Origin: Acidisoma cellulosilyticum
GTDB taxonomy: Bacteria > Pseudomonadota > Alphaproteobacteria > Acetobacterales > Acetobacteraceae
Length of the DNA stretch: 64,000 bases
Assembly (NCBI RefSeq): GCF_020621385.1
Contig: NZ_JAESVA010000005.1
Span: 186,001 to 250,000 of the forward strand
Direction of reading: 5' to 3'
Shown piece after piece: positions 1 to 64,000 of the stretch. The notes under the pieces were generated by a model, which worked only from the letters and a program-made list of their open reading frames with translations, was not told the DNA's origin and made no database searches. Both the position numbers and the translations under genes were made by a program. Every line of letters starts with the position of its first letter. The stretch's first letter is position 1.

Positions 1-408
1 AAAGAAGCCAAGTCCTCGCTAGGACACTATCAAGATGGCTGGCCAGAGCTTGCCGAGTCAACAAAAGATGAGCGTGAGCGCCAAGGTTTTCCTGCTGACG
101 AGCCTCTAGAGCGCGACGGCATCCTGAAGAAGAATATTAAACGCCAAGTTGACGTTGAGAGCATGTCCGCCAGCGTTGGTGTTCCCTCAAAGATGGTCGA
201 ACATTCCTATGCCATGAAGGCTGTTGATATTGCAACTATAGCCAAGGCTCATGAGCACGGAACTGATCGCATCCCTCCACGCCCATTCCTGGGTCCTGCC
301 GCTCACCGCAAAGGCGATGCCGTCGCCAAGGTCGTCGGCCAGGCTACCAAATACGCTATCAAAAATCATCAGTATCCTCGCACGCCGGAAGATGCCGATT
401 TGGATTAA
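1..408 (+). CDS. phage tail completion / HK97 gp10-like morphogenesis protein (5' partial)
   Basis: The reading frame is open from the first base and ends with TAA at 406-408, so the gene starts left of the window. The visible 135 residues contain a stretch of the form GHYQDGWPELAESTKDER, then LERDGILKKNI, and near the end AHEHGTDRIPPRPFLGPA. This order (charged early part, a 'G.L..SI'-like turn, then H-x-H-G followed by IPxRPFLG) is typical of the HK97 gp10 / Mu gpG virion-morphogenesis proteins that act at the head-tail joint or tail terminus. A Met lies at 163, but the conserved part begins upstream of it, so it is not the true start. It sits 13 bases before the tape-measure gene in the same operon. 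Confidence 0.75.
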   Translation, partial: KEAKSSLGHYQDGWPELAESTKDERERQGFPADEPLERDGILKKNIKRQVDVESMSASVGVPSKMVEHSYAMKAVDIATIAKAHEHGTDRIPPRPFLGPAAHRKGDAVAKVVGQATKYAIKNHQYPRTPEDADLD

Positions 409-421
409 GGATGCATAGCCA

Positions 422-2575
422 ATGATGGAAGAACTCTTCGAGATTGGCGTAAAGCTCAGTCTGGATAACCGACTTTCGTCAGGCCTACATGTTATCTCCC
501 GTGATCTTATCGGTGTGCAAGGCCACGTTGACGAGACCGAAAAAGGCCTGAAGCGCCTAAGAACTGCCGCCGTTGCTGCAGGTGCTGCTGCAGCTGGAAC
601 GGGCATTGCCGCTGGAATGTGGGATGCTGCGAAAGCGGGCGCGCAGCTTGTGAGCATACAAGCCAAAATCAGCTCTGCGGGCAAATCCCAAGCGGATGTA
701 GCAGCGATGACGGCCGCAGCATGGAGGACCTCTGGGCAAGTGATGGGCACATCCATCACTGATAACCTTAAGCTTGCGGCTGACCTGCGTGACACATTTG
801 GAAGCCTTGGCGAATCCATCTCCTCTCTGCCGCAGATGGCAAAAGCTGGCGTAGTAATCCACAGGTTCACCGGCACAGACGCGGAAAACGGCGCAAACAC
901 ACTTGGTAAATTCCTCGAAAACCGGGGCGCTTTGATAGATCCGGCGACCGGAAAGGTTTCGGAATCCAGATTCCTCTCGGAATCCTCTCTGGCGCAGGGC
1001 ATCATCGCAGGCACAAACGGACGCGTAGACCAGAATAAGCTGTATGGCCTCTCAGTAACAGGACGTGGCGCTCTTACTCAGATGTCCGATCAAGGTTTGA
1101 TTGACCTTGCACCATATCTGCAAACTCAAGATGGTCAGCGAACCGGCACGACCCTGACAGCATTGCAGCGTCAGCTTTTTGGCGGCGGTAGAAATCTGAC
1201 TCTTGGCGCTGCGGAAGCTCTTCAAAAAGCTGGCGTTTTGAAAAAGGGGTTTTGGCATCAAGTAAAAGGAAAAGGCATTGTCATCGATCCAGGTGCCTAT
1301 GTCAACGAAGATCATATGCAGTCTGACATAGCCGGATGGACCTGGGATACGCTACTTCCTGGGTTGCAAGCCGAGGGTGTAAACACAAAAGATCCAAAGG
1401 CATTGCTCCGGGCCGTTTTAGGTCTTCATTTGAATTCCAACGTGGCGGGAATGCTGTTTGAGCTCATAAACAACAAGGATTCCTACCAAAAGGACATTGC
1501 TAACAACATCGTCCCAGCAACTAAAACAGATCAATACAAAGCTCTGCTTAATGGCAATCCTATTCTAAAAATGCAGGCTTTGACGACGGCGTTTGACAAC
1601 CTGATCACTGCAATCGGAAGCCCGTTAGTCGGCAAGGGAAGCGATTTTCTTTTGGGTTTAGCTGCAGATATTGATAAGCTCACTGCCGTCGCCGTGGCTC
1701 ATCCCGAGGCTGTCAAGTTCCTCGATAAAACCGCGCTGGCTCTTGCCGGACTCATGATAGCCGGTGGAGCGATCACGGTTTTCACATTGTCAGTATCTCC
1801 ATTTCTAGCCGCACTGAAGCTCCTGATCGGCGGTCTCAAAGCTGGTGAAGAAGAGGCTCTTCTGCCAGGTGTCGGAGTTCCGTTCAAGGATTCGAGCGGA
1901 AGGTGGCGAGCCGGAAATGGTCGTTTCTTATCCGAAGCGGAGTCCGCAGCAGCTCAAGCGGCGGAGGTCGGCGTCGGGGCTGGTGGTTCGGCCGCAGCAA
2001 GCAAACTCCCTCTCCTTCGCGATGCCAGGGGCCGCGTGATGTCCGCTACTGCTTCGGCAGCAAAACGGGCGGAAACCTGGGAAAAATGGGCAGCAGACTG
2101 GGGTGGCTACGACCTTTCTGGCGATGTGGGCCCCACGGCAAAGGCAGCAACAAAAGCCACGGCCAAGGCGGTCGCCAAACGAGGCCTTCTGAGCTCGGTT
2201 CTACCGTGGATTCCGGGCATCGGTGAGATCTACGATTTGACCGGCAACTCGACATCAGCTGGCGCCGGTGAGGACGCGGCATTCAAATCCTGGGCCGCGA
2301 AGCAGGATGCCGATAAATCTGCGGCCACCCGGTTGCAGCGCACGATCGACACTCATGTGCAGCAGCTTCAAAAATCGCAGCCCACCAAATCATCTCCGAT
2401 GCCAGTGGTGGTAGTCGGCGGCCAGGTCGGCGCGACGATCACTAACCCCCTGGCTCTCCACCAGGGGACCGCATCGGCCATGACCAACGCGATGAGCTCC
2501 GCAGCAGACGCTGGTTTCAGCACCGTCAACCGCCGCCAAGTTCCGGTTTCGCCTAGCCAAACGGGTCTTCGCTAA
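422..2575 (+). CDS. phage tail tape measure protein
   Basis: A protein of 717 residues and the longest tail gene in view. It has an alpha-helical, Ala/Lys-rich N-terminus (residues 1-60, with VDETEKGLKRLRTAAVAA), a small hydrophobic patch near 50-65 and a longer hydrophobic segment around 435-475 (LALAGLMIAGGAITVFTLS and onward). It ends in a low-complexity Ala/Lys region. This is the usual layout of tape measure proteins, which set tail length and help eject DNA. Its place between a tail-completion gene and the gpX/gpD/gpV hub genes agrees. The length suggests a moderate tail compared with family members of 700-1200 residues. The ATG doublet at 422 follows the upstream stop by 13 bases. Confidence 0.85.
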   Translation: MMEELFEIGVKLSLDNRLSSGLHVISRDLIGVQGHVDETEKGLKRLRTAAVAAGAAAAGTGIAAGMWDAAKAGAQLVSIQAKISSAGKSQADVAAMTAAAWRTSGQVMGTSITDNLKLAADLRDTFGSLGESISSLPQMAKAGVVIHRFTGTDAENGANTLGKFLENRGALIDPATGKVSESRFLSESSLAQGIIAGTNGRVDQNKLYGLSVTGRGALTQMSDQGLIDLAPYLQTQDGQRTGTTLTALQRQLFGGGRNLTLGAAEALQKAGVLKKGFWHQVKGKGIVIDPGAYVNEDHMQSDIAGWTWDTLLPGLQAEGVNTKDPKALLRAVLGLHLNSNVAGMLFELINNKDSYQKDIANNIVPATKTDQYKALLNGNPILKMQALTTAFDNLITAIGSPLVGKGSDFLLGLAADIDKLTAVAVAHPEAVKFLDKTALALAGLMIAGGAITVFTLSVSPFLAALKLLIGGLKAGEEEALLPGVGVPFKDSSGRWRAGNGRFLSEAESAAAQAAEVGVGAGGSAAASKLPLLRDARGRVMSATASAAKRAETWEKWAADWGGYDLSGDVGPTAKAATKATAKAVAKRGLLSSVLPWIPGIGEIYDLTGNSTSAGAGEDAAFKSWAAKQDADKSAATRLQRTIDTHVQQLQKSQPTKSSPMPVVVVGGQVGATITNPLALHQGTASAMTNAMSSAADAGFSTVNRRQVPVSPSQTGLR

Positions 2576-2577
2576 CC

Positions 2578-2615
2578 AGGCGACCAGGGATTCAAATTTG
2601 AATCCCTGGTCGCCT
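2578..2615. repeat. perfect 38-bp palindrome between tape measure and next tail gene
   Basis: Two 19-base arms, beginning AGGCGACCAGGG and ending CCCTGGTCGCCT, are exact reverse complements with no spacer. As RNA they would form a long hairpin right after the tape-measure stop. The core TTCAAATTTGAA recurs, one base shorter, at 2622-2632, with centres 31 bp apart. No U-tract follows directly, so it is not a textbook intrinsic terminator. It could be an attenuator, an RNA processing or stability site, or a protein-binding site. Confidence 0.8.
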
Positions 2616-2650
2616 ACCTAATTCAAATTTGACTAAAATCGGAGGTTCCC

Positions 2651-3445
2651 ATGAGCGGTCTTTTGGGCGCCGGACTAACCCTGCTATCCGCCGCAGAGAA
2701 TATTCTAGGGTCCGCATCGGTCACCATTGGCGGTATAGGTCTCGCATCGACAGAGGTCCCCGAACAAATTCCGTGGGGCGGCGAGCAAGCGGTAAGCGTC
2801 AAACGCCTACCGGGCGGCGGCAAAGTTGTTGACGTCCTTGGTGCGTACGAACGCGATATCCAGTGGTCCGGACTATTTTCAGGGACTAATGCAGTCTCGC
2901 GAGCCAGGTCTATCGATGCGCTCCGGAAGGCCGGAAAGCAAATCACCCTGGTCTGGGGGACTTTCAGCCGCACGGTCGTCATCAAAACTTTCGAGCCAGA
3001 CTATAAGTCGATCGGATACCTGATTCCGTATTCCATCACGCTTGAAGTGATTACCGAACAAGATAGTAACCCAACATCTATACTTGATTCCATCACGGAC
3101 GATATCGGCAACGCCTTGGGTATCCCTGGACTGAGCGCAGACATCACTAGCGCGCTGACTACAGCTCAAGCCGCTTTGCCCGTCGTCGGCGTCCTGGCCA
3201 GGGGGTCTTCCGCATTTCTGGGGCTTTCCTCAGCTCTCACGAGTGCCCAGTCCGTGGCATCGCTAGCTCAGGTGTCGGCGGGAACCATCATAGACGGCGC
3301 CTCGACTGCCGCGACGGCTGCCGGTGGGGTTTTCCCCGGGTCGGCATCGCTCAGTGCGGTCGTCGCGGCCCGAACGCTGGAAGCCAGCTCGACCGAGGCC
3401 CTGAGCTATATCGGACGGTCGATCACCAATTTAGGGATGCTGTGA
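2651..3445 (+). CDS. phage tail/baseplate hub adaptor protein
   Basis: 264 residues. The middle (about residues 35-140) is a beta-rich domain with WGGEQAVSVKRLPGG, DIQWSGLFSG and a long strand-rich part ending YSITLEVITEQ. The last 100 residues are Ala/Ser/Gly-rich and likely helical. Proteins of this shape lie between the tape measure and the LysM-like gpX in contractile-tail phages and connect tube and hub. I do not recognise a named family beyond that, so the call rests mainly on position. The start has GGAGG about six bases upstream (2640-2644). Confidence 0.6.
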   Translation: MSGLLGAGLTLLSAAENILGSASVTIGGIGLASTEVPEQIPWGGEQAVSVKRLPGGGKVVDVLGAYERDIQWSGLFSGTNAVSRARSIDALRKAGKQITLVWGTFSRTVVIKTFEPDYKSIGYLIPYSITLEVITEQDSNPTSILDSITDDIGNALGIPGLSADITSALTTAQAALPVVGVLARGSSAFLGLSSALTSAQSVASLAQVSAGTIIDGASTAATAAGGVFPGSASLSAVVAARTLEASSTEALSYIGRSITNLGML

Positions 3446-3446
3446 C

Positions 3447-3644
3447 ATGGCGACCAAGACTATTCAGGTTTCCCCGGCTGACATCGACCTCTTTCATGTA
3501 GCGGCCGCTGAATGGGGCGATGCCTCGGCGTGGTTGGCTTTGGCGACCGCCAATGGGATGGTCGACCCGGTGATTTACGGGCTCCAGAGTTTGGTTGTCC
3601 CAGAGTATCAAGCGAGCTTTGAAGGTAGTCTTCCGGCTAGCTAG
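3447..3644 (+). CDS. phage tail protein X (LysM-like)
   Basis: 65 residues. The sequence around ADIDLFHVAAAEWGDASAWLALATANGMVDPVI and the closing 'L.VP' pattern matches the short LysM-like gpX family, which attaches to the hub below the tape measure. It starts one base after the previous stop, so the two are translationally linked. Its stop overlaps, tail to tail, the stop of the minus-strand gene at 3641, with no room for a terminator between them. Confidence 0.75.
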   Translation: MATKTIQVSPADIDLFHVAAAEWGDASAWLALATANGMVDPVIYGLQSLVVPEYQASFEGSLPAS

Positions 3645-4027
3645 TCACCTTGCTCGCAGTCCACGGTCGTCATACCTGTTGTTGAGATAGATGAGCCGCC
3701 AGTGAATCCCGCTTGAACAGCGACGGTCGCTATTGCCGAACTTTCGTCTCCATATCCACGAAAATTCGTTTGCTGCCCAGGGCTTATGGGGTCGAATTCT
3801 AGTGGGATCCCACCCGACGTGCTTAGAAATTTCCCATTTGAATCTTTGAATGTCGCATAAATCTCGACAAACTTGAGAGCCTGGTTGCTGACATTTGTAA
3901 TCTGACCTTCAATCTGTGGTCCCGCGCCGGTCAACTCACAAGTCAGCGCATCAAACCGAATGTCAGCCGCCTGAGCTGCGAAGACTGGAAATACGATGAG
4001 TGCCGCAATGACGATTAAGGACCTCAT
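3641..4027 (-). CDS. secreted FxLYD-like protein (moron)
   Basis: 128 residues with a clear signal peptide (MRSLIVIAALIVFPVFAAQA, likely cut after AQA). The mature part reads CELTGAGPQIEGQITNVSNQALKFVEIYATFKDSNGKFL followed by a P-G-Q-x-T-x-F-like strand. That is the pattern of the FxLYD domain, a small immunoglobulin-like fold found in secreted and membrane proteins. Two cysteines could form a disulfide. It lies on the strand opposite to the tail genes, downstream of a zinc-ribbon membrane protein and probably co-transcribed with it. This is the usual mark of a lysogeny-expressed cargo gene. Its role is unknown. Confidence 0.7.
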   Translation of the reverse strand: MRSLIVIAALIVFPVFAAQAADIRFDALTCELTGAGPQIEGQITNVSNQALKFVEIYATFKDSNGKFLSTSGGIPLEFDPISPGQQTNFRGYGDESSAIATVAVQAGFTGGSSISTTGMTTVDCEQGD

Positions 4028-4036
4028 AGGTATTCT

Positions 4037-4657
4037 CTAGTGCTCGGTTATGATGACGTCTATTGCTTGCTTACTTGAAAAATCGTAATGGCAGGTTGCC
4101 GTTGAGTGAACATAAGCCCCAAACGCGTTTTGGAATTGAGCATCCGGCTCGATAAGCGTCATCTGGCCATTGGTCGGTCCAGAACTCCCGGTTTGATAAG
4201 TGCCAAACGGCGAAAGCCATGGGAATTTCGGACTCCCATACTTAGCCTCGGAAATCGCTTCTTCTTTGCACTGAGACTGAGCGGTTCCATAACTAGAGAA
4301 GTGATTAACTAAATCGGTGTTGTCTGCGCACTTCGTATAGTCTGAATCGCAGCCTGGATTGCCCGCCGGAACGGATGACGACCCCGTAGTTGAGCCGCCG
4401 TTGCTCATTACACCGATTACGCTGATGACAACAAAGGCTGCTACGCCGATTAAGAGCCACTTTTTCGTATTGCGAGATTTTTCTCGCTTCTGCTCGTCTT
4501 CAATGGTCGAGGCGGGTGTCGGATCCAATCCGGGTCTACGGTTCTCGTGAAAACTGCCGCCCGGCTTAACCGTGGGGTTAGGAACACCGCATCTCGGGCA
4601 TTCCCTGGCTTCGGTCGAAACCTGGGTTCCACACTCTCGGCACGGAAGCAAAGCCAT
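4037..4657 (-). CDS. zinc-ribbon single-pass membrane protein (moron)
   Basis: 206 residues. An N-terminal zinc ribbon (CRECGTQVSTEARECPRCG, two C-x2-C knuckles, residues 6-24) is followed by a charged linker and one membrane segment around residues 65-87 (KKWLLIGVAAFVVISVIGVM). The C-terminal region has three cysteines and is probably periplasmic. I do not recognise the C-terminal region. It is nine bases upstream of the secreted FxLYD-like gene, so the two probably form a two-gene unit placed antisense inside the tail operon. A second, unrelated zinc-ribbon membrane protein lies at 17,988. Confidence 0.7.
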   Translation of the reverse strand: MALLPCRECGTQVSTEARECPRCGVPNPTVKPGGSFHENRRPGLDPTPASTIEDEQKREKSRNTKKWLLIGVAAFVVISVIGVMSNGGSTTGSSSVPAGNPGCDSDYTKCADNTDLVNHFSSYGTAQSQCKEEAISEAKYGSPKFPWLSPFGTYQTGSSGPTNGQMTLIEPDAQFQNAFGAYVHSTATCHYDFSSKQAIDVIITEH

Positions 4658-4739
4658 CTGTATCGACCTGGTTTATTTTACTACCGCACCATAAAGGCGT
4701 AGCCCAAGCCCGGTCAACTGTTCGAAAGCGAGGTATATA

Positions 4740-5888
4740 TTGAGCGCCGCCCTGACCTCGACCTCCGGTCCCGCGAAGGCGTGGCCTATATCCCAAAACG
4801 TAGTCCGCGAGCCCATATGGCAGCTCCTGGTTAACGGCAAGCCTATGTCGGGCTGCACCGAGCTTAGCATACACACCAACAACCATTTTGAGCCCGATCA
4901 GCTTTCAGCGACCTTAGCCATCTCGGCCGACACGGGCTCGCTCACCACCTGGACCGACGCGGACCCCGCAGTCCTCATAGAAGCCAGAGCTGGCTTTATC
5001 GACGCAACCGGCACAATGTCAGTCAAACAAATATTCTACGGCGAACTCGACAGACCGACGGTTGCTCTCATAGAGCGTACGGTTACTATCGAGGCCCGAG
5101 ACCTGTCACGACGCCTTGCAGATACAAAAACCCGCGAAAATTTCAGCAATTACACGGTTTCAAATCTCATAAAAACGCTTGCCGGACGAGTAAAGCTTAC
5201 TGCTGATGTTGATAACTTTCCTCAAAAAGTCGGCGCATTCTATCAAGTCGACCACGACAAGATTTCTCAGGATTCTTATAGCCACACGACGAATTTGAGA
5301 GACCTCACTATCTGGCTAGCTCAACAAGTTGGAGCAGATTTCTGGGTATCCGGGCAGACGCTGCATTTTAAAAGTGCGGTCGACGCGACGAAGACGACAC
5401 CGTATTCTTTGGTTTACACACCGCCAGGTGCCGACAATCCATATCCATCTCTGCCAGCCACCAGCATTCAGTTGGCCAGAGACCTAACGATTGCCAAAGA
5501 TGTTGTGCTGAGTATGCGGATTTGGGATTCCAAACAGAAGCAAGCCACGGTTTTGTATTATCCAAAATCTGGACAATCCGCGGTCGAAAACGGCACTTCT
5601 CAGGAATACGTGCTTCCTCCGCGACCGGGGATGAGCCCTGCGGCAGCCTTGGTTTATATGCAATCTCAGTACCAGGCTATCGTCCTTCATGAGCGCCTGG
5701 TTGCAGTTGTTTGCCCTGGCGAGTTGGTGCTCGACGCGCGTTCGGTTATCAAACTGAGTGGCACCGGCACGACGTTTGACCAGAGCTATTATGTTGACAG
5801 CATAGATCGGACTTGGTCTGTAGACTCTGGATTTGATGAGAGCATTCAGCTCAAAAATCATAGCACTGAGAGTCAGCAATCGCTGTAA
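4740..5888 (+). CDS. phage late control gene D-type tail hub protein
   Basis: 382 residues, with the strand-rich D/gp27-like hub pattern: LTSTSGP, then PIWQLLVNGKPMSGCTELSIHTNN, a 'F.GEL..P' section (IFYGELDRPTVALIERTVTIEARDLSRRLADTKT), and a final strand with YYVDSIDRTWSVDSGF. These trimeric proteins form the hub on which the spike (gpV) sits. The start is TTG at 4740, preceded by GCGAGG, since no ATG lies upstream of the conserved part. It resumes the tail operon after the minus-strand insert; 82 bases separate it from the insert. Confidence 0.75.
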   Translation: MSAALTSTSGPAKAWPISQNVVREPIWQLLVNGKPMSGCTELSIHTNNHFEPDQLSATLAISADTGSLTTWTDADPAVLIEARAGFIDATGTMSVKQIFYGELDRPTVALIERTVTIEARDLSRRLADTKTRENFSNYTVSNLIKTLAGRVKLTADVDNFPQKVGAFYQVDHDKISQDSYSHTTNLRDLTIWLAQQVGADFWVSGQTLHFKSAVDATKTTPYSLVYTPPGADNPYPSLPATSIQLARDLTIAKDVVLSMRIWDSKQKQATVLYYPKSGQSAVENGTSQEYVLPPRPGMSPAAALVYMQSQYQAIVLHERLVAVVCPGELVLDARSVIKLSGTGTTFDQSYYVDSIDRTWSVDSGFDESIQLKNHSTESQQSL

Positions 5889-5948
5889 TTTCTTAGGTCT
5901 CTGTGAAAGTCTCTGCTATCTTATTCTAATCTCCGAAAGCATATTCCT

Positions 5949-6653
5949 ATGATGCGCGCACTGATGCAGCGATTTCGCGCGCTCATGCGCCGAGATATAG
6001 AAGCTGCTGTTTCTACCATTGCACAGCCTCGCTATGCCACGATTGCCTCCGTCGACCCGGACAATCATGCGGTAAAATTAGCAATCCAGCCAGAAGGCGT
6101 CCTCTCAGGCTGGGTTCCTGATGGTTCAGCAGTCTATGCAAGTGGCGGCTATGGGATTGTTGCTCCTCCACAAATCGGAGACCAAGTCTTGTGCGTGCAC
6201 GCACACGGAGATGGTGACCATCCTGTAGTTATTGCGCGCATTTTCTCGACAGTCGACATGCCTCCGGTTTCGGGTGTTACCAACAAATCCGTCCAGCCCG
6301 GAGAGTTTGGAATCTTCTCGCCGGGCGGTGCCTGGGCACATTTCGTGTCCGATGGCTCATTGCATGCTGCAGCTCCAGCCGGTGCCTTTATCGCTGCGAA
6401 TACAAAAATAACGGGCACCCTAACGGTAACTGGCAACACAGTTCTCCAGCAAAACTTAGAGGTCGACGGCGACATGGACATCCTTGGAACAGCCGAAGGA
6501 TCAGGCGGAAATCTAGTCACTAAGGGCAACATCACAGATTTGTCCGGCTCCCATGGCAGCGTTCAGGATTTCCGGACAACCTACGATGGACATATTCATC
6601 CGGGTGTGCAGACGGGTGATGGTTCAACCGCCAAAACCCTGCAGACGCAATAA
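5949..6653 (+). CDS. phage baseplate assembly protein V (tail spike)
   Basis: 234 residues. An N-terminal helix (MRALMQRFRALMRRDIEAA) is followed by an OB-fold (YATIASVDPDNHAVKLAIQ to GDQVLCVHAHGDGDHPVVIARIF) and a repetitive beta-helix spike (ITGTLTVTGNTVLQQNLEVDG). It ends in HIHPGVQTGDGSTAKT, the metal-binding HxH tip typical of P2 gpV and Mu gp45. The protein is the membrane-piercing spike under the hub. It is followed after 15 bases by gpW. Confidence 0.9.
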   Translation: MMRALMQRFRALMRRDIEAAVSTIAQPRYATIASVDPDNHAVKLAIQPEGVLSGWVPDGSAVYASGGYGIVAPPQIGDQVLCVHAHGDGDHPVVIARIFSTVDMPPVSGVTNKSVQPGEFGIFSPGGAWAHFVSDGSLHAAAPAGAFIAANTKITGTLTVTGNTVLQQNLEVDGDMDILGTAEGSGGNLVTKGNITDLSGSHGSVQDFRTTYDGHIHPGVQTGDGSTAKTLQTQ

Positions 6654-6668
6654 TCGAGAGGTCCCCTT

Positions 6669-7031
6669 ATGTATGATCTCTCTCTTGACTGGAGTGGCGA
6701 TCTATCGCTGTCTCCCACCGGTGGCCTCGAACTCTCAACCGGCGCCAATCTAACTCGGCAACGCCTCATCAGAAGGTTGCTGACAAATCCGGGCGACTTG
6801 CTCGAAGACCTCACATATGGCGCGGGTCTCGCTCAGTATATCGGATTGCCTGTAAATGCAGGCGCGCTGCAGGCCCTCATCGAAGAGCAATGCTTGCTGG
6901 AAGATACCGTCGAGAGTGTGAGTTCTGTAAAAATTCTTACGGACGGAAAAGGCTTTGTGAGCGCCACGATTTCATATGTGAGCATTGATGCATCCGAAGC
7001 CCAATCCTTAACCTTGCCGACTACAACTTAA
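6669..7031 (+). CDS. phage baseplate wedge protein W (gp25-like)
   Basis: 120 residues. DLSLSPTGGLELSTGANLTRQ followed by RLIRRLLTNPGDLLEDLTYG and a final beta pair is the gp25/GPW signature (D-x-x-x-x-x-x-G, then Q-R, then G-[ED]-x4-x-x-Y-G). gp25 is a sheath-initiator and lysozyme-like core of the baseplate wedge. The same signature recurs in the C-terminal part of the HNH protein at 22,868-24,040. Residue positions here: DLSLSPTGG about 10-18, Q-R 32-33, YG 50-51. Confidence 0.88.
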   Translation: MYDLSLDWSGDLSLSPTGGLELSTGANLTRQRLIRRLLTNPGDLLEDLTYGAGLAQYIGLPVNAGALQALIEEQCLLEDTVESVSSVKILTDGKGFVSATISYVSIDASEAQSLTLPTTT

Positions 7032-7049
7032 GCGTTCGGAGATACTTAG

Positions 7050-8207
7050 ATGCCAACCTTATCTCTGAGATCCGTATCGCAAATGCTCTCGAGTGCCGCT
7101 GCGGCCGCTCAGGCGTCGTGTGCTCAGCTTTTGGATCTTTCCATTGGAAGTCCTGCGCGAGCAATTTTGTGGGCAACATCGGCTTTGTGGTCCTGGAATC
7201 AAAGCAATACAGACGCCGTTTTGCAGGCCTCAAGATTGGCCACCTGCGTGGGTTCGGACGTCGACTCTTTTGTTGGTGACTATGGACTCTCGCGAGCTCC
7301 CGCGACGTACGCGACAGGTCAGGTAACCTTAGGACGCAACGTTTATACGGGTTCAGCGACGGTTTTAGTCGGCTATCAGGTCCGGACGGCCGACGGTTCG
7401 ATTACTTACAATATTTTGGCAGACCCGACGAATCAGTATTGGTCTGCTACCGCAGGCACAGCGGGCGGATACGTTTTACCGCCGGGAATCCAGAGCATCA
7501 CAGTTAATGTGCAATGCACAACCATCGGCGCAATCGGAAACGTAATTGCGGGTGCAATCAGCCTTTTTGGTACAAATATCTCGGGTATCGACACCGTCAC
7601 CAATTCGGCTGCCATCGAAAATGGGGATGATGCTGAATCCGACGCAAGCTTGAAATTAGCTTTCGTGGCTTACCTTGCGAGCCTTCCTCAAGGGACGGTC
7701 GACGCTATCATCAACGCCGTAAATTCGGTGCAAGCTGGCATAACTTGCAGTTTAGCTAACAATTTCAACTCAGCAGGCGTTTTTACACCAGGCTGGTTTA
7801 CCGTCTACGTCGACGATGGTTCCGGCGACCCACCGGCGAGTTTACTGAACACAATTACCACTATCGTAAACAAAGTCCGCGCGGTCAGTGTTCAGTCAGC
7901 AGTCCTCGGGCCTAACAAGGTCCTACTCAATATCAATTTAAGCATCTCCGTGAGCTCGGGGACCGCAGCTTCTCTGTATGCCGGTGTGCAGCAAGCGGTC
8001 TCAGCTTATGTCAACAGTTTGCCAGTCGGGGCCACATGCACTGTTTTTGGAATCTCTCAGGCTGCGGCTGCCTCAAGCACGTTGATAACCAATGTCAGCG
8101 CCGTCAACATCCAGCAAACGACGCCTGCCAAAAGCGTGATCGTTGACCTTGCCGCGCCAACATCTGTGTCCGTTTTCAAAGCCGGACAGGTAGTCGTAAA
8201 CTCGTAA
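7050..8207 (+). CDS. phage baseplate protein J
   Basis: 385 residues. It begins with the entry-type helix (MLSSAAAAAQASCAQLLDLSIGSPARAILWATSALW), followed by VGSDVDSFVGDYGLSRAPATYATGQVTL and later NGDDAESDASLKLAFVAYLASLPQGTVDAI, all hallmarks of the baseplate J / gp47 family. With gpI and gpW it forms the baseplate wedge. 'GLxRxPATxAxGxV' is a very recognisable family line. It is separated by 18 bases from gpW and 12 from gpI. Confidence 0.9.
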   Translation: MPTLSLRSVSQMLSSAAAAAQASCAQLLDLSIGSPARAILWATSALWSWNQSNTDAVLQASRLATCVGSDVDSFVGDYGLSRAPATYATGQVTLGRNVYTGSATVLVGYQVRTADGSITYNILADPTNQYWSATAGTAGGYVLPPGIQSITVNVQCTTIGAIGNVIAGAISLFGTNISGIDTVTNSAAIENGDDAESDASLKLAFVAYLASLPQGTVDAIINAVNSVQAGITCSLANNFNSAGVFTPGWFTVYVDDGSGDPPASLLNTITTIVNKVRAVSVQSAVLGPNKVLLNINLSISVSSGTAASLYAGVQQAVSAYVNSLPVGATCTVFGISQAAAASSTLITNVSAVNIQQTTPAKSVIVDLAAPTSVSVFKAGQVVVNS

Positions 8208-8219
8208 GGAGGTCATCAC

Positions 8220-8984
8220 ATGGCGACCGGTGACCAATCCGACTTCGTTGCCCGTCTAACGAAATTGCTACCGCGTGGGTGGTTCGGCGAAACTTCGTCA
8301 ACACCATTCTTACAAGGCGTGCTGAACGGAATCGCATACACTCTTGCGGACGCCTACGCTTGGATCGCTTACGCTAGGACTTGCATTCGGTGGTCAACGT
8401 CGACTGCAGATGCCCTCGACGCGAGAGCCATTGATTTCTTGGGCGGCCGTGTCGTTAGGCTTTCCGGCGAGACGGATGCTGCATTTCGCGCGAGATGCCT
8501 AAAAGAGCTTCTACGACCGAGAAATACCAGGGCCGCCCTAATTCAGGAAATCATTGATACAACCGGGCAAACGCCGGTGATTATCGAGCCCTGGAATCCT
8601 GGAGATACGGGCGCATATGGAGATGTGGGCGACACAACTTGGCGCGGATTAGCATACGATACTGTTGGCTATTACGGAGATCCGGAGCTCCCGAACCAAG
8701 TTTTCGCAATTGTCTACAGGCCCGCGCTGGTTACCATCCCTTACATCGCAGGCTACGACAACGGTGGCGTCGCTGGCTATGCATCAGGATTGGATCTCAC
8801 TTACGAAGGTCCGCTGGAATACGTGTCGGGCGACAGCTCAGTAACAGACGACCAAATCTATGCGGCAATCGACTCAGTTTTGCCTGCAGGAATCGTCTGC
8901 TGGACGATGATCACTAATAAGCCTCCGGTCGCTGGCGATTTGCTCAACATCGATTTCGTGATCGGCACGAGCACACTCGGATAA
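8220..8984 (+). CDS. phage tail protein I-like (wedge) protein
   Basis: 254 residues. DFVARLTKLLPRGWF at the start and TADALDARAIDFLGGRVVRLSGETDAAFRARCLKELLRPRNTR in the middle match the gpI/YmfQ wedge family, where the first line orders the disc of the baseplate. The last third (VTDDQIYAAIDSVLPAGIVCWTMI) is the common C-terminal strand-helix. It follows J directly, as in P2 (order V-W-J-I), and precedes the fibres. A start at ATG 8220 has GGAGG ten bases upstream. Confidence 0.8.
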   Translation: MATGDQSDFVARLTKLLPRGWFGETSSTPFLQGVLNGIAYTLADAYAWIAYARTCIRWSTSTADALDARAIDFLGGRVVRLSGETDAAFRARCLKELLRPRNTRAALIQEIIDTTGQTPVIIEPWNPGDTGAYGDVGDTTWRGLAYDTVGYYGDPELPNQVFAIVYRPALVTIPYIAGYDNGGVAGYASGLDLTYEGPLEYVSGDSSVTDDQIYAAIDSVLPAGIVCWTMITNKPPVAGDLLNIDFVIGTSTLG

Positions 8985-8999
8985 CTCAGGAGACCTTAT

Positions 9000-10142
9000 A
9001 TGCCAAATCTCTACGAGTTTGTGTCGGCAACTCATCCACTGGCAGTCGACATTAACAGCGACATGTCGGCGATAAATGTCGGTATCATTTCAGCCGGTGA
9101 TGCCGTCGCAACAGCGGAAGCCGTTGTTGCATCAGCTGTTGAATTGGTATCAGAAAACTCATCCGAATTGACGACTATCGTTTCCGGGGCCTCCATTATC
9201 TCCTCGGGCGCCGAAGATTTAATCACGTCGGCTGCAGAAGTCCAGGGCCTCACAACCTCAGCGATATCTGCCGATAGCGCGACCTCAACACCACTCAGCG
9301 CGCTAACATCCAGCGTAAATCTGATATCTGCCTTGGTATCTTCGACGTATTTATCCGCACAAACCCAGAGCGCGACACTCAGCTCAATGGAATCCGCGAC
9401 ATCTGCAGCCGCTAACGAAGCCAGCTCGGCCATTTCAGCCGGTCAAATCACCTCTGGTGGCATCATTACCCTGGGGTCCTCAACATCGGGCTTGATTACT
9501 TCAGCAGGACTTTTGATTTCCTCCGCTCCAGCCATCATATCTGCCGGGTCCGCTTTTGAAGCTTTGGTTTCCGGAGGTAGTATAGCGCGCCTTGATTCTG
9601 CAGGACATATCCCGTTGATAGAGATGCCTTATACAGCGGGCTCGGGCTCGGGCATCGCTATATCTGGAAGCCAGATTATTGATCTGAATGCCCTCGGCGG
9701 CGGCCCTGATGCCTATGTTTATTTTGGGGGAGCCGCGACCGCCACTAGCGGTGAATATAGTTTCGGAATCCGCGCAAGCAAAGGCATTGCAAGCGTGGTT
9801 CACAACTCGACGGGCTGGTACACGATTAATTTCGCCGTGCCTTTCGCTGATGCAAATTGGATCGGAATCTATAAAGCCAGCTGGGGCGGCGATAACACCG
9901 GCGCAACTAGCGGCGACTTGACAATATGGGATTACACACAGGGTTTGATTTCCGAGCATCACGGCGGCGAATACGCATCACGCACCGCCAGCTCTGTAAT
10001 ACTCTCCACCCTCTACGCAGCTCCAGGCGTGGGCGGAAGAAATTCCGGCGCAGTTGTCGACCTCGCAAGAATTAGCCTCATGTTCTGGGCCGCCCCAACT
10101 TCCACGATTACAACATCTGGCACCGTCTCCACCGCAAGTTAA
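9000..10142 (+). CDS. Ser/Ala-rich tail fibre protein, copy 1
   Basis: 380 residues. Residues 20-200 are extreme low complexity: alternating Ser, Ala, Thr, Ile and Leu with almost no charge. This fits a long coiled-coil or beta-stalk of a tail fibre. Residues from about 230 form a compact C-terminal domain (YVYFGG..TATSGEYSFGIRASKGIASVVHNSTG, then WIGIYKASWGGDNTGATSGDLT). That domain is repeated in the next gene at roughly 60 percent identity by eye, and a 38-base block is identical in DNA. Such fibres bind the host surface. No known receptor-binding fold was recognised. Confidence 0.65.
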   Translation: MPNLYEFVSATHPLAVDINSDMSAINVGIISAGDAVATAEAVVASAVELVSENSSELTTIVSGASIISSGAEDLITSAAEVQGLTTSAISADSATSTPLSALTSSVNLISALVSSTYLSAQTQSATLSSMESATSAAANEASSAISAGQITSGGIITLGSSTSGLITSAGLLISSAPAIISAGSAFEALVSGGSIARLDSAGHIPLIEMPYTAGSGSGIAISGSQIIDLNALGGGPDAYVYFGGAATATSGEYSFGIRASKGIASVVHNSTGWYTINFAVPFADANWIGIYKASWGGDNTGATSGDLTIWDYTQGLISEHHGGEYASRTASSVILSTLYAAPGVGGRNSGAVVDLARISLMFWAAPTSTITTSGTVSTAS

Positions 10143-10154
10143 GGAATATAGGAA

Positions 10155-11294
10155 ATGAGTGGAGCAAATTTACATACTTGGTCGTCTGGGGAAGTTTTGA
10201 ATGCCTCCGATCTTAACGATAATTTTACAAATTTAAATGGCGCAATCACAACAACAGAAGCCGAAGCTGAGCAAGCTTTTATTTCCGCGACCTCGGCGCT
10301 TCAGATTGCATCATCTACTTCATCCGTAATGGCAGGTCTGGAATCCCAGGTAGCCTCGGATACCGCCCTGGTTACCTCTGGTGGATCTATCATCTCAGCA
10401 GCTGACACAGCCGCCAACAGTGCCCTGGCTATCGCGAACGGGAATTTGATTACCATTAGCGGTCTCGAAACCGAGATTTCTTCGATTTCTTCGACCTCCG
10501 AAGCTGCTGAAGCGTTGGTAATTTCCAACGGAGGTCTGATTATTCCATTATCTGGAGCGGTGACCTCGGCATCATCGGCGGCATCATCCGCCCAGGCAAA
10601 TGCAACATCCAACACCAGCGCGATATCCGGTCTCAGCGGCCAGGTCGCCTCGGCTCAGACGCAGGTCGCATCATCCACGGCAGCCGTATCCTCGGCCGCA
10701 ACCGAAATCGCCGTGATTTCAGATTCTATCGGCCAGCCCAATGGCATTGCGACTCTAAGTTCTGGTCTCGTTCCCTTGTCCGAGCTTCCGTACACGGGCG
10801 GCGCTGGCATTACTATTTCGCCAACCGGTCAAATTTCGGCAGCTGCAGCAGGCTCCGTGACCGGTGATCCAGATGTTTACTGTTATTTCGGTGGAGCATC
10901 GACAGCAACCACAGGCGAATACGCTTTTGGCATCCGAGCAAGTAAAGGCATCGCCAGCATTACGCATACTGCAACTGGGGTTTACACGATTGTATTTACA
11001 ACTCCATTCGCCAACGCTTACTGGATCGGGGTTTATGCTGGCGGATATGGCGGCGATAACACCGGCGCAACTAGCGGCGACTTGACGGTGTGGGATGCTA
11101 CACAGGCATTGATTTGTGAGCATCGCGGCGGCGAATTCCCTTCTAGATCGACCACGCAGGTCATCTTGAGCACTGTTTATGCGGTCGCCGGATCTGTCGT
11201 TGCCGCCGATCTTGCCCGAATTTCCCTCGCAATCTGGGCCGCCCCAACATCTCAGCCGACCATCGTTACCAGCGGCACAACATCTACTGCATAA
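10155..11294 (+). CDS. Ser/Ala-rich tail fibre protein, copy 2 (paralogue)
   Basis: 379 residues, twelve bases after copy 1 and of the same length and layout. The N-terminus differs (MSGANLHTWSSGEVLNASDLNDNFTNLN is a common phage 'fibre start'), the stalk is again Ser/Ala-rich, and the C-terminal domain closely follows copy 1 (CYFGGASTATTGEYAFGIR, WIGVYAGGYGGDNTGATSGDLT, REFPSRS-type end). The two genes look like a tandem duplication that kept the binding domain and diverged in the stalk. An alternative is a heterodimeric fibre. Confidence 0.65.
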   Translation: MSGANLHTWSSGEVLNASDLNDNFTNLNGAITTTEAEAEQAFISATSALQIASSTSSVMAGLESQVASDTALVTSGGSIISAADTAANSALAIANGNLITISGLETEISSISSTSEAAEALVISNGGLIIPLSGAVTSASSAASSAQANATSNTSAISGLSGQVASAQTQVASSTAAVSSAATEIAVISDSIGQPNGIATLSSGLVPLSELPYTGGAGITISPTGQISAAAAGSVTGDPDVYCYFGGASTATTGEYAFGIRASKGIASITHTATGVYTIVFTTPFANAYWIGVYAGGYGGDNTGATSGDLTVWDATQALICEHRGGEFPSRSTTQVILSTVYAVAGSVVAADLARISLAIWAAPTSQPTIVTSGTTSTA

Positions 11295-11304
11295 GGAAAT
11301 CATT

Positions 11305-11769
11305 ATGTCAGGAACTACACAAAACGCGACAACCTATGTCGTCCAGCAGGCCGATAACAGTGTTCTCATTGTATCCGCAATGCCCGGTTATGAGCCTCAG
11401 CCTGCAGCAGCCGGGCTTTCCGTACGAACCTTGGTCGCGGGAGAGGTCATGCCGCCTGGCGAATTTAGGTCATCCTGGACTTATGGTGCCACAGAACTCG
11501 GCGTCAATATGGTTACGGCGGCCGCTACACATCTGGCAAATCTTGTGTCCCTGGCTAGCCCGGTTATGAGTAATGTTCGGGTTGCCTATACAACCGCAGA
11601 CATCATCGGCGATACAACGACAAGGGCCGCATGCGCAACGCAGCTAGCAGCACTCATGCAAGTCGGGTCAACAGATTTGAGTTCGGCGACCACTCCTGTA
11701 GAGCTAGCTGCATTGATTCCGGCATGCATCACACAAGCGGTTCCCGTGCCTGCGGTTCCAGCCGCCTAA
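11305..11769 (+). CDS. small tail-region protein, possible fibre chaperone
   Basis: 154 residues from ATG 11305, which has AAGGAAA about nine bases upstream. I place the start there because an earlier Met in frame (11179) lies inside the fibre gene. The protein has a Val/Ala-rich middle (VNMVTAAATHLANLVSLASPVMSNVR) and a Pro/Ala C-terminus. Position directly after two fibres suggests a fibre assembly or attachment protein, but I recognise no family. Confidence 0.5.
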   Translation: MSGTTQNATTYVVQQADNSVLIVSAMPGYEPQPAAAGLSVRTLVAGEVMPPGEFRSSWTYGATELGVNMVTAAATHLANLVSLASPVMSNVRVAYTTADIIGDTTTRAACATQLAALMQVGSTDLSSATTPVELAALIPACITQAVPVPAVPAA

Positions 11770-11852
11770 CCAGATTATAGCCTAACCCAATCAAATTTTA
11801 GGCCTACCCAACCTCGCGTTTGCGGGGTGTTCGGCGTTGAGGAAACATATAA

Positions 11853-13307
11853 ATGGATCGCACAATTACATACGTCGGAGCCGTGCCATCGGTTCGCGAC
11901 CAGCTCAATCCACAGCGGTCTACCATGATCGCACTCGGCTACATTCTTCAGATGATGCTCGGTACGGAGACCGTTGTTGACGGTTTTGCTTGCACGCCAG
12001 CCGCCTCCGGTGTTGGTATCACCCTGGCGCCTGGCACGATCACTCAATTCACGGTAGTCGACCAATCGTCTTTTGGCACTCTGACTGCAGATAGTGATCC
12101 TCTCGTAAAAATGGGTGTCAACACTGAATCGACAACCCTCGATTTGAGCGTTCCTACGACTGCCGGGTATTCACAAAATTACCTAGTTGAAGCCCTATTT
12201 TTAGAGCAAGACGTCGACCCACTTGTTCTGCAATTTTACAATCCCGCCAACCCCGCACAGCCGTTTTCAGGACCGGGTGGTGGAGAGGCGTCAGTCAATA
12301 CGACGCGGGCTCAGACCGTAAGTCTGCAGGTTAAGGCGGGCGTCGCCGCATCGGCAGGCACTCAAGCGACGCCCGCCGTCGATGCCGGGTGGACTGGATT
12401 GTATGTCGTCACCGTCAATGCGGGGGCAGTAAATATTGTTCAATCAAACATTTCCGTATATCCCAGTGCTCCGTTCTTACCCAATAAGCTCACTGGACTT
12501 CGCAAGCCAGTTATTGGGGGAACGCTCAATTTCTACATCAGCCCCCTCGGATCAGACCTCGCACTAGGGACCACAGCTCTCACTCCGCTAGCGACGATTC
12601 AGCAAGCTTTAACGATCGCTGCAGAGCAGTATGATCTCTCTGCGAGCACGATTACAATTAATCTCGCCAACGGCACGTATAATGGATTCAGCCTCGCGGG
12701 GACATCTATATCGACTCCGGTTTCCATCGTCGGAAATCTCACGGTTCCGGGTAACGTTGTAATTCAGGGTGTCAATTTAAGCGCGGTGACCGCGACAAAA
12801 AGCTCAAACCTCACGATCAACGGCGTCCATCTGACGGCAACCGGTACCAGCGCAAGCTATTACAACGTTGGGAGTTGCATAGTGTGCACGACTGATGCGG
12901 GTGTTCTTATCGGACCCCAGGTGGAATTTGGCATCGCGGGAACCTCGCACATCGATTGCTGGACCGGCGGATCGGTATCTGTAGAAACATTGGGCCCCAA
13001 CGAAGCTTCGGGTTACAAAATTGTGGGCGGCGCATCTCAGCATATAAGCTGTAACAGCGGGGGATACGTCGCTATTGCTGACGCGCCATTTACGCTGACC
13101 GGCACACCAAATTTTTCGGGAGCATTCATTGTTTGTTCAAATGGCTTAGTGGCCGCATATGGATCCACGTTCACCGGCGCTGCGACCGGCACTCGATATT
13201 CGGTAAGCTTAGGCGGCGTTATCGACACAGCAGGCGGTGGACCCAATTATCTGCCCGGCAGTGTGGCGGGATATGCCGACACTGCGACCTGCGGCGTCTA
13301 CGCATAG
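11853..13307 (+). CDS. putative beta-helix tail fibre / receptor-binding protein
   Basis: 484 residues. The first 200 residues include NPQRSTMIALGYILQMMLGTETVVDGFACTP and a beta-rich part. Residues from about 225 read ISPLGSDLALGTTALTPLATIQQALTIAAEQYDLSASTITINLANGTYNGF, the opening of a parallel beta-helix of the pectate-lyase or pertactin-like kind ('PLATIQQAL' = 'P.ATIQ.A'). Short repeated strands follow to the end. Such proteins often degrade or bind polysaccharide. No catalytic residues can be assigned by eye. Upstream (11,770-11,852) is a small hairpin around CCTCGCGTTTGCGGGG. Confidence 0.55.
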   Translation: MDRTITYVGAVPSVRDQLNPQRSTMIALGYILQMMLGTETVVDGFACTPAASGVGITLAPGTITQFTVVDQSSFGTLTADSDPLVKMGVNTESTTLDLSVPTTAGYSQNYLVEALFLEQDVDPLVLQFYNPANPAQPFSGPGGGEASVNTTRAQTVSLQVKAGVAASAGTQATPAVDAGWTGLYVVTVNAGAVNIVQSNISVYPSAPFLPNKLTGLRKPVIGGTLNFYISPLGSDLALGTTALTPLATIQQALTIAAEQYDLSASTITINLANGTYNGFSLAGTSISTPVSIVGNLTVPGNVVIQGVNLSAVTATKSSNLTINGVHLTATGTSASYYNVGSCIVCTTDAGVLIGPQVEFGIAGTSHIDCWTGGSVSVETLGPNEASGYKIVGGASQHISCNSGGYVAIADAPFTLTGTPNFSGAFIVCSNGLVAAYGSTFTGAATGTRYSVSLGGVIDTAGGGPNYLPGSVAGYADTATCGVYA

Positions 13308-13321
13308 AAAGGAAATCAAGC

Positions 13322-13561
13322 ATGTATATGATAAACAACTGGTATTGGATCGTCGGATCTAACACCGCCTCAGTCTACTCGTCAGCCAGGGCTTCATATG
13401 TCGCCCCAACAAACACGGCTTATAAATCCTGGCTAGCTTCCGGCAAAAAGCCCACCAAAATAAATGATGAGACCGATTTGCAGTGGGTTTTCCAAAATGG
13501 GGGAAACCCCGCAGGCTGGACAGCCACCTCATCAGCCTCCGCGGCAACCCCGCTAGCCTAA
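13322..13561 (+). CDS. small tail-region protein
   Basis: 79 residues from ATG 13322, which follows AAAGGAAATCAAG. It is rich in Tyr, Trp, Ser and Ala (MYMINNWYWIVGSNT, then AYKSWLASGKKPTKINDETDLQWVFQNGG). Small proteins with this 'S.A..YV....Y..WLA.G..P..I..E..L..V' pattern lie after tail fibres in other phages and are presumed fibre chaperones or caps. Its role is not known here. It directly follows the beta-helix fibre. Confidence 0.55.
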   Translation: MYMINNWYWIVGSNTASVYSSARASYVAPTNTAYKSWLASGKKPTKINDETDLQWVFQNGGNPAGWTATSSASAATPLA

Positions 13562-13585
13562 CCTGTTGACATCCTGTCAACAGGT
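13561..13585. terminator. hairpin after tail operon segment
   Basis: Ten-base arms ACCTGTTGAC and GTCAACAGGT around a five-base loop. There is no T-run, so it may be a weak terminator or an RNA stability element. It lies right at the stop of the 79-residue gene. Confidence 0.5.
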
Positions 13586-13631
13586 TATCCAAACCGAGTT
13601 TTAAGCCCTCTACAGCACTGTAGGTCATCTC

Positions 13632-13668
13632 AGAAGGATATCGGGCCACAACACCACGATATCCTTCT
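13632..13668. repeat. inverted repeat in intergenic region
   Basis: Twelve-base arms AGAAGGATATCG and CGATATCCTTCT around a 13-base loop, about 45 bases after the previous hairpin and before the next gene. This 180-base gap between 13,561 and 13,749 holds two hairpins and probably separates transcription units. Confidence 0.5.
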
Positions 13669-13748
13669 GTACGGGCTTCCTGTGAGTCCACATATTTTCC
13701 ATATCTCAAGGATTGCCTTCGTGCGTCCACTTTTTGAAAGCTACCCGC

Positions 13749-14033
13749 ATGTCCGGCAATCAAACGCCCACACCTCCGAACGCGGATCGGTTGACACTGA
13801 CAAGGATAGCCCTGGCCGCAGGCCTCATTATTCAGCTCGGCACAGGAATATGGTATGCCGCCTTAGCTTTTTCAGAGCTCGGCGACCATGCCAGGCGGAT
13901 CGTCGCGCTCGAAGCATCGCAGGCATCAAGCAATACGCAGATCCAAGCATCACTGCAGAGCATTAGTTTACAACTCGCGACGATTACTCAAAAAGTAGCT
14001 GATCTGAAGTCAGATCAGGGTTCACAGAAGTAA
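13749..14033 (+). CDS. single-pass membrane protein with coiled-coil (lysis-linked)
   Basis: 94 residues from ATG 13749. One hydrophobic segment (residues about 18-40, TLTRIALAAGLIIQLGTGIWYAALAF) is followed by a heptad-rich helix (ALEASQASSNTQIQASLQSISLQLATITQKVADLKSD). Its size and layout fit phage membrane proteins placed near lysis genes, such as accessory holin or spanin-like partners. Neither a signal peptidase II lipobox nor a second TM is seen. An upstream Met at 13,713 would add twelve residues, but ATG 13,749 gives the standard TM placement. Confidence 0.5.
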   Translation: MSGNQTPTPPNADRLTLTRIALAAGLIIQLGTGIWYAALAFSELGDHARRIVALEASQASSNTQIQASLQSISLQLATITQKVADLKSDQGSQK

Positions 14034-14183
14034 TTCTGTGGACAACATGTAAACAGAATAATAAAAACAAAATAATACTGCAAAATCATATGCATAAAGC
14101 TTGCTTTTGCTGTGTGTGATCCATCAAGCTAAGGTTAAGCAGAGTGATATCTGCATACCCCGCCTAGACTCGGAGTAAATCAC

Positions 14184-15821
14184 ATGAAAGCGCACAATAA
14201 CGGACAACCTAAAAGCTTAAGACAGCAAGCCAAGGATGCAGGAATCCCATGGTCTACATTTCGGCGAAACAATAAAACTGCCGAGCAAAACACAACGGTT
14301 GAGAAACCACGAGTTCGCGTTCAAGCTTTATCGATAGCAATACCTGAAATCATACAGAAGCCATCGAAATCGGAAAGGCCGTTACTCGGTGGTAGCCTTG
14401 AAGGCCCAGAAGCCCGCGTTAAGAAAGCCAACGGCCGCCGTTGGGTAATCACATCGGCCCAGAATAACACGAGAATTTTCGATAGCTTCTTCAAAGCTAT
14501 CCTTGGTTTCTGCGACCATAATGGCGCCGAACTCCTTGTTGCTGGTTTCTCATACAATAAGAATGCGTTCGAAAACCCGCATCAACAAACCAAAGCATCA
14601 GAAGATCTTTGGTATGATGAGGCGATCCAACCATTCCTTGTAAACGCACCGACACGCCTGGCTAAAGACCTGGTTTTCTGCGGAGAATTGGACATTCTGC
14701 CGACGGCCGTAGACCCTATGTCCGGTCTAGATAGCTACACCAAATCTTCATCCGGCATCATCCCACACGCCAAGATTGCGATGAAATCCATGGCCGTGAT
14801 GAAGGGTCAACACGCCCGGTTTCTCTACACTACCGGCGCATGCACCCAGCTTAACTACATCCAGCGGAAAGCCGGTCAAAAGGCTGAATTCCATCATGTG
14901 TTCGGGGCCATTTATGTTGAAGTCGATGAGTCAGGCGATTGGTTCTGCCGCCAATTAATTGCTGGATCTGACGGTTCCTTCTACGATCTCGACAAGCATT
15001 ACTCGGCATGTGGTATATCCAGGGCACGTGTAGAAGCCATAACATGGGGAGATTTCCACGAGGAGAAGCGGGACACCCAAGTGTTGAATGCTTGCTTTGA
15101 CAGCGAGCATTCCATCCTAGAAAGCCTTCGCCCGCGTGAGCAACACGTTCATGACCTGGCAGATTTCACTGCTCGCAACCATCACAACAGAGGCTCGGCC
15201 TACTTCCTTGCTCAAACCCACTTCTCGGGCGGTGCATCAGTACGTGATGGCATGAAATCCTGCGCGGACAAGCTTCAGAGCATCGAGCGATCCTGGTGTC
15301 GGACGGTTGTCGTCGAAAGCAACCACGACCAAGCATTCAGGAGATGGCTCGAAGAAGCTGACGGGCATCGTGATCCAATCAATGCGAGTTATTGGCACCG
15401 CTGGAACCTCAGAATGTTCGAGGCAATCGAAGCCGGTGTTGAACCGCTAATTTTCGAGGAGGCAGTCAGGTCCTCTACGAAATCAAAACTCCAGAACACA
15501 ACCTTTCTGCGCGAAGATGATAGTTGGGTGATTTGCGCCGACCAAGGCGATGGAATCGAATGCGGGATGCACGGCCATCGCGGACCCAACGGAAGCCGTG
15601 GATCTCCAAAATCCTATCGCCAGATTGGCCGACGCTGCAACACAGCTCACACTCATAGCTGCGGCATCGTAGATGGAATTTACACAGCCGGAGTCAGTGG
15701 CTCTCTAGACATGGGTTACAACAAGGGTCCTTCGAGCTGGTCTCACAGCCATATCATCACATACCCAAACGGCAAGCGCGCCATTCTCACGATGCGCGGA
15801 AAGAAATGGAGGGCGACATGA
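14184..15821 (+). CDS. T5 A1-like putative metallophosphoesterase
   Basis: 545 residues. After a basic, HTH-like N-terminus (SLRQQAKDAGIPWSTFRRNNK) the metallophosphoesterase motifs appear in order: GDFH (289-292), DLAD (324-327), SNHD (379-382), HGHRG (463-467) and AHTH (488-491). This is the calcineurin-like pattern (GDxH, D, NHD, H, GHxH). Overall wording (RRWLEEADGHRDPINASYWHRWNL) recalls phage T5 A1, linked to host DNA degradation and DNA transfer. A nuclease role is inferred. It sits downstream of the fibres and upstream of lysis genes, so it is probably made late. An AT-rich region (14,034-14,183) precedes it and could hold its own promoter. Family assignment is by motif only. Confidence 0.6.
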   Translation: MKAHNNGQPKSLRQQAKDAGIPWSTFRRNNKTAEQNTTVEKPRVRVQALSIAIPEIIQKPSKSERPLLGGSLEGPEARVKKANGRRWVITSAQNNTRIFDSFFKAILGFCDHNGAELLVAGFSYNKNAFENPHQQTKASEDLWYDEAIQPFLVNAPTRLAKDLVFCGELDILPTAVDPMSGLDSYTKSSSGIIPHAKIAMKSMAVMKGQHARFLYTTGACTQLNYIQRKAGQKAEFHHVFGAIYVEVDESGDWFCRQLIAGSDGSFYDLDKHYSACGISRARVEAITWGDFHEEKRDTQVLNACFDSEHSILESLRPREQHVHDLADFTARNHHNRGSAYFLAQTHFSGGASVRDGMKSCADKLQSIERSWCRTVVVESNHDQAFRRWLEEADGHRDPINASYWHRWNLRMFEAIEAGVEPLIFEEAVRSSTKSKLQNTTFLREDDSWVICADQGDGIECGMHGHRGPNGSRGSPKSYRQIGRRCNTAHTHSCGIVDGIYTAGVSGSLDMGYNKGPSSWSHSHIITYPNGKRAILTMRGKKWRAT

Positions 15822-16055
15822 CATCGAAATCCGGATTTTATCATCTCTCTCATCGCCCAAACGCATCGGGGCCGTGCTGAAAACTTTGGCGCAGGAGGTC
15901 TTCCAAAGACTCTGGCCGACAGAATCTTCAAGGCTTATCAGCAGGGCGTGATCACCGAAGATTTGCAGGATCGATTTCATTTTGTGTGCCCTCGCCAAAT
16001 AAGCAGACTTATCTCTGAGAGAGAACGTCAAATAAGGGAATCTAAAAATGCATGA
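15822..16055 (+). pseudogene. in-frame continuation after the A1-like stop; small ORF lacking a normal start
   Basis: Beginning right after the TGA of the A1-like gene, the same frame stays open for 77 codons and ends at TGA 16,053-16,055, overlapping the next start by eight bases. It reads like a protein (GLPKTLADRIFKAYQQGV, then a helix rich in Arg and Glu). No ATG, GTG or TTG lies before codon 43, and the ATG at 15,818 is in another frame and ends after 20 codons. AGGAGG occurs at 15,893 with no start at a proper distance. Options are a frameshifted small gene, a non-standard start, or readthrough of TGA. Confidence 0.4.
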
Positions 16056-16218
16056 GAAAATGACAACCGCCGATCAGATTCTCCTGATGTGTCAGCTCGC
16101 CGAATACACACTCGGCATCATAGCAAATCTTGCTGACGGCGAAGAGGTCCCAGCCATCCCACTCATCGTGAGTTCTTTTGTTGCCAGCAAACTCACTGGC
16201 GGAGCAACCGTTCATTAA
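16048..16218 (+). CDS. small hypothetical phage protein
   Basis: 56 residues (MHEKMTTADQILLMCQLAEYTLGIIANLADGEE and on), starting inside the end of the preceding open frame, which suggests translational coupling. It has a helical N-terminus and a short hydrophobic middle but no clear membrane segment. It lies 27 bases before the endolysin, so it may take part in lysis. I do not recognise a family. Confidence 0.5.
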   Translation: MHEKMTTADQILLMCQLAEYTLGIIANLADGEEVPAIPLIVSSFVASKLTGGATVH

Positions 16219-16245
16219 GCCTGCCGTGCCTATGGAGTAAATCCA

Positions 16246-16845
16246 ATGCCATTGATCACCACGCTTACCGATGCCGACTATGCATCTGCCGCCCAGACTC
16301 TTGGATGCGATATCCCCGCCATTAAGGCTTTCTCCATCGTTGAAAGCGGCGGTCAATCCGGATTCCTTCCCGACGGCAGACCAAAAATTCTCTTCGAAGC
16401 CCACATTTTTCATGAGCAAACCTCTGGAAAATTTGACGACCACAAAGATAGGTCCGGCGTCCTTCTGTCGACCTCGACATGGATTCCCTCGCTATACGGA
16501 GCACCAGGCACACATCAGTGGGACCGGCGCGATGATGCGGCCGCCCTGGATCCAACGGCTGCCGATTCTGCGTGTAGCTGGGGCGAATTTCAGATCATGG
16601 GATCGAACCATGCCGCAGTGAGCTTTGAAAACGTCTCCGATTTCGTAAAAGCCATGAAATCTGGAGCTGGAGCACACCTCGATGCATTCGTTGCCTTCAT
16701 TCAGTCAGCAAGACTAAACCAAGCCCTGAAATCCCACGACTGGCAAACCCTCGCTCGTGGCTACAATGGCCCAGGCCAAGTTTTCGGATATGCCTCGAAA
16801 CTACAAGCTGCTTATAGCCGCCTGATTACTACGCAAGCGGTGTAA
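16246..16845 (+). CDS. phage endolysin, N-acetylmuramidase (DUF3380) family
   Basis: 199 residues. It begins MPLITTLTDADYASAAQTLGC, followed by FSIVESGGQSGFLPDGRPKILFEAHIFHEQT. That block is the signature of the DUF3380 muramidases (PF11860), with Glu33 in VESGG the likely catalytic acid. A central SWGEFQIMGSNH and a final GYNGPGQ (as in ARxYNGP) complete the family pattern. It cleaves the glycan backbone of peptidoglycan during lysis. There is no signal peptide, so it needs a holin; the following gene is a candidate. Confidence 0.88.
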   Translation: MPLITTLTDADYASAAQTLGCDIPAIKAFSIVESGGQSGFLPDGRPKILFEAHIFHEQTSGKFDDHKDRSGVLLSTSTWIPSLYGAPGTHQWDRRDDAAALDPTAADSACSWGEFQIMGSNHAAVSFENVSDFVKAMKSGAGAHLDAFVAFIQSARLNQALKSHDWQTLARGYNGPGQVFGYASKLQAAYSRLITTQAV

Positions 16846-16928
16846 TTATTTCACGAATTCCAGCGAGATCTGAGCATCCGCGTGGTAATCTAAATCAACA
16901 GAGTTCCATAAATTTACGGAGGACTTAA

Positions 16929-17513
16929 ATGTCTGCTACCACAACTACGGCTGTCGTCGCCACGACTACGGCAACACCATCGAAACTGTCAGCGATCCTG
17001 ACTAAAGTCGCCAGCCACCTTCAACAGCCTACCTCGATTACGGGCCTGGGTATGATCGTGGGCGCTGCGGTAGGTGCCGCTTATAAGGTCATCTCGATTT
17101 CTGATGCGGTTCCCGTAGCCGTCGGTGGCGCTACGATGTTGGCCATTCCAGACAACTCAAAAGCTAGCGCAGATGCGGTTACCCTCGCAAAAGCTGCCAT
17201 TGCAGCGGTAACGACCAAGTCGGCTAGTTCGGTCGCCCTGGCTGCTGAAGATGGCGTGACCCTCGCAACGGATATCAGCCCGACAACCGGCGCCCAACTT
17301 GCCTCGACCGCCGAGGCCTTGATCGCAGAAACCGCAGGATCAGCTGATCCTGTCGTCGCTGCCGCAGCCCCAGTTGTCGCGGCCGCCGCGCCGGTGGTTA
17401 CCGCCGTCGCCCAGGCTGTCGAAGCCGCAGCTCCTGCGACCGGTGCAGCAACCATTGCAACGGAGGTTTCAGCCGTGGCAGGCGAGGCGGCTACGATCGC
17501 CAAAGCTCTCTAA
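16929..17513 (+). CDS. Ala-rich small protein with membrane segments (holin candidate)
   Basis: 194 residues. A hydrophobic stretch (GLGMIVGAAVGAAYKVISISDAVPVAVGGATMLAIPD, about residues 38-78) looks like one or two membrane segments. It is followed by a very Ala/Val-rich tail with a repeated AAAAPVVAAAAPVV unit. Size, position after the endolysin and before the terminator, and these segments make a holin likely, though the long Ala-rich tail is unusual. GGAGG lies 8-12 bases before the ATG. The tail's function is unknown. Confidence 0.45.
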   Translation: MSATTTTAVVATTTATPSKLSAILTKVASHLQQPTSITGLGMIVGAAVGAAYKVISISDAVPVAVGGATMLAIPDNSKASADAVTLAKAAIAAVTTKSASSVALAAEDGVTLATDISPTTGAQLASTAEALIAETAGSADPVVAAAAPVVAAAAPVVTAVAQAVEAAAPATGAATIATEVSAVAGEAATIAKAL

Positions 17514-17540
17514 TCTCGTCTAGATATCCGATCTGAATTG

Positions 17541-17571
17541 GCCGCCCTGGGAAACCGGGGCGGCTTTTTTT
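17541..17571 (+). terminator. intrinsic terminator of the tail-lysis operon
   Basis: Arms GCCGCCCTGG / CCGGGGCGGC around GAAA, followed by a run of seven T. It is a textbook rho-independent terminator. It marks the end of the rightward phage late operon. Confidence 0.9.
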
Positions 17572-17632
17572 GATTCCGGGATGGTGTGAAGCGGGTTAGC
17601 ATCCTCCCGGATGAGAAAGGGGTGTGAAAAGC

Positions 17633-17872
17633 ATGCTAACAACCGATGAAGCCGTCGCCAGAATTCTGGCCGAGATACCTGGGCTGAAAGAACTTCGGGG
17701 CACATTTAAGTCCTACCCTGGCCCAGATAATAAAATGAAATTCTCAGTCAAATTCTCATATATTGATAAAGATTTCGAGGTGACCGGACATCTCCAACGA
17801 CTAAGAGATGTTGATGAGCGCATGATCAGCCAAATACGGGCAATGGCCCACGCCAAGGCTGCGGAGACCTAA
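17633..17872 (+). CDS. small hypothetical protein
   Basis: 79 residues from ATG 17633, which sits about ten bases after AAAGGGG; a GTG nine bases earlier (17,624) is too close to that site. The protein (MLTTDEAVARILAEIPGLKELRGTFKSYPG and on) is a compact alpha/beta domain with no recognised motif. It is the first gene after the late-operon terminator. Confidence 0.45.
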   Translation: MLTTDEAVARILAEIPGLKELRGTFKSYPGPDNKMKFSVKFSYIDKDFEVTGHLQRLRDVDERMISQIRAMAHAKAAET

Positions 17873-17938
17873 GTCTAGTAGATCTCCGAAAATAAAAACG
17901 ATTCAGTTTGCGACTGCCCATTGACCATATTACGAAAC

Positions 17939-17966
17939 CGATCTAGATCGCTCAACCCCGGTTGAG
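17939..17966. promoter_or_regulatory. two palindromes upstream of zinc-ribbon gene
   Basis: CGATCTAGATCG (17,939-17,950) is a perfect 12-bp palindrome, followed at once by CTCAAC-CCCG-GTTGAG (17,951-17,966), a small hairpin. A TTGACC hexamer lies at 17,921, a possible -35. This may be the operator and leader of the next gene. Confidence 0.35.
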
Positions 17967-17987
17967 GGGTCTATTTCGGGGGTCCAG

Positions 17988-18323
17988 ATGTCGGCTACTG
18001 CATTTATCTCGTGCCCATTTTGCAAAGGCTCCATTAGCCCCGATGCAACCGTCTGCCAGCATTGTAGGGCGGTCAAAGAAAGTTACAACGGCAACGCGAT
18101 TGGTCTCCTGGCTCTCATTGTGTTGCCGTCAACATATCTCGGGCCACCCATTCTTCTTCTCTACGCCATCTGCTCAAAAATGGGCGCTAACACCGATGGG
18201 TGGACGTGGCTCGATATTGTCGGGGTCGTCCTGGGCAGCGTTGTTTGGATTTGGATCGGCACAAAATTTCTCGGAAAAATCAACAAAATTCCCGAGAAAT
18301 TTATTTGGAAGCGATACGCTTAA
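17988..18323 (+). CDS. zinc-ribbon membrane protein
   Basis: 111 residues. An N-terminal zinc ribbon (CPFCKGSISPDATVCQHC, two C-x2-C pairs) is followed by two membrane segments, about residues 37-62 (AIGLLALIVLPSTYLGPPILLLYAIC) and 73-95 (WLDIVGVVLGSVVWIWIGTKFLG). A basic C-terminus follows. The ATG at 17,988 is 40 bases below the palindromes. This type is common in prophages and its role is unknown. It overlaps the next tiny gene as TAATG. Confidence 0.6.
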   Translation: MSATAFISCPFCKGSISPDATVCQHCRAVKESYNGNAIGLLALIVLPSTYLGPPILLLYAICSKMGANTDGWTWLDIVGVVLGSVVWIWIGTKFLGKINKIPEKFIWKRYA

Positions 18324-18400
18324 TGCCTCGGAAAACTTTAATATTTGTCGCGACGACATTCCTAGGAGGCCTTATCATAGGCCTCCTCATGTCAGTTTAG
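18323..18400 (+). CDS. 25-residue membrane peptide
   Basis: A complete ORF of 25 codons starting inside the stop of the zinc-ribbon gene (TAATG), so translational coupling is expected. The peptide, MPRKTLIFVATTFLGGLIIG plus LLMSV, is a basic N-terminus followed by one membrane segment. Small coupled membrane peptides often regulate a neighbouring membrane protein. It is too short for automated calls, so the evidence is the overlap and the hydrophobic pattern. Confidence 0.4.
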   Translation: MPRKTLIFVATTFLGGLIIGLLMSV

Positions 18401-18711
18401 TTGTCATCAACTCCGAGTAGCAACTCGTGCGCCATGTGATGCCGAATTGCAACCGATGAAGGTGAAGACTTGCATTTTCTGCATTTCAATCTGCTTATGA
18501 CAGACGATAGCTGAACTTCACCGAGAGATTCGTGAAGGTATGTGCACTCAACCGTCGAGAAAGCCCTACACCAGCCGCACCGGATCTGGAGACGCCACCC
18601 CCGATGCTTGGAAAGTGGCTGACCCAGTTTTTCAATTGCGCGTTCAGTCAACATCGCAAAGCTGACGGACCAATTCTGGAAGGTGCCCGATATTAGTAGG
18701 TTTGTCTGCAA
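18397..18711 (-). CDS. small zinc-finger-like protein
   Basis: 104 residues with four cysteines in two pairs (CGWC, then CRKC) separated by about 30 residues. This 'C.WC ... L.CRKC....P..VA' layout is common in small proteins of prophages and Acetobacteraceae. The N-terminal 30 residues are poorly conserved in style, so the start is uncertain. It overlaps the 25-residue ORF tail to tail by four bases. Confidence 0.5.
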   Translation of the reverse strand: MQTNLLISGTFQNWSVSFAMLTERAIEKLGQPLSKHRGWRLQIRCGWCRAFSTVECTYLHESLGEVQLSSVISRLKCRKCKSSPSSVAIRHHMAHELLLGVDDN

Positions 18712-18725
18712 AAGTAATCGGACCC

Positions 18726-19115
18726 TTACTCAGTAGTCGGTAAGTAGGACGACACTTGGGATTCTACATGCAAGATATGATCGGCATGTTTCCTGTCGTT
18801 CGTCGGACAACTTACGGCCCGCTGAGTAAGATCTCTCATTTTCGTCTCGATGTATGGTTCGCCAGAACGCATCAAAATCGGCAATCCTGGATGAATCTTG
18901 CGGGCGATTTTACTCAGCACGATACCGTCTATTCCGGGCGGCATGTCATAATCGGTGATCAGCAAATCGATTTCGACGCCCGACCTTATGATCTCGGCAG
19001 CTTCGTCGCCGGACAGGGCGCCTATCACATCCCAGCCCTCTTTTTCCAGCTCCCGAACCGAAAAAAGAGTGGTGACCTCGTCGTCATCGACTACCAGGAT
19101 ATTGAGATTCGACAT
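18726..19115 (-). CDS. CheY-like response regulator receiver, atypical C-terminus
   Basis: 129 residues from ATG 19115. It shows ILVVDDDE (acidic pocket, residues 6-13), LLITDYDMP (phosphoacceptor Asp55) and PGLPILMRSGEP, the normal receiver order. The following part, which should carry the 'K-P-F' lysine, reads YIETKMRDLTQRAVSCPTNDRKHA and does not fit, so the last helix may be replaced or shifted in frame. There is no output domain. It lies in the cargo arm of the prophage and could be a cargo signalling gene. Confidence 0.55.
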   Translation of the reverse strand: MSNLNILVVDDDEVTTLFSVRELEKEGWDVIGALSGDEAAEIIRSGVEIDLLITDYDMPPGIDGIVLSKIARKIHPGLPILMRSGEPYIETKMRDLTQRAVSCPTNDRKHADHILHVESQVSSYLPTTE

Positions 19116-19255
19116 ATCCACAGAGCTCCTTGTCGGCGTGAGTTCATAGAACATAAAGAGAACATTGGTTCAAGCCATCGTGCGATCACAGCTTGTAATC
19201 AAACCTGTGGCCACTATATATTTCGCAGATATCCGCCAGTTTTGGAGTGCCCGCG

Positions 19256-19504
19256 ATGACCCAAACCGCTTATGAGGCCAAGGCAACCCGTGCCTGGCAG
19301 CTGATCCACGACGACAAAATCCCCGCCAAAAAGGCCGCCGTGACGCTCAAAATCGACCTGTCCGATCTCTATGAGATGCTAGCGTTTTCTAGGACTCGTC
19401 GAGAAATTTTGGACTCCCACAAGGCAACATTCGCCTCGATCTCTCGCTACAATCCGTCACCCGCCAACGCTGGCCACTCGGTCAGGCCGCCCGTTTCAGC
19501 CTAG
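19256..19504 (+). CDS. small helix-turn-helix-like protein, copy A
   Basis: 82 residues from ATG 19256 (TTGGAG nine bases upstream; a GTG at 19,247 is also open). The core AWQLIHDDKIPAKKAAVTLKID, followed by LSDLYEMLAFSRTRREI, is a short HTH-like pattern. It is paralogous to the protein at 27,476-27,676 (shared A-W-x-L-I-H-x-D, A-A-x-x-L, D-x-Y-E-x-L-A and R-R-x-I). Its last 23 bases overlap the end of the convergent methyltransferase gene. A regulatory role is inferred. Confidence 0.5.
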   Translation: MTQTAYEAKATRAWQLIHDDKIPAKKAAVTLKIDLSDLYEMLAFSRTRREILDSHKATFASISRYNPSPANAGHSVRPPVSA

Positions 19505-20816
19505 GTCGCCGCTGCTCTACCAAGGCATCTAGGGCCTGACCAAGCAGCTCAGCCGTGGTCAGACATAGTTCATCCCTGGCCAGCCTGATCCTTTCGGCCA
19601 GCTCTGGTGACACAGTGAGCGCCACAGAACCATGAGTTTCCCTCCACCTGCGATGCCTTTCCCCGCCGGTCATAGGTCTCACACCTTTTGTCGGCCGACC
19701 CCGCTTTCTAGCGATCACTGCGCCACCCAGGATCTCCTTCACCACCAGGCCAACCGCATAAGCGAGGGGAGGCGGCACAGAGTTGCCAACTTGCTTCAAG
19801 GCCTCCGATTCCGAACATGGAAACCCGAAATTATCAGGAAATCCCTGGATTCGGGCGGCTTCTCTCAGTGTGAGCCATCGTGAAAAATGAGGGTGAATCC
19901 ACTCAGAGAGGTCCTTTCCCATCTGAGCTAGCAACGTATGCGACGGTTTCGAGCCATCCAGCCGTCTCCATTTTTGGGCCCTGACACCATCCCAAAGCTC
20001 CGGCGGTAAGCTGTCCGCGTTCTGACCAGCGGCCAGGTGGGCAATCAGATTAGCGCGGCGAGGACCAATGCGTTTCGTATGATGCCCGGAAACCTTGAGG
20101 TTTCTACTGCGCCTTGTTCTCTGATAGTCGCTCGAGGGCTTTGATGCGTAGCCCACCATCTCACCGGGCTCGCATACCGCCTCCGGCAAATCCGAAATCG
20201 CTTCGTCGACCGAAATTACGGGCTGTCGGTGAGCATCGAGGCCAGATTTCAATAGGCCATCGAGCGATCCGGAAAGCCTCAAATCGTCGCGTGTTCCGAC
20301 AAAAAGCACTCGCTTGCGGATCTGCGGCGCCCCAAAATCTGATGCATCTACTTGGACCAGGGTTACATTCGAGTATCCGATCGCCTGGAATTTTTGAAGG
20401 ATTTCCCGTTTAAATTTTCCGAGACCTGACGACAGGATGCCAGGGACATTTTCCATGATAAACGATTTTGGCCTGATGGAATCAATAATTCTTGCAAACT
20501 CAACCCAGAGACCATTGCGCTCATCATCAGCATCGCGCGCTCCTATGCTCGAATGCCCCTGGCACGGAGGGCCTCCGTAGCATAAGTCGATTTCTTGGAG
20601 GCCATACAGCTCGCCATGACCTGATTTCGGCGCCAAAAATTTCTGGATATCCCCTTCATATAAAGGGACCGAGGGGAAATTGGCGCGATACGTTTGACAA
20701 GCCGACCGGTCCTTTTCGACCGCCACAGCGATCTGGTATCCGGCGCGTTCGATGCCAGCGCAAAATCCACCGGCGCCAGAAAAAAGAGAGATAGCCCTAA
20801 GCCTATACATGCTCAT
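19482..20816 (-). CDS. DNA (cytosine-5) methyltransferase with C-terminal RHH-like extension
   Basis: About 444 residues. Motif I (LFSGAGGF), motif IV with catalytic Cys (GGPPCQGHS), motif VI (ENV), motif VIII (QIRKRVLFVG) and motif X (GNSVPP) are all present and in order. The MTase part ends about 75 residues before the C-terminus. That tail reads RKRGRPTKG (AT-hook-like) then VALTVSPELAERIRLARDEL plus a second helix, the shape of a ribbon-helix-helix domain. The start is uncertain: GTG 20,834, ATG 20,816 or ATG 20,810. No cognate nuclease is adjacent. Its target site cannot be read from sequence. Confidence 0.88.
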   Translation of the reverse strand: MSMYRLRAISLFSGAGGFCAGIERAGYQIAVAVEKDRSACQTYRANFPSVPLYEGDIQKFLAPKSGHGELYGLQEIDLCYGGPPCQGHSSIGARDADDERNGLWVEFARIIDSIRPKSFIMENVPGILSSGLGKFKREILQKFQAIGYSNVTLVQVDASDFGAPQIRKRVLFVGTRDDLRLSGSLDGLLKSGLDAHRQPVISVDEAISDLPEAVCEPGEMVGYASKPSSDYQRTRRSRNLKVSGHHTKRIGPRRANLIAHLAAGQNADSLPPELWDGVRAQKWRRLDGSKPSHTLLAQMGKDLSEWIHPHFSRWLTLREAARIQGFPDNFGFPCSESEALKQVGNSVPPPLAYAVGLVVKEILGGAVIARKRGRPTKGVRPMTGGERHRRWRETHGSVALTVSPELAERIRLARDELCLTTAELLGQALDALVEQRRPRLKRAA

Positions 20817-20840
20817 ATAATCCGAAGCCCACACATAATC

Positions 20841-21455
20841 TTACCGGCCAAACAGGTTCAAACGCAATGATGTCTGCCCCAATTTCGAGGCCCGCTCCCG
20901 TTCATAGCGATCTGTTAACGCCACGACGGCTGGACGGAGATCGGGAGCTGATGGTCCAAGGTCTCCGTGCATAGTCACGCGGGCCTCAACCCCACTTAGC
21001 AAACCAAAACTCTCGAGTTTTCCGTCAGCATCGAATTTCCCGATTTTGGGTGACATAGAGTAGCCCGGGATCTGAAAAGTTTTGAATGCAATGATTACAC
21101 CGCTCTGAACGCGTCGAGCGATTTGACGGACATCAATCGGAGTTCCGTTAACAAATTCTCCCCATCTCCAGCAAAACGTGTTGACATGGCAGGCCTGGAT
21201 TTCGGACCAACCCTCCGGTTCTCCATCGATCTCGATTTCAGAATCCTCGGGTCCTACAAACCATCCATTGGGAATCTGAGCAGGTTTGGCGGGTTCGATT
21301 TTGATGGGGTTAACGAGTGCATTTAAGCGATCAAATTCAGCAGCGGGAACGCGCCATATTTTGTATGTTGAATCGAATTTGCCGCCTGAAAATTTGATAG
21401 TGTCGCGATGTCGGTAAGTATCGCCTGGCAGGTCTATGTAAACAGAATTGCTCAT
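20841..21455 (-). CDS. DUF5710-like domain protein
   Basis: 204 residues. The N-terminal 40 residues (YIDLPGDTYRHRDTIKFSGG, then KFDSTYKIWRVPAAEF) look like the DUF5710 module ('D...A...GA.WD...K.WYVP'). This module is found in phage and plasmid proteins linked to DNA replication or mobilisation. The rest is unrecognised. The stop is six bases from the longest methyltransferase start (GTG 20,834), so the two are probably one leftward operon driven from the operator-like repeat at 21,462. Confidence 0.5.
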   Translation of the reverse strand: MSNSVYIDLPGDTYRHRDTIKFSGGKFDSTYKIWRVPAAEFDRLNALVNPIKIEPAKPAQIPNGWFVGPEDSEIEIDGEPEGWSEIQACHVNTFCWRWGEFVNGTPIDVRQIARRVQSGVIIAFKTFQIPGYSMSPKIGKFDADGKLESFGLLSGVEARVTMHGDLGPSAPDLRPAVVALTDRYERERASKLGQTSLRLNLFGR

Positions 21456-21461
21456 GTTGTC

Positions 21462-21496
21462 CTCACACTAGTATTCGGGGTTACTATTAGTGTGAG
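21462..21496. promoter_or_regulatory. inverted-repeat operator upstream of the leftward methyltransferase operon
   Basis: CTCACACTA and TAGTGTGAG are exact nine-base arms spaced by 17 bases, immediately upstream of the 204-residue gene. The spacing and position suggest a repressor-binding site at the leftward promoter. The AT-rich segment beyond (21,500-21,560) could contain the promoter itself. Confidence 0.45.
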
Positions 21497-21796
21497 TGAT
21501 CTAGAGCGCGAAAATCAAGTATATCGAGCATTATTTTTGTTTGCATTAGACATAAAAGAAATCTGATCGAGATAGTGGATCTCAGGCGCTTGGATCAGGC
21601 ATACTATTTGTAGAGGGCATCTCCGCATGTAGATGCAATCGAGCTCATCAGTGGTCTCCAACGCGAGATGAGAAGTGCTTGTAGGGGTACGGGTGCGCAG
21701 AATCCTGGGATTGAGCTTGCTCTCCCAGGATTTTTGCTTTCTTGACATATCGTTTATATGTGTTCCGGAGCGGCCAAGCGATGCCAGGAGGGTTCT
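21497..21796. other. non-coding stretch with an intrinsic terminator
   Basis: No gene is supported. It holds an AT-rich part, a small inverted repeat (GCATCT/AGATGC near 21,617), and a terminator at 21,701-21,735 (AATCCTGGGA / TCCCAGGATT followed by T5). Then comes ACATAT-CGTTT-ATATGT (21,745-21,761), operator-like, overlapping a TTGACA. A short rightward transcript ending at this terminator, or attenuation of the downstream leader/DUF4238 pair, is possible. Confidence 0.45.
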
Positions 21797-21877
21797 ATGA
21801 ATATCACACTCGGAAAGCTTGAGCAGATGAAGCCCAATTCTGAGTCGGTTCCGGTGTCTGATCCTGGGAGTGCCTAA
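21797..21877 (+). CDS. 26-residue leader peptide upstream of DUF4238
   Basis: A complete ORF with a strong ribosome site: AGGAGG at 21,785-21,790, six bases before its ATG. The peptide (MNITLGKLEQMKPNSESVPV plus six residues) ends at 21,877, six bases before the DUF4238 start at 21,884. DUF4238 itself lacks a good site, so coupled translation from the leader is likely. The peptide has no membrane segment or known motif. Confidence 0.4.
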   Translation: MNITLGKLEQMKPNSESVPVSDPGSA

Positions 21878-21883
21878 GCTCAT

Positions 21884-22864
21884 ATGGCGAAGTCGACAGA
21901 GCATCCCAGAAAACACCATTACATCCCGGTATTTTACCTGAGGCGGTGGTGCCGACAAAGAGATGGACGGCTCGCGCAGTTTCATCGCGTTGGTCCGACC
22001 AAAAGGCTGTTCAAAAAATGGGTTTGCCCAACGGAAACAGGATACAAGGAAGGTCTCTATACCCTGCCGAATCTTGAGCCTGAGAATCAAAATTGGTTGG
22101 AAACCGAGTTTCTCGGCCTGGTCGACAAAAACAGCGCGGAGGCTAGAAATAAGCTGATCGCACACGAAGACTTGTCGCCAGACCTGAAGGATTCCTGGTG
22201 CAGATTTATAATGTCTATGATCCATAGAAATCCGGAGAAGATAGCCGAGATTAGTAAGGTCTGGTACGAGGGTTATGACGACCTCACGCGGCGATTGGAG
22301 CCTCGATATGACGAGCTTCGTCAGGAGGGCGACCCTCCCAACTATGCAGCCTACGTTGCGTCCCAGAAGCAGGGCACCAAAGAACGGCTATTTGCTAACC
22401 TGATTAAGGGGATGATGGATAGCGAGCCAATTGGACTCGTTTTGAACAATATGAGATGGGCAGTGTGGGATTTCCCTCACACATGGAAAACTCTGATGAC
22501 GTCGGATCGTCCGATCGTCATGCCTCATGGATTGGCTCATGATGACTCGTATGTGGGTGTCGCGTTGAGCCCGAGACGCATGTTCTTGGCTTGCAATAAC
22601 CGCGAGCGATACGAGAAGATTTTAAAAAATGTAAGTGGCGATAGACTGGTCGCAGCACACAATGACGCGGTAGTCCGTCAAGCAAAAGACTATGTTTATG
22701 CAGCAAGTCATTTTGATGAGTCATTCGTAGATAGTCGCCTAGGACATCAACCGCCGCAGTTCCTTGGCTGGATCCCAGGTCAATATAAGAAACCTGACGG
22801 ATGGGATGCTATCCCACAATCTAAAGGTAACTTTCCTGCGGTGCCCGAAAAGCGAGAGGACTAG
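21884..22864 (+). CDS. DUF4238 domain protein
   Basis: 326 residues. HPRKHHYIPVFYLRRWCRQ, continuing RDGRLAQFHR, is the signature start of DUF4238 (PF14022). A later MTSDRPIVMPHG and ALSPRRMFLA complete the pattern. DUF4238 proteins are of unknown function and occur in accessory genome regions near defence genes. The stop is only three bases from the convergent HNH gene, so the two terminate together. Confidence 0.75.
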   Translation: MAKSTEHPRKHHYIPVFYLRRWCRQRDGRLAQFHRVGPTKRLFKKWVCPTETGYKEGLYTLPNLEPENQNWLETEFLGLVDKNSAEARNKLIAHEDLSPDLKDSWCRFIMSMIHRNPEKIAEISKVWYEGYDDLTRRLEPRYDELRQEGDPPNYAAYVASQKQGTKERLFANLIKGMMDSEPIGLVLNNMRWAVWDFPHTWKTLMTSDRPIVMPHGLAHDDSYVGVALSPRRMFLACNNRERYEKILKNVSGDRLVAAHNDAVVRQAKDYVYAASHFDESFVDSRLGHQPPQFLGWIPGQYKKPDGWDAIPQSKGNFPAVPEKRED

Positions 22865-22867
22865 GTT

Positions 22868-24040
22868 TCATTTGCCAATTTGACGAAAAAGTTCGTTCCA
22901 GCCGCTTTCTTTAAAGAATTGCTTGCGTTGATCCATCTGCTCTTTGGTAGGCATGTATACTTGCACTTCATTCGCCCATCGACCAATGCCACTTACTTCC
23001 AGGTCAAGTCGCACAGACAGGCGATTATTAACAGGTTGAGAATCAAGCACAACCACTTCGTTAACCTTAATCACGCATCTTAATGGGGTCTCGGCGGTCC
23101 CGTTTATCTTATCTCGAACCGGGATGGAGGCTTGACGTATAACATCCAACTTGAACAGGAGATCTAGCCAGGGAGAGTCATGATATGCGCTATAATACTC
23201 ATATAAACGAACGCCGAAAAGCTGATGAAAAGGGCTTTCACCGATTTGCATCGATAGAACTTCTCGAATCCGCTGCGGGAAATAGTCGCTGCCGGAAACC
23301 ATTGCTATATCGCCAGTGGGCGTCACATAGATATCATTATTAATCGGATCGGTTGCCAGGCTTGTCCCTAAATCTTCAACACTAATTCGTTGCGAAGAGG
23401 GTAATATAGGGCAAACTAGGTGGTATTCGTCATAATGCCGCTTTAGGCTAGGTGAATGACTTAACATTCGACCGTCACCCAGTTCGTTGCTGATGATATA
23501 GCGATACTCTTCTGGCAATTCGCTGAAATGCTCAATTAGTGACAGAAGAGTTGCAATTTCGCCTTCGAGGAAATGCTTAAGATTAAGGGTCCAGGAATCC
23601 TTTGTGAATTCGACAACATCACCTGTGCAGATCACGCTGGTGCCAATACCCAACAGACCGGTTGGGATGTTGACGGCAGATCTGTTTCGTATCGCCAGCG
23701 AGCATTTCTGTTCGTGCGCGAGCCTTAGGCGCCGTAGCTCGGCTCTTGTATAAGTTACCTCGTCTCTGTCGATTTCAATTGAACATGTGGCGCAGAGCCA
23801 GATGCCATTTTCGATACCTGATCGCTGTTCGGGCGTCATGGAACTGTCGTATCGTCTCCCACCAGGTCCCGGTGCTGCGGCCGAAATATGCGCCGCTACA
23901 CCCACCATGGTGACTGATTTGGTGCTTTCCTCACTCGGACCTACCGTAAGTTGTCCGCATTTTGAGCAGTGCCACCCAGCTCTGGCGGCCAGGGCCTGCT
24001 TATCCTTATCGGAGAATTCATCCCGGCTTGAACGAGCCAT
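22868..24040 (-). CDS. HNH nuclease-like protein with C-terminal gpW/gp25-like baseplate domain
   Basis: 390 residues. The N-terminus is an HNH-type domain: CSKC (25-28), AAHISAAAPGPGGRRYD (49-65, with His51), NGIWLCATC (78-86) and IDRDEVTYT (90-98). The middle (140-215) is unrecognised. Residues about 223-355 read like a gp25/GPW baseplate protein: NDIYVTPTGDIAMVSG, then QRIREVLSMQIGESPFHQLFG, then paired strands. The gpW of this same prophage (6,669-7,031) shows the same positions by eye: D-[IL]-x-[VL]-[TS]-P-T-G, M/L-x-[ST]-G, Q-R-[IL], L, G-[ED], [FY]-G. The gene has no phage-tail neighbours and sits among methyltransferase and DUF4238 genes. A defence or sensing role is inferred, not shown. 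Confidence 0.7.
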   Translation of the reverse strand: MARSSRDEFSDKDKQALAARAGWHCSKCGQLTVGPSEESTKSVTMVGVAAHISAAAPGPGGRRYDSSMTPEQRSGIENGIWLCATCSIEIDRDEVTYTRAELRRLRLAHEQKCSLAIRNRSAVNIPTGLLGIGTSVICTGDVVEFTKDSWTLNLKHFLEGEIATLLSLIEHFSELPEEYRYIISNELGDGRMLSHSPSLKRHYDEYHLVCPILPSSQRISVEDLGTSLATDPINNDIYVTPTGDIAMVSGSDYFPQRIREVLSMQIGESPFHQLFGVRLYEYYSAYHDSPWLDLLFKLDVIRQASIPVRDKINGTAETPLRCVIKVNEVVVLDSQPVNNRLSVRLDLEVSGIGRWANEVQVYMPTKEQMDQRKQFFKESGWNELFRQIGK

Positions 24041-24403
24041 GATTAGCAGGCCTCTCCTTTTCTCGGCCTAGCCATAGCCCAGGCGCCCAATTGGGGCCAA
24101 CGCTTAAAGCGGGCAAAAGAAGTACGGACCCGTCCAGGCCCTCACGATGCGATGATACCAGTTGCTCAAAGCCGACGTCGCTCCCAGAAACCTGGGAATC
24201 GCTGGTTGGCCTCGCTTTTGGCCCACGGCATCGGCGAGGTGATGTCCTGGGTGGACAAGAACAAAAAGGGAACTATGATGTTCCGCGCCCACGCGGGTCT
24301 CGGACCCGGCTTGGGAATGATGGTGCTGAGCCTGAGCGTTCGGATCTTGTGCGTCCTCAGTCGCGGATCTATCCGAACGAATGGTGAGATAGAGGAGGTT
24401 ACG
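24041..24403. other. non-coding region between HNH and vsr genes
   Basis: No gene is supported; the open frames here do not look like proteins. It should contain the divergent promoters of the HNH gene (leftward) and vsr (rightward). An inverted repeat GTTCGGAT ... ATCCGAAC (24,338-24,345 and 24,371-24,378) lies 26 bases before the vsr start and may be an operator. Confidence 0.4.
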
Positions 24404-24820
24404 GTGGCGCGGATTGCTGTGGACCGGGGTCGACGTATGGCCGCAATACGCACCGGGAACACGAAGCCAGAGCTCGCCGTTCGCCGCGCTCTTCACGCCC
24501 GAGGGTTCCGCTATCGACTGCATGTCAAAGCCCTTCCGGGGACGCCGGACCTTGTTATGCCGGGGCGTCGGGTGGCTGTTTTCGTCCACGGGTGCTTCTG
24601 GCATGGGTGCTTAAAATGCGATCGGGGCATCAGGAGACCCAAGGAGAACGCCGAATTTTGGGCGAAAAAGCTCACACAGAACCAGGCTAGAGACAGTCGC
24701 AATGTCGTCGATTTACAGGCCTTAGGCTGGCGAGTCGTAACATTTTGGGAGTGCGACACCCGTTCCAAGGAAAAGCTGGAATCGGCCATCGACGGACTCC
24801 AAACTTTCGTGCGAGTCTAA
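24404..24820 (+). CDS. vsr: very short patch repair (Vsr) endonuclease
   Basis: 138 residues from GTG 24404, which has AGGAGG at 24,393-24,398; longer frames upstream are not conserved. NTKPELAVRRALHARGFRYR, then PGTPDLVMPGRRVAVFVHGC, then FWHGC are diagnostic. Asp49, His62 and His67 match E. coli Vsr Asp51, His64 and His69. The protein nicks T:G mismatches that arise when 5-methylcytosine deaminates. It forms an operon with the methyltransferase 4 bases downstream. Confidence 0.9.
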   Translation: MARIAVDRGRRMAAIRTGNTKPELAVRRALHARGFRYRLHVKALPGTPDLVMPGRRVAVFVHGCFWHGCLKCDRGIRRPKENAEFWAKKLTQNQARDSRNVVDLQALGWRVVTFWECDTRSKEKLESAIDGLQTFVRV

Positions 24821-24824
24821 GGAT

Positions 24825-26036
24825 ATGGATTGCGCTTCAACCACGCCTACGGGGGCACCAAACGCCTGGACGGTCGCCGACTTTTTTAGTTGTGGCGGCG
24901 GGACAAGCGCGGGCTTTTCTCGGCGACCGGACTTCCGCCTAGTGGGCGCAGTCGACCTTGAGATGGCAAAACCCTCAGGAGGCGAGGGGGCGTCTGACTG
25001 CAACGGGACCTACTTCGCAAATCACGGCGTCCGCCCGATGGCCCGTGACATGATGACGTTGCAGCCGTCCGAGTTCTCAGAGGCCATCGGTATCAACCGC
25101 GGCCAGCTCAACGTGATGATTTCGTGTGCGCCCTGCACCCATCTGTCGCGGGCCAATCCGAATAATCATCTTACCGACCGCCCGGAAAACACGCTGATCG
25201 GACGGAGCGCTGAGTTCGCGGTCAGCCTGATGCCCGAGGTGTTCTTCATGGAAAATGCCCGCGAACTCATCATGGGCAACTACCGACATCACCACGAGGC
25301 CCTAGTCAAAAAACTGAAGAAGGCCGGGTACAGAGTCCATTCCGACATTCATTTTCTGGATCGGTTTGGCCTTCCTCAGGTTCGGGAGCGCGCTCTAGTC
25401 GTGGCATCACGAGTCGGACCGGTTCGGACGCTTGAAGACCTGTGGAAGGGATGGAAGGTCCGGCCAGAGGCGACCACAGTCCGGGCTGCACTATCCCGCT
25501 TGGCCGAATGGAAGCGCGAGAACCCGGTAGATCCGGACGGCGATGTTTTTCCGGGCATGGGCCCCCTGGTTCAGAAGCGGATGGCTGTAACCCCCCATGA
25601 CGGCGGGGGGTGGGCTGATGTCGCCCGGAACTCCCGAACGAGGAAACTGCTGACTAAGGACTGCCTGCGTCGATGGGAGCTCGGAGACCTTGGCTCTCAT
25701 CCCGACGTGTATGGCCGCATGGCCTGGGACCGAGCGGCGCCCACAATTAAAAGAGAGTGCGCGCATGTGGGAAACGGTCGGTATGCCCATCCGACCGAGG
25801 ATCGTCTCCTGACGGTGCGGGAGATGGCCTCGCTTCAGGGTTTCCCGTTCGACTACCGCTTCCCGGCTCGGGCCGTGGCTAACCGCTATCGGCATGTGGG
25901 TGACGCGGTGCCGCCGATGATCGCCTACCAGATGTCGGCTCTCGCGATGTGGATGAAGACGGGCGTCCGGCCGGAGCCCAAGGACTGGGTTATGCCGAAC
26001 ACCACCTTGCGTGTTGAGGATATTGTTGCAGCCTAA
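24825..26036 (+). CDS. DNA (cytosine-5) methyltransferase
   Basis: 403 residues. Motif I (FFSCGGGTSAGF), motif IV with catalytic Cys104 (ISCAPCTHLS), motif VI (ENARE), motif VIII (QVRERALVV) and motif X (GDAVPP, residues 359-364) are in order. Motif I is altered (SCGGGTSAG for SGAGG), as in a subgroup of m5C methyltransferases. It follows vsr and meets the putative endonuclease tail to tail with a 4-base overlap, so vsr-MTase-REase form one restriction-modification unit. Target sequence cannot be deduced. Confidence 0.88.
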   Translation: MDCASTTPTGAPNAWTVADFFSCGGGTSAGFSRRPDFRLVGAVDLEMAKPSGGEGASDCNGTYFANHGVRPMARDMMTLQPSEFSEAIGINRGQLNVMISCAPCTHLSRANPNNHLTDRPENTLIGRSAEFAVSLMPEVFFMENARELIMGNYRHHHEALVKKLKKAGYRVHSDIHFLDRFGLPQVRERALVVASRVGPVRTLEDLWKGWKVRPEATTVRAALSRLAEWKRENPVDPDGDVFPGMGPLVQKRMAVTPHDGGGWADVARNSRTRKLLTKDCLRRWELGDLGSHPDVYGRMAWDRAAPTIKRECAHVGNGRYAHPTEDRLLTVREMASLQGFPFDYRFPARAVANRYRHVGDAVPPMIAYQMSALAMWMKTGVRPEPKDWVMPNTTLRVEDIVAA

Positions 26037-27355
26037 AGGCCGCACCAAAGCCTGACGCGCTGCTTGAAAGTTTCCCAGTGCTCCGGGTGCCGGATACGCC
26101 CTCCATCCCAGCCCCAAGCGTGATGGAGATTAAAGACGTCGGTGAAGCGGACAGTGTCACGGTTCTGAAGTGGCGCCCGTCCGCTCTTCCTGCCGGTTCC
26201 ACCTTCTAAGATGTCCTTGGTGAGAAGGGCCATAAACAGGAATCGATCAGCGTTCACTTCAACCTTTGTTTCCCGTGAACCCAGAGCCAACCGTTCATGC
26301 AGATTGCTCGGATCTGTCGCGGTCTTCACCTCACCGACGGCAAACTCTTTAAGCTGTTGAGACCTCTGGACCGGGTGTTGGCGGACCTGGTTATACAGCG
26401 CCAGCGCTCCCTCTCCCCTAGTTAGTGGCTTCAGCGGTTTTGGAACCTTGGGCTTTTTGGAAGAATTCTTCGTCGCCTTGGGGGCGGCAACCTTTGGGAA
26501 TTGCGGAAGCTGAACGAGCGGATAAAATATTGAGACGTCCGGGTCGCTTGAGAACACAACGAAACGCTCATTGTTCAGAACCAGCGCCTTTATCTGCTTC
26601 GCCTTAATGTCAGTTTTCGTGCCCGAGACCAGATATTCAGCAATAGCCTCGGGAGACTTGTTCCTGAGGATGGAGGGCGAAGTCCCCACAATTTCGATAA
26701 TGCTTCCGGGCGAAATTTCGTCAATGGCATCGATGAACGCAATGGCCGCACCCATGGCGCCCACAGCCCCTGAGAAATTCTGGCTCGATCCATGAATGCC
26801 CAGGTGCCGATGGTAGGCGAGGAATGTCTCAGGCTGAACGCCTGTCCGGCGGATCCAGGCGAGGTGTAGATTGAGACGCTTTACCTCGTCAGCCAGCTCA
26901 GCCCGGCTTCCGCCGCCGATCTGGCTGGAGAACCAGGGATAAAGGTCTCGCTTCTGCTTATCGGAGAGTCCCGTCATGTCTAAGAAGGTCGCGATTGTGG
27001 CCTTTGAGCGAGCGAGGGCGACCTCGATATGGAGAAACAGCCTCCCAGGGTCGGTTTTGGCCGCAACCGCCTTAGCAACATCAACGGGGTCGACGCCAGA
27101 CTCGACCAGCAACACGCTATCATTCCAGTCGACTTCAAGGTCTTCTCCAGCGGCGGCTGCATGAGCGAGGGGAGCTGATAGAGCCTTGGTAATGCCTGCC
27201 AGCCGCACGCGGGCAAACGCTTCCATGAAGGCAACAGATTCCTCTTTTGACTGGGCGCAGCGAGCGAGTTGCTGCGCGAAATCCTGCATGCTCAGAGCCA
27301 CTGGATCGTCCCGATATCGATCTAGGAGAGGATCACGTCCAGCCCTGTCGAGCAA
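26033..27355 (-). CDS. putative type II restriction endonuclease
   Basis: 440 residues with TTG at 27,355 as the first usual start; the frame is open further upstream (RHPLRDEWRHAVERA), so a CTG or other start is possible. The first 260 residues are mainly helical. The C-terminal part has a Lys/Pro-rich linker (KKPKVPKPLKP), then FAVGEVKTATDPS (Glu342, Lys344), a likely E-x-K of a PD-(D/E)xK nuclease, then RETKVEVNADRFLFMALLT. Pairing with the methyltransferase and Vsr supports a nuclease. I suspect the Bpu10I-type family, with low confidence. Confidence 0.55.
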   Translation of the reverse strand: MLDRAGRDPLLDRYRDDPVALSMQDFAQQLARCAQSKEESVAFMEAFARVRLAGITKALSAPLAHAAAAGEDLEVDWNDSVLLVESGVDPVDVAKAVAAKTDPGRLFLHIEVALARSKATIATFLDMTGLSDKQKRDLYPWFSSQIGGGSRAELADEVKRLNLHLAWIRRTGVQPETFLAYHRHLGIHGSSQNFSGAVGAMGAAIAFIDAIDEISPGSIIEIVGTSPSILRNKSPEAIAEYLVSGTKTDIKAKQIKALVLNNERFVVFSSDPDVSIFYPLVQLPQFPKVAAPKATKNSSKKPKVPKPLKPLTRGEGALALYNQVRQHPVQRSQQLKEFAVGEVKTATDPSNLHERLALGSRETKVEVNADRFLFMALLTKDILEGGTGRKSGRAPLQNRDTVRFTDVFNLHHAWGWDGGRIRHPEHWETFKQRVRLWCGL

Positions 27356-27475
27356 TGCCTCGCGGGCTCGCTCGACGGCATGGCGCCATTCGTCTCTGAG
27401 GGGGTGTCTAGTCGCGCAGAGCAGTCACCCGCGGGAAGGCTTTCTCCGACGATATCCTTTGCCTATTTACTAGGC

Positions 27476-27676
27476 ATGAGCACGACAACCGAACTAGCAA
27501 CCGGACCAGAGGCTTGGCGGCTAATCCATGAGGATGGGTTACCAATTAAGCAGGCCGCCGCACGCCTCGGCATGGCAGTGGCGGACGTATATGAGCTCCT
27601 CGCTAGAGAGCGTTCTAGGCGAGATATTGCCACCCACAGGGCTGCCGCCCTGGGTCGGAGCGGGCCTTCAAAGTGA
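27476..27676 (+). CDS. small helix-turn-helix-like protein, copy B
   Basis: 66 residues from ATG 27476. AWRLIHEDGLPIKQAAARLG, then VADVYELLARERSRRDI, is clearly paralogous to the protein at 19,256. It lies divergent from the putative endonuclease with about 120 bases between them. In restriction-modification systems small HTH genes placed like this often control the nuclease; that role is inferred. It is the last gene before the tRNA remnant. Confidence 0.5.
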   Translation: MSTTTELATGPEAWRLIHEDGLPIKQAAARLGMAVADVYELLARERSRRDIATHRAAALGRSGPSK

Positions 27677-27820
27677 GGGCGTCCGAGCAAACTCCTGCTA
27701 CACCCTTTGCTACACCCCTTATGCGGCATGCGCTTTCAGTGCGGTTTGTTCGGTATATAAATCATTGAAATACATTGAAACCTAGGTAGGGCCTGGGTTT
27801 CGGTGGGCGCCAGAAACGAA

Positions 27821-27881
27821 TTGCTAAACCGTTGTACAGGGTCAACCTGTACCGTGAGTTCGAATCTCATCCCCTCCGCCA
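27821..27881 (+). tRNA. 3' remnant of tRNA-Ser(GCU): attachment-site scar
   Basis: From TTGCTAA (anticodon loop with GCU) through a perfect seven-base variable arm (GTACAGG-GTCAA-CCTGTAC), a T-arm (GTGAG-TTCGAAT-CTCAT) and a CCCTCCG acceptor half to CCA, the sequence matches the 3' half of a tRNA-Ser. The 5' half is missing: no GGAGGGG or D-arm precedes it, and the 5' anticodon stem mispairs. Such a 3' fragment is what integration into a tRNA gene leaves at one prophage end. The full copy should be at the far end, outside this window. Confidence 0.75.
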
Positions 27882-27966
27882 ATTCTCTCCTGCAATTCCA
27901 ACAATAAATTGCGCCGGATCCTGCGTACCGGCGTTGGCGCCGTTGGCCAGAACCGGGCGGCGCCGA

Positions 27967-29496
27967 TTAAGGCCTGGTGGTTTTCCGCAGATCCGCTGTC
28001 ACGCGATCGATGACAGACTCCCAATCGCCAGGCTGGTCCTGCTGGTACACACGCAAACTCGGATACCAGGGGCTGTCTTCACGTCCCAAAAGCCAGCGCC
28101 AGCACGAGTCGAATCTATTGAGCAACCAGATCGGTTTGCCCAGGGCCCCTGCCAGATGTGCCGTCGCGGTATCGACCGAAATAACGAGATCCATCTGGCT
28201 GATCAGCGCAGCCGTATCGGCGAAATCGGTCATTTGATCCATGACGTCGATCAGCGGGAAATCGGCCGGTGCGGCCGGTCCGGCTTTCTGCAGACTGAAG
28301 AATTCTATGCCCGGCATTTGCAGCAAGGGCGCGAGCAGGTGAGGTGACAGGGATCGCCGCCGATCCACCGCCGCTCTGGCTGGGATGTCCTTATAGGCAT
28401 TGCCCGCCCAAACCAGGCCGACGCGCAGCGGGCGATCTGGTAGCGCAGGCAAGTGATTCCGCCAATGATCGACCAGCGACGCATCGGCCTGCAGATAGGC
28501 TGGAAACTGCGGAACGGTATCGATCGTCGTTCGAAAAGCCAGCGGCAGGCTCAGCAGGGGACAATGCAAATCAAAGCTCGGACGCTTGTCCCCGTAAGCG
28601 ATAACCTTGGCGACGCCCGGCAGTGTTTGCAGCAGGCGCAGCAATGGCGCCTGCACTTCCATAATCACAGTCAAGCCGCGCGATGCGGCAAGGGTGGCAT
28701 AGCGGCAGAACTGGATCGTATCGCCAAGACCTTGTTCCGCGTGAAGGAGGATGGTCTGCCCTTCCGCGGACTCACCCTTCCACTGCGGTTGCAGGAATTG
28801 CTGTTGGGCGGATCGCATCAGCGGCATTTGCCAGCGCCACTCATGCTCCACCCAGCCTTGCAGCATGTCGCCCTTCAGCAGCAATGCATTGCCCAGATTG
28901 TGATGGGCCGCTGCATCCTGCGGATCGAGCGTGATGCATCTGCGGTAGCAGCGAATGGCCTCATCGATTGCGCCTTGGTCGCGCAGCGCATTACCGAGAT
29001 TGTTGCGAATGCGGTTATCCGCCGGCCTGACGTCGATCGCCTTCCGGTAACAGGTAATCGCTTCATCCAGCCTGTTGTGATCGCGCAGCGCATTGCCCAG
29101 GTTCAATATAATATCGGCATTGCCGGGGCTGAGGGCAATCGCCTGCTCGTACATGGCGATCGCTTCGGGCAATCGGGCCTGCAGAGAATAGGCATTCGCG
29201 AGATTGAAATAGGCTCCGGCGAAATCCTTCTGAAGATGGATCGCCTGCCTATAGGCAGCGACGGCATCTTCGATCTTCCCTTGCCCGCTCAACGCCATGC
29301 CAAGATTATTATAGGCGATCGGATCATGGGGGGTTTGGCGCAGATAGGCGCGGTATCCGACGATAGCCTTTTGGAGATCGCCCCTCTGATGCTGTTGAAT
29401 GACGGCCATCAGCTGTGAGCGCGCCAAGGCCGCAGGCTGGTCCCTCGGCTGGTCGCCGTCTCGGTGAGACTCGGCCCTGCGCTGCTTTCGGTTCAT
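27967..29496 (-). CDS. TPR protein with C-terminal glycosyltransferase-like domain
   Basis: 509 residues. Residues about 30-210 hold five or so TPR units (e.g. AYNNLGMALSGQGKIEDAVA and following). The C-terminal 290 residues carry HAEQGLGDTIQFCRYATL, then VGLVWAGNAYKDIPARAAVD and VISVDTATAHLAGALGKPIW, matching the GT9/heptosyltransferase-like half of widespread TPR-GT proteins. It probably acts in polysaccharide assembly or protein glycosylation. First gene of the polysaccharide block, reading leftward toward the tRNA scar. Confidence 0.8.
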   Translation of the reverse strand: MNRKQRRAESHRDGDQPRDQPAALARSQLMAVIQQHQRGDLQKAIVGYRAYLRQTPHDPIAYNNLGMALSGQGKIEDAVAAYRQAIHLQKDFAGAYFNLANAYSLQARLPEAIAMYEQAIALSPGNADIILNLGNALRDHNRLDEAITCYRKAIDVRPADNRIRNNLGNALRDQGAIDEAIRCYRRCITLDPQDAAAHHNLGNALLLKGDMLQGWVEHEWRWQMPLMRSAQQQFLQPQWKGESAEGQTILLHAEQGLGDTIQFCRYATLAASRGLTVIMEVQAPLLRLLQTLPGVAKVIAYGDKRPSFDLHCPLLSLPLAFRTTIDTVPQFPAYLQADASLVDHWRNHLPALPDRPLRVGLVWAGNAYKDIPARAAVDRRRSLSPHLLAPLLQMPGIEFFSLQKAGPAAPADFPLIDVMDQMTDFADTAALISQMDLVISVDTATAHLAGALGKPIWLLNRFDSCWRWLLGREDSPWYPSLRVYQQDQPGDWESVIDRVTADLRKTTRP

Positions 29497-29809
29497 AAAA
29501 TCTTCAATCTGCTAGGCTTTTAGCCGCCTGGACGGTTTCCGCGCCGCATCCTGCGGTTTGGGGTGTCGGCAGTCAATCGCCGGCGCTTTGTCCTGTGGAA
29601 AGGACGCCATTGCAGCCTCAGCATCCTGCGCCTGGGCGGTGGCGGTCGATCGTCGCGTTGGTGGTTCGGTGTTTCGCTAAAAATTAGTGAAAATTTCTTG
29701 CTAAAACGTTATGAATTGATTTGCCTGTTGGTCGTGTTATGTGTCGAGGCTGAATCCCGAAGGCGTTTCCTGCGACGGCCAAGCCAATAGCGAGAGAGGA
29801 TAAAATCCC
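29497..29809. other. intergenic region, divergent promoters expected
   Basis: No gene is supported. It separates two divergent genes. An AT-rich part (29,675-29,745) contains direct repeats of GCTAAAA and is a good place for a promoter. A CTGCTAGGC lies at 29,511. Confidence 0.4.
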
Positions 29810-30448
29810 GTGAAGAGGTCAGAACCCAGCATCATGGGCGGGGAGGGCAACATCCCATTCTACGCGCGCAGCCGGGATGAACGTTTGGCGCTGACGGAGG
29901 CCGCGATGCGCGGCAAAAGCACCCTCATCGCGCGTTGGGTGGCTTTGGACAATGCAGAATCGTCGCATTGGAACGCGCGCGCGGCCCTCGCGGCCGGCTT
30001 GCTGGAAGATCAGCCTTCGGTCGCGGATTTTGGCTGCGGGACTATGACCTTGGCGGCGTATCTAAGGCCCAACCAGCGCTATATCCCGATAGATGTCATT
30101 GCCCGTGACGATAGAACCATCCTCTGCGATTTGAACAGACAAATGCTTCCGGAAACCGAGGCCACCGCCGCGGCATTCTTAGGCGTTCTTGAGTATCTTT
30201 ACGATCCGCAGGCGGTTCTCCGAAACGCGGGTCATCAGTACGGGACAATGGTGGTCAGCTATTGCATCACGGATGCGCCCGATCCGCTGGAGAATCGGCG
30301 CGAGCACGCCTGGGTCAATGATTTTTGTGAAGCCGAGGTGATCGCACTTTTTCACTCGGCCGGCTGGCTGCCGGACGAGGGAAGAATGGTCGATGGGTTG
30401 CAAAAAATATGGCGCCTGCAAAACCCCCTCGTACAGTCGGAACTTTAG
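29810..30448 (+). CDS. class I SAM-dependent methyltransferase
   Basis: 212 residues from GTG 29810 (GAGAGAGGAT about nine bases upstream). SVADFGCGTMTLAAYL is motif I of class I methyltransferases, YIPIDVIARD is motif II, and TAAAFLGVLEYLYDP with MVVSYCITD gives the later motifs. It could methylate a sugar or lipid of the polysaccharide. The substrate is unknown. Confidence 0.7.
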   Translation: MKRSEPSIMGGEGNIPFYARSRDERLALTEAAMRGKSTLIARWVALDNAESSHWNARAALAAGLLEDQPSVADFGCGTMTLAAYLRPNQRYIPIDVIARDDRTILCDLNRQMLPETEATAAAFLGVLEYLYDPQAVLRNAGHQYGTMVVSYCITDAPDPLENRREHAWVNDFCEAEVIALFHSAGWLPDEGRMVDGLQKIWRLQNPLVQSEL

Positions 30449-30542
30449 AAGACGCCAACGCTTATCGGCGGTCTTGGAACGCCGCGCGATCTCATCCCCG
30501 ACCCTCAGGGTCACGCGAGACCGGCATCATCGGCGATATTGA

Positions 30543-31577
30543 TCAAGCAAACAGATCGGGCTTGCTCCGCATCAGATCGATCATGCCGGCATATTGTCCA
30601 CCGAAGGAGAAGTGACCGGCGACCGCATGGGTGGTGACAACGATGGGCCTGGAATGAAGCATGGCCGCAGCACAAATATGCGCTTCATCGCCGCCCAGCG
30701 TATTCATCCCGGCCAGCAGCTTGCGACGATGGACCGTGAAATAGCCGAACGTCTCCCAGAAGCTGCGCTCGAAAACGATGATGCCAATGCTGAACTGGAT
30801 AGGGCTCAACAGATCGTCGGACTCCGCCTGGCCCAATTGCTGCGCCAGCTCGTCCAAGGGCGAAGTCTTTTCCCAGATCCAGCGCGCGACAATGGGATCG
30901 GTATGAATGGGCAGGCCGGAGGTCGCGAGGCGGGCCTTGCCGAAACGGGCCTCGAATTCGGCGAGCAAGCCAAGCCTGCTCAACAAAGGACGGTAGCAGA
31001 AACCATTCAGCGGGATCATCGGCGCGACGAAACCGGGGTCCACCTTGCCACTGTCCTTGATACGCTTGTATTCGCGGACAAGGTTCACAATCGTGTCAGG
31101 CAGCAGGAACATATCCTCGTCAAGCTTCACGATCCATTGGGCTTGATCGAACTGCTTGAAGCAGATGTTTTGTGCGAGCGAGACATCATTGGTGGATGTC
31201 GCCAGATAGCTCCAATTCTCGGCCTTGCAGAGATCGGCAAGGGCTTGGTCCCTTTTGCCCGGCGAGACAAAGCAGATGTCAGCGCCGTTCATGGCCCTGA
31301 TCGCCGCCTTCAACCGCGGCATCACAAGCGGCCAAAGATCCTGCTTATATCCGGCAAGAATGGTGACAAGAACATTCGCATTGACGCGGCGGTCGTCGAA
31401 GGTCACGCGGTCATGGAATTTCGAATAGGCGTCGGCGACCTGGGCCGCGCGTTTCACCGCACCATAGGCTTGAGAGCTGATCGCGCTGCGCAGCGACAGC
31501 CTCGGCTTATCGCTCATCACCGCTGTCCGCGCCGATGGCAACAGCTTAGTCCCGGTCGAGATATTGGCTTGCGCCAC
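30543..31577 (-). CDS. putative glycosyltransferase (GT-A-like)
   Basis: 344 residues. VLVTILAGYKQDLWPLVMPR and QWIVKLDEDMFLLPDTI, with a D-x-D-like DED, look like a GT-A transferase. DLLSPIQFSIGIIVFERSFW and GGDEAHICAAAML add family colour. No exact family is recognised. It lies divergent from the GT4 gene in the same polysaccharide block. Confidence 0.6.
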   Translation of the reverse strand: MAQANISTGTKLLPSARTAVMSDKPRLSLRSAISSQAYGAVKRAAQVADAYSKFHDRVTFDDRRVNANVLVTILAGYKQDLWPLVMPRLKAAIRAMNGADICFVSPGKRDQALADLCKAENWSYLATSTNDVSLAQNICFKQFDQAQWIVKLDEDMFLLPDTIVNLVREYKRIKDSGKVDPGFVAPMIPLNGFCYRPLLSRLGLLAEFEARFGKARLATSGLPIHTDPIVARWIWEKTSPLDELAQQLGQAESDDLLSPIQFSIGIIVFERSFWETFGYFTVHRRKLLAGMNTLGGDEAHICAAAMLHSRPIVVTTHAVAGHFSFGGQYAGMIDLMRSKPDLFA

Positions 31578-31726
31578 AGGCCTCTCCTTCAGACAAGAAT
31601 AAGGGCAGCCATCACATCAAGCTTTAAGCCAAAGCTCTCAAGCTCGCTCTAAGGGGTAGGGCACTACCCATTCGGCTAGGGTGCATCGCTAGTTTTCCCC
31701 TCTTGAGACTCAGGCAATAGATCAGA

Positions 31727-31738
31727 CATCTAGCCAGA
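31727..31738 (-). promoter_or_regulatory. CTAG-centred motif upstream of GT4 gene
   Basis: Reading leftward it is TCTGGCTAGATG, one of several YTGRCTAGW sites found between genes of this block. It lies 25 bases before the GT4 start. A second arrangement, GGGTAGGG-CACTACCC, lies about 60 bases upstream. Confidence 0.35.
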
Positions 31739-31763
31739 CTTTCTCCATCCCGAGGACGTGCAT

Positions 31764-33143
31764 ATGGCTGATCAATCCTCCCCTACCCAAGTTGCGCAAC
31801 GCGCCCTGGCCTTTCCAGAAGAACAGCGATCTTCAACGGATAAAGCGGGCGAGCAAGGTTTTACGGGATTGGATTCTCGCCAATTGGAGATTGAGGCGAT
31901 GAGCCATACGGTGATGTCAGCGCCTGACAGCCTTATCAAGGCAAGACTTGCAATGCCGGACTTGGATGAGAGCGAGCGTGACGGCCTGGACTTGTCGCGG
32001 CGTAAGCTGCGCGCCCCGCGTATCGCGATCGTCCATGAATGGCTTCAGGTCAATGCCGGTTCCGAACGCGTGCTGGAACAGCTTCTGCTCTGCTTCCCGG
32101 ATGCCGATCTGTTTGCGACGGTCGATTTCATGTCGCCCAAGGAACGCGCCTTTCTAAAAGGCCGTAAGGTGACGACGACCTTCATTCAAAAACTGCCCGG
32201 CGCAAAGCGCCTGTTTCGGCACTATCTGGGCCTGATGCCGATGGCGATCGAGCAGCTTGACGTCAGCGCCTATGATATTGTGATTTCAAGTAATCATGCC
32301 GTCGCGAAAGGCGTTTTGACCGGTCCCGATCAGGTCCATGTCAGCTATGTCCATTCACCCATGCGCTATATCTGGGATTTGCAGCATCAATATTTGCGGC
32401 AGGCCGGTCTCGGTTGGAGCCTCAAGGCGATTTATGTGCGCTGGCTCTTTAACAAGATGCGGTTGTGGGACTTCGCGAGTGCGCAGCATGTGGATCATTT
32501 CATCGCGAATTCCCGCTATATCGCCCGGCGTGTGAAAAAGGCCTATGCGCGTGACGCGAGCGTCATTCACCCGCCCGTTGATGTGACGGACTTCACCATC
32601 GGCCGGCAGAAGGGTGACTTCTACCTGCTGGCCGGCCGCTTCGTGCCCTATAAGCGCGCGGATCTGGTGGTGAGTGCCTTCCAGGCCGACCCCGGTCGCA
32701 AGCTGGTGGTGGTCGGTGACGGGCCGGAGGCAGCCAAGGTTCGCGCCGCAGCTAAGGGCGCGTCCAATATCGAGTTCCGCGGCTCCGTTCCTAAAAGCGA
32801 GCTCATCGATCTGATGCAAGGCGCGCGCGCCGCGATCTTCGCGGCCGAGGAAGACTTCGGCATCGCCATGGTCGAGGTCCAGGCTTGCGGCACGCCGGTG
32901 ATTGCCTTTGGCAAGGGCGGCGCGCTGGATATCATCGAGACCGCCGAAGAGGCTTGCCCCACTGGCATCCTTTTCGATGATCAATCCGTCGAAAGCATCA
33001 AGGATGCCTTGGCAAGGTTCGACGCTATGGCGGCAGATATCGCGCCTGAAACCTGCCGCGCCAATGCCTTGCGCTTTTCTGAGGAGCGATTCCGCGACCG
33101 CATGCGGTCCTTCGTGCAGGACATGGCGGGTGCCGAAGTCTGA
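31764..33143 (+). CDS. glycosyltransferase family 4
   Basis: 459 residues from ATG 31764 (GAGG eight bases upstream; a GTG at 31,758 also reads). A 75-residue N-terminal part is poorly ordered. Then RIAIVHEWLQVNAGSERVLE, HVSYVHSPMRYIWDLQH and ANSRYIARRVKKAY give the acceptor half. VIHPPVDVTDF, LLAGRFVPYKRADLVV and FAAEEDFGIAMVEVQACGTPV give the GT-B donor half with the E-x7-E type motif. It likely adds a sugar to the polyprenyl-linked repeat unit. Confidence 0.82.
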   Translation: MADQSSPTQVAQRALAFPEEQRSSTDKAGEQGFTGLDSRQLEIEAMSHTVMSAPDSLIKARLAMPDLDESERDGLDLSRRKLRAPRIAIVHEWLQVNAGSERVLEQLLLCFPDADLFATVDFMSPKERAFLKGRKVTTTFIQKLPGAKRLFRHYLGLMPMAIEQLDVSAYDIVISSNHAVAKGVLTGPDQVHVSYVHSPMRYIWDLQHQYLRQAGLGWSLKAIYVRWLFNKMRLWDFASAQHVDHFIANSRYIARRVKKAYARDASVIHPPVDVTDFTIGRQKGDFYLLAGRFVPYKRADLVVSAFQADPGRKLVVVGDGPEAAKVRAAAKGASNIEFRGSVPKSELIDLMQGARAAIFAAEEDFGIAMVEVQACGTPVIAFGKGGALDIIETAEEACPTGILFDDQSVESIKDALARFDAMAADIAPETCRANALRFSEERFRDRMRSFVQDMAGAEV

Positions 33144-33151
33144 CGGCGAAA

Positions 33152-33175
33152 GCGCTAGCTCACAGCGGCTAGCGC
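33152..33175. terminator. hairpin between convergent GT4 and flippase genes
   Basis: GCGCTAGC and GCTAGCGC are exact arms with an eight-base loop. There is no T-tract, so it is only a possible terminator for one or both genes. Confidence 0.4.
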
Positions 33176-33214
33176 GTCAGGCTTGATCGCGGGCCGCCGC
33201 TTGCTCTCTTGCCT

Positions 33215-34549
33215 TCAGGTATCGGCGGCGCGGCGGGGGCGGACCCTGTCGCGGAGGATCCGGGCGACATCCGTCACATGACGCGGCGTATCCGACAAAG
33301 CGGCCAGAGAGGCCAAGGTAAACTCCCGCTCATGCTTCAAAAGATGCAGAGTGAAGGCCGCGCTGAGCAGCAGCTCGCTCGTGATCAGCGCGATCGCAGC
33401 TCCGGTCGCCCCCCAGGCGAAGCAACCGCCGACCAGCAGCACAAGATAAAGCAGCGTGAAGACGATGGTTATGCGGGAGACGTCGCGGCTCCAACCCAGC
33501 GGGATCAGGAACTGCCGAGCCAGCGTGCCGGCAATGCCTGTCAGCAAGGGCAAGGCTGAGAGCCAGCGGAGCACATCGGCTGATTTGTGGAATTGCGGCC
33601 CCAGGACGATGGTCGCAATGGGATCGGCGCCGAGGAAGAAGACCGCGCCGAGGGCGACGGCCACCAGAAGCTGAAAGCCCAGGAAAGGGCCGGCGACCTT
33701 GGCCGCGGCCAGGCGTGACTGGGCCAGAAGCGCGTTAACGCGCGGATACATGACCATGCTGGCAGGCACGGTCAGCGCCATAGCAATACGGGTCATACGA
33801 TCGGCACCGGCGAAAAGCCCGACCTGCGCGGAGCCGGCGACGAGCGCGAGCACGAGCGGTGCGGCGGTCGAATAGGCGATCCAGCTGCTCTGAGACAGGA
33901 AGTAATGGCGATATTGCCAGATCTGCCGCACGGCCGAGCGCAGCGGAAACCTCGGCCGGCCCATCTTGAGATAGCGACAGGCGATGTAGAAGCCGGCAAG
34001 GCCGCTGGCGATTGATCCGACACCCTGAAGCGCGCAGGCGATCCAGGTATCCTTGGGGCCATGCACCATGATGAAGGTCAATAGAACCACCAGGCTGCGG
34101 CCGGCTATGGAATAGATGGTGAACATGCCCATGCGTTCCAGACCCTGCACGAACCAGTCGACGGTGACGACGGCACCGAAGATGTTCAGCAAGCCCGGCA
34201 GCAGCAGATAGATCGGTGCGGGCACGCGATTCAACGGCAGCAGAGCGAATAGGACGGCCGTGGAGAGCAGGGAGAGCAGCATCTTGGCGGTCATGGTCCG
34301 CCAGAAGATGTCACGCAGCTTATCCTCATCCCCGCTGGCCTGGGCCACGTCGCGCGTGGATCCGAGCGAAAAGCCCCAGTCGATGATGATATAAAGATAG
34401 GCGTTGATGCTGATGACGAAGGCGAGGACACCGTAATCCGCGACACCCAGGGTGCGGGTCAAATACGGTACGTTGATCGCGGCCAGCAGATAGCCGCTTG
34501 CTTGAAAGACGGTCGTAGACACCAGATTGCGCCCGAGGCGCTTGAGCAT
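33215..34549 (-). CDS. Wzx-like polysaccharide flippase
   Basis: 444 residues from ATG 34549, which begins MLKRLGRNLVSTTVFQASGY; a longer frame reaches 34,603 but the added residues are not conserved in style. Around twelve to fourteen hydrophobic segments and the opening 'LTRTLGVADYGVLAF' are typical of the MOP/Wzx flippases. It would move the polyprenyl-linked repeat unit to the periplasmic face. It is convergent with the GT4 gene. Confidence 0.8.
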   Translation of the reverse strand: MLKRLGRNLVSTTVFQASGYLLAAINVPYLTRTLGVADYGVLAFVISINAYLYIIIDWGFSLGSTRDVAQASGDEDKLRDIFWRTMTAKMLLSLLSTAVLFALLPLNRVPAPIYLLLPGLLNIFGAVVTVDWFVQGLERMGMFTIYSIAGRSLVVLLTFIMVHGPKDTWIACALQGVGSIASGLAGFYIACRYLKMGRPRFPLRSAVRQIWQYRHYFLSQSSWIAYSTAAPLVLALVAGSAQVGLFAGADRMTRIAMALTVPASMVMYPRVNALLAQSRLAAAKVAGPFLGFQLLVAVALGAVFFLGADPIATIVLGPQFHKSADVLRWLSALPLLTGIAGTLARQFLIPLGWSRDVSRITIVFTLLYLVLLVGGCFAWGATGAAIALITSELLLSAAFTLHLLKHEREFTLASLAALSDTPRHVTDVARILRDRVRPRRAADT

Positions 34550-34915
34550 GGCCGTATCAGCCAAGGGAGTTCTCCGTCTCGGCAGCGATAGGGAGCGGAG
34601 CAAAACCGATCGTCATACTGTCCTTGCTGTCTTGCTAGTCTGGCTGAACTATTCGCGAGGTTGAGAACCGGTCTTTTGTCCAATCTCAAGCGCTATCCCA
34701 CGTTTAAAAGTATTGCCCTTTCCCGGTCGAGGAAAATACGCCTTTTGATGGTATCGCTCTCACTAGTTTAGAGAGCAACGCAGTTTCGCGTCGGGATCGC
34801 GCTAAGGAACCCGCAAAGCTACCTCGTTCGAGGGATCTTTCATCCCATCAGACAGATGGCGGCGCAAGGAGGGAGCGTTTAGCAGCGGCATTGTCATTAT
34901 CCGAGGCCTTCTGCC
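34550..34915. other. intergenic region between flippase and glf
   Basis: No gene is supported. It holds the divergent promoters, a CTAG pair (TTGCTAGTCTGGCTGAAC at 34,633 and TCACTAGTTTAGAGAG at 34,761) and an imperfect inverted repeat CTCTC...GAGAG around the second. Confidence 0.35.
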
Positions 34916-36115
34916 ATGCTCGATCTCATTCGTGACGCCGATATCGTCATCATCGGGTCCGGATTTTCCGGTGCTGTGATTGCGGAAAGATGCAGCACCG
35001 AGCTTGGCTTGAAGAGCGTGATCCTGGACCGCCGCGCCCATGCCGGCGGCAATTCCTATTCGGAAATCGACCCCGATACCGGTATCGAGGTGCATAAATA
35101 TGGCGCGCATCTCTTCCATACATCCAATTCCGAGGTATGGAGCTATATCAATCGGTTCACGGAATTCACCGACTACAAGCATCGCGTTCTCTCCGCCTAT
35201 CAAGATAAAATCTATGCGATGCCGATCAATCTGCTGACCATCTCGCAGTTTTTCGGCAAGTTCATGACGCCGGAATCCGCCATGGCGCTGATCGCCGAGC
35301 AGCGCGGCGAGATGGCAGGCAAGACGCCGCGCAATCTGGAAGAGAAGGCGATTTCGCTGATCGGGCGGCCGCTGTATGAAGCCTTCATCCGTGGCTATAC
35401 CATGAAGCAATGGCAGACTGACCCACGCGATTTGCCGGAAAACATCATCACGCGGCTGCCGGTGCGGACCGATTTCAACACGCGCTATTTCGAGGATCGC
35501 TTCGAAGGCCTGCCGGTCAATGGCTATGCCGCGATCTTCGAGCGCATGCTGGCCAGCGACAAGATCGAAGTCGTGCTCGACACGGATTTCTTTGACCTGC
35601 GCAGCCAGATCGAAGCCATGGGCAAGCTGGTCTTCTATACCGGCCCCTTGGACCGCTTCTACGATTACCGCTTCGGCGCGCTGGGCTGGCGCACGGTGGA
35701 TTTCGAGCGTGACGTCATCGGCACCAAGGATTTTCAGGGCGCGCCGGTGATCAATTACGCGGACGAGGATATTCCCTATACGCGGATCCTTGAGTTCCGG
35801 CACATGCATCCCGAGCGGAATTATCAGACCGAAAAGACCGTCATCTTCCGCGAGTATTCGCGGGCGGCGGAGAGCAAGGACGAACCGTACTATCCGATCG
35901 GTCGCAGCGTCGATAAGGACCGCTACGATCAATATCGTGCGCTTGCTGCGGCTGAGGAGAATGTGGTCTTCGGTGGGCGTCTGGGCACTTACCGCTATCT
36001 CGACATGCATCAGGCGATCGGCGCCGCGCTCTCGATTTTTGATCGCACGATCAAGCCGCGTCTCACGCAGCCGGAGCAGGTATCTGGCCGCAAGGTTGCG
36101 GCTTATTCCGACTGA
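34916..36115 (+). CDS. glf: UDP-galactopyranose mutase
   Basis: 399 residues. The FAD-binding GSGFSG (14-19), then RRAHAGGNSYSE and KYGAHLFHTSNSEVWSYI (His and Gly-rich signature), then FIRGYTMKQWQTDPRDLP and GRLGTYRYLDMHQAIG at the end are all diagnostic. The enzyme turns UDP-galactopyranose into UDP-galactofuranose, so the polysaccharide is expected to contain Galf. Its mutase reaction needs reduced FAD. ATG 34,916 follows CCGAGGCCTTCTGCC. It is divergent from the flippase. Confidence 0.93.
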   Translation: MLDLIRDADIVIIGSGFSGAVIAERCSTELGLKSVILDRRAHAGGNSYSEIDPDTGIEVHKYGAHLFHTSNSEVWSYINRFTEFTDYKHRVLSAYQDKIYAMPINLLTISQFFGKFMTPESAMALIAEQRGEMAGKTPRNLEEKAISLIGRPLYEAFIRGYTMKQWQTDPRDLPENIITRLPVRTDFNTRYFEDRFEGLPVNGYAAIFERMLASDKIEVVLDTDFFDLRSQIEAMGKLVFYTGPLDRFYDYRFGALGWRTVDFERDVIGTKDFQGAPVINYADEDIPYTRILEFRHMHPERNYQTEKTVIFREYSRAAESKDEPYYPIGRSVDKDRYDQYRALAAAEENVVFGGRLGTYRYLDMHQAIGAALSIFDRTIKPRLTQPEQVSGRKVAAYSD

Positions 36116-36122
36116 TAGGACA

Positions 36123-36153
36123 GGTCATCCGCGCCATGCTCGCGCGGATGACC
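36123..36153. terminator. hairpin between convergent glf and glycosidase genes
   Basis: GGTCATCCGCGC and GCGCGGATGACC are exact arms with a seven-base loop, followed on the + strand by AATTATCTAAT. Position between two convergent stops suggests a shared terminator. Confidence 0.6.
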
Positions 36154-36188
36154 AATTATCTAATAAAACCTGACAGACTTTGGCGCAG

Positions 36189-37553
36189 TTACTGGCGTGC
36201 CGGCGGCGGAATGCGGATGATGACCGCGTGATCGCTGAGCGTGAGGTTTGCCAGGCTGACATTGTGCAGGCTTTGCTGCGGTGCCACGCCCTTGGCGATG
36301 TCGAAAACCTCCATCAGGGCTTGCGGCTTGCCGAAGGTGACGGAGATGCTGTCCTGGCCGGTCTTCCGCTCATCCCAGATCACCAGATCGAATTCGCCGC
36401 TGCTTTTCTGCAGCAGCAGATCATGGACGGTAGTCGCGCCGGTCTTGATTGAGAAGGCAAGTTCGCCGGGTTGCGGCAGCGGATGGCGGTCAGCCAGGAT
36501 TGTCGTCAGATTGTGGATATAGACGGCGGCGGGCTTCGCACGATCGCCGGCGAAAAGCCCTTGATGACCCGTGCCGCCTTCCTCATCCTTCAGCTCATAG
36601 ATGAAGGTAAAGCGCCAGCCGCGCTTGAACTGGGCAAGGTAGGTATTGCTCAGGACAGCCGCCTGGGCGGCTTCGCCGCCGGGATCGGAGATGCTGTCCC
36701 AACCGGTCTCAGTCGTCACCCTGGGCTGCAGCAGAAGCGCCGCATTGCTATAGCCCTGATATTGGCGGAGCCAGGTCCTGCCGGAATTGCCGTATAGCCC
36801 GTCCCAGCGCCCGTTCAGCACCGGATCGGCGGCAGACCAGGCCTGGTTGTTGCTATAGCCACCCTGCGTTCCGCTGACATAGTTATGGACGTTCAGATCG
36901 TCCGAATAGCGGGTATCGGGCGGCGCGGCGCCGGCGAAATCCTTCGGCGTGGTGCGGAATTGCAGGCCGACATTGTCGGTCTCGGCGCCGGTCTCCGACG
37001 GACCGAAGACAGGATGGGTTTTGAGCAGCGGGTCCGTCTGCACGGCCTGATAAAGCGCGGATTGGAAGGCGGCCACCGCCTTCCAGCTATGGCCTTGGCC
37101 GCCGCCTTGTTCGCCGTGGAAATGGATCGGGAAATTATTGGGCTCGTTCGGGCCTTCCAGGGCCAGAAGGGCACCGGCCTTGGCCAGCGTCCGGCCTGCG
37201 TCCAGCTCACCGTCCAGATCGCCATAGCCGGTGATATCGAAGCGCAGGCCGGTCGCCTTGGCAATCATCACGTCGCTGTCGATATGGCGAATGCCATCCC
37301 GCACCGCACGGACGCCCAGATAGCGCAGAGGCTCGATATAGGTTTTCGGGTCATAGCCCTGGTCGACATGGGTATTGACGCCAAGGGAGGAGAGAAAGCG
37401 ATCTGCGCTTTGCGCGCGGATGGGCTTCACCGGTCCATTGTCCAAGCCGCTAGTGTCGCCCTGCACGCCGGCCAGGGCTGACATCGGCAAAGCCAGAACG
37501 CAGATGAGGGAGATACGGGGCAGGGCGCTGGTATTATGCGTCACACGGGGCAA
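36189..37553 (-). CDS. secreted GH-A clan glycoside hydrolase-like protein
   Basis: 454 residues with a signal peptide (LICVLALPMSALAGV). A TIM-barrel pattern begins LSSLGVNTHVDQGYD. LEGPNEPNNFP contains Asn-Glu-Pro with Glu137 as the likely acid/base, and VTTETGWDSI (Glu282) is the likely nucleophile. These are the landmarks of clan GH-A. The C-terminal 100 residues look like a beta sandwich (AFSIKTGATTVHDLLLQKSSG). It probably trims or degrades the locus polysaccharide. Family number not assigned. Confidence 0.65.
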   Translation of the reverse strand: MPRVTHNTSALPRISLICVLALPMSALAGVQGDTSGLDNGPVKPIRAQSADRFLSSLGVNTHVDQGYDPKTYIEPLRYLGVRAVRDGIRHIDSDVMIAKATGLRFDITGYGDLDGELDAGRTLAKAGALLALEGPNEPNNFPIHFHGEQGGGQGHSWKAVAAFQSALYQAVQTDPLLKTHPVFGPSETGAETDNVGLQFRTTPKDFAGAAPPDTRYSDDLNVHNYVSGTQGGYSNNQAWSAADPVLNGRWDGLYGNSGRTWLRQYQGYSNAALLLQPRVTTETGWDSISDPGGEAAQAAVLSNTYLAQFKRGWRFTFIYELKDEEGGTGHQGLFAGDRAKPAAVYIHNLTTILADRHPLPQPGELAFSIKTGATTVHDLLLQKSSGEFDLVIWDERKTGQDSISVTFGKPQALMEVFDIAKGVAPQQSLHNVSLANLTLSDHAVIIRIPPPARQ

Positions 37554-37654
37554 TCAGTCTCGTCTTTCGATGAGGGGAAAACCACTTCGACTGGGCGAAT
37601 TCGGCTGGCCGAAATCATCCCGCGCCAGCCTTTTGATAGATAGCACAAAACCGT

Positions 37655-37678
37655 CCATCAGGTGATGTCACCTGATGG
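37655..37678. terminator. hairpin downstream of the polyprenyl sugar transferase
   Basis: CCATCAGGTGA and TCACCTGATGG are exact arms around a two-base centre. On the minus strand the hairpin is followed by ACGGTTTTG, a weak U-tract, and it lies nine bases after the stop of the leftward gene. Confidence 0.55.
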
Positions 37679-37687
37679 CATTTTGCG

Positions 37688-39145
37688 TCAATGCGCGCCC
37701 GTGCGTGCCAGGACTGCGGGCAGGGTCTTCAACAACACCGTGATATCCAGCCAGACGCTCCAGTTGTTGACATACCATACATCAAGCTGAACACGCCGCG
37801 CATAGGTCGTATTGCTGCGGCCACTCACCTGCCACAAGCCGGTCACGCCAGGGCGGGTATTGAAATAATGGGCGATGTCGTCACCGTAGAAGCGCACTTC
37901 GCTTTGCACGATCGGGCGCGGCCCGACCAGGCTCATCTGCCGGCGGATGACGTTGACCAGCTGCGGCAGCTCATCCAGGCTCGTTTTGCGCAGAAAGCGT
38001 CCAAAGGGCGTGACACGAGGGTCATGACGCAGCTTCTGCGTCAGATCCCACTCGGCCTTCAGCTCCGGATCACGCGCCAGGGCCTCCTGCAGCACGCGAT
38101 CACCATCGACGACCATGGTACGGAATTTCAGGCAAGGAAACATCTTGCCGCCGATGCCCAGGCGCTGATGGGCAAAAAACAGCGGCCCATTGGAGAAAAG
38201 GTTGAAGATGGCGGCGACGAGAAAGATCGGGCTCGACAGAATGAGGAGCAGGATCGCGGCCAGGACGTCGATGCCGCTTTTCACGCTCTGCGCCAGACTG
38301 CGGTGCGATCCATGCTGAAAGCTCAGCATCACCACATCCTGGCTGAAGAAGCGTGTCGTCCGCCAGCCGAGCGCGGGCATGGCCTGCGGGCCCGGGACAA
38401 CACCGAAGGGGACCTTATCGCGCAGCGCCTGGTCGATCAGCTGGCGTTGCAGCGCGCTGTCATCGTCAAGCGCGAAGAGGATTTTGCCGGCCTGGTGACG
38501 TTCCAGAATGCTCCAGAGAAAGGAGCTGTTGGATTGCAATACGATCCGCCTGGGGTCGATGCGGCTAACAATGGCATAGCCAAGGCCGGGGTCCGACGCG
38601 ATGGCGGCTTCGACGGCGATAGCGGCCTCTCCGGTTCCGATCACGACGATGGGAAGGCGCCAGAGGCCGACCTGCGTCAGCATGGACTTCGTCAGTGCAT
38701 TCGCGAAGGTTGCGATAAAGGGGAATAGGACCAGCGTCGCCAAGCCGGAAAGGTGGCTGTCGATCCTATTGTTCAGCAAGCTCGCCAAAATATAGGCGCC
38801 CACCGCCCAGCCGCCGATGCTGAATATCTGGCTCGCCTCCGTCCAGAACGGCGTGCGTGTCGTGTAGCGGCCACGTATGGCGAGATAGAGAACGACAACG
38901 CCCAGGATGACCGTCACGTCAAGCAAGTTCGGCGCGACAGACTGTAGGGTTGCGTGATGATCGACGGCGGAGAGCAAGGCTGTGCCACCGACCAGACCCT
39001 GTGCCAGCATGGCCGAGACGATATCGGCTGCCAGAAAAGCCATCGCGCAGATGGCGGGTGAAAATTTTGGTTGAGCACGCGACAGGAAATCGATGTGATT
39101 TTCTGCCATGCCCGGAGAAATCGGATGACCCTTCAAAGTCGTCAA
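37688..39145 (-). CDS. polyprenyl-phosphate sugar phosphotransferase (EPS priming enzyme)
   Basis: 485 residues from TTG 39145, which follows CAGGGGGA by four bases; a longer open frame (to 39,286) and an ATG at 39,115 also exist. Four or five N-terminal membrane segments and a central Rossmann-like domain precede the catalytic part: [20 protein letters not shown], then [14 protein letters not shown], then [21 protein letters not shown] and ARTGAH. This is the WbaP/GumD-type family. It links the first sugar phosphate to undecaprenyl phosphate. Confidence 0.88.
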
Positions 39146-39762
39146 GCAATCCCCCTGCACAAACGTGTTTCCGAATGCGCCTAGATTTAGAGCCCAGCGA
39201 CAAAGTTGAGAGGCTGCCAGTTTGGCCGAGCGCTGGGTCGAGAGGGTTAGGGTCCAAACCTTAGTTTTGGCAGGGCGGCTATCCACAGGAATGAGGTCGC
39301 CGCCTAACTCTACCCAGCGAGGTAGGGTTAACGGTCCGGATGGCTTGGGAATTTTTCAGATTTATCGCCGAATAGGATTATGCTGCGTTGCAACACAAGG
39401 GGCTAATACGCCTTTTAGTGGATTATCGCTTCATCCGCCTATTCCCTAAAGGCGAGGGGGGACTGATCAAGCGGTTCTTATCACCTTCCTGTTGGGTGGG
39501 GCAGGATCCGGCCGCTGGCCCGGGTCCTGGCCCGGCTAAGCTTGTTTGCGGTCAAGGGGGCGTGCAAATTTGTTCTTAATCCGCGTTATGTTAGGGACTT
39601 GCGGCGCTTAACCTCGATGCTTTTCTCGCCTGCTCAAAGCATCCCGATCTGATAGTATCGCCGACACTTGAGTATCGCTGACACTTGAGTATCGCTGACA
39701 CTTGATTATCGCTGACACTGGCCGACTATTCTCGCAACGCCGCCCTTCTGACGGATCATTCC
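39146..39762. other. long intergenic region with tandem repeats
   Basis: No gene is supported. It lies between the leftward priming gene and the rightward beta-barrel gene. It holds an imperfect inverted repeat (CTACC-CAGCGA-GGTAG near 39,312) and, near its right end, the 17-bp repeats listed separately. The divergent promoters should be here. Confidence 0.5.
39656..39721 (+). repeat. 17-bp tandem repeats upstream of the beta-barrel gene
   Basis: Unit TATCGCTGACACTTGAG occurs at 39,656 (one C for T change), 39,673, 39,690 (last base changed) and 39,707 (shortened to 15, ending ACACTGG). The array is 40 bases before the beta-barrel start and could be a multi-site regulator target or slippage-prone spacer. 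Confidence 0.85.
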
Positions 39763-41109
39763 TTGATAGAGTTCCTCTCGCCCAGTTCCTCTCGCGGCTT
39801 TTTCACCGCGCCGCGCGCCTGGATGCTGCCCTTGCTGGGCACAGGCTTGGTCGCCTGGGCAATGCCTGCCCAGGCGCAGACCACCGCGGATGCCTATTTT
39901 CCGACCGGCACCTACGGCTATGACCAGGACCTGGGCGTCACCGTTCTGACCCGCGCGAGGCCGGAATACGACGAGCAGGGCATCCGTTTCGGTGGGTTTA
40001 CCGTTCGTCCCCAGCTTGATCAGTCCCTGTTCGACAATACGAATGTCAACGGCACGGCCGGCGGCGGCTCGGGAAGCTGGGGTTCGGAGACGTCGGGCAG
40101 CGTCACAGGCCAGTCGGATTGGAGCCGCAACAGCCTGCAGGCGACAATGGGCTTCGACCATCTCAGCTATTTTCAGCTTCCGAATGACGATTACACCAAC
40201 TGGAATATCGGCATCGGCGGCGGCTATACCATCGCCGGCGGCCAGCTGAAGGCAAGCTATTCCCATTCCACCTATAATCAGCTTGGCACGCAGATCGGCA
40301 TGGCCAGCTCGGACCAGCCGTCCTTGAACGTCACCGATACGGGCGAGATTTCCTACGATTTCAATCTCGGTCGCGTCACCATCACGCCCTCGATCGATTT
40401 CAGCGCCTATCGCTTCGGCGACATCACCACGAATGGTCAAAGATCGAGCCAGACCTATCTCAACCGGGATGTGGTGGCTGGCGGCTTGGTCACGCGTTAC
40501 GAGCTGACGGGCGGCACCGGCTTGCTTCTGGTCGCGAGAGGCAGCGGTTCGAACTACATCGACCAGACGGACGGGCAGGTGAATAATGACTCGACCAGCG
40601 GCATGGTGCTGGCCGGGCTGGACTATCAATCCGAAAATGTCTGGCGTTATTCCTTTCTGGTCGGCGTCGAAACCACCTCCTTCGCGGCGTCGCAATATGG
40701 CACCTATACCGTGCCGGTTCTGTCCGGCCAGCTTGTCTGGACACCGACCCCGGTACTGACCTTGATCGGCAATCTCTCGCGTTCGGTCGAGGATACGGAT
40801 GTCACCGGCAATGCCGGCTATGTCCAGACCCAGGGCAAGCTCGTCGGCGATTATGAGTTGATGCGCAATGTGCTGCTGGAAGGGCGGGTCAGCCTGCAGC
40901 ATGTCTCCTATCTGCAGGGTGGTACGCAGATGAGCGAAACGGTGGGCGGCGGCGTGACCTGGCTTCTCAACCGCAAGATGCAGCTATCGCTGAATGACGA
41001 CTTTACCAATCAGAACGCGCCCAGCAGCGGCACGGTCGTCAGCACAGGTCAGCTCAGCGGTGCCTATACGCAGAATATCCTGATGCTGACGCTGCAATTC
41101 GCCTTCTGA
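39763..41109 (+). CDS. outer-membrane beta-barrel protein of the EPS locus
   Basis: 448 residues from TTG 39763 (an ATG at 39,823 also fits). A signal peptide (LLGTGLVAWAMPAQAQ) is followed by alternating strands: FGGFTVRPQLDQSLFDNTNV near the start, many G-x-G/aromatic strands, and a final LMLTLQFAF with the terminal Phe of outer-membrane barrels. It resembles the BBP2_2 (PF10082) type found in exopolysaccharide loci, where it may aid export. A bidirectional terminator follows. Confidence 0.75.
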   Translation: MIEFLSPSSSRGFFTAPRAWMLPLLGTGLVAWAMPAQAQTTADAYFPTGTYGYDQDLGVTVLTRARPEYDEQGIRFGGFTVRPQLDQSLFDNTNVNGTAGGGSGSWGSETSGSVTGQSDWSRNSLQATMGFDHLSYFQLPNDDYTNWNIGIGGGYTIAGGQLKASYSHSTYNQLGTQIGMASSDQPSLNVTDTGEISYDFNLGRVTITPSIDFSAYRFGDITTNGQRSSQTYLNRDVVAGGLVTRYELTGGTGLLLVARGSGSNYIDQTDGQVNNDSTSGMVLAGLDYQSENVWRYSFLVGVETTSFAASQYGTYTVPVLSGQLVWTPTPVLTLIGNLSRSVEDTDVTGNAGYVQTQGKLVGDYELMRNVLLEGRVSLQHVSYLQGGTQMSETVGGGVTWLLNRKMQLSLNDDFTNQNAPSSGTVVSTGQLSGAYTQNILMLTLQFAF

Positions 41110-41125
41110 AGCGTCAGCATTCCGC

Positions 41126-41164
41126 AAAAAAGCCCGCGCGTTGGTAAACGCGCGGGCTTTTTTT
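41126..41164. terminator. bidirectional intrinsic terminator
   Basis: AAAAAAGCCCGCGCGTT and AACGCGCGGGCTTTTTTT flank a four-base loop. T-runs on both sides serve both the rightward beta-barrel gene and the leftward export gene. Confidence 0.92.
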
Positions 41165-41181
41165 GGGGCTTGCCGTTTCGC

Positions 41182-41790
41182 TCAGAAATAACGCTCGAAA
41201 ACGGTCATGACATCCCCGGGCTCGATTTCCGCACCACGCGGCGCGCGCCCTTCGACGGTCTGGCCGTCGATCTTGCGCAAGACGGAGAAATCATTGGTCT
41301 GGGCGCGATAGGTAAAGCCGCCGGCGATGGCGGCCAGGGTCAGCGCCGTCATCCCCGGCTCATAGGGATATTGTCCCGGCTTCACGACTTCACCGAGAAT
41401 GAAAACCGGTCGGTATTTGGAAATCTCGACCGTCACGCTCGGGTTGTTGAGGAGCTTCCGCTGCTCAAGATCGGTCGCAATGATCTGGGCCAGCTGGTCC
41501 GTGGTCTTGCCTTTCGCCGGCACGTCACCCAGCAATGGCACCGAGATATTGCCGCGGTCATTGATGGTGAAACGGCCCGTCAGCTGGGTCTGGCCAAAAA
41601 TCACGACGCGGACTTCCTCGCCCGTGCCCAGCGTATAGGTCTTGGCCGTGGTCTGCGGCAGCGGCGCCAGGTCAGAGCCGGGGGCGCAGCCGGCAAGCGC
41701 CAGGCAGGCCGCAAGGCCGATCGCCGGCAAACGCAGCGGAACGCTGCGCGATGCGGACAGGATGGGAGAGAGAAGGGTCATCATGGCCAC
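41182..41790 (-). CDS. polysaccharide export lipoprotein (Wza/GumB-like)
   Basis: 202 residues. A signal with lipobox (ACLALAGC, Cys about 35) is followed by the poly-export domain (YTLGTGEEVRVVIFGQTQLT, then VPLLGDVPAKGKTTDQLAQ) and an SLBB-type domain (VFILGEVVKPGQYPYEPGMT). Its length matches the short GumB type rather than full-size Wza. It would build the outer-membrane export channel with the Wzc-like protein. Start ATG 41,790; a second Met is three codons in. Confidence 0.88.
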   Translation of the reverse strand: MAMMTLLSPILSASRSVPLRLPAIGLAACLALAGCAPGSDLAPLPQTTAKTYTLGTGEEVRVVIFGQTQLTGRFTINDRGNISVPLLGDVPAKGKTTDQLAQIIATDLEQRKLLNNPSVTVEISKYRPVFILGEVVKPGQYPYEPGMTALTLAAIAGGFTYRAQTNDFSVLRKIDGQTVEGRAPRGAEIEPGDVMTVFERYF

Positions 41791-41845
41791 CGCCCGGTTC
41801 CAGTTTCGTTAGAGAGGTTGGGATTTGTATTGTAACCACGTGCAT

Positions 41846-42619
41846 TCAATGCGCGTCACTTAGCATAATGGGGCGGGTCCCGAGGTGGCGCTTGGCCAGG
41901 CTCGCCTTTGGCGGGACTGCGAGCCCGCCCCAATTGCCGCTGAGATCCGGCTGGCTGGGGGCGTTTCCGCCGCCGCCCAGCGTCGCATTCCAGGCCGTCT
42001 GCAATTCCAGCAGCCGCCTATCCTGGGGGGAGAGCGCCGCAGCTTTGCCGCTGAGCATAGCCTCCACGCGTTGCCGGTAGGGTAAGGCGAGCGCCAAGGT
42101 TTGCGAATGATAGCGCCCGGCGGCCTCGGTCCAGTCGCCCGTCTGCTCATGCAGGGAGATCAGGAAGCGTGCCGCGTAATTGGCATTATGCGTCGGGTCG
42201 AAGGCATCCGCGATCGTCCGGAAGGCATTGGGATGGTACATCAGATTGATCTGCATGCAGCCGACGTCGATCGAGGTGATGCCCTGCGCCTGCGCTTGTT
42301 CCACCCAGCCGATGGCGGCGGCTTTGGTCGCGAAGAAATGGCTCTGATTATCGGCCTGCACGGTCCAGGGCCAGGGACGACGGGTCGACCCGTTGCCCAC
42401 TGGCCGCCCGGACTCCACTTCCGAGATCGCAAACAGCAGTCCGGCGGGCAAGGTATATTGCGCCTCGGCCGCCTGAACGGCATCGCCGCAGACCTGGCTC
42501 GCATCCTCCTGCCTGTCCAGCAGGCCCGCCTGAGCCGTGCTGACGGCACAGGGTGCCGCGAGGGAGACGCCGGCCGATGCGGCGAGCACGGAGAGGAATT
42601 TCAACGAACGACGGGTCAT
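41846..42619 (-). CDS. lytic transglycosylase-like protein
   Basis: 257 residues from ATG 42619, whose ATGA overlaps the upstream stop. A signal peptide is followed by LPAGLLFAISEVESGR (Glu69 likely catalytic), then GCMQINLMYHPNAF and NANYAARFLISLHEQTGDW, then GRYHSQT. This is the SLT/Gly-rich pattern (ES, GxMQI, NI..A..L). It may open peptidoglycan for the export machine. Confidence 0.8.
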   Translation of the reverse strand: MTRRSLKFLSVLAASAGVSLAAPCAVSTAQAGLLDRQEDASQVCGDAVQAAEAQYTLPAGLLFAISEVESGRPVGNGSTRRPWPWTVQADNQSHFFATKAAAIGWVEQAQAQGITSIDVGCMQINLMYHPNAFRTIADAFDPTHNANYAARFLISLHEQTGDWTEAAGRYHSQTLALALPYRQRVEAMLSGKAAALSPQDRRLLELQTAWNATLGGGGNAPSQPDLSGNWGGLAVPPKASLAKRHLGTRPIMLSDAH

Positions 42620-43710
42620 GCCGCCCGGCGCCCGGCGACATCGCACAGCAGTCGGGCCGAGGCCATCCAGCTGAGTTTCTGCGCACGCTGCAGCCCGCGC
42701 CTGGAGAGATCGTCGCGCAGCCCAGGCTCATCCAGCATGCGTTCGACGGCGCCGACCAGCGAGGCAGGGTCGTCCATGGTGAAATACAGCGCGTCCTCGC
42801 CGCAAATCTCCTCGACCGCGCCGCCGCGCGTTGCGATCACGGGACAGCCGCAGATCATCGCTTCCACCGGCGGCAGGCCGAAACCCTCATAACGCGACGG
42901 GAAAAGCAGGCAGGCGGCATTTTCGTACAAGGCCCGCAGCTCTGCGTCACTGGCGCGGCCCAAATGGCAAAGCGCTGCCTGATCCGCCGTATCCTGGAAG
43001 ACAGCGCGATTGGCGCCGCCCGTCATGGCCACCACCATGCCGCGCTGGCCGAGCGCTTCGACAACCCTGTCCAAGGCGCCGAGATTTTTATGCGCGGCAC
43101 GGCTGCCGACGACGAGGGCGTAACCGCCTGGCGTCAGGCCATGGCGCGGAAGCACCGTCTCATCGGCGGGGATACGCTTGATATGGTCGGCGCCCTCGTA
43201 AATCACCGCAATCCTGGCGGGATCGATGCCGAGAGAGGCCGCGATTCTGTGGCGGGAAAATTCCGAAACCGTGACGATGCGCGTGCCCATGCGGGCCAGC
43301 GCATGTTGCAGGCTCTTATACCAGAGGCGGAATTTCCAGGAATAGGAATAGGGCGTGTCGAAGACGCCGGCATCATGGATGACGACAATCTGGCTGCTGC
43401 CGCCGAGCAGCGGGGCGGTATTGCCGAGATTGATCAAGGTGCCGCCACGGGCCGCCTGCGGCAGATCGATCTGCTCCCAAAGCTGTCCTTTGCGACGTCC
43501 GACGGAGCGGGTTGGCAAAAAACTGTCTGACGCATCGCCGGCCAAAGCCCCCTCAGCCTTCAGCGGCGGGGTGAGAAGGGTGGTCAAAGGCCATTCGCCG
43601 TTCTGCACCAGGCCGTCGATCGCGCGCACAATTTCCGAGGCGAAACGCTGCACGCCCGTCACCGGCTGGGACAAGTATCGTCCGTTGACATAGACGGGAC
43701 CGGTCATCAT
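42616..43710 (-). CDS. glycosyltransferase family 4
   Basis: 364 residues. LINLGNTAPLLGGSSQIVVI, TVSEFSRHRIAASLGIDPARIAV, GYALVVGSRAAHKNLGAL and LLFPSRYEGFGLPPVEAMIC are the GT4 landmarks, the last holding the E-x7-E. It overlaps the polymerase and the transglycosylase genes by four bases each, so 41,846-47,441 is one leftward operon. Confidence 0.85.
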   Translation of the reverse strand: MMTGPVYVNGRYLSQPVTGVQRFASEIVRAIDGLVQNGEWPLTTLLTPPLKAEGALAGDASDSFLPTRSVGRRKGQLWEQIDLPQAARGGTLINLGNTAPLLGGSSQIVVIHDAGVFDTPYSYSWKFRLWYKSLQHALARMGTRIVTVSEFSRHRIAASLGIDPARIAVIYEGADHIKRIPADETVLPRHGLTPGGYALVVGSRAAHKNLGALDRVVEALGQRGMVVAMTGGANRAVFQDTADQAALCHLGRASDAELRALYENAACLLFPSRYEGFGLPPVEAMICGCPVIATRGGAVEEICGEDALYFTMDDPASLVGAVERMLDEPGLRDDLSRRGLQRAQKLSWMASARLLCDVAGRRAA

Positions 43711-45158
43711 GCGAAACTGCCTCCCTTGTTGCGGCTCTCAGCGAGAATCGCGGAATTTGATTGCTTTATCGTAAAATTTTTCACGGAACGGCTTTCCTGC
43801 AGCATGCGGGCTGCTGTGCCCGTGACGCAGCCAAGCTGAAGGTAGAAGGCGATGTCGCTGATCGTCGGTGCGGAAACAAGGGCTGCGGCCAACTGACCGC
43901 AGAGCGCGGCGCCGAAACCGTCCAAGACCGCATTGCCCGGATGCTCGTGGTTCTGGCGGCCCGCGCGGCGCATCAGCCCTGTTACCTGCCAGGCGAGCGC
44001 AAGCACCATGAGCAGGCCGAAGATCCCGCCATTGGCGGACAGGCCCGGGATAAGGCTGGACGCCCGGAAACTGCCCCAGCCCACGCCCAACCCGTCCGTT
44101 TGCGTCAGCGTGCCTATGGCCGCGCCATCAAGCCCGCTGCGCTCCTCATAGGACTCGCTGTCTCCCTTGGATAGGGTTGAAGTGACAACTTCGTTCACCG
44201 CGTTCTGGAGCGATGGCACAAGGATGAGAAGCGGACCGACGATGACGATGCCGGCAATCGCCAGCATGCTGCCTTTTTTGAGCAGGCGCCCGATGGCCGC
44301 CGTATTGCCCGATAGAGCAGCGAAAGCGATCATCATCGGAAAGCCGGCGACGAGGGTCAGAAGGCCGGTCGTGGAGGTGGAGAGGAGCATCGCGAAGATC
44401 GACAGAATGAGCAGAATATCGACCCGCATGATCCGCCGGCCTTTCGCATTCAGCCAAAGGCAGCAGAAAAACAGGCCGGAGAGATAAAAGGCGAGGGCGG
44501 CCGGTTCCGAGAAGGTCGCCTGAATGCGCGGCACCGGGCCCAGCGATTGGTCGACGATGGCCCAGTTGGGGTTGGAATAGACCAAGGCCGCCGGGAAGGG
44601 GACATGCGCCACGCGATAGGCAAAATCCCAGAAGGTGATACCGATCACCAGATAGCCGCCCAGCAGATAGGCGCGGAGCAAGGATAAGTGCCGGAAACCG
44701 GGGCGCGTCACCAAAAGTGCGGCGCAGATGGCGACCATCGCATAAAGCGCCAGATAGAGCGTCTGCGTGACATTGCCCGAGGTGAAGCTCAGCGGCACAT
44801 AGCCGGGATCGAGCAAGTCGGGCCTTTGCGGCCAGACCATGATGCGGCCCTGAAAAGCCTGCGGCAGAAACAGGATGGAGAGGACGGCATAGACGAGAAG
44901 ACCGATGAGCGGCGTCATCGTCCTGAGAACCTGGCCCTCGCCGCTGTAGCGCATCCCGAGCGCATATTGCGCGCACACATAGGTCACGAAGATCAGCCCG
45001 GGCACCAGCGCCGGCTGCAACCCGAAACTGCCGAACAGGAAGGCGGCGCCGGCCTCGAAAATGGCCGAGACGAAGGCGAGTTGCAGCAGCCGGACCGGAT
45101 TGGTTGCCCAAACAAGTCCCAGCGGCAGCAGCACGATGCCGAGTAAGGTGATTCCCAT
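43707..45158 (-). CDS. Wzy/GumE-like polysaccharide polymerase
   Basis: 483 residues with about eleven hydrophobic segments and a longer periplasmic loop around residues 330-380 (VTSTLSKGDSESYEERSGLD). It has the usual layout of O-antigen ligase/Wzy-type polymerases, with no enzyme motif visible by eye. Neighbours (Wzc, GT4) support the role of joining repeat units. Start ATG 45,158 lies six bases after the Wzc-like stop. Confidence 0.75.
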   Translation of the reverse strand: MGITLLGIVLLPLGLVWATNPVRLLQLAFVSAIFEAGAAFLFGSFGLQPALVPGLIFVTYVCAQYALGMRYSGEGQVLRTMTPLIGLLVYAVLSILFLPQAFQGRIMVWPQRPDLLDPGYVPLSFTSGNVTQTLYLALYAMVAICAALLVTRPGFRHLSLLRAYLLGGYLVIGITFWDFAYRVAHVPFPAALVYSNPNWAIVDQSLGPVPRIQATFSEPAALAFYLSGLFFCCLWLNAKGRRIMRVDILLILSIFAMLLSTSTTGLLTLVAGFPMMIAFAALSGNTAAIGRLLKKGSMLAIAGIVIVGPLLILVPSLQNAVNEVVTSTLSKGDSESYEERSGLDGAAIGTLTQTDGLGVGWGSFRASSLIPGLSANGGIFGLLMVLALAWQVTGLMRRAGRQNHEHPGNAVLDGFGAALCGQLAAALVSAPTISDIAFYLQLGCVTGTAARMLQESRSVKNFTIKQSNSAILAESRNKGGSFA

Positions 45159-45164
45159 GAACGG

Positions 45165-47441
45165 TCAGGCGCGCGACGTGTTGTAGCCTTCGTAGTGCCG
45201 GAAGGGGTAAGACATCCGCCCGCCGGCCAGAACGGCCTTCTTCTGATTGACCTGCGTCATCATGACACCCATCACCGGAATGCGGCTGTCACGCAGCAGG
45301 CGGATCGAATCCTTCACCGCATCGCGCGGCGTCTTTTCCCATTGCACCACGGCTATGGTTGCATCAACATTTTGACCGAGAACCAAAGCATCCGCGATCG
45401 GAAGCACCGGCGGCGTATCCAGGATGATCAGGTCATAGCGATTGCGCGCATCGGCCAGCATGGCCTGCATGCGGGATGATGCCAGCAATTCCTGGCTGTC
45501 GGACCGCACACGGCCGGCCAGAATGACGTCAAGATTGGCTTCGGGCTGCCTTATCATCCGGTCGCTATTGCCAATGCTCAGGCCGGAGAGAATTTCGCAT
45601 AGCCCTGGCCCTTCCGTGAGGCCGAGATAGCCGGCAAGGGAGGGACGGCAGAAATCGCATTCCAGCAACAGCACGCGCCAGCCGGCCGCGGCCATATTCT
45701 GCGCCAGCCGCGCGGAGAAAACGCTCTTGCCTTCCTTCGGCAGGGAGGAGGTCACCATCAGCAGTTGCGGCCGCGCGTCGCCAAGGACCCGCATCTGACC
45801 GCGCAGGCGGTTGAGCGATGCCGTCATCGCGACCTCCGCCGCAGCCCCGCGCCCGCCGCGCAGAACAGGGCGCTTGCGGCTGACCGCGGGCAGCATGCCC
45901 AAAAGCGGCAGACCGAGGACGCTTTCGATCTCCTCGGGCCGGCTGAAGCCGCCGCCGAGGCGTTCGAGCAGGATGGCGATGCCGACACCGACGGCGACCG
46001 CCAGCATAAGTGCCACCGCCAGGATCCGCGTGCGCTTCGGGGAGGAGGGCCCGAGCGGAGGCTCCGCGCCGGATACCAGCGAGGCATCAGCCTCCTGAAT
46101 GCCGGCGACATTGGCAAGCTGGGCCGCGCGGGTCAGGAAGCTTTCATAGAGGTTGCGTGTCGCCTGGGCCTGGGATTCGAGCGTATTGAGGCCAAGCTCC
46201 GCCGCATTCTCATTGCCGACCGCCCCGCGCAGCTGATCCAGCTGCGCTTGCAAGGTCGCCTTTTGGTCGCGGGCGGCCTTCACCTGCACGGCGATACTGC
46301 GCGTGATTGCGGCCATTTGGGTGCTGATTTGATTCTGCAAGGTAAAGGCGCGTGCGCGCGCCGACCGCAATTCGGGATTGGCCGCTCCGAGCGTGGAGCT
46401 GAGTTCCGACGCGCGGGCTGAAGCGACCGCCGATTCCTGTACCAGTTCCGCGATGACGGGCGACGCCAGCACCGCCGGCAGATCGGACGGCGACATATGA
46501 CCTTTCAACGCCGCCTGGGCCTGGACAAGCTCGCCTTCCTTCTCGCTCAGATCGCGCGAGACCTGCACCAATTCCGTGCTGGTCGCATCAAGCTGCTGCC
46601 GGTTGACGGTCTGCTCCTGCGCACTGCCGCTGTTGTTCTGGAGCGAGGGTGATGCTTCCGCCAGACCATGGGCCACGCGATAGGCTTCGACGGCATTGTC
46701 CTTCTGCTGCACTTCCTGCGCGAGCGAGCCGATCTGACCCTGCAGCCAGTCATGGGCGCGTTGCATGGCCGCATATTTTTCCTGCACCTCGAAGGCCAGG
46801 AACTGCTTCGCAAGCTCATTGGCGATGCGGGCGCTGACGGTGGGGTCGAGCGTTGTCACGGCAATGCCGAGCAGCCGGGAATGGACCTGATTGGAGAAGC
46901 TCATCTTGCCGCTGAGAATGCTGGACGCGATCAATTCACGGTCGCTTTGGGTCAGCGGCGGGCTGATCACCGGTTTGGCGATGTGAAGATCGACCATCCA
47001 TGTCTGGACAAGGCTGCTGAGCCCGCCGGCATGCGGCATGAATTCGGGATCTTTGGTCAGACCGAGCGCCTGCACGACGCCGAGTGCCAGTGATGGCGAG
47101 CTCAAAATATCGATCTGCGTGCGCATGAGGCTCTCGGTGTCCTCGGCATCATTGGAGATGGCCTGAAGGTCGCTCACCTGCGTGCGCTGAGGGGAGATGA
47201 GCAGCGAGGCCTGCGCGGTATATTGCTTGGGCATCCGCTGAACCAACAGGAAGGCGCCCCCGAGCCCGACGATGAGGGCGAGGACGATGATCCATAGACG
47301 CCGCCGCAAGACCGCCCCCAGGCGCCCGAAGGGCACGGCAATGGGTTCGATGGCGGCCGTCGGGTCAATGACGGGTCTGGCCGCGACGTGATGGCGCTGG
47401 CTGGCCTCGATAGGCGATCGCTGAAAATTCTCATCCTGCAT
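45165..47441 (-). CDS. Wzc-like polysaccharide co-polymerase with tyrosine autokinase domain
   Basis: 758 residues. A first membrane segment (49-67), a long coiled-coil periplasmic part (about 240-440) and a second membrane segment (about 470-490) precede a BY-kinase domain: SLPKEGKS (Walker A, 565-573), LLLECDFCRPSL and DLIILDTPPVLP (Walker B, 670-680). The last 15 residues hold a Tyr cluster (745, 750, 753). The kinase controls chain length by autophosphorylation. Divergent from the GT2 gene across a motif-rich intergenic region. Confidence 0.9.
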   Translation of the reverse strand: MQDENFQRSPIEASQRHHVAARPVIDPTAAIEPIAVPFGRLGAVLRRRLWIIVLALIVGLGGAFLLVQRMPKQYTAQASLLISPQRTQVSDLQAISNDAEDTESLMRTQIDILSSPSLALGVVQALGLTKDPEFMPHAGGLSSLVQTWMVDLHIAKPVISPPLTQSDRELIASSILSGKMSFSNQVHSRLLGIAVTTLDPTVSARIANELAKQFLAFEVQEKYAAMQRAHDWLQGQIGSLAQEVQQKDNAVEAYRVAHGLAEASPSLQNNSGSAQEQTVNRQQLDATSTELVQVSRDLSEKEGELVQAQAALKGHMSPSDLPAVLASPVIAELVQESAVASARASELSSTLGAANPELRSARARAFTLQNQISTQMAAITRSIAVQVKAARDQKATLQAQLDQLRGAVGNENAAELGLNTLESQAQATRNLYESFLTRAAQLANVAGIQEADASLVSGAEPPLGPSSPKRTRILAVALMLAVAVGVGIAILLERLGGGFSRPEEIESVLGLPLLGMLPAVSRKRPVLRGGRGAAAEVAMTASLNRLRGQMRVLGDARPQLLMVTSSLPKEGKSVFSARLAQNMAAAGWRVLLLECDFCRPSLAGYLGLTEGPGLCEILSGLSIGNSDRMIRQPEANLDVILAGRVRSDSQELLASSRMQAMLADARNRYDLIILDTPPVLPIADALVLGQNVDATIAVVQWEKTPRDAVKDSIRLLRDSRIPVMGVMMTQVNQKKAVLAGGRMSYPFRHYEGYNTSRA

Positions 47442-47561
47442 AGGCGAACTTGTCCTGCTGCGCGAACCAACTGGTCGTCAATCTCTCCACATAGATTAGC
47501 ATCGGTGTTTGAATTTGCTCGGTCATTCCTGTGGAGGAGAACGAAGGGCGCCCCTAATCAA

Positions 47562-47603
47562 TTTGGCTAGATCGACCTGGCCAGAACGCTAGACTAGCCA
47601 AGT
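47562..47603. promoter_or_regulatory. inverted CTAG motif pair between wzc-like and GT2 genes
   Basis: TTGGCTAG (47,563) and CTAGCCAA (47,594) are exact inverted arms 23 bases apart, in the divergent promoter region. Each extends into TTTGGCTAGATC and ACTTGGCTAGTC, close to the motif at 31,727 and 52,843. A palindrome CTGGCCAG sits between them. Confidence 0.5.
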
Positions 47604-47674
47604 CGAAATTTTAGCTTTGCACGGGCGCCTTGGACTAGGATCGAGGTCCCGCTTTGCAGGCAAGGGAGTTTACG

Positions 47675-48547
47675 ATGACGCTTAATCTTGTGATCGGAAT
47701 TCCGACCGTCGGTCGCGCGGATGTCGTTCGCGAGATCTTGATCGGCATTCTGCGTCAGTCGCGGCGTCCGGACCGCATCATCGTCTGCGGCAGCAAGCCG
47801 GCCGATGTCGTGGGGTTGGAGACGCTGGCCGGTGTCGAGATCATGCTGTCCCGCCCGGGACTGCCTCGGCAGCGCAATGCGCTGATCGCGGCGGCGCCCG
47901 AGGCCGATGCCATGCTGTTCCTGGACGATGATTTCGTCATGGCCGCGGATTACGTCGCCGCGATCGAATGTGCGATGGCTGATGATCCGACCATCATGGT
48001 CGCGACAGGCCGGGTGATCGCGGACGGCATCGGCGGGCCGGGCCTGCGCGTGGCGGAAGCAGAGCAGGCCATTCGGGCGGATCGGGCTGATCAGGATGTC
48101 ATCGCGCCTGTCTTCTCCGGCTATGGCTGCAATATGGCCGTAAGGTTGGCACCGATGCGCGCCCATGCGATCGCCTTCGATGAGCGGCTGCCGTTGTATG
48201 GCTGGCAGGAGGATGTCGATTTGTCGCGACGCTTGGCGGCCTTCGGCAGCGTCGTGAAGGTGGAGGCAGCGGTTGGCGTGCATCTGGGTGTCAAGATCGG
48301 CCGGAATTCGGGCTTGCGCCTGGGCTATTCGCAAGTCGCCAATCCGCTCTATCTCGCCGGCAAGGGGGCCGGCTATCCGCTCGGCCGCGCGATCCAGCAT
48401 ATCGGCCGCAATCTCGCGATGAATATCGCGCGGGCGGCGCGCCCAGAACCCTATGTCGATCGCCGTGGGCGCCTGCGCGGCAATTTGCTCGCTTTTTCTG
48501 ATCTCATCCGCCGCCGCATGGCGCCGGAGCGCGTGCTGGAGCTTTGA
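47675..48547 (+). CDS. glycosyltransferase family 2
   Basis: 290 residues from ATG 47675, which follows GGGAG by six bases; a TTG seven codons earlier is also open. NLVIGIPTVGRADVVREIL starts the fold. MLFLDDDFVM holds the D-x-D motif, and GWQEDVDLSRRL gives the 'ED' catalytic base motif. It lies opposite to the main leftward genes. Likely adds one sugar of the repeat unit. Confidence 0.82.
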   Translation: MTLNLVIGIPTVGRADVVREILIGILRQSRRPDRIIVCGSKPADVVGLETLAGVEIMLSRPGLPRQRNALIAAAPEADAMLFLDDDFVMAADYVAAIECAMADDPTIMVATGRVIADGIGGPGLRVAEAEQAIRADRADQDVIAPVFSGYGCNMAVRLAPMRAHAIAFDERLPLYGWQEDVDLSRRLAAFGSVVKVEAAVGVHLGVKIGRNSGLRLGYSQVANPLYLAGKGAGYPLGRAIQHIGRNLAMNIARAARPEPYVDRRGRLRGNLLAFSDLIRRRMAPERVLEL

Positions 48548-48556
48548 TCCGAAGGG

Positions 48557-49690
48557 TCAGGCAGCCAAGGCCACAGGGGCCAGCGGAAATTCAATCGGCT
48601 GATCGGCGCAGCCGCGATAGGCCGCGTCGGCGAGGCGGGTATGCAGCGCCTTGTCGTCGGCGAGGCGCCGCAAGGCATCGGCCGCTGCCGTCACATCGGG
48701 TTCGGCCCAGTGGCTGCCACGATAGACGGCGGCCGCGTCGTCCACGGGCACCAGATCGTAGGGCACCAGGATGCTGTTCTCGGTCGTTGTGAAATCCATG
48801 TTGCCGGACCAACCGGTTGCGACGACCGGCACGCCATGGGCCTGCGCTTCCAGCATCGGAAGCCCGAACCCTTCGGAGCGATGAAGCGATAGCAGCACAT
48901 CCGCGCTTGCATAGAGCGCGGATAGCGCGTCTTCGGTCATGAACTCTCGGATGATTTCGATATTTGGTGCGCTCAGCAGGCCGCCAAGCTGCGCGTCGAA
49001 GGCCTGCAATTCCTCATCCTTCGCCGAAATTTTCAGCAGCAGTCGGGCGTCGGTCGATTGTCCGAAAGCAGCTACAAAGGCGCGTACCGCGCCTTCCGGA
49101 TTCTTGCGCGACAGGCTGGACCGGCTGTCCGCCATGGTCAGCACGGTGAAGGGCGCACCGTCGATACGAAGGCGGGCTGGCTCCGGCGGCAGGTAATGCG
49201 GGACCACCTCGACCGGTTTCCGCATCATGCGCACCAGGCTATCGCGTGAAAAACGGCTCGGCGTCCAAATTTCGTGCAGGCTGTCGTCGCAACCGGCCCA
49301 ATCCGGCGGCGGATCGGGCAATTCCCAGGCCCAATAGCCGATCCGATAGGCGTCGCGGGCATGCGGCATTACCGCGCCGATCAGGCTGGCCGTCTGCGGT
49401 GCGCCCGAATGGAAAATATAGGCCGTCGCTGGATCATGGGGCAGGCGATAGAACGGATTGCGCAGCCCGGGCGTCGCATCGACCATTGTGGCGTCGATCC
49501 CGAGGCGGCGCAGCGCCTGCCATTGCAGAAAGGCGCCGCGCGTAATGCCGTTCTGCTTGCCATAGGCGGCGACGATCGCCACGCGATCGAAGCGCCGTGG
49601 GTTGATCCCGGTGCCGAGCCTATGTTTGGTCCAAGCGGAGCAGCCAGCGAGATAGCCTTCTCTCAGGTAACGTTTCAGATTGCCGCTCAT
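48557..49690 (-). CDS. glycosyltransferase family 4
   Basis: 377 residues. WELPDPPPDWAGCDDSLHEIW, TPSRFSRDSLVRMM, VLTMADSRSSLSRKNPEGAV and LSLHRSEGFGLPMLEAQAHGVPV are the GT4 landmarks, the last with E-x7-E. The start ATGA overlaps the stop of the upstream regulator-like gene, so the two form an operon. Confidence 0.85.
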   Translation of the reverse strand: MSGNLKRYLREGYLAGCSAWTKHRLGTGINPRRFDRVAIVAAYGKQNGITRGAFLQWQALRRLGIDATMVDATPGLRNPFYRLPHDPATAYIFHSGAPQTASLIGAVMPHARDAYRIGYWAWELPDPPPDWAGCDDSLHEIWTPSRFSRDSLVRMMRKPVEVVPHYLPPEPARLRIDGAPFTVLTMADSRSSLSRKNPEGAVRAFVAAFGQSTDARLLLKISAKDEELQAFDAQLGGLLSAPNIEIIREFMTEDALSALYASADVLLSLHRSEGFGLPMLEAQAHGVPVVATGWSGNMDFTTTENSILVPYDLVPVDDAAAVYRGSHWAEPDVTAAADALRRLADDKALHTRLADAAYRGCADQPIEFPLAPVALAA

Positions 49691-50322
49691 GCCTTGTCCT
49701 CCGTCCCGGTCGCGCTGGACGCGAGCCGCAATGCCGGTCTTCCGGCGCCGACACGCGCCGCGCCGCGCCGCGTGTTTCCGTCTGAACCGACCAGCGGGTG
49801 ACGTCCCGACATCGCATTCCCGGTTAAGGATGCTTCCGGCATCACCCGTTCCTGTGACGGCTCGCCTTGCCGAACGGGCAAGGACTTCCGTGTATCCGGC
49901 CCGTCGGCAAGCAAAAGGTTGATGGGCGCGAAGGTGCCGCCTTGATGAGCGAAGGCGAAAGACGAAATGGCCAGATCTATGCCGGTCGACTGTCTGGAAA
50001 GATGGCCGCTGGCACCGAGACGAAGAGAGTTTTTGACATTCGCCATCTGGTCGCCTGCCTCATCCCCGGTCACCAGAATGATCGGCTGTTTAAGATCGGC
50101 CGCACGCAGAGCCGCAATATCCTGCGGCAATTGATCGCCCATCGTCTGGGCATGCAATACGATCAGATCGATCTCCAATCGGGCCCGTTTTTCGATAAGG
50201 CTGCCGATGTCGTCGAACGGTACTGCCAGGATCGGCGATGCGCCTTGCGAGAGTGCTTTGCTCATGCATTCTCGGGTCAATTGACATTGATCCACCCAGG
50301 CTACACGGATGCGTCCCGGCAT
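49687..50322 (-). CDS. pseudo-receiver protein without HTH (paralogue of the LuxR regulators)
   Basis: 211 residues from ATG 50322 (a longer frame reaches 50,400). IRVAWVDQCQLTRECMSKAL, LIVLHAQTMGDQ, IILVTGDEAG and GASGHLSRQS follow the two regulators below. At the phosphoacceptor position there is H-A in place of Asp. After SFAFAHQGGTFAPINLLLAD the family would have an HTH; here an Arg/Gly-rich tail follows with no HTH. It could be a decoy partner of the other two, or decayed. Confidence 0.6.
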   Translation of the reverse strand: MPGRIRVAWVDQCQLTRECMSKALSQGASPILAVPFDDIGSLIEKRARLEIDLIVLHAQTMGDQLPQDIAALRAADLKQPIILVTGDEAGDQMANVKNSLRLGASGHLSRQSTGIDLAISSFAFAHQGGTFAPINLLLADGPDTRKSLPVRQGEPSQERVMPEASLTGNAMSGRHPLVGSDGNTRRGAARVGAGRPALRLASSATGTEDKA

Positions 50323-50778
50323 CACCTTACCCAGGCTAATGGTCTTGTTGACATGCTCGTTATCCCAAAACCAGGCTTTGCAGGGCTGCTGTCTTTGCAA
50401 CAGCTGCTATTGACGCATCGGGCTTTGCCGAAAATTCCCTGAATCGTTTACCGCCCATCATTGCCCAATCAGCGCTCTCGTCTTGCTTAAGATAGCTTTG
50501 GGAATAGAAAAATAGGCCTCCTTGAACAAGGCTTGGATCTATAATCACTAAAGGCAATAGTCCGTTGAAGGGACGAGCCGAATGGCGGAAGCCAGTATAA
50601 GCGGCCTTCGCCAGCACGCAGGCCAGCAAAGGGTAAAGCGCATCCGCATCGCCTGCTTCCCGGCCAGATATGCGGCCGGATCAGCGCAATGGGATGAGCG
50701 CCTGGATCAGCTTTTTACGGGATGGTTTTGAAAAGTGGTGGGCCGCCCCAGCGGCCCTGAGATCGTCGAATGACGGTC
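50323..50778. other. intergenic region in the regulator set
   Basis: No gene is supported with confidence; a leftward 89-codon frame (50,360-50,629) overlaps the start of the first regulator and shows no clear features. It lies upstream of the HTH-less regulator and should hold its promoter. Confidence 0.3.
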
Positions 50779-51591
50779 TTAGACGGCCGAGCGGGTTTCG
50801 CTCTCGGGGTACAGCTTCAGGGCATTGAAGGCGGCCTGCGTCCGGTTCGTGGCACCCATCTTACGCATGATATTCCTGATGTGAACCTTGGCCGTGCTTT
50901 CGCTCATACCCAATTCGTGGGCGATGATTTTATTGGCCTTGCCCTGCTGGAGCTGGGCCAACACATCCCGCTGCCTTGCCGTCAGACGGTAGGGCGCGTC
51001 CTGGGCGATTTGCGGGGCCTGCGCTGCGGTTGCGTCAGACAGAAGAATATCGAGCGGGGCAAAGGTGCCGCCGGACTGCACGAAGCGGATGGCGGAGAGC
51101 GTCATGCCAAGGCCCATGCTCCGGGTGGAGATGAAGCCACTGGCGCCGGCGCGAAGCGCGTCACGGATGGTGTTGACCTGATAGCTTTCTTCCAGATCGG
51201 ACAGGACGATCACCGGAATGGTTTCGAGTGCTTCGCAAACCGTTGTGATTTCCTGCAGGGACGCGTCATTCGCGCGATGTGAATACAGTATGACGACATC
51301 GACGTCCGCATCATCAGTGGCGAGAAAATCCTCCACAGACGCAAAGGTCTGAACCGACAAATCTGGTTGCATATCCGACATGACTTTCGACAGGCAGTCA
51401 CGTGTCAGGGCATAGGAATCGATCCAGGCAATAACGGTAGCCTGACCGCGGATCTGATCGGAGGATGAGCCGCTATCGTCCGAATGGGCAGAGTTGCTGA
51501 ACAATGTTTCAGCAGTCGATTGCATCAGCTCCTCATTCGATTGGCTGGTTTGCGGAAAAACTCGATCGAATTGACGAAACGCTTGACCCAT
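50779..51591 (-). CDS. LuxR-type regulator with atypical (pseudo) receiver domain
   Basis: 270 residues from ATG 51591 (GGAGACAGCTA upstream); an in-frame Met 10 codons earlier lacks that site. Receiver-like part: VIAWIDSYALTRDCLSKVM, VVILYSHRANDAS, PVIVLSDLEE and GASGFISTRS. The phosphoacceptor Asp is replaced by Y-S-H, and the usual 'K' after GASG is absent, so phosphorylation is not expected. The C-terminal HTH (202-265: LTARQRDVLAQLQQGKANKI then ELGMSESTAKVHIRNIMRKM) is intact. Confidence 0.8.
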   Translation of the reverse strand: MGQAFRQFDRVFPQTSQSNEELMQSTAETLFSNSAHSDDSGSSSDQIRGQATVIAWIDSYALTRDCLSKVMSDMQPDLSVQTFASVEDFLATDDADVDVVILYSHRANDASLQEITTVCEALETIPVIVLSDLEESYQVNTIRDALRAGASGFISTRSMGLGMTLSAIRFVQSGGTFAPLDILLSDATAAQAPQIAQDAPYRLTARQRDVLAQLQQGKANKIIAHELGMSESTAKVHIRNIMRKMGATNRTQAAFNALKLYPESETRSAV

Positions 51592-51648
51592 TAGCTGTCT
51601 CCATAAAAAAATGCTGGTCATACAATTAAGTGCACTAGCAGCATTTGC

Positions 51649-51684
51649 ACTAGTCAGATTTTATGAATTAGCCTTCTGACTAGT
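51649..51684. promoter_or_regulatory. inverted repeat upstream of LuxR-type regulator
   Basis: ACTAGTCAG and CTGACTAGT are exact nine-base arms 18 bases apart. CTAG appears in both. A third copy, TGCACTAG, lies just before. It is a likely operator of the adjacent regulator genes. Confidence 0.5.
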
Positions 51685-51790
51685 TTGATTTTTGACATTG
51701 CCCGTTTGAGGAAAAGAGCTACCCCATTAGGCGTCACGGACTGGTGAATAAAGTTAACAAGAAGTTGATTTATTAACGAAATTGATAAAT

Positions 51791-52657
51791 CTATGCGGAT
51801 CTCTCTTTGAGAAAGTCCTCGGCGCCCATTGCAACTTTCGTGCGATTGGCGACGCCCATTTTTTGCATAATGTTACGAACATGGACTTTGACTGTGCTCG
51901 CGCTCATGCCGAGTTCCTCGGCGATCAGCTTGTTCGGCTGTCCCAGGCGGATAAGCTCCAACACGGCAAGCTCGCGCTGCGTGAACCGCCCGTTCTCTGT
52001 TGTCTTTCGGATTCCGTTGGTATTTGACGGTGCTCCTTCCATGAACAGGAAATCTCGCGGCACGAAAGTGCCACCGGAATGGACGAGGCTGATGGCCGAA
52101 ACGACCATCTGCAATCCGGTTCGCCGGGTAAGAATGAAGCCCGCCACATTTTGGGATAAAACATGGCGCACCAAGGCAGGGTCAAGCGTCGATGCGTCTG
52201 ACAGAACCACAAGGCGTGCCGCAGGATAGGCAGCATGCAGAGCTTCGATCGCATGAATGTCGACCGTCTCCTCTGCGTGCGAATAATAGACGACCAATTC
52301 CGGCTTTAATCCCTCCTGGCTGAGGCATTCTTCCAGGGATTTAACAGCGTGAATCATAAAACCTGGTTGAGCGACCATGACTGCATTGGTAATGCATTCG
52401 CGGCTTAGCCGGGCAGCATCGACCCAAAGCATGGACAAGGATGCCGCATCAAGCGACAGCGAGGATGCATGCTCGTCCAGCCCGATAGTATGATTCCGGA
52501 TTCGCTCAGAATCGTCGGATTCCATGTTCACAGCATTGTATTCCTCAAACCAATTCCCGGTGGCCTCTCCCGGTAGGACGTCATCGGGAGAGCGCGGGAG
52601 CGTCATGTTCTTGCAGTCGCAGCCATCCTGCTGTTGCGCTTTCGGCGAAAGCCTCAA
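51791..52657 (-). CDS. LuxR-type regulator with atypical (pseudo) receiver domain
   Basis: 288 residues from TTG 52657, which has AAGGAG eight bases upstream. The order is SMLWVDAARLSRECITNAVM, LVVYYSHAEETVD, RLVVLSDAS, and VAGFILTRRTG, then an HTH (225-285: FTQRELAVLELIRLGQPNKL then ELGMSASTVKVHVRNIMQKM). As in its paralogue the Asp of 'D..MP' is Y-Y-S-H and the Lys is missing. About 45 percent alike by eye to 50,779-51,591. Such regulators may respond to ligand or protein partners. Confidence 0.8.
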   Translation of the reverse strand: MRLSPKAQQQDGCDCKNMTLPRSPDDVLPGEATGNWFEEYNAVNMESDDSERIRNHTIGLDEHASSLSLDAASLSMLWVDAARLSRECITNAVMVAQPGFMIHAVKSLEECLSQEGLKPELVVYYSHAEETVDIHAIEALHAAYPAARLVVLSDASTLDPALVRHVLSQNVAGFILTRRTGLQMVVSAISLVHSGGTFVPRDFLFMEGAPSNTNGIRKTTENGRFTQRELAVLELIRLGQPNKLIAEELGMSASTVKVHVRNIMQKMGVANRTKVAMGAEDFLKERSA

Positions 52658-53883
52658 ACGGGGCTCCTTTCATCCGCCTTGTCTTCGTCCTTAGGGCCAA
52701 TCGGCCCTGAGACTTACACCTAGGATAGGGTTTTGGATGCAGGAGAGACGAAATTTTTTATGTGACCAGCCTATCCCTGGCTAAAAAGAGCCCCAGTGTG
52801 GCGGATTAAAGGCGTAAGCGTAAAAATTTATTGGCCTTCTCACGTCTAGCCAGAGGGATTGCCTTTTGAGCTAGTGCGAAAACACTAACCCTTTTGACCG
52901 ATAAGCCTCAGGCATTATTATTTAACACAAATGTGTGAATTCTATTTTTTGGAATGCTGGCACTGACAAGATCGCAGAAATATTAGAGTCTGATTGCCAA
53001 AGTCATAAAAGAGATGATTGCAAAACTAAACGAACATACATGCGTCGTATGAGCGATATGCTTGTCATTTTTCCAAGAGACAGTGGCATGGTCTGTAATT
53101 CTCTCAATAAAAATGCCGAGTTTTTGATCGATTTTCGGTGTTTTTATTTTGGTTTTGTGAGGAATTTGAAGGCCAGATCAGGTGATTCGCACAATTATAT
53201 TTAAAAGTTGAGATCAAGAGGCTGCGAACACCAAGCCGGCTCCGCAACCATGCCGTCAGACGCCACTGATTTATGGCATCAATTTGTTAATGCCGTCAGA
53301 AAGGCAGTGCCAATTCAAAAAATATCGGTGAACAGACAGGGATAACCTGCGACGGCGTCATAGAATTCCTTGTCTATCTATTGAAATCCTTCAAGAAAAT
53401 ATCTCTCGTTGCGGCGAGGGCTTGTGTTTGGCGCGCAAGCGGGTTCACCCCGTCGTGAGATATCTGTCCTGCCGTCCGGGCTGGAGAAACTTGGGCCGGG
53501 TGCATTGCGACGGTCTAGCTTGACGATTCGGATAGACGCGACCGCTGGCGGCAGGTGTCGTGCAAATTTCGGAATCAAATCCAGCATAATAGGCAGTGAC
53601 TTGATTTTTTGTGATCGTCATCAAATTGGCGTGTGCTGATGGGGTTGCGGAATGATCGCGCTACAATCGGCACCGCGAATCGCAGGCTCGCAATGCCGAA
53701 CGTGAATTGACAGTCCTGATAGGAGAGTTTGCCAATTCGTTTAGCTTTGAACTAAAGCACCTTGATAAAGTCGTGTTGCTTTTCTTGAAACGCGGCAACC
53801 AAAGAAACTGCACGCGCTGCAATTTCAGCCAGCGTGACGGCACCTTCGGCAATACCGCTTCGCCAGGCTCCCTGTCGCCAACC
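52658..53883. other. 1.2-kb region without a supported gene
   Basis: No gene is supported. It contains the CTAG motif CGTCTAGCCAGA at 52,843-52,854 (leftward TCTGGCTAGACG), a leftward promoter region for the regulator, AT-rich stretches (52,920-53,220), and direct repeats ATGCCGTCAGA at 53,250 and 53,290. An 89-codon frame at 52,935 has no recognisable features. The region separates the polysaccharide block from the catabolic block and could be a decayed gene. Confidence 0.45.
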
Positions 53884-55305
53884 TTACCGTCGCCAGCCTT
53901 GGCTCCGGGAGACGGCATCGGCGAAGAGCGAGGTCCAGCCGGACCCTTCGCCCGTCTGCGGCGCGAACAGCCTGCCGCTGTCCCGCAAGACAAAGGGTTT
54001 GGTGATGTCGCGCGGGCAGGCGAGCGTCGCGCAGCCAAGCGCGGTCAATTCATCAAAATCCATGCGCAGGACGTCACGGTTCAGGACATCCGCCAGAAAC
54101 TGGGAAAAGTAATTGCTCCGCGCAACGCCGCCATCGATGCGAATGGCACCGGCAATCGGCAATTGGCGGTCAATCTCCCGGATCACCTCCGCCGCGCGCA
54201 GCGCGACACCTTCCAGAACCGCTTGCACCATGTCGCGCCGCGTCGTGCCGCCCGTCATGCCGATCCAGACCGCGCCCGCGCTGCGGTCCCAATAGGGGCA
54301 GGCGAGACCGGAGAGGGCGGGCACGAAGGCGAGGCCGCGCGCGATCGCGGGCGGGGCGTCGAAGGCAGACAGCTCATCGAAATCGGCGAACAAGCCCAGC
54401 TGTCTTGCCCATTCCACGGCCGCGCCCGCGTCATAGACGCCGCCATCGACGGCATAGGTCGTCTGTCCCGCCAGCCGCCAGGCGGCGGTGGGCAATAGCC
54501 CGCGCTCGGGTCGTTTGACGATGGTCTGTCCAGTGACCGCCAGCGCGAAAGCCCCGGTCCCGAAGGTGATCTTGGCGTCACCCGGCACGCGACAGCCATG
54601 GCCGTACAGGGCCGCTTGCTGGTCCACGAGAGAGGCGCGGATCGGCCCCTGCGCGACCCGGCCGAAATCGCCGGCGCTGTCCTGGATCGCCGGCAGGCAG
54701 TCCATCGGCACGCCGAACAGATCGCACAGAACCGGGTCCCAATCGCCGGTTTCCAGATTCATCAGGGATGTGCGGGACGCTGTCGTCACATCCGTGACGA
54801 AGCGGTCCGTGAGATGATGGAGAAAAAAGGCATCCGTGGTGCCGAGGCAAAGGCGGCCGGCGCGATGCGCCGTTTTCACCTCAGGCAATTCCGTCATGAG
54901 CCAGGCGAGCTTGCTCGCCGAGAAATAGGGATCGAGCGGAAGGCCGGCCCGCGCCAGCGTCTCCGTCAGCGCACCGGCAGCCGTCAGCGCCGCGACCATC
55001 CCGGCCGTGCGATTGTCCTGCCAGACGATGACGGGCGACAGCGGCTGCTTCGTGACCTTATCCCAGGCAAGGCAGCTTTCGCCCTGGTTGGCGAGGCCGA
55101 TGGCCTCAGCCTCGCCCGCCGCATCCAGACAGGCGCGAAGATTGGCGAGCAGTTCAAGCGGGTCATGCTCGACCCAGCCGGGCTGGGGGAAGCTCTGCTG
55201 ATGCCGGACGGCGTGGACGATGCGCGGCGGCATCCCCGGTTCCAGCACCAAAGCGCGCGTGCTGGTGGTGCCCTGGTCCAGCCCGATGATCCGGGGACTG
55301 GTCAT
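53884..55305 (-). CDS. FGGY-family carbohydrate kinase, glycerol-kinase type
   Basis: 473 residues. IIGLDQGTTSTRALVLEP and QPGWVEHDPLELL are the start of glycerol kinase. IGLANQGESCLAWD, VWQDNRTAGMVAALTA, SASKLAWL, ASRTSLMNLETGDWD and RIDGGVARSNYFSQFLADVLNRDV complete the FGGY pattern. It is shorter than standard GlpK (about 500) and differs in substrate-contact lines (NQGES for NQRET), so the substrate may be another polyol or sugar. Overlaps the next gene (ATGA). Confidence 0.78.
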   Translation of the reverse strand: MTSPRIIGLDQGTTSTRALVLEPGMPPRIVHAVRHQQSFPQPGWVEHDPLELLANLRACLDAAGEAEAIGLANQGESCLAWDKVTKQPLSPVIVWQDNRTAGMVAALTAAGALTETLARAGLPLDPYFSASKLAWLMTELPEVKTAHRAGRLCLGTTDAFFLHHLTDRFVTDVTTASRTSLMNLETGDWDPVLCDLFGVPMDCLPAIQDSAGDFGRVAQGPIRASLVDQQAALYGHGCRVPGDAKITFGTGAFALAVTGQTIVKRPERGLLPTAAWRLAGQTTYAVDGGVYDAGAAVEWARQLGLFADFDELSAFDAPPAIARGLAFVPALSGLACPYWDRSAGAVWIGMTGGTTRRDMVQAVLEGVALRAAEVIREIDRQLPIAGAIRIDGGVARSNYFSQFLADVLNRDVLRMDFDELTALGCATLACPRDITKPFVLRDSGRLFAPQTGEGSGWTSLFADAVSRSQGWRR

Positions 55306-56531
55306 GTCAGGATCTCCGCGACGATGGTCCCGGTCAGATTCGCCAGATCCAAGGCGCCGATTGGGATCAGAATGCGCCGCTCCGGCAGGGCCGTGAGAGG
55401 CCTTTCGTACAGGGTGACGTCGCCGTGTCGCAGGCGCAGCCGCCCGGTGACGCCTTGCGCCACCCGCAACTCCAGCGTCTGCTTGCCCAGGGCCTTGCTG
55501 GGTGAGGTCAGGCGCTGCGGCAGGACCAGCTTCAGATTATCGCCGGCCCTAATCTCCAAGCTCGCCGATGCCGATGGCAATCGGCCTTCCAGATCGGCCG
55601 CCAGACAATGCGCGATGCGCTGTCCTTCCCGAAAACTCCAGCCAGCGGTCTCCACGGCGCGCAGGATATTGCCGGCCGCGAAATAGCGGGGGTCCGAGCA
55701 GCGGCCGAACTGATCGATCGCCGGGCCCTGGGTTGCCGGGTCCAGTGTCAAATGGCTGGCGCGGATCAGCGAGGCCTCGGGCAGAAACCGCCCGGTCAAC
55801 AGCACGCCGTCACAGGCGATATCCCGCGTCGTACCGCCATCCGTGCTTTGGAGGGTGACGGCTTCGACGCGGTCAGTGCCGTGAATGGCCGTGACAGCGC
55901 ATCCCAGGAACACCGGAATCCCCAGCAGTCGGGGCAGCAGCGTCAGCGGAAAGCGCGCCGTCGGGCGGGCATTCGTCTCGATGACGGCGGCAGGACGAAT
56001 GCCGTGGGACCGACAGGTCGCGATCGCCGAGAGGCTGACAAGCTCGCTGCCCAGAATGACGGGGCGCCGGAAGGGGATCAGCCCTTGCAGGGCGATATAG
56101 GCTTGCAGCGCTCCGGTATTGAGGACGCCGAGCGGCCGGTCGCCGGACAGCAGCCTGGCCGAGCGCGGCGTTTCCCGCACGCCGGTCGCGATCAGCACGC
56201 GCTTCGCCTGCAAGCGTTGCCGGCCGTTCGGCGTGGCGATTTCCAGCACCCCATCGGGCAGAAGCTGCGTGACGCTATGCAGAAGGCGGATCTGCACACC
56301 GATCGCGCGGGCGTCGTCCGCCAGCCGTTGCGCATAGCTCGGCCCGGTCATGATGCGGCCGAATTCGCGTAAGCCGTAGGGCGGGTGGGCGCAATGGCGC
56401 GGTACGCCGCCGGCCTCGCTGTCCCGCTCCAACACCACGACCTGCCGCAGACCGCGTTTGCGCAGCGCGATGGCGGCCGAGAGGCCGGCCGGGCCGCTGC
56501 CGATGATGGCGACGTCGATCATCTCACGCAT
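55302..56531 (-). CDS. FAD/NAD(P)-binding oxidoreductase (HcnB/SoxA-like)
   Basis: 409 residues from ATG 56531 (a second ATG three codons in). IDVAIIGSGPAGLSAAIAL binds FAD. RVLIATGVRETPRSARLLSG and RPVILGSELVSLSAIATCRS follow, and GVLLTGRFLPEASLIR with FAAGNILRAVETAGWSFREGQ ends the nucleotide-binding part. A C-terminal beta domain of about 80 residues follows. It overlaps the GlpA-like gene by eight bases. Probably acts with it as a dehydrogenase. Confidence 0.75.
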   Translation of the reverse strand: MREMIDVAIIGSGPAGLSAAIALRKRGLRQVVVLERDSEAGGVPRHCAHPPYGLREFGRIMTGPSYAQRLADDARAIGVQIRLLHSVTQLLPDGVLEIATPNGRQRLQAKRVLIATGVRETPRSARLLSGDRPLGVLNTGALQAYIALQGLIPFRRPVILGSELVSLSAIATCRSHGIRPAAVIETNARPTARFPLTLLPRLLGIPVFLGCAVTAIHGTDRVEAVTLQSTDGGTTRDIACDGVLLTGRFLPEASLIRASHLTLDPATQGPAIDQFGRCSDPRYFAAGNILRAVETAGWSFREGQRIAHCLAADLEGRLPSASASLEIRAGDNLKLVLPQRLTSPSKALGKQTLELRVAQGVTGRLRLRHGDVTLYERPLTALPERRILIPIGALDLANLTGTIVAEILT

Positions 56532-57933
56532 CGACCGAGCCGATCGCCAGAGGGGTCGTGAAACGGCCCTGGGTCAGGGACGCGATCCTGGCATGGCAAT
56601 AGAAACCCTGGCAGCGGCCCATGCCCGCGCGGGTGCGGCGCTTCAGGCCGCTGCTATCGCCGGCGGGCAGCGGGCCCGTCAGCGCGGCCTCGATCTCCCG
56701 CTTCGTCACCAGCTCGCAATGGCAGACGATCTCGCCGTAACCCGGCCTGGTCCAGTCGCGCGCTTCATGTTCGGCCAGGACGGGCAGGGCAACAGTAGGC
56801 CAGATGGCGTTGGATTCCGGCCGTTTATGCGGGTGCCGCTCGTTATAAAGCTTGGCGACATGCTGCGCGATGCCGAGCGCGCCGGTCAGCCCGGTGGAGC
56901 GGATGCCGCCGGCGACGATCAGGTTGTGGGCCGCGTCATGGCGAATCTGATACTCGGAATGCGCCGTCGCGGGCCGCAGCCCGGCATAGGTGGCGGTGAC
57001 AGGCATATCGGCCAGCGCCGGCAGAATGGCCTGCGCCTTCGCGATCAGCTGTTCCAAAGTCGCCTGTTCCACGGTCGCGTGGATGCGGTCCGCCTGTTCC
57101 TCCGCCGTCGGCCCGACCAGAAGATTGCCGAAGATCGTCGGCGTCAGCACAATGCCCTTGGTGCGTTCCGTCGGCACCGGCAGGATGATTGCGGAGAGCA
57201 GGCGCGCTGCGGCCTTGTCGAAGACCACGAACTGGCCCTTGCGCGGCCGGATGTCGAAGGTTCGGCCAACCTGCAGCCGGTCGTCCACCACGTCGCCCCA
57301 GAGACCGGCGGCGTTGATGACGGTCTCGGCCAAGACAGCGCCCCTATTGGTCTCCAGCGTCCAAGCCTGACCGTCGAAACGACCCGACAGCACTTCCGTC
57401 TCGCGCAGCACCGTCGCGCCATTGGCAATCGCCTGATGAAGATAAGCGAGCGGTGTCGACCAGGGGTCGATCAGGAATTCGCCCGGCACCAACAAGCCGC
57501 CGAGCAGAGTGCGGGATAGATGCGGCTCCCGCGCCAGCACCTCGGCAGGGCTGAGCGGGCGCACATCGGTGACACCATTCTTCCAGGCCTTGGCGGCGAT
57601 CTGGTCGAGCTTGGACATCTCATCCTCGGTCCAGGCGGCAAGGATCGCGGTGCTTCGCAGCAGCGGCAGGCCCAGGCGCTCACGGATGTCGAGGAATTCG
57701 GCGTAGCCCGCCTGCATGCATTGCCATTCCAGGCTGCCGCTGGGCGCATCGAAACCCGTATGCAGGATGGCGCTATTGCCCTTGCTGGCGCCGGCCAGAA
57801 TATCGGCGGCCTTCTCGATGACAATCACGCGCGCACCCGTCAGGGCGAAGCGGCGGGCGATGGCGCAACCCACGACACCGGCACCGATGACCGCGACATC
57901 CTGGCGATCTGCGGAGTGGAGATGACTGTTCAT
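56524..57933 (-). CDS. FAD-dependent dehydrogenase with C-terminal BFD-like [2Fe-2S] domain (GlpA-like)
   Basis: 469 residues. DVAVIGAGVVGCAIARRFA binds FAD, NSAILHTGFDAPSGSLEWQC and VINAAGLWGDVVDD are the DAO-type lines. The tail from residue 402 (VCHCELVTKREIEAAL, then MGRCQGFYC) holds Cys404, 406, 441 and 446, the BFD-like iron-sulfur site as in GlpA. With the FGGY kinase this makes a glycerol-3-phosphate-like oxidation route plausible. True substrate unknown. Confidence 0.78.
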   Translation of the reverse strand: MNSHLHSADRQDVAVIGAGVVGCAIARRFALTGARVIVIEKAADILAGASKGNSAILHTGFDAPSGSLEWQCMQAGYAEFLDIRERLGLPLLRSTAILAAWTEDEMSKLDQIAAKAWKNGVTDVRPLSPAEVLAREPHLSRTLLGGLLVPGEFLIDPWSTPLAYLHQAIANGATVLRETEVLSGRFDGQAWTLETNRGAVLAETVINAAGLWGDVVDDRLQVGRTFDIRPRKGQFVVFDKAAARLLSAIILPVPTERTKGIVLTPTIFGNLLVGPTAEEQADRIHATVEQATLEQLIAKAQAILPALADMPVTATYAGLRPATAHSEYQIRHDAAHNLIVAGGIRSTGLTGALGIAQHVAKLYNERHPHKRPESNAIWPTVALPVLAEHEARDWTRPGYGEIVCHCELVTKREIEAALTGPLPAGDSSGLKRRTRAGMGRCQGFYCHARIASLTQGRFTTPLAIGSVDA

Positions 57934-58013
57934 AGCGTCGATTCAATCTGGTGAGACAAGCCGATTGTCCAAGCCGCCTGAGCGTGACGGCCTGGACAAT
58001 CGGGGCGGCAGGG

Positions 58014-59552
58014 TCAGACCTCGCCCACGGCCTTTTCTTCGGCCGCGATTTCCTGGGCGCGGGCGGCAACCGCGGCAGCACCGATCGGGGGACCGGGGAA
58101 ATGCTTCCGCGCGACGCCGAACCAGACGATCGCCAGCAGCACGAGAAGACCAATGAAATAGCTGTCCAGAATATCATTGGGCGGGCGCGTGCCGATATAG
58201 ATGATCACCAGGCCGCCAATCAGCCCGATGACCGCCAGCGGCTTGGAGAAGACACCGAGGCGGAAAGGCCCGAACTCGGTCCAGGTCTTGCCCTCGGCAA
58301 ACAGCCCGGCCGCGATCGGCATCGTATAGGAGATATAGAGGAACATCGCGCAGCCCGCTGCCAGCGCCGCGAAGGCGGGGGAGTAGAGGGTCGCGGCGAT
58401 CGACAGCACGGCCGTCAGCCAGATCGCCGGAACCGGCGTGCGGTGCTTGTGGCTGACCTGACGCCAGAACTTATGGCCGGGCAGACCGCCGTCACGGGAG
58501 AAGGCATAGACCATGCGCGAGGTCGAGGTGACACCGGCCAGCGCGCAGAGGTAGTTCGCCACCACGATGCCGATATACAGAATATCCTTCAGCACCGGAT
58601 TGACGGGCAGGGCGGCCAGAAGGTTGAGGATGACGGCACCACCATCGGCGGCGGACTTCACCGGATCGGGCATGGCGAGGATGAAGGCAGCCGCCATCAC
58701 CAGACCGAAGACTGCCGACCAGATAATGGCGTTCAGCATGCCCTTCGGCACATTGTGCCGCGCGTCGATCGTCTCTTCCGACGTATGCGCGGACGCATCG
58801 AAACCGGTGACGGTATAAAGCGGATAGAGCAAGGCGAGCAGGAACAGATAAAAGGGGTTGGCGCTATGCGGCACGATATTGCCGCCCGGCGCACCGGAAT
58901 TATTGTGGAAACTCACCAGCCGCGACAGATCGATATGCGATGCGCCGAACAGCATGGCGAGCGTCAGCAGAATCGCCACGACCAGAATGAGATAGCCTGA
59001 GAAGTCGATCAGCTTCGTCGTCGTCTTGATGCCGAAGTGATTGAACAGGCCTTGCGACAGCGTGATGATGACGACGGCAATCGTCTGCTGCGCGAATCCC
59101 CAATGGGACGTATCGATACCAAAAATATTGCCGAGTATGAGGCCGATGAAAAGATTGTAGACGCCGACATTGACGGAGGCGATCACGAAGATCAGGCCAA
59201 GCATATTGAACCAGGCGGTGGCCCAGCCCCAGCCGCGTCCGCCCAGGATCGATGACCAGTGGTACAGCCCGCCCGCCGTCGGATAGGCGGAAGCGATCTG
59301 CGCCATCGACAGGCCGACGATCAGCGCGAAAATGCAACCGACGATCCAGCCGATGATGGTGGTGAAACCGCCGCCGGTGCTGAAGCCGACCTGGAAGGAG
59401 GTGATGCCGCCCGCCAGGATGCAGATAATCGAAAACGAAACGGCGAAATTGGAAAAGCCGCCCATCCGGCGTGACAATTCCTGCGCATAGCCCATTTTGT
59501 GAAGTGATTCCGCGTCCGCGGCAAGTATGTCCCTGTCCGAAGGGCTAGACAT
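58014..59552 (-). CDS. APC-superfamily amino acid permease
   Basis: 512 residues with twelve membrane segments. SRRMGGFSNFAVSFSIICILAGG and GLYHWSSILGGRGWGWATAW are the usual start, and GFDASAHTSEETIDARHNVPKGM is the family signature in the middle. It is the last gene reading leftward before the divergent DeoR gene. Its co-location with the kinase suggests uptake of an amine or amino compound, though the substrate is not readable. Confidence 0.85.
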   Translation of the reverse strand: MSSPSDRDILAADAESLHKMGYAQELSRRMGGFSNFAVSFSIICILAGGITSFQVGFSTGGGFTTIIGWIVGCIFALIVGLSMAQIASAYPTAGGLYHWSSILGGRGWGWATAWFNMLGLIFVIASVNVGVYNLFIGLILGNIFGIDTSHWGFAQQTIAVVIITLSQGLFNHFGIKTTTKLIDFSGYLILVVAILLTLAMLFGASHIDLSRLVSFHNNSGAPGGNIVPHSANPFYLFLLALLYPLYTVTGFDASAHTSEETIDARHNVPKGMLNAIIWSAVFGLVMAAAFILAMPDPVKSAADGGAVILNLLAALPVNPVLKDILYIGIVVANYLCALAGVTSTSRMVYAFSRDGGLPGHKFWRQVSHKHRTPVPAIWLTAVLSIAATLYSPAFAALAAGCAMFLYISYTMPIAAGLFAEGKTWTEFGPFRLGVFSKPLAVIGLIGGLVIIYIGTRPPNDILDSYFIGLLVLLAIVWFGVARKHFPGPPIGAAAVAARAQEIAAEEKAVGEV

Positions 59553-59801
59553 TGGTGCGACCTCTCAAAAGAAATGCATCTTCCAACAATAAAAGCTCTG
59601 ATGATTTTGGAATTGTCTATATAATGCCAAGTCGTATCGAAAATGCGGCCAATCCTGACGGACGGCAACCTGTCGTCGCGCGAGCTTGACCGTTCGGTCA
59701 TATCGAATCAGCAAATCACTGCCCGTTCAGTCATCTACTTGACACAATTCGGCAATGCAAGCTCCCTATATCTAAGCGGTGGGATTTTTCTGGAGCGGGT
59801 T

Positions 59802-60575
59802 TTGAGTCCGGTTGAGCGAAGAAACGCAATTCTTGACATGAGCCGTCTGGGCGAGAGTCTGGCGGTCGAGGAAATTGCCGGTCGCTTTGGCGTGTCTCGC
59901 GAAACCGTTCGCCGGGATCTCGCGCGTCTTGACGATGCCGGCTTGTTGCGCCGCGTTCATGGTGGTGCGGTTGTGCCGCGACCGGGCAACGAGCCGCCCT
60001 TTCAGGAGCGGCAGAAGCTGAACATGGAGGCGAAGCGGCGCATCGGCCTGACAGCCGCCGGGCTCTTCCAGCCGGGCGACAGCGTGATGATCGATACCGG
60101 CAGCACGACCGAGCAATTCGCGATCGCGCTCGCGGCGAAAACCGATATCACCGTCATCACCAATTCCAACCGCATCGCAACGTCGATCTCCGCGGGGGCA
60201 GGGCAAAACCGCATCTTTGTTCTGGGTGGCGCTTTCCGTGGCGATTCCGGTCAGATCCTGGGATCGCTCTGCATCGAGCAACTGGCGCATTTCAACGCCG
60301 ATCATGTCGTGCTCGGCGTCGGTGCCCTCGGCGCCGATGGCCGGGTCATGGATTACGATGTCGATGAGGCTTCCTTGGCGCGCGCCATGATCGCAAGGGC
60401 ACGGACAGTGACGATTCTTGCCGATCGTTCCAAGTTTGATCGTCAGGCGCTTATCACGGTTTGCCGGTTTGAAGCGGTGACGCGGCTGGTGACGGACCTG
60501 GCGCCCTCAGGTGAGCTGGCGGAGATGCTGACCTCGTCCCGGGTGGCGGTCATCGTGGCGTCTGCGGAGGATTAG
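59802..60575 (+). CDS. DeoR-family transcriptional regulator
   Basis: 257 residues from TTG 59802 (GGAGCGG seven bases upstream); a longer open frame to 59,643 is not family-like. ERRNAILDMSRLGESLAVEE then IAGRFGVSRETVRRDLARLD is the DeoR HTH. RRVHGGAVVP, IDTGSTTEQFAIALAA and VITNSNRIATSIS define the sugar-phosphate sensing part. It is divergent from the permease operon and probably represses it. Confidence 0.88.
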   Translation: MSPVERRNAILDMSRLGESLAVEEIAGRFGVSRETVRRDLARLDDAGLLRRVHGGAVVPRPGNEPPFQERQKLNMEAKRRIGLTAAGLFQPGDSVMIDTGSTTEQFAIALAAKTDITVITNSNRIATSISAGAGQNRIFVLGGAFRGDSGQILGSLCIEQLAHFNADHVVLGVGALGADGRVMDYDVDEASLARAMIARARTVTILADRSKFDRQALITVCRFEAVTRLVTDLAPSGELAEMLTSSRVAVIVASAED

Positions 60576-60701
60576 GTCGGGCAGCTAGGTGCAAGACAGG
60601 CATCCCAAGACGGGCATCGCAAGACAGGCATCGTTGAACAGCGACTTGCCGCGGTCGGGAATTCATTGGACGATCCGGGAAACGTTCAAGGAACAAGAAG
60701 A

Positions 60702-61880
60702 ATGGTTTCTCCCGGCACCGTTTCACGCCGTCTCCGTCTGGGTATGGTCGGTGGTGGCCCCGGCTCGCTGATCGGACCCGTGCATCGTATCGCCGCGCGG
60801 TTGGATGACCGTTTCGAACTCGTCGCCGGAGCGCTCTCCTCGGACCGCGATCGTGCGCGTCAGGGGGCGGCCGAAGTGCATATCGCGCCCGACCGCAGCT
60901 ATGACACATGGCAAGCGATGGTGGCGGCCGAGGCCGCACGTCCAGACCGCATCGACGTCGTCGCCATCGTCACGCCCAATCACTTGCATCACGGTCCCGC
61001 CAAAGCCTTCATGGAAGCGGGCATCGATGTGATCTGCGACAAGCCGCTGACGCTGAATACGGCGGAGGCCGAGGATCTGGTCAGGGTGCAGCAGCAGACC
61101 GGCCGCATTTTCGGCGTCACCCATACCTATGCCGGCTATCCGATGGTGCGGCAGGCCCGTGCCATGGTCGCGGCCGGGGCGATCGGCCGCGTGCGGCTGG
61201 TCAATGTCGAATATGTGCAGTCCTGGCTGACGGAGCCGCTGGAGGCAACGGGCAATAAGCAGGCGGGCTGGCGCACCGATCCTGCCTTCTCAGGCGCCGG
61301 CGGTTGCGTGGGCGATATCGGCACCCATGCCTATCATCTTGCCAGTTTCGTCAGTGGCATGCTGCCGGACGCGATCTGCGCCGATCTGACGGCCTTCGCG
61401 CCAGGCCGGAAGCTGGACGATAATGTCCATATCCTCATGCGCTATGGGTCAGGCGCGCGCGGGATGATCTGGGCCACACAGGTCGCGCCGGGCAATGACA
61501 ATGGCATCCGGGTGCGTATCTATGGGGAGACGGGCGGCATCAGTTGGTTTCAGGAGCAGCCGAACGACCTGCATTTCACCCGCTTCGGGGAGGCGCCGCA
61601 GCGCCTGGGCCGCGCCGGTGTGATGCTCGGTGGTATTCCGCGGCCTTATGAGCCAAGGGCGGCGGTTGGCCATCCGGAAGGGTATCTGGAGGCTTTCGCG
61701 CAGCTCTACACCGATATGGCCGAGCAGATGACGGCGCGAAATGAGGGCCGTGCGGCAGCGCCGGACAGCCTGCAACTTGCCACCATCGGTGAGGGGCTGA
61801 TCGGCATGCGCTTTATCGATGCCGCCATCGCATCGAGCGCCCAGGGCGGGACCTGGGTCAGCCCGGACAGCGCGCGTTAA
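60702..61880 (+). CDS. Gfo/Idh/MocA-family dehydrogenase
   Basis: 392 residues from ATG 60702 (AAGGA 10 bases upstream). LRLGMVGGGPGSLIGPVHRI binds NAD(P). DRIDVVAIVTPNHLHHGPAK then DVICDKPLTLN (Lys of D-K-P) and GGCVGDIGTHAYHLASFVSG (the D..TH motif) are diagnostic. It follows the DeoR gene after about 125 bases, so it likely belongs to the same pathway, oxidising a sugar or inositol-like compound. Confidence 0.85.
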   Translation: MVSPGTVSRRLRLGMVGGGPGSLIGPVHRIAARLDDRFELVAGALSSDRDRARQGAAEVHIAPDRSYDTWQAMVAAEAARPDRIDVVAIVTPNHLHHGPAKAFMEAGIDVICDKPLTLNTAEAEDLVRVQQQTGRIFGVTHTYAGYPMVRQARAMVAAGAIGRVRLVNVEYVQSWLTEPLEATGNKQAGWRTDPAFSGAGGCVGDIGTHAYHLASFVSGMLPDAICADLTAFAPGRKLDDNVHILMRYGSGARGMIWATQVAPGNDNGIRVRIYGETGGISWFQEQPNDLHFTRFGEAPQRLGRAGVMLGGIPRPYEPRAAVGHPEGYLEAFAQLYTDMAEQMTARNEGRAAAPDSLQLATIGEGLIGMRFIDAAIASSAQGGTWVSPDSAR

Positions 61881-62445
61881 ACCGGTGGAGCAGGCGAGGG
61901 ATCTTTCGTTTTGCGCAAGCCACGCGTGTTTTCACGCGATCCGCGCCAGGCGTGAGAGAAATGTCGATGTCAAAGCAGAGGGTTAAGCCCGGCGAAGGAT
62001 GAACCGACAACGGGCCGGGCGGAAAGTATTTCGAGCCTCAAATGAGACTAGATTTACCCTTGGTTAGCTATTACCGTAATGGTGCCGCGGCGACGCCACT
62101 GACTAGGTAAGTCGTCGTAACTCTGAACTGGGTGCGGGGAGGGCCGCAATCTCTCCCCGCCGCGGCGCAACAGGATTTTTCATGTTGACGATGCAACTTG
62201 AAAAAAACTTTCCAGAAATATATGACAGATCGTTTCTAGATAAAATCTTTTGATGGAAAGCCATTTTGTTTGCCGTTTTTTTGACGCTAAACGACATCAA
62301 ATATGAATAATGCCGATACGATTCAGCGATATCGGCGTTCCTCTTCCAATCATATATCTCTTATTAAGGATTACCGAAGCTCGACCTGCTGTATGGTCTC
62401 ATTTATCTGATATGAGTCTCTCAGAATTATATCTGAGGTTCATGA
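61881..62445. other. non-coding region upstream of LysR gene
   Basis: No gene is supported. It contains TCAGA-N6-TCTGA at 62,421-62,436 and further T-N11-A-type sites, fitting a LysR-binding region 10 bases before the regulator. The rest (61,900-62,300) shows only GC-rich hairpins and AT-rich tracts. Confidence 0.45.
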
Positions 62446-63339
62446 ATGAGACGTGAGGAGTTGGTCGACCTCAATGCCTTCCTAACGGTCGCCGAGGAGC
62501 AGAGTTTTACGCGCGCCGCTGCCAAGCTCGGCACCTCCCAGTCATCGCTGAGCCATACGATCCGGCGGTTGGAAACGCGCTTGGGCGTGCGCCTGCTGAC
62601 CCGCACCACGCGGAGCGTCGCGCCGACCGAAGCCGGTGAACGGCTGCTCGGCACGCTCAGGCCGGCGCTGGACAGCATCGGTTCTGAACTCACCTCGCTC
62701 AGCGACTTGCGCGACAAGCCGGCCGGGACGATCCGCATCACGACCTCCGAACATGCGACGACGAGCGTGCTTTGGCCAGCGCTGGAGGCATTTCTGCCGC
62801 ATTATCCCGATATCCATGTTGAGTTGAGCGTCAATTCCAGCTTCACCGATATCGTGACGGAGCGCTTCGACGCCGGCGTGCGGCTGGGCGAAGCCATTGC
62901 CAAGGACATGATTGCGGTGCGCATCGGTCCTGCCTTGCGTATGATCGTGGTCGGCGCGCCGTCCTATTTCGCCAAATATCCGATCCCGCAGACGCCGCAT
63001 GATCTGGCGGATCACCAATGCCTCAACTTTCGTCTGCCGACGTCTGGCGCCCTCTATGCGTGGGAGATGGCGAAGGACGGGCGGGAGTTGCGGGTGCGCG
63101 TGGACGGTCCGCTGGTCTTCAACAATATCAGCATGGTCATGCGCGCCGCACTTGCCGGCTTCGGTCTCGGCTTCGTTATGGAGGATCAGGTCAAGGCCCA
63201 ACTCTCGGACGGAAGCCTGATCGCTGTGCTGGGAGATTGGTGCCCGACCTTCCCCGGTTATCACCTTTATTACCCCAGCCGCCGGCAACCCTCCGCCGCA
63301 TTCGCGCTTCTGGTCGACGCGCTGCGCTATCGCGGCTGA
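62446..63339 (+). CDS. LysR-family transcriptional regulator
   Basis: 297 residues. LVDLNAFLTVAEEQSFTRAA then LGTSQSSLSHTIRRLETRLG is the LysR HTH; GVRLLTRTTRSVAPTEAGERLL ends it. A substrate-binding part follows (LPHYPDIHVELSVNSSFTDI, RFDAGVRLGEAIAKDMIAV). The start at 62,446 agrees with the HTH length. It may regulate the aldo/keto reductase 137 bases downstream, which lies in the same direction. Confidence 0.9.
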   Translation: MRREELVDLNAFLTVAEEQSFTRAAAKLGTSQSSLSHTIRRLETRLGVRLLTRTTRSVAPTEAGERLLGTLRPALDSIGSELTSLSDLRDKPAGTIRITTSEHATTSVLWPALEAFLPHYPDIHVELSVNSSFTDIVTERFDAGVRLGEAIAKDMIAVRIGPALRMIVVGAPSYFAKYPIPQTPHDLADHQCLNFRLPTSGALYAWEMAKDGRELRVRVDGPLVFNNISMVMRAALAGFGLGFVMEDQVKAQLSDGSLIAVLGDWCPTFPGYHLYYPSRRQPSAAFALLVDALRYRG

Positions 63340-63463
63340 CGCCTGAGCCGGTTGAGCCCATTCATGAATAATGGATATCGTTTCATGCGGTTTCAGCTGT
63401 CTAATGAATGAACGAGGCATCCTCTATTGTCCGAACCTGGGCGGTTTTGTGCCGCGACGGTAA

Positions 63464-64000
<537 letters not shown>

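Follow-up and report, generated by a model that had tools for sequence, protein, structure and literature searches.

Background

In phage tails gp25 attaches to the wedge of the baseplate, and the sheath subunits of the first ring contribute strands to it. Many of the known defence sensors use repeat or NTPase domains to recognise phage proteins. Cap5 is described as an HNH homodimer that is activated via its SAVED domains (PMC8568899). The DefensePredictor study of 2026 tested 94 units, 42 of which protected, from 69 mainly ECOR strains of Escherichia coli and counted "a phage baseplate protein" among ten domain types newly validated in defence (PMC13092281).

The gene analysed here brings these two kinds of protein together. 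Judged by sequence profiles and predicted structure, HNH-gp25 is a real family in which a Cap5-type HNH domain is joined to a captured phage sheath-initiator-like domain. The interpretation given in the first-pass annotation of this DNA is partly supported.

The gene and its surroundings

The open reading frame was present where it had been annotated, at positions 22868..24040 on the minus strand of the window, by which we mean the whole 64-kb stretch of DNA that was analysed. It lies next to a prophage, encodes 390 amino acids and stands alone on its own strand, and a Shine-Dalgarno-like AAGGAG (24054..24059, minus strand) can be read from the sequence upstream of its ATG. A DUF4238 gene (21884..22864, plus strand) converges on it with 3 bases between the two, and a Vsr gene lies upstream in divergent orientation. 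In the Pfam scan of the window the flanks of the fusion gene are C5 methyltransferase and Vsr genes.

The cargo arm had been described as carrying methyltransferases and DUF4238, and the cargo stretch (19482-27355) does hold two cytosine-5 methyltransferases, Vsr and DUF4238, together with two proteins that have no Pfam match (20841-21455 and 26033-27355). The G+C content is approximately 48-55% at 18-24 kb of the window compared to approximately 56-65% at 24-34 kb, and no tRNA was found within the 64-kb window. The prophage's own gpW/gp25 gene is located among the baseplate genes at 6669..7031 (plus strand; phrog_120, E 2.5e-12). These are two separate genes, and the fusion gene has not replaced the gpW of the prophage in the window.

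Family members and distribution

Homologues were gathered from phages, plasmids, IMG/VR and bacterial genomes, and were included in the alignment where a single frame covered both parts. We left out sequences with broken frames (L004, L031, L032), those with the HNH part only (L006, L007, L008, L010) and those from a phage or gene that was represented already (L005, L012, L020, L033, L035). The resulting 24 rows share the HNH-gp25 architecture and come from Proteobacteria, from an Acidobacteriaceae MAG (L027) and from a Bacteroidota plasmid (L016). The architecture is thus not unique to this locus, with 24 rows aligned and five E. coli members in RefSeq. A literature search of partial coverage, which took in titles and the starts of abstracts, gave no account of an HNH-gp25 fusion or of its mechanism.

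If the C-terminal part alone was used as the query, 14 genome loci were found, 12 of them intact and carrying the HNH part and 2 broken. The only genome matched in the class sample (1/385) and in the phylum sample (1/398) was the own genome of the window. Matches were obtained in 13 of the 395 genomes of the order sample. Six of these matches have low scores and represent plain gp25-type proteins; the remaining seven have high scores, and in six of them, including that of the own genome, the HNH part is present, with three of the six identical over the last 150 residues. The E. coli form occurs in 5 out of 5426 genomes in a search for near-identical DNA, and RefSeq names the five members "DUF2634 domain-containing" (4) or "GPW/gp25 family protein" (1). 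The distribution of HNH-gp25 is thus patchy and on mobile elements.

Five copies are broken or partial (L004, L031, L032, L084, L085). Matches on Bosea and Ochrobactrum plasmids turned out to be partial or broken copies and were rejected. In the seventh of the high-scoring loci of the order sample (L043, G1060:C23) the middle and gp25-like module follows approximately 38 residues which do not look like HNH, the start being lost at the contig end. To judge from its sequence this is possibly the same sensor on another effector; among 61 genomes searched around this locus only its own matched.

The N-terminal HNH domain

The annotated N-terminal HNH domain was confirmed, and PADLOC, PDB and Foldseek place it with the type known from CBASS effectors. 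It spans residues 5-118 (23687..24028, minus strand) and is assigned to the Cap5 type by PADLOC, the PDB profile, Foldseek and the alignment. PADLOC models of CBASS endonuclease effectors and of SAVED-HNH match the fusion protein within residues 4-120, the PDB chain 9om4 "HNH endonuclease" matches this part with an E of 7.3e-18, and four SAVED-domain PDB chains do so with E values from 2.6e-14 to 1.8e-4. With the full-length model Foldseek matched Cap5 (probability 1.00, E 9.1e-4). The SAVED-HNH matches in PADLOC and PDB end near residue 120, and neither source matched a SAVED domain in the fusion protein, the C-terminus of which is gp25-like instead. Pfam HNH_2 matches 7 out of 10 homologues (best E 0.0029).

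H51 and N78 are invariant in all 24 aligned rows, as are C25, C28 and C83. At position 86 the window protein has Cys and the other 23 rows have His. By analogy, we take these conserved residues to have zinc-binding and catalytic roles. In the HNH-gp25 rows residue 86 is followed by S, A or G, where several Cap5-type chains have His, and because of this replacement nuclease activity is not assured.

The HNH module is also found on other C-termini: 6 out of 242 matched plasmid records cover at least 80% of the protein, and the HNH relatives L006, L007, L008 and L010 are without a gp25 part. The last of these (G000:C20:22151-22468) is a second gene in the same genome as the window gene, with a related HNH, a different C-terminus and no gp25-like part. 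Mean pairwise identity in the family is 54.1% for the HNH part, 37.4% for the middle part and 42.6% for the gp25-like part. That the HNH part is best conserved fits a constant effector with a changing sensor; a loose constraint outside the HNH part would give the same pattern of faster divergence in these sequences.

The C-terminal gp25-like domain

Between the two domains the model contains a β-rich middle part (residues 128-213; 23402..23659, minus strand), which is not assigned to a family and had no sequence match in the PDB. It is followed by the gp25/sheath-initiator-like domain, placed by profiles and the model at residues 216-365, or about 214-366 (22946..23395, minus strand). The annotation had put a gp25/GPW domain at residues 223-355; the domain itself stands, the limits do not and are nearer to 214-366. 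Four lines of evidence agree on its presence, namely PHROG, the PDB profile, hhalign with controls and the AF2 model.

A Pfam scan of the window protein alone detected neither the HNH nor the gp25 domain, and an NCBIfam scan returned noise only. The unnamed family phrog_34329 matches the window protein over near its full length (E 1.4e-84), and weak matches to baseplate families were obtained from this protein alone (phrog_120, E 0.012; phrog_43, 0.081; phrog_975, 0.16; phrog_261, 0.18). In the homologues these matches become stronger, with phrog_975 "baseplate protein" in 8 out of 10 (best E 3.8e-9) and phrog_120 "baseplate wedge subunit" in 7 out of 10 (best E 4.8e-7). Pfam Sheath_initiator, which we take to be linked to DUF2634, occurs in 2 out of 10 homologues (best E 9e-4) and in none of the 115 class genomes, the own genome of the window included.

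Searched against the PDB with hmmsearch, the domain profile gave 26 matches, three of them with E below 0.001 (best 2.2e-4). By name the best eight of the 26 are sheath initiators, a baseplate wedge subunit, gp25-family proteins, a "putative tail lysozyme" and Phi92 gp139; weaker matches include a HicB protein (E 0.3) and Internalin B chains (E approximately 0.5 and up). Two other profiles of the family also led to sheath initiators and wedge proteins (hmmsearch, best E 4e-4 and 4.8e-4), and Internalin B chains appear among the weaker matches of the second of these as well. In hhalign the domain reached a score of 40.2 (probability 89.9, 47 columns) against a gp25 set of 35 rows that is not fully independent, because six of the rows were taken by the HNH-gp25 family's own profile and 29 by Pfam GPW_gp25. 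The controls scored 13.0 (reversed gp25), at most 12.9 (100 column shuffles) and 8.3 (middle part). The gp25 profile in turn recovers 21 out of the 24 HNH-gp25 members above the HMMER inclusion line, with L003 (E 0.015), L017 (2) and L002 (3) below it.

The pairing with the gpW of the same prophage, which had been made by eye, is borne out by rank. Among 481 stop-to-stop frames of the window the gpW frame (6654-7028) comes next after the fusion protein itself with the domain profile, at an E of 0.049, or 0.082 without the window row, which is below the inclusion line. In E. coli MS 69-1 the gpW is likewise next, among 84 frames, and also below the inclusion line (E 0.065). The EPR motif seen in many gp25 proteins is not kept in the HNH-gp25 alignment, so that the partner binding of the gp25-like domain may have changed; the window prophage's own gpW is without this motif as well.

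Since the full-length model gave a clear Cap5 match and a single baseplate chain among the best 50 Foldseek matches listed, we folded the C-terminal part on its own, and the AF2 model obtained for residues 214-366 reached a pLDDT of 90.1. The top two of its 784 PDB matches in Foldseek are a baseplate chain of phage KP1 and T4 gp25, with moderate scores (E 0.03 and 0.08, TM 0.37-0.49), and no PDB structure matches this model at E ≤0.001. In BFVD nine matches reached E ≤0.001, including DUF2634, baseplate wedge and IraD/Gp25-like proteins; the rest comprise uncharacterised and unnamed proteins and a LysM protein. From profiles and the predicted fold, the C-terminal domain is of the gp25/sheath-initiator kind.

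Neighbours in other genomes

The search for other HNH-gp25 fusions, which the annotation had proposed, yielded a family, and some of its neighbours are known defence genes. We scanned 10 flanking proteins from 7 loci, hand-chosen among the larger or nearer ones, and 4 of these 10 hand-chosen proteins match PADLOC models (the best being Dsr1, HEC-05, RT_VI for a reverse transcriptase, and PD-T4-5). The other six are one with a NACHT match just under the Pfam cut-off, one with an AAA domain, a Tn3 transposase, DUF4238 and two without a match. In E. coli MS 69-1 and GN02461 the fusion gene belongs to the tail region of a P2-like prophage, where it is located between the sheath and the tail-fibre genes but on the opposite strand, and adjoins a Lit-family phage-exclusion gene. 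In the prophage P2-EC46 the surroundings of the gene are referred to as the Z region, and the gene itself is annotated as a putative lysogenic conversion protein.

Across 26 loci we found no fixed partner gene beyond close relatives and two DUF4238 cases, and no recurring cyclase neighbour; in L013 an annotated nucleotidyltransferase gene is found approximately 3.6 kb upstream of the fusion gene. The two loci in which DUF4238 adjoins the HNH-gp25 gene (2/26) are the window and L027, and DUF4238 is possibly a functional partner. In L027 the DUF4238 gene (10781-11662) is co-directional and lies 21 bases downstream of the HNH-gp25 gene. In each of four Rhizobiaceae loci (L013, L014, L021, L030) a related gene precedes the HNH-gp25 gene and ends 4 bases upstream of it; in L013 and L014 the upstream gene is annotated as Abi family, and a DUF6602 gene is also found upstream there.

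Proposed function

Because several relatives sit beside known antiviral genes, HNH-gp25 is probably an anti-phage protein. A defence role had been guessed at before, and it is supported by the PADLOC neighbours in some genomes and by the Lit-family gene that adjoins the copies in two E. coli strains. The fuller reading, that of a mobile single-gene anti-phage defence protein the gp25-like domain of which senses a tail protein while the HNH domain cuts DNA, we hold to be about evenly balanced between right and wrong.

In this mechanism the middle and gp25-like parts would keep the HNH domain, the putative DNA-cutting part, inactive until phage infection. The captured gp25 copy would most likely bind, in the way that gp25 does in tails, a tail protein that a contractile-tailed phage has just produced, and this binding could cluster the HNH domains and lead to DNA degradation late in infection. 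The analogy is with the cyclic nucleotides that act on Cap5 via the SAVED domain: a gp25-like piece of the enemy phage would take the place of the messenger-binding sensor.

We tentatively propose, as an idea that is possible rather than probable, that the sheath initiator, captured by bacteria and prophages and fused to a CBASS-type DNase, represents a bait on which the sheath or wedge proteins of an invading contractile-tailed phage dock, just as on a growing tail, and thereby switch on DNA destruction. If this were true, the danger signal would be the assembly of the tail. With a captured piece of the tail as its sensor, immunity would depend on a step that is unavoidable for contractile-tailed phages, and such a sensor would predict its own target range.

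The gp25 fold also occurs outside tails in the anti-adapter IraD, and the gp25-like fold of an anti-phage nuclease could accordingly serve as an adaptor or oligomerisation module only, the trigger being something other than a tail protein. Some of the PDB and BFVD matches labelled IraD/Gp25-like and the loss of the EPR motif are in line with this; the best-scoring sequence relatives, however, carry the names of sheath initiators and baseplate wedge proteins, and we regard the adaptor reading as doubtful.

The position of the window gene between C5 methyltransferase and Vsr genes might indicate an HNH restriction or homing endonuclease with an incidental phage-derived domain. This is improbable in view of the HNH relatives, which include CBASS effectors, and of the four annotated plasmid loci and two E. 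coli loci, where no methyltransferase is listed nearby.

It had further been suggested that the domain was borrowed for assembly, and the two E. coli copies inside P2-like tail gene clusters could be seen as virion parts, built by the prophage into its own baseplate in order to carry a nuclease to the next host against competitor DNA. Both copies, however, lie on the strand opposite to the tail genes. A borrowing for assembly is less likely because three prophages, that of the window and those of E. coli MS 69-1 and GN02461, each keep their own separate gpW and because no tail gene is listed near the four annotated plasmid copies, and the same observations make a virion part very improbable. 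TssE shares the gp25 fold, and a toxin loaded via a TssE-like domain on a type VI or extracellular contractile system could therefore be imagined, but apart from close relatives and the two cases of DUF4238 the 26 loci have no partner gene in common, which leaves this with hardly any credibility.

For annotation, the reading as an anti-phage protein means that a label such as "GPW/gp25" or "DUF2634" outside a tail operon, as given to the E. coli members in RefSeq, can hide a candidate defence gene.

Comparison with known systems

HNH-gp25 shares with Cap5 (HNH-SAVED) the N-terminal HNH, the conserved His and Asn, the zinc-ligand-like Cys residues and a C-terminal part in the same polypeptide; it differs in its β-rich part and gp25-like domain, which stand where Cap5 has SAVED and show no SAVED match. 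With gp25, gpW and the sheath initiators it has in common the profile similarity, the fold and a Q ... GE ... G signature, whereas its domain is fused to a nuclease and does not keep the EPR motif.

The closest described gene is ORF2 of P2-EC46 (AJ512680), which has the same architecture and 38.5% identity over 93% of the query, but is situated in the Z region of a P2-like prophage from E. coli and not in a methyltransferase stretch. We assume that EC46 may mean ECOR 46. Because the strains of the DefensePredictor study were mainly ECOR strains as well, its baseplate system is possibly a homologue of the P2-EC46 protein and therefore a member of the HNH-gp25 family. If this is the case, the anti-phage action of the family would already have been shown.
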